Shown here piece after piece: positions 1 to 38,789 of a DNA stretch of 38,789 nt (position 1 is the stretch's first letter; each line of letters begins with the position of its first letter). The DNA lies in contig CAMTOO010000010.1 of assembly GCA_947074185.1 (NCBI GenBank), positions 1 to 38,789 of the forward strand, written 5' to 3'. The notes beneath the pieces were generated by a model. The model had not been told where the DNA came from, ran no database searches, and saw only the letters and a list, made by a program, of their open reading frames with translations. This DNA is from an uncultured Negativicutes bacterium (GTDB lineage: Bacteria; Bacillota; Negativicutes; Acidaminococcales; Acidaminococcaceae). A program made the translations under genes and the position numbers.

Positions 1-55
1 AAGATTACCTCACTTGTTATTCTATGTATAGCAATAAAAAAATATGCAAAAAAAC

Positions 56-94
56 AACAAAATATGTCACAAATTTAACAAAATATGATATAAT
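56..94 (+). promoter_or_regulatory. Promoter and repeated motif upstream of the MscS gene
   Basis: A TATAAT box at 89-94 is preceded by TG one base upstream (extended -10) and by GTCACA at 66-71 with a 17-base spacer. The 11-mer AACAAAATATG occurs at 56-66 and again at 77-87, exactly 21 bases apart, so the second copy runs into the extended -10. A degenerate third copy (AAAATATG) ends at 46. The promoter call rests on hexamer match and spacing; an operator role for the repeats is inference. Confidence 0.6.
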
Positions 95-124
95 ATCATA
101 CATAAAATATTAGGAGGTTTTGTT

Positions 125-949
125 ATGGATGTTATGAAAACTATTCAAGAAATTCTAGCTTTTTCAGTAGGAGATCTAAGTGTAGGAAATATTATTTCCG
201 CAATTGTTATTTTTATTATTTGTTATATGGTTATTCAATGTTTGATGAGCCCTGTTGACAAAATGCTTAATCGTTTTGGTTTTGATAAAACTTTACACGG
301 TTTTATGAGAGCAACAATTAGAGTTTTATTAAACTTTATTATGGTATGTATCATTGCTCAAAGTATTGGTATTCCAATTGCATCTCTAATTGCAGTTTTA
401 AGTATGTTAGGTTTAGCAGTTGCTTTATCTGTACAAGGTGCATTCTCTAACTTAGCAAATGGTATTATGCTTTTAATTGCAAAACCATTTAAAGCTGGTG
501 AATATGTTGCTATCGGTGGTTCTGGTGCAGAAGGTTTTGTTGTTGAAATTACTCTTGTGTGTGTAAAAATCTTAACTATCGATAACAAAGTTATTTTTGT
601 TCCAAATAGTGAAGTAGCAGCAAATAAAATTACTAATTTCTCTTCTGAGCCATTACGCCGAGTAGATTTAACTTTCTGTGCTGGTTATGATGTGCCAGTT
701 GAAACTGCAAAACTTGCATTAAAAGAAGCAGTTGATTCTTTACCACAAGCATTACAAGATCCAGCTCCTTTCATTAACATCATGTCTTATAAAGAATACT
801 CTTTAGAATATGTTGTTCGTGTTTGGGTAAAAAGTGAAGTTTACTGGGATGGATATTTTGGACTTTTAGAAGCTGTAAAAAAATCCTATGAAAAACATGG
901 TATTAACGCAGCAATTCCACATCTCAATGTACATATGAAAGATAAATAA
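125..949 (+). CDS. mscS: MscS-family mechanosensitive ion channel
   Basis: A small-conductance mechanosensitive channel of the cytoplasmic membrane that releases solutes on hypo-osmotic shock. At 274 residues it is close to E. coli MscS (286). Two hydrophobic helices fill roughly residues 20-85. They are followed by the Ala/Gly-rich pore helix (GLAVALSVQGAFSNLANG) and the family hallmark KPFKAGEYVAIGG leading into the beta domain, with PNSEVAANKITNFS further on. The start follows a strong AGGAGG at 112-117. The gene has its own promoter and terminator and is therefore probably monocistronic. The assignment is secure; the conductance class is inferred from size. Confidence 0.95.
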   Translation: MDVMKTIQEILAFSVGDLSVGNIISAIVIFIICYMVIQCLMSPVDKMLNRFGFDKTLHGFMRATIRVLLNFIMVCIIAQSIGIPIASLIAVLSMLGLAVALSVQGAFSNLANGIMLLIAKPFKAGEYVAIGGSGAEGFVVEITLVCVKILTIDNKVIFVPNSEVAANKITNFSSEPLRRVDLTFCAGYDVPVETAKLALKEAVDSLPQALQDPAPFINIMSYKEYSLEYVVRVWVKSEVYWDGYFGLLEAVKKSYEKHGINAAIPHLNVHMKDK

Positions 950-962
950 TCTAGAAACAACA

Positions 963-992
963 AAAGACCAACTCTATGAGTTGGTCTTTTTA
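963..992. terminator. Bidirectional intrinsic terminator
   Basis: A perfect 12-bp stem (963-974 with 978-989) has a three-base loop and is followed by Ts on the plus strand. On the minus strand the transcript also meets a U-rich run. It separates the convergent MscS and EamA genes. The EamA stop codon (990-992) lies directly against the stem, inside the plus-strand T tract. Confidence 0.9.
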
Positions 993-1859
993 TTTGCGTT
1001 TTAGATTTAAAAGTACTACAGAGAACATAATTAAGATTATACCTAAAAGCTTTTCTAAAGTAACTTCTTCCTTAAATATAGTGAAACCTACTATACTTGC
1101 TACAACAAGTTCAATAGTAGCTAAGATAGAGGCAATGCCTGGATCGACTTTTTCTAACCCTTTGGTGTAAAAAAGATATGGTAACACTGTACAGAAAAAA
1201 GCTAAGCCTAAACAGGCTAATAGGACATGCAGACTAGAAGTTTTTGCTAAGGTATCTGGAACATTAATGAAGGCTAAATTGCCTAGTGCTGCAAATACGA
1301 AAGTATAGGTCGTAATTGTTAAGGGATGGTATTTTTCTGTTGCTGGTTTGGCAAAAATACTATATAAAGCATAACCAAAGCCGGATAAAAGTCCAGTAAA
1401 CAAGGTTCCAGAAGCTATACTAATCTTGCCCGCTAAAACACCTGTGAGAAAAGCACAACCTAATAATGTGGAGCAAAGTGCTAATATTTTTTGCAAAGTA
1501 ACTTTTTCTTTGAAAAAGATTACTGACATAATAACTACAAAAGCTGGTGCTGTATATAAAAGCATCGCAGCAATTGCGACGCCTCCATTACGGATGGTTA
1601 CGAAATAGTTGAAATTAAAAAATAGAAGGCTGATGATACCTGTGCCAATAAATAGCCAAGAATCTTTAAGTTTTATTTTAAGGTACTCAGGATTTTTATA
1701 GGCAGTAATGACTAACATGATTATTGCGCCTAGAGTTACTCTAGTAGCGGAAACTTGATAGGAAGATAAACCTGAATCCATCAAGAAATTTAACCAAATA
1801 CTTATAAAACCCCAAAGCCCAGCACCGAAAATTATCGAAAGATATGCTGCATGGTTCAT
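990..1859 (-). CDS. EamA/DMT-family transporter
   Basis: A membrane permease of the drug/metabolite transporter superfamily with about ten predicted helices in two repeated EamA halves. The first half runs to about residue 137 and the second from about 150 to 287. The characteristic features are the start with a Gly-rich first helix (FGAGLWGFISIWLN) and the conserved PAFVVIMSVIFFKEK at the end of the first repeat, matched by ELVVASIVGFTIFKEEV in the second. Length (289) is typical. ATG at 1859 is chosen because of a GAGGAG-type ribosome site just upstream on the minus strand. It is convergent with mscS. The substrate cannot be told; relatives export amino acids or metabolites. Confidence 0.9.
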   Translation of the reverse strand: MNHAAYLSIIFGAGLWGFISIWLNFLMDSGLSSYQVSATRVTLGAIIMLVITAYKNPEYLKIKLKDSWLFIGTGIISLLFFNFNYFVTIRNGGVAIAAMLLYTAPAFVVIMSVIFFKEKVTLQKILALCSTLLGCAFLTGVLAGKISIASGTLFTGLLSGFGYALYSIFAKPATEKYHPLTITTYTFVFAALGNLAFINVPDTLAKTSSLHVLLACLGLAFFCTVLPYLFYTKGLEKVDPGIASILATIELVVASIVGFTIFKEEVTLEKLLGIILIMFSVVLLNLKRK

Positions 1860-1902
1860 AAAATCTCCTCATAAAATGTTAATAACTATAAATACATAAT
1901 CC

Positions 1903-1930
1903 ATAGTATCATTTTTAAACAAAAAAGCAA
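1903..1930 (-). promoter_or_regulatory. Possible promoter of the EamA transporter gene
   Basis: Reading the minus strand, TTGCTT (1930-1925) is followed after 16 bases by TACTAT (1908-1903), about 45 bases upstream of the start codon. The match is moderate and the region is very AT-rich, so this is a weak call. Confidence 0.35.
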
Positions 1931-2010
1931 TAAATACAAGAAAAAATGTTTTGTACTTTACAAAAAGTGTAATGTTTTTACCAAAAAATTAAAAAAAATG
2001 TATTTTTTAC

Positions 2011-2039
2011 TTGCAGTTATACAAAAAGCAGGATAAAAT
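2011..2039 (+). promoter_or_regulatory. Promoter of the ispE operon
   Basis: TTGCAG at 2011-2016 and TAAAAT at 2034-2039 are separated by exactly 17 bases, a good housekeeping sigma match. Transcription should begin near 2046, about 28 bases before the ispE start. This argues against an in-frame TTG at 2011 being the ispE start codon. The same hexamer pair and spacing occurs upstream of glmU. Confidence 0.75.
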
Positions 2040-2073
2040 ATATTGTATACAAAATTTAATTAAGGAAAAAAAT

Positions 2074-2934
2074 ATGCAAGTAATAGAAACAGCTTATGCA
2101 AAAATAAATTTGGGATTGGATGTTTTAGGCATACGTCCTGATAAGTATCATGAAGTGGAAATGATTATGCAAAGCATTGAGCTTAGCGATAAAATAATTA
2201 TTACTCCAGATACGGAACTTAAAGTTACCTGCACCAATAAAACTTTAGAAAGCGGACCAGACAATTTAGCTTGGAAGGCTGCAGTTTTAATGGGGCGTGT
2301 TGGTAATAGAGAACCAAATGTGCATATACATATAGAAAAGAATATTTTCATAGCAGCTGGTTTAGCAGGTGGTAGTACAGATGCTGCAGCTGTAATGAGA
2401 GGGCTTAATAAATTGTGGGACTTAAACTTAAGTTGTGCTAAGCTTGAACGTTTAGCAGCAGATTTAGGCTCAGATGTTCCTTTTTGTATTGCTGGTGGAA
2501 CTTGTCTTGCAACAGGTAGAGGTGAAATTTTAGAACCTCTAGCAGATATTCCTTATATGGATTTAGTATTAGCAAAACCTACAGTTTCAGTTTCAACGCC
2601 TTGGGCTTATCGCGAATATGATAAGTTGAAGAATGTTGATCATCCTAATATTGGAAAACTGACAGAAGCAATAAAAGAAAAAGATTTTAAGATGATTTTG
2701 GATAATTGTGGAAATGTGTTAGAGCTAGTTACTAGCGCGCAATATTCAATCATTTTAGATATAAAAAAGAAAATGCTCGAAAAAGGTGCTGAATTAGCAC
2801 TAATGAGTGGTAGTGGACCTACTGTATTTGGTATAAGTCCGGATAAAATAAAAGCAAATAGTATTGCAGCAGCGTTGATGGATTTAGATTTAGAAATAGC
2901 TGTAACGGGTACTATTGAGAGGAGAGAGTGGTAA
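2074..2934 (+). CDS. ispE: 4-(cytidine 5'-diphospho)-2-C-methyl-D-erythritol kinase
   Basis: Phosphorylates CDP-methylerythritol in the non-mevalonate (MEP) isoprenoid pathway in the cytoplasm. It is a GHMP kinase. The N-terminal segment AYAKINLGLDVLG is diagnostic of IspE, the ATP loop AAGLAGGSTDAAAV follows at about residues 89-102, and MSGSGPTVFG lies near the C-terminus. Length is 286, normal for the family. ATG at 2074 is preferred over the upstream TTG because AAGGA sits at 2062-2066 and the TTG belongs to the -35 box. The stop codon overlaps the next start as TAATG, so translation is probably coupled to the GntR gene. Confidence 0.96.
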   Translation: MQVIETAYAKINLGLDVLGIRPDKYHEVEMIMQSIELSDKIIITPDTELKVTCTNKTLESGPDNLAWKAAVLMGRVGNREPNVHIHIEKNIFIAAGLAGGSTDAAAVMRGLNKLWDLNLSCAKLERLAADLGSDVPFCIAGGTCLATGRGEILEPLADIPYMDLVLAKPTVSVSTPWAYREYDKLKNVDHPNIGKLTEAIKEKDFKMILDNCGNVLELVTSAQYSIILDIKKKMLEKGAELALMSGSGPTVFGISPDKIKANSIAAALMDLDLEIAVTGTIERREW

Positions 2935-3623
2935 TGGCAGGACATCTAGAACAAATTAGACTTGATAGTTATAAACCTCTAAGAGAGTTAGTTTGCGAGC
3001 ATATTCGCCAAGCGATTATTGATGGTACTTTTAGCCCTGGCGAACGTTTAATGGAGATCCAATTAGCTGATGAAATGGGAGTAAGTCGTACTCCTGTAAG
3101 AGAAGCGATTCGTAAACTTGAGTTAGAAGGATTTGTGGTAATGATTCCTAGAAGAGGAACCTATGTTGCAAATATTTCTATCAAAGATATTAACGACGTT
3201 TATGAAATTAGAATTTGTTTGGATGTTTTGGCAGCAGGTTTAGCTGCGGAACGAATTACTGAGGAAGAACTAGAAGACCTTAAAAAGTTATTAGTTGAAA
3301 TCGGTACTCATGTAGCTGATTATAATTTGGAAAAAATTGTTGAAGTTGATACTGCGTTCCATGACATTCTTTATACAGCAAGTCGTAATGAAAGATTACG
3401 TAACATTATCAGTAATTTACGTGAACAAATTACAGGGATTAGAGGTACATCCATGAACTATCCAGGACGTCTTGCTGATACTATGGCAGAGCATCGTTTA
3501 CTAGTAGAACGTATTGCTGCTCGTGATGTAGAAGGAGCTCAAGCTGCTGCTCGCGTACATTTAGAAAATGCAGAACAAACTCTTTTGAAATCTATGTTAG
3601 AAGGACAAAATGCAAAAGATTAA
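2934..3623 (+). CDS. GntR-family transcriptional regulator with FCD domain
   Basis: A DNA-binding regulator of the FadR subfamily. An N-terminal winged helix-turn-helix covers about residues 15-75 (LREYVCEHIRQ-like start, then MGVSRTPVREAIRKLE as recognition region). An all-helical FCD effector domain covers about 85-220. The FCD histidines that usually bind a metal are visible in AFHDILYTAS, MAEHRLL and AARVHLENAE. ATG at 2934 is chosen because AGGAG at 2920-2924 is nine bases away, while a GTG at 2928 is too close. It occupies the place held by purR after ispE in Bacillus but is unrelated to PurR. Its ligand is unknown; ilvA two genes downstream is a plausible target. Confidence 0.93.
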   Translation: MAGHLEQIRLDSYKPLRELVCEHIRQAIIDGTFSPGERLMEIQLADEMGVSRTPVREAIRKLELEGFVVMIPRRGTYVANISIKDINDVYEIRICLDVLAAGLAAERITEEELEDLKKLLVEIGTHVADYNLEKIVEVDTAFHDILYTASRNERLRNIISNLREQITGIRGTSMNYPGRLADTMAEHRLLVERIAARDVEGAQAAARVHLENAEQTLLKSMLEGQNAKD

Positions 3624-4389
3624 CAATATAATATATGATGTAGTTGTTGTTGCTGGAGGCAAAAAAGCTTCTCTGCAAGATCTAATCGGAACAGATGTGC
3701 GGGCGTTGGCTATTTTAAATGGTCGGCGCCTGCTCGATTACATTATAGAACCATTAAAGAAAAGTAAATATATTGGAAAAATTGTAGTTGTAGTTGATGA
3801 AGATGTAGTAGCAAAAATGCCTAGTATTGAGGGCGTAGAAGTCTGTGCTGGTGGCAATAATATGCCAGAATCAGCTAAAGCTGGTGTTGAACACTTAGGA
3901 TCTCAAGGAAGAGTATTTTTTATTTGTGATGATATTCCTTTTGTTACCCAGGAAGCTATTGAAGACTTTTTAACACAAGTAGAACAATTACAAGGTGAGT
4001 GTTTCTATCCTATTATTCCAAAAATAAATTGTTTGGAGAAATATCCTAATTTTAAAAGAACTTATTTCACATTAAAAGATGGATGTTTTACTGGAGGAAA
4101 TATGATGGTATTAGACACAAAAATTATTTCCCAAGGCATGATTAAGGCAAATGAAATCTTCGCAAGGCGCAAGAGTCCAATGAAGTTAGCAAGTTTAATT
4201 GGCTGGAGCTTTGTGGTTAAGTTTGTTTTACGTTTAGCATCTAGTAAAGACATTGTAAATAGGGCATCGGATATTTTGAGTTTTGAATGTAATAAAATTA
4301 TTTCCCATTATCCAGAGATTGGAATGGATATTGACAAAAAAGAAGATTGGCTAGCTGCAGAAGCTATGCTAGAGAAAGAGGACAAATAA
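3610..4389 (+). CDS. Nucleotidyltransferase-like (GT-A fold) protein
   Basis: Resembles the MobA/IspD/GlmU nucleotidyltransferase fold. The N-terminal VVVAGGKKASLQDL corresponds to the glycine-rich nucleotide loop, FICDDIPFVT to the metal-binding acidic motif, GGNMMVL to the sugar/product pocket, and GMDIDKKEDW to the C-terminal acidic motif. Length is 259. The gene overlaps the end of the GntR gene by 14 bases, has AGAAGGA at 3599-3605 before its ATG, and its stop codon overlaps the ilvA start as TAATG, so it is tightly coupled on both sides. The nucleotide and acceptor cannot be named from sequence. Confidence 0.8.
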   Translation: MQKINNIIYDVVVVAGGKKASLQDLIGTDVRALAILNGRRLLDYIIEPLKKSKYIGKIVVVVDEDVVAKMPSIEGVEVCAGGNNMPESAKAGVEHLGSQGRVFFICDDIPFVTQEAIEDFLTQVEQLQGECFYPIIPKINCLEKYPNFKRTYFTLKDGCFTGGNMMVLDTKIISQGMIKANEIFARRKSPMKLASLIGWSFVVKFVLRLASSKDIVNRASDILSFECNKIISHYPEIGMDIDKKEDWLAAEAMLEKEDK

Positions 4390-5612
4390 TGGCAAGAATA
4401 GTAAAAGATGTAATTTCATTAAAAGATATAGAAGCTGCAGCAAAAAGATTAAAAGGTGTAGTTCATGAAACCCCAATTGAAAGAAGTAGTACTTTTTCAA
4501 GAATGGCAGGCTATGAAGTAGGATTAAAATTAGAAAATATGCAACGTACAGGTTCTTTTAAAGTTAGAGGTTCTGGGAACTGTATAGGTCTTTTAAGTGA
4601 TGAAAAACGTTCTCATGGTGTAATTGCTGCATCTGCAGGTAATCATGCGCAAGGCGTGGCTTTAGCTGCAACAGCAGCTGGAATCAAATCTACTATTGTT
4701 ATGCCTGAGGGTGCTCCTTTAGCAAAGATTGAAGCTACTGAAAATTATGGCGCAAAAGTTGTTTTAAAAGGTGCTACTTACGATGATGCTTATGCTGAAG
4801 CAGTACGCATTCAAGAAGAAACAGGTGCGACTTTTGTACATGCATATGATGATCCAGCAGTTATTGCCGGACAAGGAACTATTGCTCTTGAAATTTTAAA
4901 ACAAGCCCCAGATACTAAAACAATTGTAGTACCTGTTGGTGGCGGTGGACTTATTGCTGGTATTGCTACAGCAGTAAAAGCTATTAATCCTAAAGTTAAA
5001 GTTTATGGTGTTCAAGCAAGTGGTGCTCCTGCAATGTATCTTGCTAAACATGCAGAAAAATGGGTAGAAACTCCAGAAGCAAACACTATTGCTGATGGTA
5101 TCGCTGTAAAAAAACCAGGTAAAAATACTTTTAATTTGATCAATAAATATGTGGATGATATTGTTTTAGTAAAAGAAGGCGATATTGCAGAAACAATTCT
5201 TCTTATGATGGAACGTGCTAAGATTGTAGCTGAAGGTGCTGGTGCAATTTCTTTGGCAGCAATCCTTACAGGCGGAATTCCAAATTTTGGTAATACAGTC
5301 GGTGTAGTAAGTGGTGGTAATATCGATGTTAATGTAGTATCTCGTATTATTGAAAGCGGTCTTGTGAAATCTGGTCGTCGTGTTAAATTAGTTACTTATT
5401 TAGTTGATAAACCAGGAGAATTACAACGCTTCATTGCAAGTATTGCAAGAAATAGAGCTAACATTGTATTCGTTCACCATGAGCATGCTGGTCGTAATAT
5501 TAATATTGGTCAAACTATGGTAGAAATGGATATTGATACTAAAGATAGTGCTCACGCAGAACTTATTGTAGCTGAATTACGTAGAGAAGGTTATACTGTA
5601 GAGGTTCATTAA
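4389..5612 (+). CDS. ilvA: Threonine ammonia-lyase with C-terminal ACT domain
   Basis: A PLP-dependent enzyme that deaminates threonine to 2-oxobutanoate, feeding isoleucine synthesis or threonine catabolism. The PLP lysine is K58 in SFKVRG. The phosphate-binding glycine loop is VPVGGGGLIAGI, and SAGNHAQGVA lies in the active site. An ACT regulatory domain occupies roughly residues 325-407, starting near KLVTYLVDKPGELQ. Length 407 fits the shorter TdcB/IlvA form with a single ACT rather than the 510-residue biosynthetic IlvA. The start at 4389 has GAGGA upstream and overlaps the previous stop codon. Biosynthetic or catabolic role is undecided. Confidence 0.94.
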   Translation: MARIVKDVISLKDIEAAAKRLKGVVHETPIERSSTFSRMAGYEVGLKLENMQRTGSFKVRGSGNCIGLLSDEKRSHGVIAASAGNHAQGVALAATAAGIKSTIVMPEGAPLAKIEATENYGAKVVLKGATYDDAYAEAVRIQEETGATFVHAYDDPAVIAGQGTIALEILKQAPDTKTIVVPVGGGGLIAGIATAVKAINPKVKVYGVQASGAPAMYLAKHAEKWVETPEANTIADGIAVKKPGKNTFNLINKYVDDIVLVKEGDIAETILLMMERAKIVAEGAGAISLAAILTGGIPNFGNTVGVVSGGNIDVNVVSRIIESGLVKSGRRVKLVTYLVDKPGELQRFIASIARNRANIVFVHHEHAGRNINIGQTMVEMDIDTKDSAHAELIVAELRREGYTVEVH

Positions 5613-5617
5613 AAAAT

Positions 5618-5646
5618 TTGCAGGTCTAACTTAGATTGGGTAAAAT
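5618..5646 (+). promoter_or_regulatory. Promoter of glmU
   Basis: TTGCAG at 5618-5623 and TAAAAT at 5641-5646 with a 17-base spacer, 42 bases upstream of the glmU start. The two hexamers and the spacing are identical to those before ispE, although the spacer sequences differ. Confidence 0.7.
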
Positions 5647-5687
5647 AGTTATATAGTAATTAAAATTAGCGAGAAGAGGAATTTATA

Positions 5688-7049
5688 ATGAGTAAATTAG
5701 CTGCTATTATCCTTGCTGCAGGCAAGGGGACGAGAATGAAATCTAAATTGCCTAAAGTTTTACACCAAGTTGGTGGTAAAGCTATGCTTCAACATGTTTT
5801 AGATGTTGCTGATGCAATTTCTTGCACTAAAAAAGTTGTGGTTGTTGGACATGAGGCAGAGTTAGTTGAAGCTATGGTAGGGAGCCAAGCGGATATTGCT
5901 ATGCAAAAAGAGCAATTAGGAACCGGTCATGCAGTTATGCAAGCGCAAGCTAATTTACAAGATTTCGATGGTACTACCATGATTATTTGTGGAGATACGC
6001 CTCTTTTAGAAGCTACTGAGCTTGAAAAATTTTATCAAGAACATCTTAAAACTGGAGCTGTAGCAAGTGTGTTAAGCGCAGTAATGGCTAATCCTTTTGG
6101 CTATGGCAGAATAGTGCGAGATGAAAATAATAATGTAGTAGCAATTGTTGAAGAAAAAGATGCTACTGCAGAACAAAAAGCAATTAAAGAAATTAATACA
6201 GGTATTTATTGTGTAGATAATAAAGCATTGTTTGAAGTTCTTCAAACTCTTACTTGCGATAATGCGCAAGGCGAGTATTATTTAACGGATGTATTAGCAA
6301 AACTTCATGTACAAGGTAAAAAAGTTGCAGGTGTTATTACAGAAGATAGCGATATGATTATGGGGATAAATTCTCGTAAACAACTTGCTGAAGCTGAAAG
6401 CATTATGCGTATTAGAATTTTAGATAAACTTATGGATGCAGGTGTTACTATTATGGATCCAGCAAGCACTTTTGTTGAAAAAACAGTTGTTGTTGCTCCT
6501 GATACAGTAATTTATCCATATACTTGGCTTGAAGGAAATACAACCATTGGTGAGGATTGCCAAATTGGACCTAATGTACGTTTAACTAATGTAAAAGTAG
6601 GTAACAATACTAATTTGCAATTTGTTTATGGACATGATTGCAAAGTTGGTAACGGTGTTACTGTTGGTCCGTATGTTCACTTAAGACCTGATACAGTTAT
6701 TAGTGATAATGTAAAAATTGGTAACTTTGTAGAAGTTAAAAACTCTAATATTGGTGAAGGCAGTAAATTACCGCACTTAACTTATATTGGAGATAGTGAT
6801 ATTGGCAGTGGTGTTAATATTGGTTGCGGATGTATTTCTGTAAATTATGATGGTAAAAATAAATATCGCACAGTTGTAAAAGACAATGCGTTTATTGGTT
6901 GTAATACCAACCTTGTTGCTCCAGTAACAGTTGAAAAGGGTGCTTATGTTGGCGCAGGATCTACCATTACTAAAGACGTTCCAGAAAATGCTTTAGGTAT
7001 AGCTCGTGCTAAACAAAAGAACCTTGAAGACTGGGTAAAAAAAGATTAA
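5688..7049 (+). CDS. glmU: Bifunctional UDP-N-acetylglucosamine pyrophosphorylase / glucosamine-1-phosphate N-acetyltransferase
   Basis: Makes UDP-GlcNAc, precursor of peptidoglycan, lipopolysaccharide and the WecA/WecB products encoded further on. The N-terminal domain (residues 1 to about 228) starts LAAIILAAGKGTRMKSKLPK, the uridylyltransferase signature. After a linker, a left-handed beta-helix of hexapeptide repeats runs from about 250 to 440 (for example IGEDCQIGPNVRLTNVKVGN). VNYDGKNKYRT is the acetyl-CoA/GlcN-1-P pocket. Length 453 is standard. AGAGGA precedes the ATG by nine bases. Linkage to prs and pth is the usual Firmicute arrangement, but spoVG, which normally precedes glmU, is absent. 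Confidence 0.97.
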   Translation: MSKLAAIILAAGKGTRMKSKLPKVLHQVGGKAMLQHVLDVADAISCTKKVVVVGHEAELVEAMVGSQADIAMQKEQLGTGHAVMQAQANLQDFDGTTMIICGDTPLLEATELEKFYQEHLKTGAVASVLSAVMANPFGYGRIVRDENNNVVAIVEEKDATAEQKAIKEINTGIYCVDNKALFEVLQTLTCDNAQGEYYLTDVLAKLHVQGKKVAGVITEDSDMIMGINSRKQLAEAESIMRIRILDKLMDAGVTIMDPASTFVEKTVVVAPDTVIYPYTWLEGNTTIGEDCQIGPNVRLTNVKVGNNTNLQFVYGHDCKVGNGVTVGPYVHLRPDTVISDNVKIGNFVEVKNSNIGEGSKLPHLTYIGDSDIGSGVNIGCGCISVNYDGKNKYRTVVKDNAFIGCNTNLVAPVTVEKGAYVGAGSTITKDVPENALGIARAKQKNLEDWVKKD

Positions 7050-7138
7050 ATAAAATTATGAATTTTCATATAAATACAATAGTTACATAAAAAGTTTGTT
7101 TTTTTGCAAAAAAGTGTAACTTTTTAGAAATAAAATCC

Positions 7139-7168
7139 TTGTAAAATTTTCAGGGGAAGTTGTATACT
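7139..7168 (+). promoter_or_regulatory. Promoter of prs
   Basis: TTGTAA at 7139-7144 and TATACT at 7163-7168 are separated by 18 bases, about 50 bases before the prs start. The 170-base gap after glmU contains no gene. The AT-rich stretch 7089-7125 has complementary ends (AAAAAGTT and AACTTTTT) and could fold weakly. Confidence 0.6.
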
Positions 7169-7219
7169 AATAATAGGTGATAAATTTAATTTTAAATGTT
7201 ACTTTGGAGGGATAAGAAA

Positions 7220-8182
7220 ATGTTAGCAGAAGAGGGTAAGTTTAGAATTTTTGCGGGTAATGCTAATCCTGATTTAGCTCGTGAAATTGCTGCTTATTTA
7301 GGCACTACTGTAGGTGATGCAGTAATCAATCGTTTTAACAACGGAGAAGTTCAAGTAATGATTAATGAAAGTGTTCGTGGTAAGGATATTTTCATCGTTC
7401 AACCTACTTGTGGACCTGATGTAAATGACAACATTATGGAACTTTTGATTATGGCTGATGCATTTAAACGTGCGTCCGCAAATCATATTACAGCAATCGT
7501 TCCTTATTATGGATATTCACGCCAAGATCGTAAAGCTCGTGGTCGTGAGCCTATTACTGCAAAATTAATGGCAGATTTATTAGAAACTGCTGGTATTACT
7601 AGAGTAGTAACTATCGACTTACATGCTGCACAAATTCAAGGTTTCTTTAACATCCCTTTTGATCATATGCCAGGGGGTTACATTTTAGCTGATTACATCA
7701 AAGACAAAAATTTGAAAGATATGATAGTAGTATCTCCAGATCTTGGTGGTGTTGGTCGCGCTAGAAAAATGGCAGAAAAACTTGATTGCCCAATGGCAAT
7801 TATTGATAAACGTCGTCCAGAACCAGGTGTTGCTGAAGTTATGAACTTAATCGGTTCCGTAGAAGGCAAAACTGCAATTATGGTTGATGATATGGTAGAT
7901 ACAGCAGGATCTTTAGCAGAAGCTGCTCTTGCACTTAAGAAATTTGGCGCAGGCGATATTTATGCTTGTTGTACACATCCAATTTTGACAGATCCAGCAT
8001 TAAGTCGTATTGCACAATCTGAAATTACGGAGCTTGTGGTAACAAATACTATTCCGCTTCCGCCTAATAAAAAACATCCTAAAATAAAAGTGCTTTCTGT
8101 AGCACCGATTTTAGCAGAAACAGTATTGCGTATTTATAATGACTGGTCAGTAAGTCAATTATTTGAAGAAACAAAGAAATAA
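7220..8182 (+). CDS. prs: Ribose-phosphate pyrophosphokinase (PRPP synthetase)
   Basis: Makes phosphoribosyl pyrophosphate from ribose 5-phosphate and ATP for nucleotide, histidine and tryptophan synthesis; Upp, encoded downstream, consumes the product. The class I features are visible: an N-terminal FAGNANPDLAREIA, the ATP region YGYSRQDRK, DLHAAQIQGFF for metal binding, the flexible-loop VVSPDLGGVGRAR, and the PRPP-binding IMVDDMVDTAGS. ATG at 7220 gives 320 residues, the usual length, and follows GGAGG at 7206-7210. An upstream in-frame ATG at 7196 has no ribosome site and would add eight unsupported residues. It has its own promoter and terminator. Confidence 0.97.
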   Translation: MLAEEGKFRIFAGNANPDLAREIAAYLGTTVGDAVINRFNNGEVQVMINESVRGKDIFIVQPTCGPDVNDNIMELLIMADAFKRASANHITAIVPYYGYSRQDRKARGREPITAKLMADLLETAGITRVVTIDLHAAQIQGFFNIPFDHMPGGYILADYIKDKNLKDMIVVSPDLGGVGRARKMAEKLDCPMAIIDKRRPEPGVAEVMNLIGSVEGKTAIMVDDMVDTAGSLAEAALALKKFGAGDIYACCTHPILTDPALSRIAQSEITELVVTNTIPLPPNKKHPKIKVLSVAPILAETVLRIYNDWSVSQLFEETKK

Positions 8183-8184
8183 TC

Positions 8185-8216
8185 AAAAGGCTTACCATAT
8201 TCGGTAAGCCTTTTTT
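8185..8216 (+). terminator. Intrinsic terminator after prs
   Basis: A 12-bp stem (8185-8196 with 8203-8214) with a six-base loop and a T run. It begins three bases after the prs stop codon. Confidence 0.93.
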
Positions 8217-8241
8217 ATCTATATTATATTGAGGGACTTTC

Positions 8242-9048
8242 ATGAGAGTAGTTAATATTATTGCCATAACAGCCTTAGTGAGTTTAGTAGCACTCTGGCT
8301 AGGTAAATATAAATATTTTTCTAAAAAAAATGCTGTACTTATAACAGTACTTTGTATTGGTTTAGGCGGCGGCAGTCTGCTGGCTGCTGTTTTACCTAAT
8401 ACAATTTTAGATACTAATATAATTGTTGGGAGAGAGATAAAAGATTCCCCGGGTAATAAAATTATTACATTAACTTTTGATGATGGACCATATAGCCCGT
8501 ATACGCAGCAGATTTTAGAGGCTTTAAAACGAGCTGATATTAAAGCAACTTTTTTTATGGTAGCAGAAGAAGCTGAAAAGCAACCAAACTTAGTTAAGGC
8601 AGTTGTAACAGCAGGACATGAAATAGGTTTGCATGCAAATGAACATAAAGATTATTTAAAACTGTCTCACGAAGAAGCCTATGAAGAAATTAGTATAGGC
8701 AAGAAGATTTTAGAAAGATTAACAGGGCAGCCTGTAAAATATTGGCGTCCTCCACATGGGTTTAAAGATACAACAGTTTTCTCTGTAGCTGAAAAAACAG
8801 GACTTACTATAGTAAACTGGACTGTATCACCTCGTGATTGGACAGGTATTAGTGCGGAAGAAATTGCTACACGTACCTTGCAAGATGCTAAGAATGGTAA
8901 TATAGTATTATTACATGATGGAGATAGTCCAAAGAAACAAGCGTCAAGAATTGAGACTATTAAAGCGATACCGCTTATTGCTAAAGATTTGCGCGAAGCT
9001 GGGTTTAATTTTGTTACAGTAACAGAAAATATAAATGCACGAAAATAG
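8242..9048 (+). CDS. Polysaccharide deacetylase (NodB-fold), membrane-anchored
   Basis: A carbohydrate esterase family 4 enzyme expected to remove acetyl groups from an envelope polysaccharide, probably peptidoglycan. Two hydrophobic segments (about residues 4-20 and 31-52) anchor it, placing the catalytic domain outside the cytoplasm. Motif 1 is TFDDGP with D80/D81, motif 2 is HANEH (metal histidines with HxxxH spacing), motif 3 is RPPHG, motif 4 is WTVSPRDW and motif 5 is LLHDGDS. All catalytic elements are intact. Length is 268. GAGGGA lies ahead of the ATG. It sits between prs and pth, where Bacillus has ctc. Substrate is inferred, not shown. Confidence 0.9.
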   Translation: MRVVNIIAITALVSLVALWLGKYKYFSKKNAVLITVLCIGLGGGSLLAAVLPNTILDTNIIVGREIKDSPGNKIITLTFDDGPYSPYTQQILEALKRADIKATFFMVAEEAEKQPNLVKAVVTAGHEIGLHANEHKDYLKLSHEEAYEEISIGKKILERLTGQPVKYWRPPHGFKDTTVFSVAEKTGLTIVNWTVSPRDWTGISAEEIATRTLQDAKNGNIVLLHDGDSPKKQASRIETIKAIPLIAKDLREAGFNFVTVTENINARK

Positions 9049-9069
9049 TTAAACAAAGGGAGCATTTCT

Positions 9070-9651
9070 ATGAAATTGATTGTTGGTTTAGGAAACATAG
9101 GAAAAGAATATGAAAATACAAGACATAATATAGGTTTTATGGTAGTAGAAGAACTTGCTAAACGTTGGAATTGTCCTGCTTGGAAATCCGACCGCAATGC
9201 TCTTTGTACTGAATATAGAGCTCCTGAAAAAGTCTTTTTGGTAAAACCTACTACTTATATGAATTTAAGTGGTAATGCAGTAGGATCTTTTGCTAATTTT
9301 TATGATATTGAACCAGAAGACATTGCTGTTATTCAAGATGATATGGATTTACCATTAGGTCAGTTGCGTATAAGAAGAAAAGGTTCTGCTGGTGGTCATA
9401 ATGGGATAAAATCTATACAAGATCATCTTGGTACAGATGTTTTTCCTAGATTTAAAGTAGGTATTGGTCATCCAGAAAGAAATAATAGAGCAGTTGTTAG
9501 CCATGTGCTAAATAAGTTTTCTAAAGACGAAGGTGCTGTTATAGAAAAGGCTATTAAAGATATGGCGGATGCCCTAGAACTTTGGCTTAAAGGCGATATG
9601 GATGCAGTTATGCAACGGTATAATAAGAAGATAGAAGAAGTAGAAAAATAA
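9070..9651 (+). CDS. pth: Peptidyl-tRNA hydrolase
   Basis: Cleaves the ester bond of peptidyl-tRNAs released prematurely from ribosomes, recycling tRNA. The N-terminal LIVGLGNIGKEYENTRHNIGF carries the catalytic histidine (H19, equivalent to H20 in E. coli). VKPTTYMNLSG and VIQDDMDLPLG (catalytic aspartate) follow, then GGHNGIKSI. Length 193 is typical. AAAGGGAG precedes the start. Only 21 bases separate it from the deacetylase gene, and no terminator is visible between them, so the two are likely co-transcribed. Confidence 0.97.
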   Translation: MKLIVGLGNIGKEYENTRHNIGFMVVEELAKRWNCPAWKSDRNALCTEYRAPEKVFLVKPTTYMNLSGNAVGSFANFYDIEPEDIAVIQDDMDLPLGQLRIRRKGSAGGHNGIKSIQDHLGTDVFPRFKVGIGHPERNNRAVVSHVLNKFSKDEGAVIEKAIKDMADALELWLKGDMDAVMQRYNKKIEEVEK

Positions 9652-9698
9652 AATTAAAAATCAATAATATTGGTAGATGGTTAGGAAATATTAAATAA

Positions 9699-9755
9699 AA
9701 TACCCCATAGGTAACTAGGTGAATTCTAATTGAACCTAGGGACCTATGGGGTATT
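9699..9755 (-). terminator. Long hairpin between convergent pth and thioesterase genes
   Basis: A perfect 14-bp stem (9699-9712 with 9742-9755) encloses a second 6-bp stem (9715-9720 with 9734-9739), separated by a two-base internal bulge on each side. On the minus strand it is followed by TTTTATTTAATATTT, which suits termination of the thioesterase transcript. On the plus strand the downstream sequence is AT-rich but has no clean T run. Confidence 0.8.
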
Positions 9756-9770
9756 AATTAAATTATTAAA

Positions 9771-10223
9771 CTATTTTTTACGAGATTCGTAACGGATTTT
9801 ACCTTCTTCGAAGGCCTTCTTTTCATCTTCTGTTTCACAAACTAGAGAAGGAACTTGAGTTGGACGACCTTTTTTATCTAAGGCAACCATAGTGAAAAAC
9901 GCAGTTAAAGCACGCTTTTTACCATCGGTTTCTAAATCCTCTACATCTACTAAAACAGCAACTTCCATTGAAGCTTTCCCTGTATATACAACTTGCGCAG
10001 TACACATTACTAAATCGCCTACGAAAATAGGAAGATGAAATTTTAATTCATCTACACGAGCAGTAACTACATTAGTGCGAGCATATCTTCTTGCAGTTGC
10101 ATAAGCAGCAGAATCCATAAGTTTCATGATTTCTCCGCCATGTATATTACCAGCAACGTTTGCCTGTTGAGGCATCATAACTTCGCTGATTATTATTTGA
10201 CTTTCTGAACTAGTTTTTTTCAT
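9771..10223 (-). CDS. Acyl-CoA thioesterase, hotdog fold
   Basis: A single-domain hotdog-fold thioesterase of the YciA/BFIT-like group, hydrolysing acyl-CoA in the cytoplasm. The core motif is NVAGNIHGGEIMKLMDSAAY, in which the N/H-G-G segment precedes the central hot-dog helix. VTARVDELKFHLPIFVGDLV and ALTAFFTMVALD are the conserved strands. Length is 150. The minus-strand start follows AGGAGG. It is transcribed against pth and divergently from rpmE. Chain-length preference cannot be read from the sequence. Confidence 0.9.
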   Translation of the reverse strand: MKKTSSESQIIISEVMMPQQANVAGNIHGGEIMKLMDSAAYATARRYARTNVVTARVDELKFHLPIFVGDLVMCTAQVVYTGKASMEVAVLVDVEDLETDGKKRALTAFFTMVALDKKGRPTQVPSLVCETEDEKKAFEEGKIRYESRKK

Positions 10224-10342
10224 TATAGTACCTCCTATATATAAATAAGAAACTATTACTACATTTATTGAGTAGCTCCTATGTATAGAAATATACCACT
10301 TTTAAGGGCTGTTTACAAGTTAAAAACAGATAAAATTATTGC

Positions 10343-10371
10343 TTGCACTCTTATGTTATATATGTTACAAT
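10343..10371 (+). promoter_or_regulatory. Promoter of the rpmE region
   Basis: TTGCAC at 10343-10348, a 17-base spacer and TACAAT at 10366-10371 give a near-consensus housekeeping promoter. The predicted transcript leader is about 50 bases. Confidence 0.78.
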
Positions 10372-10426
10372 ACATAAGCATTAATGTCTGGAAACATTTT
10401 TGCGATAGAAAAGTGAGGTGCTAAAA

Positions 10427-10627
10427 ATGAAAGAAGCTATTCATCCTAAATTCCAAGAGGTAAAAGTTACTTGCGGTTGCGGTAATTCTTTTATGTCTGG
10501 TTCAGTTAAAGAAGAATTACGTGTAGACGTTTGTTCTAAATGTCATCCTTTCTTTACAGGACAACAACGTAATATGACTGCTCGTGGTCGTATTGAACAA
10601 TTCAACAAACGTTACGGACAAAAATAA
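10427..10627 (+). CDS. rpmE: 50S ribosomal protein L31 (zinc-binding type)
   Basis: Ribosomal protein bL31 of the large subunit. The N-terminal [16 protein letters not shown] is typical. The cysteines C-G-C and CSKCHPFF form the zinc ribbon of the C+ form; the zinc-free RpmE2 type lacks these. Length is 66. ATG at 10427 is preferred because a GAGGTG ribosome site (10415-10420) sits seven bases upstream; the GTG at 10418 belongs to that site. A strong terminator-like hairpin follows directly. Confidence 0.97.
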
Positions 10628-10631
10628 CACT

Positions 10632-10661
10632 CACAGCAGAGCCTTTGGCTCTGCTGTGTTT
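10632..10661 (+). terminator. Hairpin after rpmE
   Basis: A perfect 12-bp GC-rich stem (10632-10643 with 10647-10658) with a TTT loop. It is followed by only three Ts, so termination may be partial. That would allow read-through into the yqhQ-like gene, which has no obvious promoter of its own. Confidence 0.75.
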
Positions 10662-10687
10662 ATATCCGGATGTTTTGGAGACAAACT

Positions 10688-11653
10688 ATGACAAAAAAAC
10701 AAAATGTAGGTGGGCAAGCGGTAATTGAAGGCGTTATGATGCGTGGCGGCAAAAATATTGCAGTTGCAGTACGTCAAGCTGATGGCGAAATTATTGTAGA
10801 TGTTCATCCTGTTAGTAGTATTACAGATAGATATCCTATTTTGAAAAAACCTTTGCTACGAGGAGTTGTGGCACTTGTAGAATCTTTGTATCACGGCATG
10901 AAAGCATTGGCTTATTCTGCGCAAGTTTCAGGTGAAGAAGATGAGCAGATGGATAGTAAAGAAATGGCTATGACTATAGCATTTTCTGTTATTCTTGCTG
11001 TGGTTCTTTTTATTATTATTCCGACTTGGTCTATGAGATTTTTACATGGTGTAACAGATAATCCTATGTGGCTTAATATAGCAGAGGGTTCATTAAGAAT
11101 GCTTATATTCTTGCTTTATATTACTGCAATTTCTAGAATGAAAGATATTCAAAGAGTATTCCAGTATCATGGGGCAGAACATAAAACTATTTATACTTAT
11201 GAAGCTGGGTTACCGCTTGAGGTGGAAAATGTAAGACAGTTTTCTACATTACATCCTCGTTGTGGAACTAATTTCTTGATGATTGTTATGATGATAAGTA
11301 TGTTCGTATTTACTTTTTTAGGTTGGCCTAATTTAGTGGAACGAATTTTATCACGTATTGTTTTAATGCCAGTAATTGCTGGTGTAAGTTATGAAATTAT
11401 TCGTTATGCAGGTGCGCATATTGATCAAGCTTGGGTTAAAGCTTCTATTGCTCCAGGCTTATGTTTGCAAAAAATCACTACTCGTGAACCTGATGATGAT
11501 CAAATAGAGGTAGCTATTGCTTCTTTAAAAGCAGTATTGCCTGAAGAATATCCTGAAGCAGTTCCTAGTCCTAAAACTGATGATAGTTTTGGAACGCCTG
11601 CTGTGCTTGTGGATGAAGAATTAAAATTATTAGAAAAAGAAAATGAAGAATAA
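10688..11653 (+). CDS. DUF1385 membrane protein (YqhQ family)
   Basis: A conserved membrane protein of unknown biochemical role, common in Firmicutes. Recognised by the N-terminal [14 protein letters not shown], the central [17 protein letters not shown] and [11 protein letters not shown]. About four hydrophobic helices lie between residues 100 and 250. The C-terminal 60 residues are acidic and probably cytoplasmic. The start at 10688 is taken because GGAG ends seven bases upstream; an earlier ATG at 10670 lacks a ribosome site. It lies nine bases or so before the prfA ribosome site, so co-expression with the release-factor genes is likely. Function is unassigned. Confidence 0.9.
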
Positions 11654-11667
11654 AATTAGGAGTGCAA

Positions 11668-12735
11668 ATGTTAGATAAATTACGTGGGTTAGAAGAAAAA
11701 TATTTAGATTTAGAAGCTAAAATAAGCGATCCAGATGTTATTGCGGATCAAGCTCAATGGCAAAAGTGTACCAAAGCACATGCTAAATTGACTGATATTA
11801 TAACTACATATCGTGAATATCGTGACATGAAAAAAGCTTATGATGAAGCTATGGAAATTTTAGAAGATGGCAGTGATGCTGATCTTACTGAAATGGCTAA
11901 AGAAGAAATCAAAAGCATTAAACCAAAATTAGCTGAGTATGAAGAAAAGCTTACTATTTTGCTATTGCCTTCTGATCCTAATGATGATAAAGATGCAATT
12001 ATTGAAATTCGTGGTGGTGCAGGCGGTGATGAGGCAGCACTTTTTGCTGGAGTACTCTTCCGTATGTACACTCGTTATGCTGAAGAACGTGGTTGGAGCG
12101 TGGAAATTTTAGATTCTAATCCTACAGGTTTAGGTGGATTTAAAGAAGTTGTGTTCCAATTAAGTGGTACAGATGTATTTGGTCGTATGAAATTTGAAAG
12201 TGGTGTACATCGTGTACAACGTGTTCCGGAAACAGAATCTCAAGGTCGCGTACATACTTCTACTGTAACTGTTGCGGTATTACCTGAAGCAGAAGAAGTA
12301 GATGTAGCAATTAAAGATAGTGATTTGCGTATTGATACTTATCGCGCAGGTGGAGCAGGTGGACAACACGTAAACAAAACTGAGTCTGCTGTTCGTATTA
12401 CCCATCTTCCTACAGGTATCGTAGTTCAGTGTCAAGATGAAAAATCTCAAATGAAAAATAGAGAAAAATGCATGCGTGTCTTAAGGGCTAAAATTCTAGA
12501 AAAAGCTGAAGAAGAACAACGTAGTGCAACTGCAGAGGATCGCAAAAGTCAAGTTGGTACTGGTGATCGTAGTGAACGTATCCGTACCTATAATTACCCA
12601 CAAGGTAGGGTAACTGACCATAGAATAGGATTAACTTTGCACAAGCTAGAAAGTGTTGTTAATGGTGATTTAGACGAACTTTTAACTGCACTAATTACAG
12701 CAAGACAAAGTGAATTATTACAACAGGTGAAGTAA
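11668..12735 (+). CDS. prfA: Peptide chain release factor 1
   Basis: Recognises UAA and UAG and triggers hydrolysis of the nascent peptide. The GGQ tripeptide is at residues 231-233 ([15 protein letters not shown]), the codon-recognition tripeptide is PET in [17 protein letters not shown], and [17 protein letters not shown] opens domain 2. Length 355 is standard. ATG at 11668 follows TTAGGAG with good spacing. Its stop codon overlaps the prmC start (TAATG). PrmC methylates the glutamine of this GGQ, so the pairing is functional. Confidence 0.98.
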
Positions 12736-13634
12736 TGGAAACAAGACCGGTTTGGACTATTACTAAAATATTAGATTGGACAAAGCAGTATTTCGCAGAT
12801 AAAGGCCTAGAAAATCCTAGGCTTGATGCGGAAGTACTGCTTTGTGCTGTTTTAAAGTGCGACAGAGTAATGCTTTATGTGCATTTTGAACAACCTTTGC
12901 AAGAGCAGGAACTAACTCAATATAGAGAATATGTTAAGCTGCGTGCTAATCATGAGCCAATAGCATATATCTTAGGGAAGAAAGACTTTTTACATTACGA
13001 ATTTAAAGTAAATAGTAATGTACTTATTCCGCGCCCAGAAACAGAACTTTTGGTGGAAAATCTAGCAAAAGCTATTGGTGAAGATGCGGTAAGTTTCCTA
13101 GATATAGGGACAGGTAGTGGGGCTATTGCAATTTCTTTATTAAAAATGCTTCCTAACGCAACGGGAACAGCAGTAGATATTTCTGTTGGGGCATTAACTG
13201 TTGCTAAAGAAAACGCAGAAATATTAGAAGTCAGTGATAGATTAAAATTCGTAGAGTCGGATTTATATACACAATTACCAAAAGAAAAACAATTTGATGT
13301 TGTTGTATCTAATCCGCCTTATATTTCCGAAGTGGATATGGAAAAATTAGCTTTAGATGTAAAAAAAGAACCTACTTTAGCTTTAGTAGCAGGAGTAGAT
13401 GGACTTGATATTTATAAAAAGATTTGTGCTGAAGTTAATGAATATTTAAAAGAAGACGGTATGTTAGCTTTTGAGGTAGGCATTAATGAAGGGGAACCAG
13501 TAGAAGATTTATGTAAAGCTGCTGGGCTTGAAATTACTACAATAGCATTTGATTATGCGAACATAGATAGAATGGTATTTGCTTGTAGGAAGGATAGTAA
13601 GTATGCAAACTTTGTTTTGGGACTTAAAAAATAA
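12735..13634 (+). CDS. prmC: Peptide chain release factor N5-glutamine methyltransferase
   Basis: SAM-dependent methylation of the GGQ glutamine in release factors. The SAM loop is DIGTGSGA (residues 123-130), the catalytic motif NPPY is at 193-196, and the N-terminal helical domain containing PRLDAEVLL binds the release factor. LIPRPETELLVE precedes the SAM loop. The length, 299 residues, is slightly long because the C-terminus extends 32 bases into the next gene. Translationally coupled to prfA. Confidence 0.97.
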   Translation: METRPVWTITKILDWTKQYFADKGLENPRLDAEVLLCAVLKCDRVMLYVHFEQPLQEQELTQYREYVKLRANHEPIAYILGKKDFLHYEFKVNSNVLIPRPETELLVENLAKAIGEDAVSFLDIGTGSGAIAISLLKMLPNATGTAVDISVGALTVAKENAEILEVSDRLKFVESDLYTQLPKEKQFDVVVSNPPYISEVDMEKLALDVKKEPTLALVAGVDGLDIYKKICAEVNEYLKEDGMLAFEVGINEGEPVEDLCKAAGLEITTIAFDYANIDRMVFACRKDSKYANFVLGLKK

Positions 13635-14697
13635 TAAAACAGAATATTTGCGTGAAGCAGCTGATTTAATTTTGGGAGATGAAGTTGTTGCCTTTCCAAC
13701 AGAAACAGTGTATGGATTAGGTGCTAATGGTTTGTCTAAAGAAGCAGTAAGGAAAATATTTGCTGCTAAAGGACGTCCTGCGGATAATCCGCTTATTTTG
13801 CATGTTGCTGAAACAACTGACGTAGACCAATTAGTAAATGGATTAAATGAAAATGCTAAGCTTTTAATAGAAAAGTTTTGGCCAGGGCCTCTTACTATAA
13901 TTGCGCCTAAATCAAATATTATTCCAGATGAAGTAAGCGCAGGACTAAGTACGGTGGCAATTAGAATGCCGTCACATCCTGTTGCAAGAGAGTTCATAAA
14001 GTTAGCAGGTGTGCCGCTTGCTGCACCAAGTGCTAATATTTCTGGTAAACCAAGTCCTACAAACGCCAAAGATGTTTTAGAAGATATGACAGGAAAAATT
14101 GCTGGGATCTTAGATGGTGGTGAATGCGGAATAGGTGTAGAATCTACCGTTGTTGATACAACTACGCCGATACCTATGATTTTAAGACCAGGTGGGATTA
14201 CCAAGGAAATGCTAGAAGAAGTGCTTGGAGCTGTTGAAGTAGATCCGGCTTTAGTAACAGAGGGAGATTTTGCTCCTAAAGCGCCTGGTATGAAATATAA
14301 ACATTATGCACCGCAAGCTGAAATGTATTTATTTGAAGGTGCTGATGTTGAGGAAGCGTTTCTTGCAAGTGTTTTGCAAGGAGTTCTTGCAGGTTTAAAA
14401 GTAGGAGTTCTTTGCGATGATAATCTTGCAACCAAAATAGTTTCTAATGAAAAATGTAAAGTTTCAAGTTGGGGTAGTAACGTAAATGATTTAGCGGAGA
14501 AAATGTATTTTTTACTAAGAGATTTTGATCGTCAGGATTTAGATGTTATCTTAAGTGTTGGTGTGCCTGAACAAGGTTTAGGTGTAGCTGTAATGAATAG
14601 ATTACGCAAGGCGGCAGGCTTAAATATTTTGTTAGTAGAAAAAGGTGAAATTTCACCAAAAAAGAATACACATATACCTACATTTATGGTAAAATAA
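13603..14697 (+). CDS. ywlC: L-threonylcarbamoyladenylate synthase (Sua5/YwlC type)
   Basis: Makes threonylcarbamoyl-AMP from threonine, bicarbonate and ATP, the first step of the t6A37 modification of ANN-decoding tRNAs. The YrdC domain covers about residues 15-205: VVAFPTETVYGLGANG, KGRPADNPLILHV (nucleotide and substrate contacts) and PSANISGKPSPTNA. The Sua5 C-terminal domain follows a linker and carries APGMKYKHYAPQAE. Length is 364. ATG at 13603 is chosen because AGGAAGGA lies about eight bases upstream. The gene overlaps prmC by 32 bases in another frame. Confidence 0.95.
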   Translation: MQTLFWDLKNNKTEYLREAADLILGDEVVAFPTETVYGLGANGLSKEAVRKIFAAKGRPADNPLILHVAETTDVDQLVNGLNENAKLLIEKFWPGPLTIIAPKSNIIPDEVSAGLSTVAIRMPSHPVAREFIKLAGVPLAAPSANISGKPSPTNAKDVLEDMTGKIAGILDGGECGIGVESTVVDTTTPIPMILRPGGITKEMLEEVLGAVEVDPALVTEGDFAPKAPGMKYKHYAPQAEMYLFEGADVEEAFLASVLQGVLAGLKVGVLCDDNLATKIVSNEKCKVSSWGSNVNDLAEKMYFLLRDFDRQDLDVILSVGVPEQGLGVAVMNRLRKAAGLNILLVEKGEISPKKNTHIPTFMVK

Positions 14698-14745
14698 ATT
14701 TATAGTTTTTTTACTAAAATAACTACAAAACAAGGAGTGATATCA

Positions 14746-15183
14746 ATGAAATTAGCATTAGGAAGCGATCATGGTGGCTTTCATCTAAAAGAACATTTGA
14801 AAACGTATTTACAAGCTAAGGGAATTGAAGTCCTTGATTGTGGCACTCACAGTGAAGACTCTTGCGATTATCCTGATATTTCAAAAGCAGTGTGCGATGA
14901 AATTGCAAAAGGAACTGTAACTCAAGCTATTATTATTTGTGGAACAGGTTTAGGTGTTGCTATTGCTGCAAACAAATGCAAAGGGATTCGAGCAGTTACT
15001 TGTGGAGATGCCTTTTCTGTTCGTATGAGTAGAGAACACAACGATGCTAATGTATTATGCCTTGGTGAAAGAGTAATTGGCAAAGGCTTAGCAGAATTGT
15101 TAGTTGATGAATGGCTTAAAACTGAATTTGCCGGCGGACGTCATCAAAGACGCGTTGATAAAATCATGGAATTGGAGCAATAA
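14746..15183 (+). CDS. rpiB: Ribose 5-phosphate isomerase B
   Basis: Interconverts ribose 5-phosphate and ribulose 5-phosphate, supplying the substrate of Prs. The opening LALGSDHGGFHLKEHLK, the catalytic cysteine C65 in IICGTGLG and H98 in SREHNDANVL are all present. Length 145 is normal. ATG at 14746 follows AAGGAG at 14732-14737; a GTG inside that ribosome site is not used. The related galactose 6-phosphate isomerases usually occur in lac operons, so RpiB fits this context better. The next start lies one base beyond the stop codon. Confidence 0.94.
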   Translation: MKLALGSDHGGFHLKEHLKTYLQAKGIEVLDCGTHSEDSCDYPDISKAVCDEIAKGTVTQAIIICGTGLGVAIAANKCKGIRAVTCGDAFSVRMSREHNDANVLCLGERVIGKGLAELLVDEWLKTEFAGGRHQRRVDKIMELEQ

Positions 15184-15184
15184 G

Positions 15185-15739
15185 ATGGAGTTATCTAAAT
15201 TGGCAACTGATATAGAAGTTGTTTTGGAAGAATTAATAGCTGAAGCTAAACCTTCTAAAGAACAAATTTTGGTTGTTGGTTGTAGTACTAGTGAAGTTAT
15301 TGGTAAGAAGATAGGCACAATTGGTTCTATGGAAGTTGCTGAAACTTTAATTGCTACAATTCAACGAGTAACTGCAACGCATGGCTTGTATTTTGCTATG
15401 CAATGCTGTGAACATTTAAATAGAGCTCTTGTTGTGGAAAAATCAACATTTGAAAAATATAATTTAGAAGAAGTTACTGTTGTGCCTGTGCAACATGCTG
15501 GTGGTGCAATGGCAGCAACTGCTTATAAAATGTTTAAAGAACCTGTAATGGTAAATGCTATATCAGCCCATGTAGGGCTTGACATAGGGCAAACTTTGGT
15601 TGGAATGCACTTAAAAAGAGTAGCTGTTCCAGTTCGTTTGTCTGTAAATAAGATAGGTGATGCAATCATTACCGCCGCTCGTACGAGACCACCACTTATT
15701 GGTGGAGAACGAGCAAAATATTCTAATTTGGAGGGGTAA
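15185..15739 (+). CDS. UPF0340 / TIGR01440 family protein (YwlG)
   Basis: A conserved Firmicute protein of unknown function. Recognised by [53 protein letters not shown] and [22 protein letters not shown]. It appears to be a soluble alpha/beta protein of 184 residues. The start at 15185 lies one base after the rpiB stop codon with TTGGAG at 15173-15178. Upstream in-frame codons would run back through rpiB and are rejected. The order rpiB, ywlG, glyA, upp is conserved in Firmicutes, which hints at a role near one-carbon or nucleotide metabolism, but no reaction can be assigned. Confidence 0.88.
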
Positions 15740-15741
15740 AC

Positions 15742-16989
15742 ATGAATTTAGAAAAAATGGCAATTGCTGATCCTGAGTTAACAGCTGCGATTGGAGAAGA
15801 GTTGGGACGTCAAAGAAATAAAATAGAATTAATTGCGTCTGAAAATTTTGTTTCTCCTGCTGTTATGGAAGCTATGGGTACTGTATTAACTAACAAGTAT
15901 GCAGAGGGGTATCCAGGACACCGTTATTATGGCGGTTGTGAATGCGTAGACAAAGTTGAAACTTTGGCTATTGAACGCGCTAAAAAATTATTTGGTGCAG
16001 ATCATGTTAATGTACAACCACATTCTGGTGCAAATGCTAATACAGCAGTGTATTTTGCATTTTTAGAACCAGGTGACACTATTATGGGTATGAATTTATC
16101 ACAAGGTGGTCACTTAAGTCATGGTTCACCAGTAAATATTTCTGGTAGCTATTTTAATGTAATTCCTTATGGTGTTGATCCAGAAACTGAAACTATTGAT
16201 TATGCAGAGTTAGAAAAAATTGCTCGAGATAATAAACCTAAAATGATTGTAGCAGGCGCAAGCGCTTATGCACGTGTTATTGATTTTAAAGTTATGGCAG
16301 CTATTGCAAAATCTGTGGGAGCTCTATTTATGGTAGATATGGCTCATATAGCAGGTTTAGTAGCAGCAGGACTTCATCCAAGTCCTGTTCCTTACGCTGA
16401 TATCGTGACTACTACTACTCATAAAACTTTACGTGGACCTCGTGGAGGACTTATCCTTTGTAAAGAAGAACATGCTAAAGCAGTAGATAAAGGTGTATTC
16501 CCTGGAACTCAAGGTGGTCCTTTGATGCACATTATTGCAGCAAAAGCTGTGGCATTAAAAGAAGCTTTAGATCCTAGTTTTAAAGAATATCAACAAGGTA
16601 TTATTGATAACTGTAAAGCATTTGCAGAGGCTTTAACTGCTGAAGGTTTCCGTTTAGTATCTGGTGGTACAGATAATCACTTGGTACTTGTAGACGTTCG
16701 TGGTCAAGGTCTTACTGGTAAAGAAGCAGAACATCTTTTAGATGAAGTTGGCGTTACTTGTAATAAAAATACTATTCCTTTTGATCCAGCTAGCCCATTT
16801 GTAACTAGTGGTATTCGTTTAGGTACTGCTGCAGTTACTACACGTGGCTTCAAAGCAGAAGATATGAAAGAAGTAGCTGCAATTATTGGCTTGGTATTAA
16901 AAAATCCAACTGATGAAGCAAAACACAAAGAAGCTTCTGATAGAGTCGCTAAACTTTGTGGAAAATATCCAATGTATCCAAATATCTAA
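15742..16989 (+). CDS. glyA: Serine hydroxymethyltransferase
   Basis: PLP enzyme transferring the serine hydroxymethyl carbon to tetrahydrofolate, giving glycine and methylene-THF. The PLP lysine is K228 in [14 protein letters not shown]. Other signatures are [26 protein letters not shown] and [10 protein letters not shown]. Length 415 is standard. GGAGGGG precedes the ATG and the gene starts two bases after the UPF0340 stop codon. One-carbon units feed the nucleotide salvage genes that follow. Confidence 0.98.
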
Positions 16990-17012
16990 TATAAACTAAG
17001 GAGTGGTAATCG

Positions 17013-17636
17013 ATGAAAATTCATGTTGTGGAGCATCCTCTAATTAAACAAAAACTTACTATTATGCGTGATGAAAAAACAGGTACTAAGGAATTTAGGG
17101 AATTATTAGACGAAATTTCATTACTTGTTATGTATGAAGTAACACGTGATTGGGAAGTTGAAAGTGTGAATGTGAAAACTCCTGTACAAGAATGTACTGG
17201 TTACCGTCTTAAAAATAGCAAAGTAAATATCATTCCTATTTTGAGAGCTGGTTTAGGCTTTGTAAATGGTGTTCTTAGACTTATCCCAACTGCTAAAGTT
17301 GGTCATGTAGGTCTTTATAGAGATCCAGAAACTTTAAAACCAGTAGAGTATTATTGCAAATTACCTTCTGATAAAAATGCACAAACAGTAGTTGTAGATC
17401 CAATGCTTGCGACAGGTGGTTCTGCAGTAGCAGCGATTGAATTACTTAAAGAAAAAGGACATAAGAATATTTCGTTCCTATGTTTAGTTGCAGCTCCAGA
17501 AGGTGTAAAAGTGCTTAATGAAGCTCATCCAGAAGTGGAAATTTACACTGCAGCATTAGATGAATGTTTGAATGATCATGGATATATCGTTCCAGGCTTA
17601 GGAGATGCGGGAGACCGTATTTTTGGAACATTATAA
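17013..17636 (+). CDS. upp: Uracil phosphoribosyltransferase
   Basis: Converts uracil and PRPP to UMP in pyrimidine salvage. The PRPP loop is [20 protein letters not shown], the uracil-binding segment near the C-terminus is [13 protein letters not shown], and [14 protein letters not shown] forms the middle strand. Length 207 is standard. An AAGGAGTGG ribosome site precedes the start. Co-directional with glyA and the dCMP deaminase gene. Confidence 0.98.
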
Positions 17637-17654
17637 AAGTAAAGGAATTGTGGT

Positions 17655-18110
17655 ATGGAAAAAATAGTTAGACCTGATTGGGATCATTATTTCATGGAAA
17701 TAGCACAGGTTATTAGTAAACGCTCGACTTGTCTTAGACGCAGTGTAGGCGCTGTCTTAGTTAAAGATAAACAAATTCTTGCTACTGGTTACAATGGAAC
17801 ACCACGTGGTATTGAACATTGTGAAAAAGTAGGTTGTTTGCGTGAAGAACTAAAAGTTCCTTCTGGACAAATGCATGAATTATGTCGAGGTATCCATGCT
17901 GAGCAAAATGCAGTTATTCAAGCTGCTGTACATGGTGTTTCAGTAAATGGTGCTACTTTATACTGTACTCATCAACCTTGTGTAGTTTGTACAAAAATAC
18001 TGATTAATGCAGGTATTGAGAAAATAGTTTATAAAAATTATTATCCTGATAAATTAGCTGACGAAATGATTAAGGCAGCTAATATTGAAGTTATAGTTTT
18101 AGAAAAATAA
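17655..18110 (+). CDS. dCMP/deoxycytidylate deaminase family protein (ComEB-like)
   Basis: A zinc-dependent deaminase expected to convert dCMP to dUMP, the substrate for thymidylate synthase. The zinc/catalytic residues are H81 and E83 ([10 protein letters not shown]) with C109 and C112 (QPCVVC). An additional Cys/His-rich insert ([11 protein letters not shown], residues 55-65) is typical of ComEB and T4-type dCMP deaminases and may hold a structural zinc. Length is 151. A strong terminator follows, making it the last gene of the unit. Confidence 0.9.
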
Positions 18111-18115
18111 AAAAT

Positions 18116-18166
18116 AGTCTCTTGGGTAGTTGAAATATTACTAATATTTACCCCAAGGGACTTTTT
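18116..18166 (+). terminator. Intrinsic terminator after dCMP deaminase gene
   Basis: An 11-bp stem (18116-18126 with 18152-18162, one G-T wobble), an AT-rich loop that can itself pair, and a five-T run. An extended -10 promoter lies 20 bases further on. Confidence 0.88.
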
Positions 18167-18181
18167 ATTTTGTGTAAAATT

Positions 18182-18190
18182 TGGTATAAT
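18182..18190 (+). promoter_or_regulatory. Extended -10 promoter of the wecA-wecB unit
   Basis: TGGTATAAT at 18182-18190 is a perfect extended -10. The -35 position falls in the T tract of the preceding terminator and has no good match. The transcript leader would be about 75 bases. Confidence 0.6.
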
Positions 18191-18273
18191 AATAAGGATA
18201 TATTTATAGAATTTTAATTCAAGAAAGATATGGATAATTGTGGAGTAATTCACAATGAGGTGAATAGTTTAAA

Positions 18274-19278
18274 GTGTATATTTTAGCATTTATTATAGCA
18301 TTATTGGTGAGTTTCTTATTAACACCATATGTTAAAAAATTAGCATTTAAAATAGGGGCTCTCGATCAGCCTGATCATAGAAAAGTTCATAGTACAGTAA
18401 TGCCACGCTTAGGCGGACTAGCCATTTATTGTGGGTTTGTAGTTGCTGTTGTTTGTACGATGCATATTACAAAAGACATAATGGGGATTTTAATTGGTAG
18501 TACAGTAATTCTCATCTTAGGTGTTTTGGATGATGTGTATCAATTGCCTGCTAAGGTAAAACTTTTAGGACAAATTTTCGCAGCAGGAATACTAGTATTT
18601 TTTGGTATTCAAATTCAATGGCTTAATAATCCTATGGGTGGTTATTTATATTTGGAATATTTTTCAATCCCATTTACAATATTTTGGATTGTTAGTATGA
18701 CTAATGTTGTTAATTTAATGGATGGGCTAGATGGTTTAGCCGCAGGCGTTTCTGCAATAGCATCTATTACTGTAATTTTTGTAGCTTTGCAACAAGGTTT
18801 TATTCCTGTTGCGATTATCACCGCAGCATTAGCTGGTGGTATTATTGGTTTTATTAAATATAATTTCAATCCAGCTACAATCTTTATGGGTGATACTGGC
18901 AGCATGTTCTTGGGCTATATGCTAGCTGCTATTTCGATTTTTGGTGCAGTAAAAAGTGCTGCAACTATCGCACTTATTGTTCCAGCAATAGCATTAGGAC
19001 TTCCTATTATGGACACGGCGTTTGCTATTTTAAGACGTTACAATAACGGGCAACCAATTTTTAAGCCTGATAAAGGTCATCTACATCATAGATTACTAGC
19101 TTTAGGTTTATCTCAAAAGCAAGTAGTTTTACTAATGTATCTTATCAGTACAGTCCTTAGTATAGGAGCAGTATTTTTAGCGAAAGCTGAAGGTTATTTT
19201 TCTGTAGTGATTTTAGTTGTTATGTTAATATTAATAATTCTTGGTGCTAGGAAAATAGGAATATTTAGTAATAAATAA
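18274..19278 (+). CDS. MraY/WecA-family undecaprenyl-phosphate sugar-1-phosphate transferase
   Basis: A polytopic membrane enzyme (about ten helices) that loads a sugar-1-phosphate, probably GlcNAc-1-P, from a UDP-sugar onto undecaprenyl phosphate to start an envelope glycan. GVLDD carries the Mg-binding aspartates. NLMDGLDGLA, FMGDTGSMFLG and the HIHH-type motif KGHLHHRLL mark the WecA/TagO branch rather than MraY. Length is 334. The GTG start at 18274 follows GAGGTGA at 18257-18263, ten bases away. Paired with wecB, so the glycan may contain ManNAc. Whether the product is an LPS core, an ECA-like polymer or a teichoic-acid-like polymer is open. Confidence 0.9.
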   Translation: MYILAFIIALLVSFLLTPYVKKLAFKIGALDQPDHRKVHSTVMPRLGGLAIYCGFVVAVVCTMHITKDIMGILIGSTVILILGVLDDVYQLPAKVKLLGQIFAAGILVFFGIQIQWLNNPMGGYLYLEYFSIPFTIFWIVSMTNVVNLMDGLDGLAAGVSAIASITVIFVALQQGFIPVAIITAALAGGIIGFIKYNFNPATIFMGDTGSMFLGYMLAAISIFGAVKSAATIALIVPAIALGLPIMDTAFAILRRYNNGQPIFKPDKGHLHHRLLALGLSQKQVVLLMYLISTVLSIGAVFLAKAEGYFSVVILVVMLILIILGARKIGIFSNK

Positions 19279-19291
19279 ACTGGGGGTTCAC

Positions 19292-20452
19292 ATGAAAAAG
19301 ATAAAAGTTATGGTTATTTTCGGGACAAGACCAGAAGCAATAAAAATGTGTCCTTTAGTTTTAGAAATGAAAAAACATTCTGAGGAAATAGATACTATTG
19401 TGGCTGTTACAGCACAGCATAGAGAAATGTTAGATCAAGTTTTAGATTTATTTAAAATAAAATCAGATTATGATTTAGATATTATGTCTGCAAATCAAAC
19501 TCTTTATGATGTTACAGAAAAGGCATTAAGAGGTTTGAAGGAAGTTATTGAAACAGCTAAACCAGATTTGGTGTTAGTTCATGGAGATACAACAACAACT
19601 TTTGTAGGCTCGTTGGCTGCTTTTTATGCGCAAGTTCCAGTTGGGCATGTTGAAGCTGGGTTACGCACAGGGGATAAATATTCACCTTTCCCTGAAGAAA
19701 TGAATCGCAAATTAACAGGTGCTATTGCCGATTTGCATTTTGCTCCAACAAGCATAAGTGCAGAAAATCTTTTAAAAGAAAATGTTCCTAAAGAAAACAT
19801 TTTTATTACTGGAAATACAGTTATTGATGCTTTGATTGATACAGTAAAACCAAATTATGAATTTACTGATCCGGTGTTAACAGAAGCATTGAGTGCTAAT
19901 AAAAAAATTATTCTGATGACTACCCATCGTCGCGAAAATTTGGGTGAACCAATGCGTCATGTTTATAAAGCATTAAAAAAAGTTTTGGAAAATAATGTTG
20001 ATGTAGCGGCAGTATTCCCTGTTCATAAAAACCCTAAAATCCGTGAAATTGTTCAAGAGGAATTAGGTGATTTGGAAAGAGTTTATTTGATTGAGCCTTT
20101 GGATTATGAACCATTTGCTAATTTGATGGCTAAAGCCGATATTATTCTTACTGATAGTGGTGGAATTCAAGAAGAAGCACCTGCTTTAGGTAAACCAGTT
20201 TTGGTTTTAAGAGATACTACAGAACGTCCAGAAGCTGTTGTAGCTGGAACTGTAAAATTAGTAGGTACTGCTTATGAGGATGTTTTAAGGGAAACAGAAT
20301 TGCTTGTTAATGATTCTAATTATTATAAAAAAATGGCTGAAGCCGTTAATCCTTATGGTGATGGTAAGGCATGCGAAAGAATAGTTAGTATAATTTTAAG
20401 CAATTATGGATTTGATATTAAAAAATTACCTGATTTTTATTCAAATATATAG
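19292..20452 (+). CDS. wecB: UDP-N-acetylglucosamine 2-epimerase (non-hydrolysing)
   Basis: Interconverts UDP-GlcNAc and UDP-ManNAc in the cytoplasm, using the product of GlmU. Signatures are IFGTRPEAIKMCPLV, LVHGDTTTTFVG, HVEAGLRTGDKYSPFPEE, TTHRRENLG and DSGGIQEEAPALGKPVLVLR. Length 386 is standard. GGGGGTT upstream is a modest ribosome site. The position just before the atp operon is conserved in many Firmicutes (upp, mnaA/wecB, atp), so linkage is probably historical. Confidence 0.96.
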   Translation: MKKIKVMVIFGTRPEAIKMCPLVLEMKKHSEEIDTIVAVTAQHREMLDQVLDLFKIKSDYDLDIMSANQTLYDVTEKALRGLKEVIETAKPDLVLVHGDTTTTFVGSLAAFYAQVPVGHVEAGLRTGDKYSPFPEEMNRKLTGAIADLHFAPTSISAENLLKENVPKENIFITGNTVIDALIDTVKPNYEFTDPVLTEALSANKKIILMTTHRRENLGEPMRHVYKALKKVLENNVDVAAVFPVHKNPKIREIVQEELGDLERVYLIEPLDYEPFANLMAKADIILTDSGGIQEEAPALGKPVLVLRDTTERPEAVVAGTVKLVGTAYEDVLRETELLVNDSNYYKKMAEAVNPYGDGKACERIVSIILSNYGFDIKKLPDFYSNI

Positions 20453-20478
20453 ACAAATGTTGTTAAAAATATTACAAT
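20450..20478 (+). promoter_or_regulatory. Promoter of the ATP synthase operon
   Basis: TAGACA at 20450-20455 and TACAAT at 20473-20478 with a 17-base spacer. The -35 box begins on the wecB stop codon. Transcription should begin near 20485. Confidence 0.68.
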
Positions 20479-20495
20479 AAAACATAAGACATTTT

Positions 20496-20514
20496 ATGGT
20501 TTTAGAAAAACCAT
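20496..20514 (+). promoter_or_regulatory. Leader hairpin before the atp operon
   Basis: A perfect 8-bp stem (ATGGTTTT with AAAACCAT) around a three-base loop. It ends one base before the GAAGGAG ribosome site of the first gene. It lies wholly within the predicted leader and has no T run, so it is not a terminator. Confidence 0.5.
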
Positions 20515-20527
20515 TGAAGGAGTAGCT

Positions 20528-20776
20528 ATGATTGAAAAAGGCCCAGATAAAGAGCAGGTGCGTGCTTTGGGCGTGCTAGCTACAGTGTCTTCGCTTGGTG
20601 CTATGGTAGTAATTGATTTCTTGATTGCTTACTATGCAGGCAATTGGTTAGATAAGTATTTTGAAACTGGCGATCACACTTGGCGTATTAGATGTATTGG
20701 CATAGCCATGGCTATGGTGTGTTATACGTTTTTCAAAATGATACATACAGTTATGAATAGGAGCGATGATGAATAG
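20528..20776 (+). CDS. AtpZ/AtpI-type ATP synthase accessory membrane protein
   Basis: A small two-helix membrane protein (82 residues) heading the operon. Hydrophobic stretches are at about 16-37 and 52-70, separated by the conserved GNWLDKYFETGDHTWR loop characteristic of the AtpZ (ATPase_gene1) family. Such proteins are thought to help assemble the c-ring or import Mg2+. GAAGGAG lies ahead of the ATG. It is followed two bases on by the next gene. The family match is good; the role is inferred from relatives. Confidence 0.82.
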   Translation: MIEKGPDKEQVRALGVLATVSSLGAMVVIDFLIAYYAGNWLDKYFETGDHTWRIRCIGIAMAMVCYTFFKMIHTVMNRSDDE

Positions 20777-20778
20777 AT

Positions 20779-21186
20779 ATGATACCTGGAACTGATTTTA
20801 CACCAGTTGTCGAAAAAGGATATAAAGATTTTTTACTAGGTCCTATAATTGTATCTATTATTATTACTGTTATTATTTTTTTTCTAGGTTCACCTCAGGC
20901 AGCCAAAGGAGTTTTTCAAGGGTTTGTGATAGGAATGCTAGACATTGTTATTATGACGACAGGCATGCGAAAGGCGTTACCGTTTAGAGAAGAGCCTAAA
21001 AAAGGGCTATCTGTTATGAAACGTTATAGATGGTATAGAATTATTTCCGCATCATCTTTAGTAGTTTTATTGTTAAAACAAGGTATGAATGTCACAGGAG
21101 TGTTCATTGGACTTCTCCTGATGCATATATTTTTAATTTTCAATTTAATATTAATCACGTATAGACTTAATAAGGGGAAGGCGTGA
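20779..21186 (+). CDS. atpI: ATP synthase I family protein
   Basis: A four-helix membrane protein of 135 residues matching the ATP-synt_I family, which aids assembly of the c-ring. Helices are at roughly 21-38, 44-60, 85-100 and 108-128. The ribosome site is weak: AGGAG at 20759-20763 is 15 bases from the ATG, so initiation probably depends on ribosomes ending the previous gene two bases upstream. Confidence 0.8.
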   Translation: MIPGTDFTPVVEKGYKDFLLGPIIVSIIITVIIFFLGSPQAAKGVFQGFVIGMLDIVIMTTGMRKALPFREEPKKGLSVMKRYRWYRIISASSLVVLLLKQGMNVTGVFIGLLLMHIFLIFNLILITYRLNKGKA

Positions 21187-21204
21187 AGAAAGGAGTGTGA
21201 AGGA

Positions 21205-21927
21205 ATGGGGAATACAGCTGCAGAATTTCCACAAGAAGCTGCTACTGCAAGTGAATTGATAGCCTATTATCCTACCGAAATTGCACCAGGTATAGTTATT
21301 AATATGCAAACTATGTATATGACTTGGTTAACAATGGCGATAGTATTTTTACTATTTTTCCTTGCTGCTAGAAATCCAAAAATGATACCTAGCGGTTTGC
21401 AAAATGTTATGGAATTCTTTATGGATTTTCTTAACGGATTGATGGAAAGCGTATTAGGAATTCATGGACGTAAGTATATGGCATCCTTTGTAATTACATT
21501 GTTTATGTTCATATTGATTTCTAATGAGCTTGGTGTAGTGATACCACAAATTGGTGGTCACTGGACATCTCCTACAAATGACATCAACACTTGTGTAGGG
21601 TTGTCATTGACAGTTGCTCTTGGTGTGTATGTTGTAGGTGTAGCAAGAAGAGGGCTTGGACATTTTAAACATTTTATTAGTCCATCACCTGCCTTTTTAC
21701 CACTACATTTACTAGAAGAACTTACAAAGCCTTTAACTATGGCTCTTCGTTTATTTGGTAATATTTTAGCTGGTGAAATATTATTGATTGTACTTTACAA
21801 ATTATCCCCTTGGATAATTCCAGAATTTTGGGTAATGTTCAGTATAATCATCGGCTTCCTACAAGCGTTTATTTTTACGATGCTTGCTTTAACAAGTTAT
21901 GCTATCGTATTTGCGCATGACCATTAA
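21205..21927 (+). CDS. atpB: F-type ATP synthase subunit a
   Basis: The stator subunit forming the ion half-channels against the c-ring. The essential arginine is R182 in TMALRLFGNILAGE. Five to six helices span about residues 37-235. Length 240 is normal. GGAGTGTGAAGGA lies just ahead of the ATG. The conserved EELTKPLTMALRLFGN block confirms the family. Confidence 0.96.
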   Translation: MGNTAAEFPQEAATASELIAYYPTEIAPGIVINMQTMYMTWLTMAIVFLLFFLAARNPKMIPSGLQNVMEFFMDFLNGLMESVLGIHGRKYMASFVITLFMFILISNELGVVIPQIGGHWTSPTNDINTCVGLSLTVALGVYVVGVARRGLGHFKHFISPSPAFLPLHLLEELTKPLTMALRLFGNILAGEILLIVLYKLSPWIIPEFWVMFSIIIGFLQAFIFTMLALTSYAIVFAHDH

Positions 21928-21985
21928 TGGTTAATTAATTAAATTAAAAAATAAAAAGATGTAATATCGAAAGGATGAAAAAACA

Positions 21986-22240
21986 ATGACTGAAAACGCA
22001 ATTATTATTTGTGCATCTATGTTTGCAGTAGCATTCATTTGTATGGCAGCTTCTTTAGGAGCGGCTCTTGGTAATGGTAACTTAACTGGTAAGGCTATAG
22101 AATCTATGGCTCGTCAACCTGAAGAATCTGGTAAACTTTTTACAAACATGTTAGTATCCGTAGGTTTGGTTGAATCCATGCCTATTCTTTGCTACGTTAT
22201 CGCTGTAGTACTTGTATTTGCTAACCCATTCGTAAAATAA
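21986..22240 (+). CDS. atpE: F-type ATP synthase subunit c
   Basis: The proteolipid forming the rotor ring: two helices joined by the polar loop ARQPEESGK (R43, Q44, P45). The ion-binding carboxylate is E63 in GLVESMPIL, followed by serine S64. Sodium-type rings such as that of Ilyobacter have Glu-Ser here but also a Gln in helix 1, where this protein has N30 in ALGNGNLTGK. Ion specificity is therefore mixed by motif. Length 84. AAAGGATG-type ribosome site upstream. Confidence 0.95.
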   Translation: MTENAIIICASMFAVAFICMAASLGAALGNGNLTGKAIESMARQPEESGKLFTNMLVSVGLVESMPILCYVIAVVLVFANPFVK

Positions 22241-22278
22241 TTGATTTGCAAGAATTAAAATAAAGGAGCGTGCTTTAA

Positions 22279-22761
22279 TTGGTTGATATTAATGGAACAC
22301 TTATAGCGCAGGTCCTTAACTTTTTGTTTTTAGTATTTATTCTTGCAAAATTTGCATATAAACCACTTGTTGGTGTTATGGAAGATCGTAAGAATAAAAT
22401 TGCTAGTGATTTAGAAACTGCTGAAAAAAGCAAGCAAGATGCTGAAGCTATAAAAGCTGAATATGCAGCTAAATTGTCTGAAGCTAGACAGGAAGCTCAA
22501 ACAATTCTTGATACTGCTCGTAAAACAGCACAAGCTGAACATGACAGAATCATGGCTGAAACTAGAGTTGAACAAGAACAATTCGTAGCATCTTCTAGAG
22601 AAAGTATTATTCTCGAAAAGAAAAAAGCTATGAATGAAATTCGTGGTCAAGTAGTAGCGCTTAGTATGATTGCAGCAGGAAAAATCGTAGAACAAAAGTT
22701 AGGTTCTGAAGAAGATAAACAATTAGCAGGAAGTATTGTTGATGGTATTCTCAACAAATAA
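22279..22761 (+). CDS. atpF: F-type ATP synthase subunit b
   Basis: The peripheral stalk subunit: one N-terminal membrane helix (about residues 6-26) followed by a long charged coiled coil to about residue 140. The start MVDINGTLIAQVLNFL and KPLVGVMEDRKNKI are typical of b. Length 160 is normal and there is no extra domain, so the missing delta N-terminal domain is not fused here. The start codon is TTG at 22279 with AAGGAG at 22262-22267; no closer ATG gives the expected N-terminus. Confidence 0.94.
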   Translation: MVDINGTLIAQVLNFLFLVFILAKFAYKPLVGVMEDRKNKIASDLETAEKSKQDAEAIKAEYAAKLSEARQEAQTILDTARKTAQAEHDRIMAETRVEQEQFVASSRESIILEKKKAMNEIRGQVVALSMIAAGKIVEQKLGSEEDKQLAGSIVDGILNK

Positions 22762-22778
22762 TTGCTAATTTCTATTAA

Positions 22779-22801
22779 ACCGGTGTCTTAAAATATCCGG
22801 T
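22779..22801 (+). other. Short inverted repeat between atpF and atpA
   Basis: ACCGG at 22779-22783 pairs with CCGGT at 22797-22801 around a 13-base loop, just before the strong ribosome site GGAGGTGAT (22806-22814) of the fused alpha gene. It could adjust translation of that gene or mark an mRNA processing point. The gap is only 62 bases and has no room for a delta N-terminal domain. Confidence 0.4.
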
Positions 22802-22823
22802 AGTTGGAGGTGATTGATACAAT

Positions 22824-24653
22824 ATGAAGAATGAAGAAAATATTGCTTTGCTTAAGCAAGAGTTATCCGACTTCAAAATGGATCTAGGTTCAATTAGAGA
22901 ACTTTTAGATGTTAAAATAACTACAGCTAAAAAATTGACTGTAGACGAGTATCAATCCATTTCTGCAATTCTCAGTGAAAAATTAGGTCGCGAAATTTTC
23001 TTAAATAAAAATGTTGATCCATCTATTCTTGGAGGACTTGTTGTCCAAGTAGGAGACAAAATATTTGATGCTTCTGCTCTTCGCAAGCTTAGGAAAATGG
23101 AAGTAGTAATGAATGGCATTGACATTCATGACTATGAAAAACCGGCTGAGATGGCTGATGCTCTCAGTACAAAATTAGAGAATTACAATGTGGATGTTGA
23201 TCTTGAAGAAGTTGGTATCGTTGAAAAAATTGGTGACGGTATTGCAACTGTTATTGGCATGAGAAATGCAATGGCAGGTGAATTGGTTTCATTATCCAAT
23301 GATGTTTCCGGTATGGTCTTGAACTTAAATCCTGATTCAGTAGGTATCGTACTTATGGGTGGCGAAACCGAAGTAAAAGAGGGAGATATTGTTCGCCGTA
23401 CAGGTCGTATCATGGAAGTTCCTGTAGGGGAAGCTTTATTAGGTCGTGTTGTTAGTGCTACTGGTGTACCTATTGATGGTAAAGGCGATATTGTTGCTGC
23501 TGAACATCGTTCAGTAGAAGCTGCCGCACATGGTATTGCTGACAGACAATCTGTTGATACTCCATTACAAACAGGTATTAAATGTATAGATGCTTTGGTT
23601 CCTATCGGACGTGGACAACGTGAGCTTATCATCGGTGACCGTGGTACTGGTAAAACTGCAGTAGCAATTGATACAATCATCAACCAAAAAGGTCTTGGTG
23701 TTATTTGTATCTATGTTGCTATTGGTCAAAAAGCTTCTAATATTGCTCGTATTGTTCGTACTTTAGAACAACATGGCGCAATGGAATATACTATTATTGT
23801 TACTGCTACTGCAGCTGATTCTGCTCCATTGCAGTACTTAGCTCCATATTCTGGCGTAACAATGGCAGAATACTTCATGGATCAAGGTAAAGACGTATTG
23901 TGCGTATATGATGACCTTTCTAAACACGCGGTTGCATATCGTGCGATGTCACTCTTACTTCGTCGTCCTCCAGGACGTGAAGCTTATCCTGGTGATGTAT
24001 TCTATCTACACTCTCGTTTATTAGAACGTGCTGCTAAATTAAATAATACGGAATTAAAAGGTGGTTCTATCACTGCATTGCCTATTATTGAAACATTAGC
24101 AGGTGACGTAGGTGGATTTATTCCGACTAATGTAATTTCTATTACAGATGGTCAAATATTCCTAGAATCAGAACTTTTCTATTCTGGTATTCGACCAGCT
24201 ATCAACTCTGGTTTGTCTGTATCTCGTGTAGGTGGTGCTGCGCAAATTAAAGCAATGAAATCTGTTGCTGGTACACTACGTCTTGATTTAGCACAATACC
24301 GTGAACTTGCTGCTTTCGCACAGTTTGCTTCTGATCTTGATAAAGCAACTAAAGCTCAATTAGATAGAGGTCAACGTTTGACTGAGTTATTAAAACAAGG
24401 TCAATATTGTCCGCTTTCAGTTGAAAAACAAGTTATGAGTATTTACCTCGGCACAAAAGGTTACCTTGATGATGTTGAAGTAAAAGATATAACTCGTTGC
24501 GAAAAAGAATTCTTAGAATTTATGGACTTAAATCATGCTGAAATTGGCAACGATATCCGTGATAGCAAAAAAATTAGTGATGAAACTGAAGAAGCTTTGA
24601 AAAAAGCAATCGCTACATTTAAGGAAACCTTTATCCCAAGTGAAGCGAGGTGA
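22824..24653 (+). CDS. atpA: ATP synthase alpha subunit with N-terminal delta (OSCP) C-terminal domain fusion
   Basis: The alpha subunit of F1, but 609 residues instead of about 502. Residues from about 106 onward are a complete alpha: [15 protein letters not shown], Walker A GDRGTGKT (271-278), [20 protein letters not shown] and the arginine-finger region [15 protein letters not shown]. Residues about 29-97 match the C-terminal domain of the delta subunit: [18 protein letters not shown], then [19 protein letters not shown] and [16 protein letters not shown]. The first 28 residues are helical and unassigned. The six-helix N-terminal domain of delta is missing, and no separate atpH lies in the operon. 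Reading is open throughout with a strong ribosome site, so this is a real fusion, not an assembly of two overlapping genes. Confidence 0.92.
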
Positions 24654-24660
24654 TTAACTA

Positions 24661-25551
24661 ATGGCTACAGCACGTGAGATACATCGCCATATGAAAAGTA
24701 TAGGTAATATTGGTAAAATCACTAAAGCGATGAAAATGGTTGCGGCTGCAAGATTGCGTAGAGCGCAAGAAAAAGCAGCAGCAAGTAGACCATACGCTCT
24801 TAAGATTAAGGAAGTTTTATCTAATGTTGCCGCTGATACAAGTGTCATAGCTGGATTAAATCCTAAAGAACATCCTTTGCTTCAACATAGAGAAGTAAAA
24901 AGAGTTGGCTATTTAGTGCTATGTTCTGATAAAGGTTTGGCTGGTGCATATAGTGCAAATGCTCTTAAAAAAGCGGTTGCTGAAATTTCTAAATGTGAAC
25001 ATGAAGTATTAATTATTACAAGCGGTCGTAAAGCAAAAGAATATTTTGCAAGACGTGGTTATAATGTTGTTAGTTCTCACTTTGGATTTTCAGATAGACC
25101 TACTTATGAAGATGCTGTTGATATTGCTCATGATGCGATGGAAGCATTTGCTTCTGAGCAAATTGATGAATTGCACATAGTATATACCTTGTTTAAAAAT
25201 GTATTGTCTCAAGTTCCAACTAGTGAACTTATCTTACCGGTGAAACCACCAGAAGATGTAGACAGTAGTAATAAAATTCAAGAATCATTTATTTTTGAAC
25301 CTAGTCAAGATGAAGCTTTGAAAATTCTTGCGCCTAAATATTTGCAAACAATTATTTATGCTGCATTAGTTCAATCTGCTGCAAGTGAACTTGGTTCTCG
25401 TATGACAGCAATGTCTTCTGCGACTGATAATGCAGGTAAGTTAGTACAAAGTCTACAACTTTCCTACAATAAAGCGCGTCAAGCCGGCATCACTCGTGAA
25501 CTTAACGAAATTGTTGGTGGCGTAGAAGCATTAGCTCAATCAAATCATTAA
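24661..25551 (+). CDS. atpG: F-type ATP synthase gamma subunit
   Basis: The central rotor shaft. N-terminal EIHRHMKSIGNIGKITKAMKMVAAARLRRAQ and C-terminal SRMTAMSSATDNAGKLVQSL (the coiled coil that rotates in the alpha-beta ring) are both intact, with the C-terminal helix ending in NKARQAGITRELNEIVGG. Length 296 is usual. The ribosome site GAGGTGA overlaps the atpA stop codon, so translation is probably coupled. Confidence 0.97.
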   Translation: MATAREIHRHMKSIGNIGKITKAMKMVAAARLRRAQEKAAASRPYALKIKEVLSNVAADTSVIAGLNPKEHPLLQHREVKRVGYLVLCSDKGLAGAYSANALKKAVAEISKCEHEVLIITSGRKAKEYFARRGYNVVSSHFGFSDRPTYEDAVDIAHDAMEAFASEQIDELHIVYTLFKNVLSQVPTSELILPVKPPEDVDSSNKIQESFIFEPSQDEALKILAPKYLQTIIYAALVQSAASELGSRMTAMSSATDNAGKLVQSLQLSYNKARQAGITRELNEIVGGVEALAQSNH

Positions 25552-26988
<1,437 letters not shown>

Positions 26989-26990
26989 TA

Positions 26991-27410
26991 ATGGCAACAC
27001 CATTTGAATTCGAAATTGTTACGCCGGACAAATCACTATTTTATTCAAAAGATGTTACTTATGTAGGCTTTAAGACTATTACAGGAAGTATGGGTATAGA
27101 ATCCAGACATTTACCTGTTATTGCAACCTTAGCAGTAGCTCCGCTTAAATGTGTTTTTGCGGATGGTACTGAAAAATATTTTGCAGTATGTGGTGGTTTC
27201 CTTGAGATGTCTAAAGAAAAATGTACTGTTTTAGCGACTATTGCTGAGCCAGGTGAAGATATTGATCTTGCTCGTGCAAATGCAGCTAAAGAACGTGCAG
27301 AAACGCGCTTAAGCACTCAACAAAAAGATATTGTTGCATCTCGTGCAGAAATGTCTTTGAAAAGAGCGATAATGCGTATAAATGTAAGTAAAATGAGTCA
27401 TAGAAAATAG
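26991..27410 (+). CDS. atpC: F-type ATP synthase epsilon subunit
   Basis: Rotor subunit coupling gamma to the c-ring and acting as an inhibitor. An N-terminal beta-sandwich (FEFEIVTPDKSLFYSKDV; GSMGIESRHLPVIATL) is followed by a C-terminal helical hairpin from about residue 90 (DIDLARANAAKERAETRL). Length 139 is normal. The start lies two bases after the atpD stop codon and has no clear ribosome site, so coupling to atpD is likely. Confidence 0.95.
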   Translation: MATPFEFEIVTPDKSLFYSKDVTYVGFKTITGSMGIESRHLPVIATLAVAPLKCVFADGTEKYFAVCGGFLEMSKEKCTVLATIAEPGEDIDLARANAAKERAETRLSTQQKDIVASRAEMSLKRAIMRINVSKMSHRK

Positions 27411-27425
27411 TTTGTTTTAACAATA

Positions 27426-27456
27426 AAAACCCACTTTAAAAGTGGGTTTTTTGTTG
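27426..27456 (+). terminator. Intrinsic terminator of the ATP synthase operon
   Basis: A 10-bp stem (27426-27435 with 27441-27450) whose ends can extend, a five-base loop and a T-rich run. It lies 16 bases after the atpC stop codon. Confidence 0.93.
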
Positions 27457-27482
27457 TTTTAAAAAGCAATTTTTGGTATAAT
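27454..27482 (+). promoter_or_regulatory. Promoter downstream of the atp terminator
   Basis: TTGTTT at 27454-27459, a 17-base spacer and TATAAT at 27477-27482 with a TGG extension. The -35 lies in the T-rich tail of the terminator. It should drive the small coiled-coil gene and, by read-through, murA. Confidence 0.7.
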
Positions 27483-27520
27483 AAAGGGTAGGTTATGGAA
27501 AAAGGAAAGAGGGTTTTGTT

Positions 27521-27706
27521 ATGAGTGATATTTTAGAATCTGTAGCAGGCAATAAAATGTTGCAACTAAAACAAGAAATAGCTGATTTAAGAGTAGCATT
27601 AAAAAAAGTTGAAGATGAAGAAACAATTAAAATGTTGAAAAAAGATATTATGGAAAAAGAGACACATTATAATATTCTAGCAGATAGAGCAAGAGTTAAT
27701 GGCTAG
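27521..27706 (+). CDS. Small coiled-coil protein of unknown function
   Basis: A 61-residue soluble protein with no signal peptide or membrane helix, rich in Glu, Lys and Leu. Residues about 10-55 show heptad-like leucine/isoleucine spacing (LQLKQEIADLRVALKKVEDE, then IKMLKKDIMEKETHYNIL), suggesting a coiled coil or helical hairpin. No family is recognised. A promoter and an AAAGAGGG ribosome site precede the ATG, and codon use is like its neighbours, so expression is plausible. It sits alone between the atp operon and murA. Confidence 0.7.
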   Translation: MSDILESVAGNKMLQLKQEIADLRVALKKVEDEETIKMLKKDIMEKETHYNILADRARVNG

Positions 27707-27722
27707 TAACTAAAAAATAAAG

Positions 27723-27743
27723 ACACTTTAAATAGTGTTTTTT
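27723..27743 (+). terminator. Weak terminator-like hairpin before murA
   Basis: ACACT (27723-27727) pairs with AGTGT (27734-27738) around a six-base loop. With the 3'-most T of the stem it makes a run of seven Ts (27738-27744 region) and then runs straight into the AGGAGG ribosome site of murA. The 5-bp stem is short, so it would be a leaky terminator or attenuator at most. Confidence 0.4.
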
Positions 27744-27755
27744 AGGAGGATATCG

Positions 27756-29021
27756 GTGGAAAAATTAGTAGTTAAAGGTGGAAATAGATTAGTTGGAACC
27801 GTAAAAACTAGCGGTGCTAAAAATGCTGTTTTGCCAATTATCGTAGCGTCTATATTAGGAGAAACACCTAGTAGATTAGAAGAAATTCCTGTTCTTGAGG
27901 ATGTATCTACAATCTGTGAAGTTCTAGAATGTTTAGGAATGAAAATCGATGCTAGCGAAAAAAATGTTTTGAATATTGATAGTTCTACTATTTCTTCTTG
28001 CGAAGCTCCATATGAACTTGTGAGAAAAATGAGAGCTTCTTTCTTAGTTATGGGACCATTGCTTGCACGCAAAGGAATGGCGCGTATATCTCAACCAGGT
28101 GGATGTGCAATTGGAACTAGACCAATAGATTTACATTTAAAAGGTTTTGAAGCTCTTGGTGCTAAGATTGAGCAAGGGCATGGATATATTGAAGCTAGTG
28201 CTCCAAATGGACTAGTAGGAACAACTATTTATTTTGATTTCCCTAGTGTTGGTGCAACTGAAAATATTATGATGGCAGCATCACTTGCTAAGGGAACAAC
28301 TATTTTAGAAAATCCGGCGGAAGAACCAGAAATCGTAGATTTAGCAAACTATTTAAATCAAATGGGTGCTAAAGTACGTGGTGCTGGCACGAATCTTATC
28401 CGTATTGAAGGGGTTGAAAAACTTACTGGTGCTGAGCATACAGTAATACCTGATCGAATTGAAGCAGGAACCTATATGATTGCTGCAGCGATGACTCAAG
28501 GTAATATTATTATAGAAAACGTACTTCCTGAACATCAAAAACCTCTCATCGCTAAATTGAGAGAAGCAGGTGCAACAGTTGAGGAAGATATAGATAAAAT
28601 TCGCGTTAGTTGCGATAAACCTTTAAAAGCTGTAGATATAAAAACTCTTCCATATCCAGGATTTCCAACGGATATGCAAGCTCAAATGATGGCGATGATG
28701 ACAGTTGCTGATGGTCGCAGTAGAGTTACTGAGACTGTTTTTGAAAATCGTTTCATGCATGTTGTTGAACTAAATCGTATGGGTAGCAATATAGTGACAG
28801 AAGCTCGTACAGCTACAATTGAGGGGCCGGCGAAACTAACTGGTTGCCAAGTGAGAGCTACTGATTTACGTGCTGGCGCAGCAATGATTTTAGCTGGACT
28901 TGTAGCAGAAGGGAAAACCGAAATCGGAGATTTATATCATATAGATAGAGGTTATGAAGATATAGTTAGTAAATTAAAACAATTAGGTGCAGATATTGAA
29001 CGTATAGAATCTCAAGAATAG
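27756..29021 (+). CDS. murA: UDP-N-acetylglucosamine 1-carboxyvinyltransferase
   Basis: First committed step of peptidoglycan synthesis: adds enolpyruvate from PEP to UDP-GlcNAc (the GlmU product). The catalytic cysteine is C117 in [16 protein letters not shown], the site that fosfomycin targets, and K22 in GAKNAVLP and later FPTDMQAQ are present. Length 421 fits. The GTG at 27756 is the start: AGGAGG at 27744-27749 is six bases away. An earlier GTG at 27735 lies inside the hairpin stem and has no ribosome site. Confidence 0.96.
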
Positions 29022-29031
29022 AGGTGATAGA

Positions 29032-30054
29032 ATGTTTTTCAGATATACAGATATTGGTATTGATTTAGGAACAGCAAATATCTTGGTTTATGTAAAAGGC
29101 AAAGGTGTTGTTTTAAAGGAACCATCAGTAGTTGCTGTAGATAAAGAAAATAAGAATATATTGGCTATCGGGGAAGAAGCGAGGCAAATGCTTGGCAGAA
29201 CTCCTGGCAGTATTGAAGCTATTAGACCACTTAAAGAAGGGGTAATTGCTAATTACACAATTACACAAAAGATGCTTCAATATATCGTTGAGAAAGTTGC
29301 TGGAAAATCATTTTTCTTTAAACCTCGTGTCATGACTTGCATTCCTGTAGGAATAACATCTGTTGAAAAACGTGCCGTCCTTGAAGCTACAATTCAAGCT
29401 GGCGTTTCCAAAACATACTTGATAGAGGAACCGTTGGCAGCAGCTATGGGTGCAGGGCTAGATATTATAGCCGCTTCTGGCAATATGGTTGTTGATATTG
29501 GTGGCGGCTCTACAGATATCGCAGTTTTAAGCTTAGGTGGTGTGGTTGATGATGCATCTATCCGTATAGGCGGCGATAAATTTGATGAAGCTATTGTTAA
29601 ATATGTAAAACGTACATATAATGTTTTGATTGGTGAAAGAACTGCTGAGGACATCAAGAAAGCTATTGCAACAGTTGATATTGATGCACCTCATCAAGAG
29701 ATTACAGTTAAGGGTAGAGATGTGGTAAATGGACTTCCTACTTCTGTAACAGTTACTTCTGCTGATACTAGAAAAGCTTTAGAAGAAGCTATCGAAGGCA
29801 TTCTAGCTAAAGTTAGATCTGTTTTAGAAAAATGTCCACCAGAACTTGCTGCTGATATTGTAGATAATGGAATTTATTTAACAGGTGGCGGAGCTCTTCT
29901 TGGTGGTCTTGCGAAAGTTATGCAAGAAGAAACAAGAATAAATGTTTACGTAGCAGAGAATCCTCTAGATTGCGTAGCTATTGGTACTGGTAAAGCGTTA
30001 GAGAATTTAGACAAACTAAGACCAGGAACAGTGTTTAGCAATAATCTTTTTTAA
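29032..30054 (+). CDS. mreB: Rod-shape protein MreB/Mbl
   Basis: An actin-like ATPase that polymerises beneath the membrane and guides cell-wall synthesis. DIGIDLGTANILVYVKGKG is the phosphate-1 motif, PVGITSVEKRAVLEA follows, then IEEPLAAAMGAGLDI, VVDIGGGSTDIAVLSLGG (phosphate 2) and LTGGGALLGGL (adenosine motif). Length 340 is normal. It follows murA by ten bases with a GAGGTGAT ribosome site. In Bacillus the corresponding gene after murA is mbl; mreB and mbl cannot be told apart securely here. Confidence 0.95.
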   Translation: MFFRYTDIGIDLGTANILVYVKGKGVVLKEPSVVAVDKENKNILAIGEEARQMLGRTPGSIEAIRPLKEGVIANYTITQKMLQYIVEKVAGKSFFFKPRVMTCIPVGITSVEKRAVLEATIQAGVSKTYLIEEPLAAAMGAGLDIIAASGNMVVDIGGGSTDIAVLSLGGVVDDASIRIGGDKFDEAIVKYVKRTYNVLIGERTAEDIKKAIATVDIDAPHQEITVKGRDVVNGLPTSVTVTSADTRKALEEAIEGILAKVRSVLEKCPPELAADIVDNGIYLTGGGALLGGLAKVMQEETRINVYVAENPLDCVAIGTGKALENLDKLRPGTVFSNNLF

Positions 30055-30084
30055 GAGATAAGTTAGTGAGACCTTGGAGGATAA

Positions 30085-31464
30085 ATGTTGTTTTTAAAAT
30101 TGTTACTAGGAATGATAATCCTTATAACTCCGCTTGATGTTTATGCGGCTAAAATTGGCCAAATTAGAACAAGTGATAGCCCGACTCGTATGCGTATAGT
30201 AATGGATGTTGATACTCCAGTAACTATTTCTAAAGAAGCTACAGGTACAGAAATTGATTTAGTAATTGATGCGTCTTTAGCGAAAAATCAATTGGTTAAA
30301 ACAAAAGATGCAGTTATTGGAGACATTAGCCTTAAAAGCGAAAAAAATAAAACTAGATTAAATGTTAAGCTTAAACGAGGACTTCAATATAAAGTGTTTA
30401 CTTTAAAGAGTCCTAATAGAATAGTTGTTGATATTTATCGTATTGTCATAAAGAGAGAAGAACGACAAGAAGGTAAAGGCTTGAAATATACCTTTTGGCA
30501 GGATGATATGAATGGTTTGCCAGTAAAAATGTATATATTAGAAATTGCGACTGATAGTGATTTTATAGTAAAACCTATTTCTGCAGCAGTTAATAGAGTA
30601 GGTAGAGGTAGATTAAGTGCTGCAACAAGTTCTTTAGGAGCAAAAGCAGCAATCAATACATCCTATTTTGGATCAACTGGTTGGGTAATAGGAAATAGCA
30701 AATGGCGTGATATTTGGTTTGGGGTAGAAAAAATCCCGCGTAGTGCATTTGTTTTAGATAAAGGTAAAGCAGAAGTTATAAAAGATTTAGTGTATAACGG
30801 AACGATAACTTTTCCTAATGAAGTAATAGAACCTATTCGCGGTGTAAATAGAGAACGCCTTGCTGAAGATTTAGTTTTATATAACAGACAATATGGTAGT
30901 AATACTAAAACTAATGAGCATGGGCGAGAAGTAAAAGTTGTAAATGGCAAAGTTACTGTTGTATCTACAGCAGGTAATATGGCAATAGATGCTAATAGTC
31001 TTGTACTTTCAGGACATGGGCAAAAAGCTAAAATTTTAGAGTTTTTAAAAGTAGGAGACAAGGTTGTAATAAATCAAACCTTTAATAATGAAACTGCAGA
31101 TATAGCAGAAGTTGTTGTTGGTGCAGGTCCTTCTCTTTTAACTGATGGAAAAGTTGATGTTCGTAGTACGGCGGAAAAAATAGCGCCAGATATTGCTAGA
31201 GGGCGTGCTCCACGTACAGCTATAGGAATAAAAAAAGATGGTACATTAATCTTTTTAGTAGTTGATGGAAGACAAACAGGTTCTTCTGGAATGACTTTGG
31301 CAGAACTAGCTGGTTACTTCCAAAAATTAGGTGCAGTACAAGCTTTGAATTTTGATGGCGGTGGTTCCTCGTCTATGGTTTTAAATGGCCGTGTTGTTAA
31401 TAGGCCATCAGATGGTGCAGAGCGTTCTGTTAGTATGGGCTTAGGTATTTTTAAGAAAAACTAA
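30085..31464 (+). CDS. Secreted AMIN-like and phosphodiester glycosidase (NAGPA) domain protein
   Basis: A 459-residue exported protein. A signal peptide (about residues 1-21, ending DVYA) is followed by an AMIN-like beta domain (about 25-125: RIVMDVDTPVTI, SPNRIVVDIYR), which in other envelope enzymes binds peptidoglycan. A NAGPA domain covers about 155-459, recognised by AINTSYFG, APRTAIGIKKDGTLIFLVVDGR and NFDGGGSSSMVLNGRVVNRP near the end. It probably cleaves or modifies a sugar phosphodiester in the envelope; the substrate is unknown. TTGGAGGA precedes the start. Directly downstream of mreB. Confidence 0.88.
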   Translation: MLFLKLLLGMIILITPLDVYAAKIGQIRTSDSPTRMRIVMDVDTPVTISKEATGTEIDLVIDASLAKNQLVKTKDAVIGDISLKSEKNKTRLNVKLKRGLQYKVFTLKSPNRIVVDIYRIVIKREERQEGKGLKYTFWQDDMNGLPVKMYILEIATDSDFIVKPISAAVNRVGRGRLSAATSSLGAKAAINTSYFGSTGWVIGNSKWRDIWFGVEKIPRSAFVLDKGKAEVIKDLVYNGTITFPNEVIEPIRGVNRERLAEDLVLYNRQYGSNTKTNEHGREVKVVNGKVTVVSTAGNMAIDANSLVLSGHGQKAKILEFLKVGDKVVINQTFNNETADIAEVVVGAGPSLLTDGKVDVRSTAEKIAPDIARGRAPRTAIGIKKDGTLIFLVVDGRQTGSSGMTLAELAGYFQKLGAVQALNFDGGGSSSMVLNGRVVNRPSDGAERSVSMGLGIFKKN

Positions 31465-31467
31465 AAC

Positions 31468-31496
31468 TTGTCAATGACCTCAGTAAAATGTATAAT
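31468..31496 (+). promoter_or_regulatory. Promoter of the lipoyl-like protein gene
   Basis: TTGTCA at 31468-31473, a 17-base spacer and a perfect TATAAT at 31491-31496. One of the best promoters in the window. Confidence 0.82.
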
Positions 31497-31535
31497 TAAC
31501 AGAGGCCTTTTAGTTAGACGAAAGGGTGATAAGAG

Positions 31536-31850
31536 ATGAAAAAAATTAATTGGAAAATAATAACTCTTGTTGTAGTAGCTTTACTTGCTTTTGGAACGTA
31601 TAGCTTAGTATTTGCAGATACGGTAGTTCCACAAAAGAGTGCACTAAATGGCACGGTAGTAGCTGCTGGATTAGCACAAGTTGGTCAAACAGTGAAAGAA
31701 GGTCAAGTGTTAGTTAATATTAAAGGTATTGCAGGGAACACACCTGCAGCTAGAGCAAACATAGCTGGTAAAGTAACGGCTGTTTTAGTTGGTCCAGGAC
31801 AAAGTGTTTCTAGTGGTCAAACAGTAGTAGAGCTTAGTTCATTTAAATAG
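31536..31850 (+). CDS. Secreted biotinyl/lipoyl-like single-domain protein
   Basis: A 104-residue exported protein. A signal peptide or N-terminal anchor (residues about 8-27, ending LVFA) precedes a single barrel-sandwich domain of the biotinyl/lipoyl fold: VGQTVKEGQVLVNI, then GKVTAVLVGPGQSVSSGQTVVEL. The hairpin that carries the modified lysine in carrier proteins (usually AMKM) reads KGIAGN here, so attachment of biotin or lipoate is unlikely. It resembles the lipoyl half of periplasmic adaptor proteins without the coiled coil. It has its own strong promoter and terminator. Role unknown; lying near tolC and mla genes, an envelope adaptor role is a guess. Confidence 0.82.
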   Translation: MKKINWKIITLVVVALLAFGTYSLVFADTVVPQKSALNGTVVAAGLAQVGQTVKEGQVLVNIKGIAGNTPAARANIAGKVTAVLVGPGQSVSSGQTVVELSSFK

Positions 31851-31854
31851 CAAT

Positions 31855-31886
31855 AAAACCGGCGTATATACATGTACGCCGGTTTT
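31855..31886 (+). terminator. Intrinsic terminator after the lipoyl-like gene
   Basis: A perfect 12-bp stem (31855-31866 with 31875-31886), an eight-base loop and four Ts at the end of the stem. It lies 26 bases before the S55 peptidase start, so that gene depends on read-through or a promoter not recognised here. Confidence 0.88.
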
Positions 31887-31911
31887 CTGACGTTTAAAAT
31901 ATAGGAGATAT

Positions 31912-33597
31912 ATGATAAAAATAGTTACTCTTTTATGTAGTTTAATAATATTATTTAGTGGTACTGCATTTGCTAATGTGCCTATTATTCCTGTATCAGA
32001 ATTACAACAAGGAATGAGAGGTTATGCTAAAACTGTTATTAGAGGTGACACTATAGAAACCTTTGATGTTGAAGTTTTAGGTGTTACTGGTAGCGAAGCT
32101 GGTGGATATCAAATTCTCATAAAAGCTTCGGGTGACCTTGTGGAACGTAGTGGCGGTATTGCGCAAGGTATGAGTGGTAGCCCTGTTTACATAAACGGGC
32201 GTTTAGCGGGAGCAGTAGCATTTGGTAAAGTTTTTTCTGATCCAAGATATTGTTTTTTAACACCGATTGAAAGTATGTTTAACTTGCTTGATGAACCAGT
32301 TAAACGCTATCAAGGGTTGATTCCAAAAGGAACTGCTCTCATGGCTAGTGGTTTTTCTGATAGCGGATTTGAATATTTAGGTGAAAAATTACAAGATTAT
32401 AATCTAACTTTGTCTAACGTTGGCGGCACTGGTGGCATACAATCGCAAAAGCCATTAGAGCCAGGTAGTGCAGTGGGCATTTCTGTTGTAACAGGAGATA
32501 TTACTGTTGGTGCATTAGGAACGGTAACTTGGACTGATGATGCAGGAAATGTATTAGCCTTTGGACATCCATTTATGCAACGTGGTAATTCAAAGTTCTT
32601 TATGAATAAAGCATGGGTTTTAGCATCTATACCTAATTATCAAACTGCTTATAAAGTAGGTAATATAGGTGATGTTGTAGGCACCTTTAATCAAGATCGT
32701 AGCGCAGGGGTGGGCGGATTAGTTGGCGCACCACCAGCTTCTGTACCTTTATATGTTTCAGTTTCAGATGAATCTAGAGCAGTTAATGGTAGCTTGCGTG
32801 TAAGAGTAACAGATGATGAGCAATTATTGCCAGCATTAGTTGATTCTGTTGTAATGAATGCGGTAACCAAAGTGATGGATCGCAATGGTGGTGGCACCGC
32901 GAAAGTAACTTTTGCTATTGACGCCTTAGCAGGGGATGATGAGCAAATTAAAATTTATCGTGAAAATATGTATTATGCTGCAAATGGAGTTGCAAGGCTT
33001 ATTACGCCTGAGTTATCAGAAACAGCAACTACCTTAATGCGTAATAAATTTAAAGATGTAAACATCCAAAATATTAATGTTAATGTTGATGTTGATGAAC
33101 AAGTACGTGTTGCTGAAATTGTGAGAGCCTCTATTCGTAAGGATGTTTTCGAAAGAGGTCAAACAGTTAATTTTGATGTGGTTTTAAAACCTTATAGAGA
33201 AGAAGAAATCAATGTGAGAGTTCCATATACTATTCCGCAAGATGCGCCAGGAACATTAAATTTATCGATTAGGGGCGGGGCATCTCTAAACTGGATTCAA
33301 GAACTTTTACGTAAACAAAAAGAAGATGATTTACCTTCTGCTAAAAAAAATGATAACCAAAAAACTTTAGTAGATTTTGTAAAAACTATAAATAATGCAG
33401 ATAGAAATAATGAAATTATTATTGACACTGCACCGAAAAATGAAAAAAGAATTACTGCAGTGGCATTTCGTGAAGAAAGTGATATGCCGGCACCAAGCTT
33501 GAGTAGTCTATCTGAAGGTTCTAAGAACAAACAAAAAATGACAGTTGATTATATCGTTGATGGTGAAGTTTCAATGACATTAAAAGTAGGGAAATAG
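31912..33597 (+). CDS. SpoIVB-type (peptidase S55) envelope protein with reversed catalytic-motif order
   Basis: A 561-residue exported protein with a signal peptide ending TAFA at about residue 21. Residues about 51-125 match the C-terminal half of the SpoIVB protease: FDVEVLGVTG, then GGIAQGMSGSPVYINGRLAG with candidate serine S88, and TPIESMF. Residues about 190-230 match its N-terminal half: DITVGALGTVTW and NVLAFGHPFMQRG with candidate histidine H219. In SpoIVB the histidine precedes the serine, so the order is permuted. The remaining 330 residues are beta-rich and unassigned, with no recognisable PDZ domain. AGGAGA precedes the start. It lies upstream of mlaE; an envelope processing role is inferred. 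Confidence 0.85.
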   Translation: MIKIVTLLCSLIILFSGTAFANVPIIPVSELQQGMRGYAKTVIRGDTIETFDVEVLGVTGSEAGGYQILIKASGDLVERSGGIAQGMSGSPVYINGRLAGAVAFGKVFSDPRYCFLTPIESMFNLLDEPVKRYQGLIPKGTALMASGFSDSGFEYLGEKLQDYNLTLSNVGGTGGIQSQKPLEPGSAVGISVVTGDITVGALGTVTWTDDAGNVLAFGHPFMQRGNSKFFMNKAWVLASIPNYQTAYKVGNIGDVVGTFNQDRSAGVGGLVGAPPASVPLYVSVSDESRAVNGSLRVRVTDDEQLLPALVDSVVMNAVTKVMDRNGGGTAKVTFAIDALAGDDEQIKIYRENMYYAANGVARLITPELSETATTLMRNKFKDVNIQNINVNVDVDEQVRVAEIVRASIRKDVFERGQTVNFDVVLKPYREEEINVRVPYTIPQDAPGTLNLSIRGGASLNWIQELLRKQKEDDLPSAKKNDNQKTLVDFVKTINNADRNNEIIIDTAPKNEKRITAVAFREESDMPAPSLSSLSEGSKNKQKMTVDYIVDGEVSMTLKVGK

Positions 33598-33644
33598 CCA
33601 TAAAATTGTCACAAAATAAGGATATATTAAGAAAGGAGGCCCCC

Positions 33645-34415
33645 ATGGTTGAAAGTGTACTTTTTAATATTGGTAAAGTTGTAATAGAAAAATGTGCGAT
33701 GATTGGTGGGCTAGGCATCCTTTTTAAAGAAACTATTAAACAATTAAAGTTTGTAGATACTAAAGAAACTATTAAGCAGATGGCTTTATTGGGCGCAGAT
33801 TCATTACCGATAGTATTACTAACCATAATGTTTACAGGAATGGTATTTTCTGTGCAAACAGCAAAAGAATTTGTTAGATTTGGCGCCGCTTCATCTGTTG
33901 GTGGCATTGTTGCAATAGCTATGGGCAGAGAATTAGTACCTGTCTTAGTAGGTGTTGTAGTTGCAGGACGCATTGGGGCAGCGATAGCTGCTGAAATTGG
34001 AACCATGAAGGTAACAGAGCAAATAGATGCATTAAAGGTTATGGCTACAGATCCAGTTGCTTTCCTAGTAGTGCCAAGATTCATAGCAGTTGTTCTTATG
34101 ATGCCATTATTAATTGTTTTAGCTAATACCATAGGTAATGCAGGTGGCTGGTTAGTTGCACATTATTATGCAGATATAAGTACTTTTACTTATATTAATT
34201 CCATTAAACTTTTTGTTACTTCTTGGGATTTATTTGGCGGGATGATAAAAGGTGGTATTTTTGGTGGTATAATAGCAGTTGTTGGTTGCTATAAAGGGTT
34301 AAATGCTAAGCTGGGTGCAGAAGGCGTTGGGGTTGCTACAACCAAATCTGTTGTGCTTTCTATTATTTTAATCTTCATATTTAATTATTTGCTTTCAGTA
34401 TTATTATTTGTTTAA
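33645..34415 (+). CDS. mlaE: MlaE-family ABC transporter permease
   Basis: The inner-membrane permease of the MCE/Mla phospholipid transporter. The family core is visible: GMVFSVQTAKEFVRFGA, MGRELVPVLVGVVVAGRIGAAIAAEIGTMKVTEQIDALKVM and ATDPVAFLVVPR, with five or so helices. Length is 256. ATG at 33645 follows a perfect AAGGAGG (33633-33639); an in-frame TTG at 33606 has no ribosome site. First gene of mlaEFD. Confidence 0.95.
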   Translation: MVESVLFNIGKVVIEKCAMIGGLGILFKETIKQLKFVDTKETIKQMALLGADSLPIVLLTIMFTGMVFSVQTAKEFVRFGAASSVGGIVAIAMGRELVPVLVGVVVAGRIGAAIAAEIGTMKVTEQIDALKVMATDPVAFLVVPRFIAVVLMMPLLIVLANTIGNAGGWLVAHYYADISTFTYINSIKLFVTSWDLFGGMIKGGIFGGIIAVVGCYKGLNAKLGAEGVGVATTKSVVLSIILIFIFNYLLSVLLFV

Positions 34416-34434
34416 TAAAAATAGAGGTATTTAC

Positions 34435-35190
34435 GTGATTGAAAATTTAATTTCAGTTAAAAATCTTCATATTGCATTTGGTGATAAAGTCATCCTAAAA
34501 AGCATTGATTTAGATGTTCGCAAAGGGGAAACTTTAGCCATAATAGGCCCATCCGGCTCAGGTAAAAGTACTATTTTAAAAGTATTGATTGGACTTTTAA
34601 AACCGACTTCTGGACAGGTGTTTATTAAAGGTGAAGAAGTTACTGATTTTACTGAAAAGCAATGGAATAATTTGCGAAAGAATATGGGGATGGTATTCCA
34701 GTATTCTGCATTATTTGATTTTTTAGATGTAGGTGAAAATATTGCTTTTGGTTTACGTAAGAATAAGAATCTTACTGAAGAAGAAATCAATAGCAAAGTA
34801 GATAGTTTATTAGATCTAATAGGATTAGAAGATGCTAAAAATTTATACCCTGTTGAGTTATCTGGTGGTATGAAAAAAAGGGTTGGCCTAGCAAGGGCAA
34901 TTGCTGTTGATCCAGAAATTGTTCTTTATGATGAACCAACAGCAGGATTAGATCCTATTAGAACAATGAATATAAGTAAGTTAATGAAAACGACGCAAGA
35001 AAAATTCGGGGTAACATCTTTACTAGTAACACATGATATGGCCTCAACGTTTTACGTTGCAGACAGAATTGCTATGTTACATGAAGGTGAAATTTTATAT
35101 ATTGGAACACCAGAGGAGTTTAAAACAAGCGATAATCCTATTATAAGAGAGTTTATATATGGAGAGTTTGATAGAGGGGGAGGATTATGA
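34435..35190 (+). CDS. mlaF: MlaF-family ABC transporter ATP-binding protein
   Basis: The ATPase of the Mla complex. Walker A is GPSGSGKST (residues 38-46), the signature is LSGGMKKRVGLARA, Walker B is IVLYDEPTAGLDP and the switch histidine is in LLVTHDM. Length is 251. The GTG at 34435 is taken as start because AGAGG at 34423-34427 is seven bases upstream; an earlier TTG overlaps the mlaE stop codon and lacks a site. The stop codon overlaps mlaD by four bases (ATGA). No STAS-domain partner (MlaB) is encoded nearby. Confidence 0.96.
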   Translation: MIENLISVKNLHIAFGDKVILKSIDLDVRKGETLAIIGPSGSGKSTILKVLIGLLKPTSGQVFIKGEEVTDFTEKQWNNLRKNMGMVFQYSALFDFLDVGENIAFGLRKNKNLTEEEINSKVDSLLDLIGLEDAKNLYPVELSGGMKKRVGLARAIAVDPEIVLYDEPTAGLDPIRTMNISKLMKTTQEKFGVTSLLVTHDMASTFYVADRIAMLHEGEILYIGTPEEFKTSDNPIIREFIYGEFDRGGGL

Positions 35191-36461
35191 AAACAGAAGT
35201 TAAAGTTGGAGCAATAACCATAGCTTCCGTAATAGCATTAACTTTAATAATTTCATTTTTGGGTGCGTTTGATTTTTTACGACCTGATTATGAAATAAAT
35301 GTAGCTTACCCCAAAGTAGTTGGGCTTAAAGAAGGTAACTTTGTCCGTTATGCAGGGGTTAATGTTGGTTCTGTAAAAAAAATGAAAATTACACCAAATA
35401 ATGTTCTTGTTACTGTAGGGATAAATAAGGATGTTAAAATACCAACAGGTTCCATTTTTTCTTTAGGCACTGATGGGATATTAGGTGAAAAATTTGTTGA
35501 AATAGAACCTGGTGAAGGTGTTAGTATTGGTTCAAATATTAAGGAAAACACAACAGTGCAAGGAATTCCAGGTAAAGGCATAGACGAATTTATGGAAGCT
35601 TCTACAAAAGTGTTGGCAAAGGTTGAATCAATTGCGGAAGCACTAAATAATGTATTTGGTGATGCAGAAGTGCAAAAGTCTATGCGAGATGGTTTTATAA
35701 ATGCACGTGATATTAGTAATAATTTAAATACGTTCACTAAGATTATGGCAGATATGGCAGCAGCTAATAGTGGTGAAATTCATCAAATGATAACATCTCT
35801 AAATAGTGCTACGGCAAGAATGAATAGTGTTGCTGCAAATCTTGACAACATCTTGGAAGGTGCCGCTGCAGATGGAAAAACAGGAAAAAATGTAGCGATG
35901 ATGGCTGAAAATCTAGCTGTTACTAGTCAACGAATTGAAGCCATGTCAAAAACATTAAGTAATGTAATTAATGATCCAAAAACTGAAGCTGATTTAAAAG
36001 AAACAATTACTAATGCGAGAACCGTATCAGCTAGAGCGAAAAAAATATTAAGCACTTTTGATGATCCAAAATTCACTGTTGATACAGGTAGAAATCTTGG
36101 TGGCAAAAGAGATTGGCGCAGTAATATTGGCGTTACCTTAGAACCAACTGAAACAGGATTTGTTTATATGGGTGTTAACGATATTGGAAATAATACTAAA
36201 TTTGATTTTCAAATAGGCAAAAGATATGATGATTTATCATTGAGTGTTGGTGCAATGCAAGGTGAATTTGGTGTTGGTTTAGATTATAGCTTTGGAGATG
36301 CTGCAAAGCTTTATTCTCAAGCATATGATTTTAACAGCACTAAAATAAAGCTTGGCGGCGAAGTTAGAGTAGCTGATAAAATTTCTGTTTTTGGTGAAAA
36401 TCTTGATATAAGAAACAGTAGGAAAAGCAATACTTATGTAGGCGTTAGAAGTCATTTTTAG
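35187..36461 (+). CDS. mlaD: MlaD-like MCE protein with C-terminal barrel-like region
   Basis: The substrate-binding MCE subunit of the Mla system, 424 residues instead of about 180 in E. coli. A membrane helix (about 8-28) precedes one MCE domain (about 35-108: VVGLKEGNFVRYAGVNVGSV, TDGILGEKFVEIEPG). A long helical segment follows (about 130-292), then a beta-rich stretch (about 305-424) of alternating hydrophobic strands ending in YVGVRSHF. A terminal aromatic residue of this kind is the usual outer-membrane barrel signal. This architecture matches the transenvelope MlaD reported for Veillonella parvula, and would replace MlaC and MlaA, which are absent nearby. Confidence 0.92.
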   Translation: MKTEVKVGAITIASVIALTLIISFLGAFDFLRPDYEINVAYPKVVGLKEGNFVRYAGVNVGSVKKMKITPNNVLVTVGINKDVKIPTGSIFSLGTDGILGEKFVEIEPGEGVSIGSNIKENTTVQGIPGKGIDEFMEASTKVLAKVESIAEALNNVFGDAEVQKSMRDGFINARDISNNLNTFTKIMADMAAANSGEIHQMITSLNSATARMNSVAANLDNILEGAAADGKTGKNVAMMAENLAVTSQRIEAMSKTLSNVINDPKTEADLKETITNARTVSARAKKILSTFDDPKFTVDTGRNLGGKRDWRSNIGVTLEPTETGFVYMGVNDIGNNTKFDFQIGKRYDDLSLSVGAMQGEFGVGLDYSFGDAAKLYSQAYDFNSTKIKLGGEVRVADKISVFGENLDIRNSRKSNTYVGVRSHF

Positions 36462-36475
36462 TTCATATTAACAAC

Positions 36476-36504
36476 TTGACTTTAAGATAAAAAAAAACTA
36501 TAAT
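36476..36504 (+). promoter_or_regulatory. Promoter of tolC
   Basis: TTGACT at 36476-36481, a 17-base spacer and a perfect TATAAT at 36499-36504. Transcription should begin at about 36511-36512. It separates tolC from mlaD, whose stop codon is only 15 bases upstream of the -35 box. Confidence 0.87.
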
Positions 36505-36511
36505 TTATTTA

Positions 36512-36527
36512 TTGACTGGAAAGTCAA
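36512..36527 (+). promoter_or_regulatory. Palindrome at the tolC transcription start
   Basis: TTGACT-GGAA-AGTCAA is a perfect 6-bp inverted repeat beginning at the predicted +1. It could be an operator or a 5' stem-loop protecting the mRNA. The left half repeats the -35 hexamer. The ribosome site GGAGGA lies ten bases further on. Confidence 0.6.
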
Positions 36528-36547
36528 AAAGAATGGAGGAACTATAA

Positions 36548-37891
36548 ATGTTAAAGGCTAAAAGAAAGCACTCAGCAATTTTAGGAGTTTTAATGAGCGT
36601 GTGTTGCGCTGCTCCTACTTTTGCAGCAGAGGTTTTCCCTATAGATTTGCAAACAGCTGTAGATATGGCATTTGCATCGAATCCTAATATTAGAATTGCA
36701 GAATATAATTTAAAATCTTCTAAAGCTACTTACAATGCAGCGAGAGAAAGCAGAGGCATAAGTGTTAGCTTGAGCCAACGCACTAGAAGAGGTGGTTATT
36801 ATGATTCAATTGCATGGGCAGCAGCTGGTGGAATAAATAATAGCTATTCTAGCGGAATTACTGCTTCATTACCTATTTTTACAGGTGGTAAATTACAAGG
36901 TAATGTTGATAAAGCAAGAGCCGGTTATGAAATTTCTGCGCTTGGTGAAAGAAAAACTTACAATGACTTGAAAGATGATACTACTGTAGGTTATTACAAT
37001 TTGCTAGCAGCTACGAATGCTCGTGATTTAAGTAGAGATTCAGTAAATCGTTTAGAAGAACATTTGAAAAATGTTCAAGCACAATATGATGTAGGTGTAG
37101 TTGCAAAAGTTGATGTATTGCGTTCTGAAGTTGAACTTACAAATGCACAACAAACATTAATAAAAGCTCAAAACACTGTAGATTTAGCTGAAGCAAATCT
37201 AAATAACATTATTTGTTTGCCTCAAGATACTACTTTACAACCAAAAGAAGAATTAACTTATGAAGCTTATCCAGCAGAACTTAACGATTGCATTGCATAT
37301 GCATTGGAACATAGAACAGATCTACAACAAGTAGAAAAACAAGTAGAAATTGCTAAAGCTAATGTGAAAATTGCAAAAGCTGGACATTTACCACAAGTAG
37401 CAGCAACAGCAGCAAATGCTTGGAGTGATGGGCACTGGCCAGCTGATGATAATCGAAATTGGGTAGTTGGGTTTGATATTACAATGAATGTTTTTGATAC
37501 TGGTGTTACATTATCTCAAATTAATGGCGCAAGAGCTGATTTAAAAGCTGCAGAAGAAACTTACAAACAAGCTCAAGATACAATACAATTAGATGTTCGT
37601 AATAATTACTATAATTTGCGCGAAGCTGAAAAGCGTATTCATACTACTCAAGTAGCGGTAGCAAAAGCTGAAGAAGATTATAGTATTGCAGTAGTTCGTT
37701 ATCAAGCTGGAGTTGGTACTAATACTGATGTTTTAGACGCACAAGTAGCTTTAACGCAAGCGAAAAACAACTTTAACACAGCATTGTATGATTACAATAC
37801 TTCTAAGTCTGGATTAATCACAGCAATGGGTATTGAAGCAAAACCGGAAGTTCCAGTAACAAGACCAGTTATAACTCCAATAGAAGAATAA
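36548..37891 (+). CDS. tolC: TolC-family outer-membrane efflux protein
   Basis: An outer-membrane channel with a long periplasmic helical barrel, used by type I secretion and efflux pumps. A signal peptide ends near APTFAA (about residue 27). Two homologous OEP repeats follow; each has paired long helices (LKSSKATYNAARESRG and VGVVAKVDVLRSEVELTNAQQTLIKA in the first; QVEIAKANVKIAKAG and VGTNTDVLDAQVALTQAKNNF in the second). IFTGGKLQGNVDKARAGYE is a typical strand-helix junction. Length 447 is usual. Strong promoter and terminator make it monocistronic. No pump partner lies in the window. Confidence 0.95.
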   Translation: MLKAKRKHSAILGVLMSVCCAAPTFAAEVFPIDLQTAVDMAFASNPNIRIAEYNLKSSKATYNAARESRGISVSLSQRTRRGGYYDSIAWAAAGGINNSYSSGITASLPIFTGGKLQGNVDKARAGYEISALGERKTYNDLKDDTTVGYYNLLAATNARDLSRDSVNRLEEHLKNVQAQYDVGVVAKVDVLRSEVELTNAQQTLIKAQNTVDLAEANLNNIICLPQDTTLQPKEELTYEAYPAELNDCIAYALEHRTDLQQVEKQVEIAKANVKIAKAGHLPQVAATAANAWSDGHWPADDNRNWVVGFDITMNVFDTGVTLSQINGARADLKAAEETYKQAQDTIQLDVRNNYYNLREAEKRIHTTQVAVAKAEEDYSIAVVRYQAGVGTNTDVLDAQVALTQAKNNFNTALYDYNTSKSGLITAMGIEAKPEVPVTRPVITPIEE

Positions 37892-37912
37892 TAAAAAAAT
37901 GTTAAAAATATA

Positions 37913-37942
37913 AAAAAAGTCCTGCGCAAGCAGGACTTTTTT
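37913..37942 (+). terminator. Intrinsic terminator after tolC
   Basis: A perfect 13-bp stem (37913-37925 with 37930-37942) closed by a GCAA tetraloop of the GNRA type, with a six-T tail forming part of the stem. The last T of the tail is the first base of the next extended -10. Confidence 0.95.
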
Positions 37943-37950
37943 GGTATAAT
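37942..37950 (+). promoter_or_regulatory. Extended -10 promoter of the AsmA-like gene
   Basis: TGGTATAAT at 37942-37950 starts on the last base of the tolC terminator. The -35 would fall inside the terminator stem and has no good match. The leader would be about 55 bases. Confidence 0.62.
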
Positions 37951-38011
37951 ATAATTGGTGTGTTGTATGCATTTAAGAAAATTGTAAATATAGACATTAT
38001 TTGGAGGCCTC

Positions 38012-38773
38012 ATGAAACAATTATGGGTGCGGGCATTCGCTATAATAACAGCAATTGTTGTTGTTGGCTATGTTGCTGCCAGAATGGTTGTTCCTCAACA
38101 CTTAAAAGAAACTATTCCACAAATAGAACAAATAGCTACGGAGTATATTAATGGTAGTGTTTCTATTGAGGATTTAAAGTGGAATGGTGGTTTAGGTATT
38201 GTTGCTAAAAATGTAAATATAGAAAATATTCACAAGGAAAAGGTTCTGTTTGCGCCAGAAGCTTTTGTGAGAGTAAACCTTCTTGAAGGTGTTTTTAACT
38301 TTGAAAAAATCATTGATGAAGTTGTAATAAAAAATCCTGTGGTTTATCTTGATCAAAACGCAAAAGGTGAATGGAATTTAAGTGATATAATTAAACCTTC
38401 TGATTCTGATGAAATACCGTTCTATGGAAAAGTATTAATTGAAAAGGGCGTCTTAGATCTCGGCGTTCCTGATGCAGAATGGGAACTAAAAGTAACTGGA
38501 ACAATAGATGCTAAAAATAACCCGAATTTCAATACTAATATTTTGGTTGAGAATGGGCCTGATCAATTAAGTGTAAAAGGTATGGTTACAGAAAAATTAG
38601 TAGGTGAATTAAACTTTTTTTCAGACTCTCTACGTGTAGGGAACTATTCCTATTGGATTAAACATTATGGGAAAATTAGAGATAGTGATGGTGAAATCCA
38701 CAAGTTAGATTTACAATGGTTTAGTGATGGAAAAGAAATTAAGTGTTTAGCAGTGGGAAATTTATCAGAATGA
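38012..38773 (+). CDS. AsmA/TamB N-terminal-like membrane-anchored protein
   Basis: A 253-residue protein with one N-terminal membrane helix (about residues 7-27) and the rest outside the cytoplasm. The pattern of short beta repeats (GSVSIEDLKWNGGLGIVAKNVNIEN, FAPEAFVRVNLLEG, VVIKNPVVYLDQNAKGEWNLSDI) is that of the start of AsmA-like/TamB proteins, which form lipid-conducting beta grooves between the two membranes. It ends with TGA at a length well below full TamB (about 1,000 residues or more). TTGGAGGCC precedes the ATG. Position next to mla and tolC supports an envelope role. Assignment by pattern only. Confidence 0.72.
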   Translation: MKQLWVRAFAIITAIVVVGYVAARMVVPQHLKETIPQIEQIATEYINGSVSIEDLKWNGGLGIVAKNVNIENIHKEKVLFAPEAFVRVNLLEGVFNFEKIIDEVVIKNPVVYLDQNAKGEWNLSDIIKPSDSDEIPFYGKVLIEKGVLDLGVPDAEWELKVTGTIDAKNNPNFNTNILVENGPDQLSVKGMVTEKLVGELNFFSDSLRVGNYSYWIKHYGKIRDSDGEIHKLDLQWFSDGKEIKCLAVGNLSE

Positions 38774-38789
38774 AAAGGCGGTTAGTATG
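38770..38789 (+). other. Probable start of the next gene (window edge)
   Basis: AAGGCGG at 38775-38781 is five bases before an ATG at 38787-38789. An alternative ATG at 38770-38772 overlaps the previous stop codon (ATGA) in a different frame and would begin MKRRLV. The window ends here, so the gene cannot be identified; a separate TamB-like gene would fit the context. Confidence 0.5.

Follow-up and report, generated by a model that had tools for sequence, protein, structure and literature searches.

The window, the whole 38,789-nucleotide stretch of DNA analyzed here, carries on its forward strand a gene for a predicted S55-type serine protease (31912-33597), read as a single unbroken ORF of 561 translated codons with an ATG start, opposite which stop codons occur throughout. 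We refer to this gene and its relatives as Ser-first, after the order of the serine and histidine motifs, and its product is predicted from the encoded sequence to be secreted or periplasmic. The flanking features are collected in Table 1. An NAGPA gene lies beside the Ser-first gene in 25 of the 30 loci compared, window included, and the intervening small gene, whose product shows a lone biotin/lipoyl-like half motif, occurs at the same place in 16 of 30. Between this small gene and the protease gene sits an inverted repeat whose terminator-like sequence suggests that the protease gene is the start of the mla transcription unit. Because this hairpin precedes the gene and mlaE begins 8 bases past it, co-transcription with mlaEFD is likely; mlaE is downstream in 28 of the 30 loci, again counting the window. 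The mlaE, mlaF-like, mlaD and tolC-like genes that follow agree with the claim of the original prediction that the gene belongs to an outer-membrane gene block and not to a sporulation locus. The AsmA/TamB-type ORF at the far end encodes 253 amino acids and stops 16 bases short of the contig end. Proteins of this type are normally much longer, and given its unusual shortness the ORF represents either a gene that is truncated or frameshifted or an artefact of the assembly end.

Table 1. Features of the protease locus, with positions in the window
Feature	Position	Strand	Basis
AMIN and phosphodiester glycosidase (NAGPA) protein, upstream neighbor	30085..31464	+	family match
Small secreted biotin/lipoyl-like protein, 104 aa, upstream neighbor	31536..31850	+	ORF and family match
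Inverted repeat AAAACCGGCGTA...TACGCCGGTTTT, terminator-like, T-ended	31855..31886	+	sequence; function inferred
Ser-first (permuted) S55-type serine protease, predicted, 561 aa	31912..33597	+	Vpar_0521 orthologue group
Signal peptide, residues 1-21, MIKIVTLLCSLIILFSGTAFA	31912..31974	+	sequence; predicted helix 2-15; cleavage site inferred
Ser barrel, residues 22-129; counterpart of the PA-clan protease C-terminal barrel and of SpoIVB 311-423	31975..32298	+	profile and structure alignment
S88, GMSGSP nucleophile (predicted)	32173..32175	+	alignment
Variable beta-alpha-beta insert and linker, residues 130-180, joining the two barrels	32299..32451	+	model; relatives
His barrel, residues 183-303, equivalent to SpoIVB ~108-301	32458..32820	+	profile and structure alignment
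H219, general base (predicted), AFGHPF	32566..32568	+	alignment
D262 (QDR), proposed third triad residue, H219 +43	32695..32697	+	alignment
C-terminal region, residues 304-561, without family match	32821..33594	+	model and Pfam
mlaE	33606..34415	+	family match
mlaF-like ABC ATPase	34408..35190	+	family match
mlaD (MCE domain protein)	35187..36461	+	family match; PMC10665443
tolC-like outer membrane efflux protein	36548..37891	+	family match
AsmA/TamB-type protein, N-terminal part only	38012..38773	+	DUF748, YhdP, both below cut-off

That the serine motif precedes the histidine motif, as first noticed from the letters, holds within the one ORF, where S88 of GMSGSP (in the context GMSGSPVYINGRLAG) is followed 131 residues later by H219 of AFGHPF (in NVLAFGHPFMQRG). 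The flanks are swapped along with the motifs, also as claimed: TVIxGDxIExFDVEVLGV and LTPIESM surround the serine as in the C-terminal half of SpoIVB, and GALGTVTW stands ahead of the histidine, to be compared with GVGTLTF...GALGH in SpoIVB. Pfam PF05580 (Peptidase_S55) matches residues 25-122 over its cut-off (E 9.5e-14) through the C-terminal half of the model alone (112-209 of 210), and the match to the SpoIVB equivalog TIGR02860 (NCBIfam) scores 45 bits, far short of its cut-off of 305. Pfam returned no family for the His-barrel fragment alone or for the C-terminal part alone, and no PDZ match anywhere in the protein up to E 10, in keeping with the predicted lack of a recognized PDZ domain. 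The ~330 unassigned residues first estimated have to be corrected to ~258, because the His barrel extends to about residue 303. In the predicted structure this C-terminal region comprises helix and beta-hairpins, with a beta-sandwich-like part at ~396-458 and a disordered stretch at 514-531; the insert and linker at 130-180 are longer and of low complexity in many relatives.

The gene is present in 57 of 61 related genomes, and the serine comes first in all 52 Negativicutes orthologues collected, with the histidine ~130-240 residues further on. Ordinary SpoIVB copies from genomes of the same class have the histidine first (12/12), in agreement with the order that the original prediction had ascribed to Bacillus SpoIVB; motif order does not vary by chance. 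Since these 12 Negativicutes genomes carry an ordinary SpoIVB besides the Ser-first gene, the two forms coexist in the class. The rest of the window's own genome gave no second S55 match, and thus contains no ordinary SpoIVB.

The reading of this order as a circular permutation is supported by deep profiles, which match both halves in swapped order and were run with controls. When 102 Ser-first proteins were compared profile against profile (hhalign) with 52 SpoIVB sequences from across Bacillota, the Ser half (residues 28-124) matched the SpoIVB Ser half with E 8e-21, and the His half (residues 198-264) matched the SpoIVB His half with a score of 40.1 (E 2.8e-5, probability 74%), pairing His with His and GTVTW with GTLTF. 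Column-shuffled controls for the His half (n=60) scored 14.9 on average (sd 3.1, maximum 27.8) and the reversed control 14.4, which excludes chance for this match. With the SpoIVB halves written in swapped order, a single collinear alignment ran across 28-264. The His half went undetected in an initial profile test limited to 12 close SpoIVB sequences, and searching PDB sequences with the His-barrel profile returned chance-level matches only (citrate synthase and others). The score was no higher when SpoIVB strand 1 was included in the His-half profile, so the equivalence of strand 1 depends on the structure alignment and on the conserved spacing of the glycines.

An AlphaFold2 model of the protein built from 94 sequences reached pLDDT 89.9 and pTM 0.88, and a separate model of residues 180-303 reached pLDDT 96.4. 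For neither model did Foldseek alone return a PDB match with E below 0.001, and SpoIVB surfaced only after realignment to PDB chains. Over 96-106 residues the Ser barrel (22-129) aligned with Z scores of up to 8.4, the matches being the C-terminal barrels of Deg9 (218-322, Z 8.4), DegP (150-255, Z 7.9) and DegS, and SpoIVB 311-423 (PDB 9lnf; Z 7.4, 106 aligned, 29% identity). In the fragment model, residues 183-273 correspond to the preceding part of SpoIVB, 108-301, weakly (Z 4.4, 86 aligned, 17% identity), so that the structural comparison proposed at the outset favors the permuted reading. SpoIVB residue 108 is the proline of PGGQSIGV, immediately ahead of the SpoIVB PDZ domain; the range 108-301 takes in strand 1, the PDZ domain and the remainder of the barrel, and is therefore consistent with insertion of a PDZ domain within the His barrel. 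The SpoIVB crystal paper describes a PDZ strand within the protease core (PMC12502668). The top matches of the His fragment were PA-protease barrels (Z 4-7; SplA 6.9, DegS 6.2, V8 5.5), yet mostly the C-terminal barrels of other PA proteases, which is expected if the two PA barrels are alike and is not unique proof.

Residue conservation also supports the permuted reading. In an alignment of 111 Ser-first and 52 SpoIVB sequences, Ser at the S88 column and His at the H219 column are present throughout. At the D262 column, Asp occupies 111/111 Ser-first sequences and Asn 51/52 SpoIVB sequences. Distant relatives from other phyla were gathered by a DNA pattern that fixes the serine motif only; among the matches listed, H219 and D262 are invariant in the 101 long enough to align, and K248 is conserved in 99%. 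The spacing from H219 to D262 is 43 in 100 of 102 sequences, and the His57-Asp102 spacing of chymotrypsin is close to this value. The Ser-first family and SpoIVB have in common the pattern G-x4-(D/N)-x3-G-(I/V)-x-G, and the structure alignment, which ends at 273/301, gives the same offset between D262 and Asn290 if ungapped there; because the hhalign local path takes a register for D262 that differs from the glycine-anchored one, D262 is the likely, not the proven, equivalent of SpoIVB Asn290. The triad is most likely S88-H219-D262. In the SpoIVB crystal structure Asp363 lies ~24 Å from His236 and Thr393 was proposed instead (PMC12502668). Thr393 is invariant in SpoIVB; its counterpart is Ala103 in the window protein, and the relatives shown have Ala or Ser there in most cases. 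The near-invariant Asn290 of SpoIVB at the D262 column may explain the odd catalytic triad of that crystal structure, and the Ser-first family, if correctly read, makes a direct prediction for SpoIVB: Asn290 holds the position of the triad Asp.

We propose that the gene product is a periplasmic serine protease with a circularly permuted chymotrypsin fold and the triad S88-H219-D262, serving outer-membrane upkeep, and we hold this explanation with good confidence. A permuted two-barrel PA fold is its firmest part and very probable; that the protein is an active protease is likely; a role in outer-membrane upkeep is reasonably probable. The analysis shows the gene itself, its motif order, the homology of its two halves, the conservation of the three residues and the link to Omp85; catalysis, the geometry of the triad, the substrate and the role are predictions. 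After secretion to the periplasm, the mature protein would consist of the Ser barrel (22-129), the insert (130-180), the His/Asp barrel (183-303) and the extra C-terminal region, and its two barrels should pack against each other as they do in other PA proteases, bringing S88, H219 and D262 together in one triad. SpoIVB would be built from these two barrels in His-Ser order, its PDZ domain following the first His-barrel strand and Asn replacing D262. The strongest competing explanation, itself unlikely, accepts the permuted fold and holds that it is catalytically dead or acts mainly as a chaperone or scaffold, its barrels kept for binding and not for cleavage: the large C-terminal region could then be the working part, and the authors who studied Veillonella parvula considered a chaperone-like role for the C-terminus of its Vpar_0521 protein (PMC5491611). 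Invariance of Ser, His and Asp across at least a dozen phyla would be unusual for a scaffold, however, and even a GFSGSP variant (L044) keeps the serine. Less probable again is an active site formed between two chains, in which the Ser and His barrels of each chain serve different sites and the order within a chain is irrelevant; the ~50-residue linker, variable and in some relatives long and of low complexity, would tolerate such swapping, but the model, built from one chain, is of high confidence (pTM 0.88). Least probable is that homology to SpoIVB is limited to the Ser half and the GHPF region is an unrelated beta-domain with a chance or convergent histidine, since, although Pfam and NCBIfam find the Ser half alone with confidence (ten representatives included) and the hhalign probability for the His half is not near 100, the shuffle control rules out chance in the profile match, the His, the GT(V/L)T(W/F) strand and the glycine pattern all correspond, and PA-protease barrels head the modeled fragment's structural matches.

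The permuted protease that we favor can be set against three groups of known proteins. With SpoIVB (MEROPS S55, B. subtilis, PDB 9lnf, PF05580, TIGR02860) it shares both barrels, the GMSGSP serine, the GH histidine, the GTxTF/W strand ahead of the histidine and a compartment between two membranes. SpoIVB differs in its barrel order (His-Ser), in the PDZ domain after His-barrel strand 1, which it alone has, in the Asn at the D262 column and the invariant T393 (Ala/Ser in Ser-first), in lacking the C-terminal region, and in being a sporulation gene, whereas the Ser-first gene lies in an outer-membrane gene block. The HtrA/Deg proteins (DegP, DegS, Deg9), periplasmic envelope quality-control proteases with a PA-clan Ser barrel, provide the best structural matches, but have the order His-Asp-Ser and PDZ domains and lack a GMSGSP-type sequence; the window protein gave no sequence match to them, and a PA protease with PDZ in His-Asp-Ser order was not found in it. 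The uncharacterized 'S55 domain' proteins of Acidobacteriota, Gemmatimonadota, Latescibacterota and others, ~600 aa and apparently secreted, have the same two barrels, Ser first, with S88, H219 and D262 invariant, and differ in their neighbors, a beta-propeller protein following in several phyla. Our literature search, whose coverage excluded most subscription journals, found no report of a permutation of SpoIVB or of the chymotrypsin fold. If the proposal is true, it describes a natural and widespread circular permutation of the chymotrypsin fold that has stayed hidden because domain models recognize only half of it.

By domain content and synteny, the window gene is judged orthologous to Vpar_0521 (COG3064), which was found in all three outer-membrane/surface preparations of V. 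parvula and described as an outer-membrane-fraction protein that is conserved in diderm Firmicutes and bears a 'SpoIVB' domain at its N-terminus (PMC5491611). Just half of the protease domain was recognized in that work, which mentions neither the His barrel nor a permutation, and the neighboring Vpar_0519 was assigned to DUF2233 (NAGPA) (PMC5491611). The study of the mlaEFD-tolC-tamB operon does not mention the protease or SpoIVB (PMC10665443). A conserved unknown of the diderm-Firmicute outer-membrane cluster would, on our proposal, become a testable enzyme with three named residues.

Co-occurrence with mlaEFD across diderm Firmicutes, the link suggested in the original prediction, was found in part. 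We scored 149 Bacillota genomes, drawn evenly, for the Ser-first gene, Omp85 and MlaD. All 8 genomes with MlaD have the Ser-first gene, but MlaD occurs in just 8/149, and it is Omp85 that the gene tracks: both were found in 34 genomes, Ser-first only in 2, Omp85 only in 2 and neither in 111 (Fisher p ~1e-28, related genomes being counted as independent). Co-occurrence with mlaEFD was accordingly rejected as the functional link in favor of Omp85, MlaD's 8/149 comparing with the match to Omp85 in 34. In 27 of those 34 genomes Omp85 lies on the same contig, 2.6-13.9 kb from the Ser-first gene. The discordant genomes are G160 and G194 (Ser-first without Omp85) and G091 and G132 (Omp85 without Ser-first); the latter two belong to the same family and are both incomplete. 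Neighbors in other diderm Bacillota include NAGPA (L136, L166, L203), AsmA-like (L181) and Omp85/POTRA (L203) genes, so that outside Negativicutes the synteny is with BamA, AsmA-like and NAGPA genes. Because it is widespread in bacteria with an outer membrane and adjoins outer-membrane genes, the protein is probably an overlooked enzyme of outer-membrane upkeep. It would belong to the core envelope machinery of diderm Bacillota, acting in quality control or regulation much as DegP/DegS do, and its substrate would probably be an envelope protein tied to outer-membrane assembly or upkeep (the BamA/TamB/Mla neighborhood).

The DNA pattern scan recovered at least 119 Ser-first loci. Among the matches listed, most are from Acidobacteriota, and the others include Gemmatimonadota, Latescibacterota, Aminicenantes, KSB1, WOR-3, Krumholzibacteria, Poribacteria, Eisenbacteria, Armatimonadetes, Spirochaetes, Myxococcales, diderm Bacillota and Negativicutes. 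S55 matches, all to the Ser half only, were found in 14 of the 15 non-Bacillota genomes checked, and three Bacillota among the genomes checked carry both forms; searches of plasmids and of viral contigs found no relatives. In this non-exhaustive sample the His-first order was seen only as the SpoIVB of Bacillota. The description of the order as reversed is thus apt relative to SpoIVB, but Ser-first is the common order among the diderm bacteria sampled, and since it is widespread in diderm phyla and the SpoIVB order is confined to Bacillota in the sample, the word may point in the wrong direction. In a tree built from both halves, SpoIVB forms a single long branch, and neither order emerges as the older. 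We tentatively suggest, at somewhat less than even confidence, that the Ser-first enzyme is an old diderm envelope protease and SpoIVB its permuted descendant, which gained a PDZ domain, exchanged Asp for Asn and was recruited between the spore membranes. If so, the signaling protease of sporulation would be a remnant of the outer-membrane maintenance of a diderm Bacillota ancestor, and outer-membrane biology and endospore signaling, whose connection is a long-standing open question, would gain a concrete link.

Directly downstream of several Ser-first genes lies a further large ORF. At L115 and L172 this neighbor is of similar size without a propeller match, and at L133, L147, L152 and L159 it encodes a beta-propeller (Reg_prop/SGL) protein of 700-770 aa, possibly a partner or substrate of the Ser-first protease.
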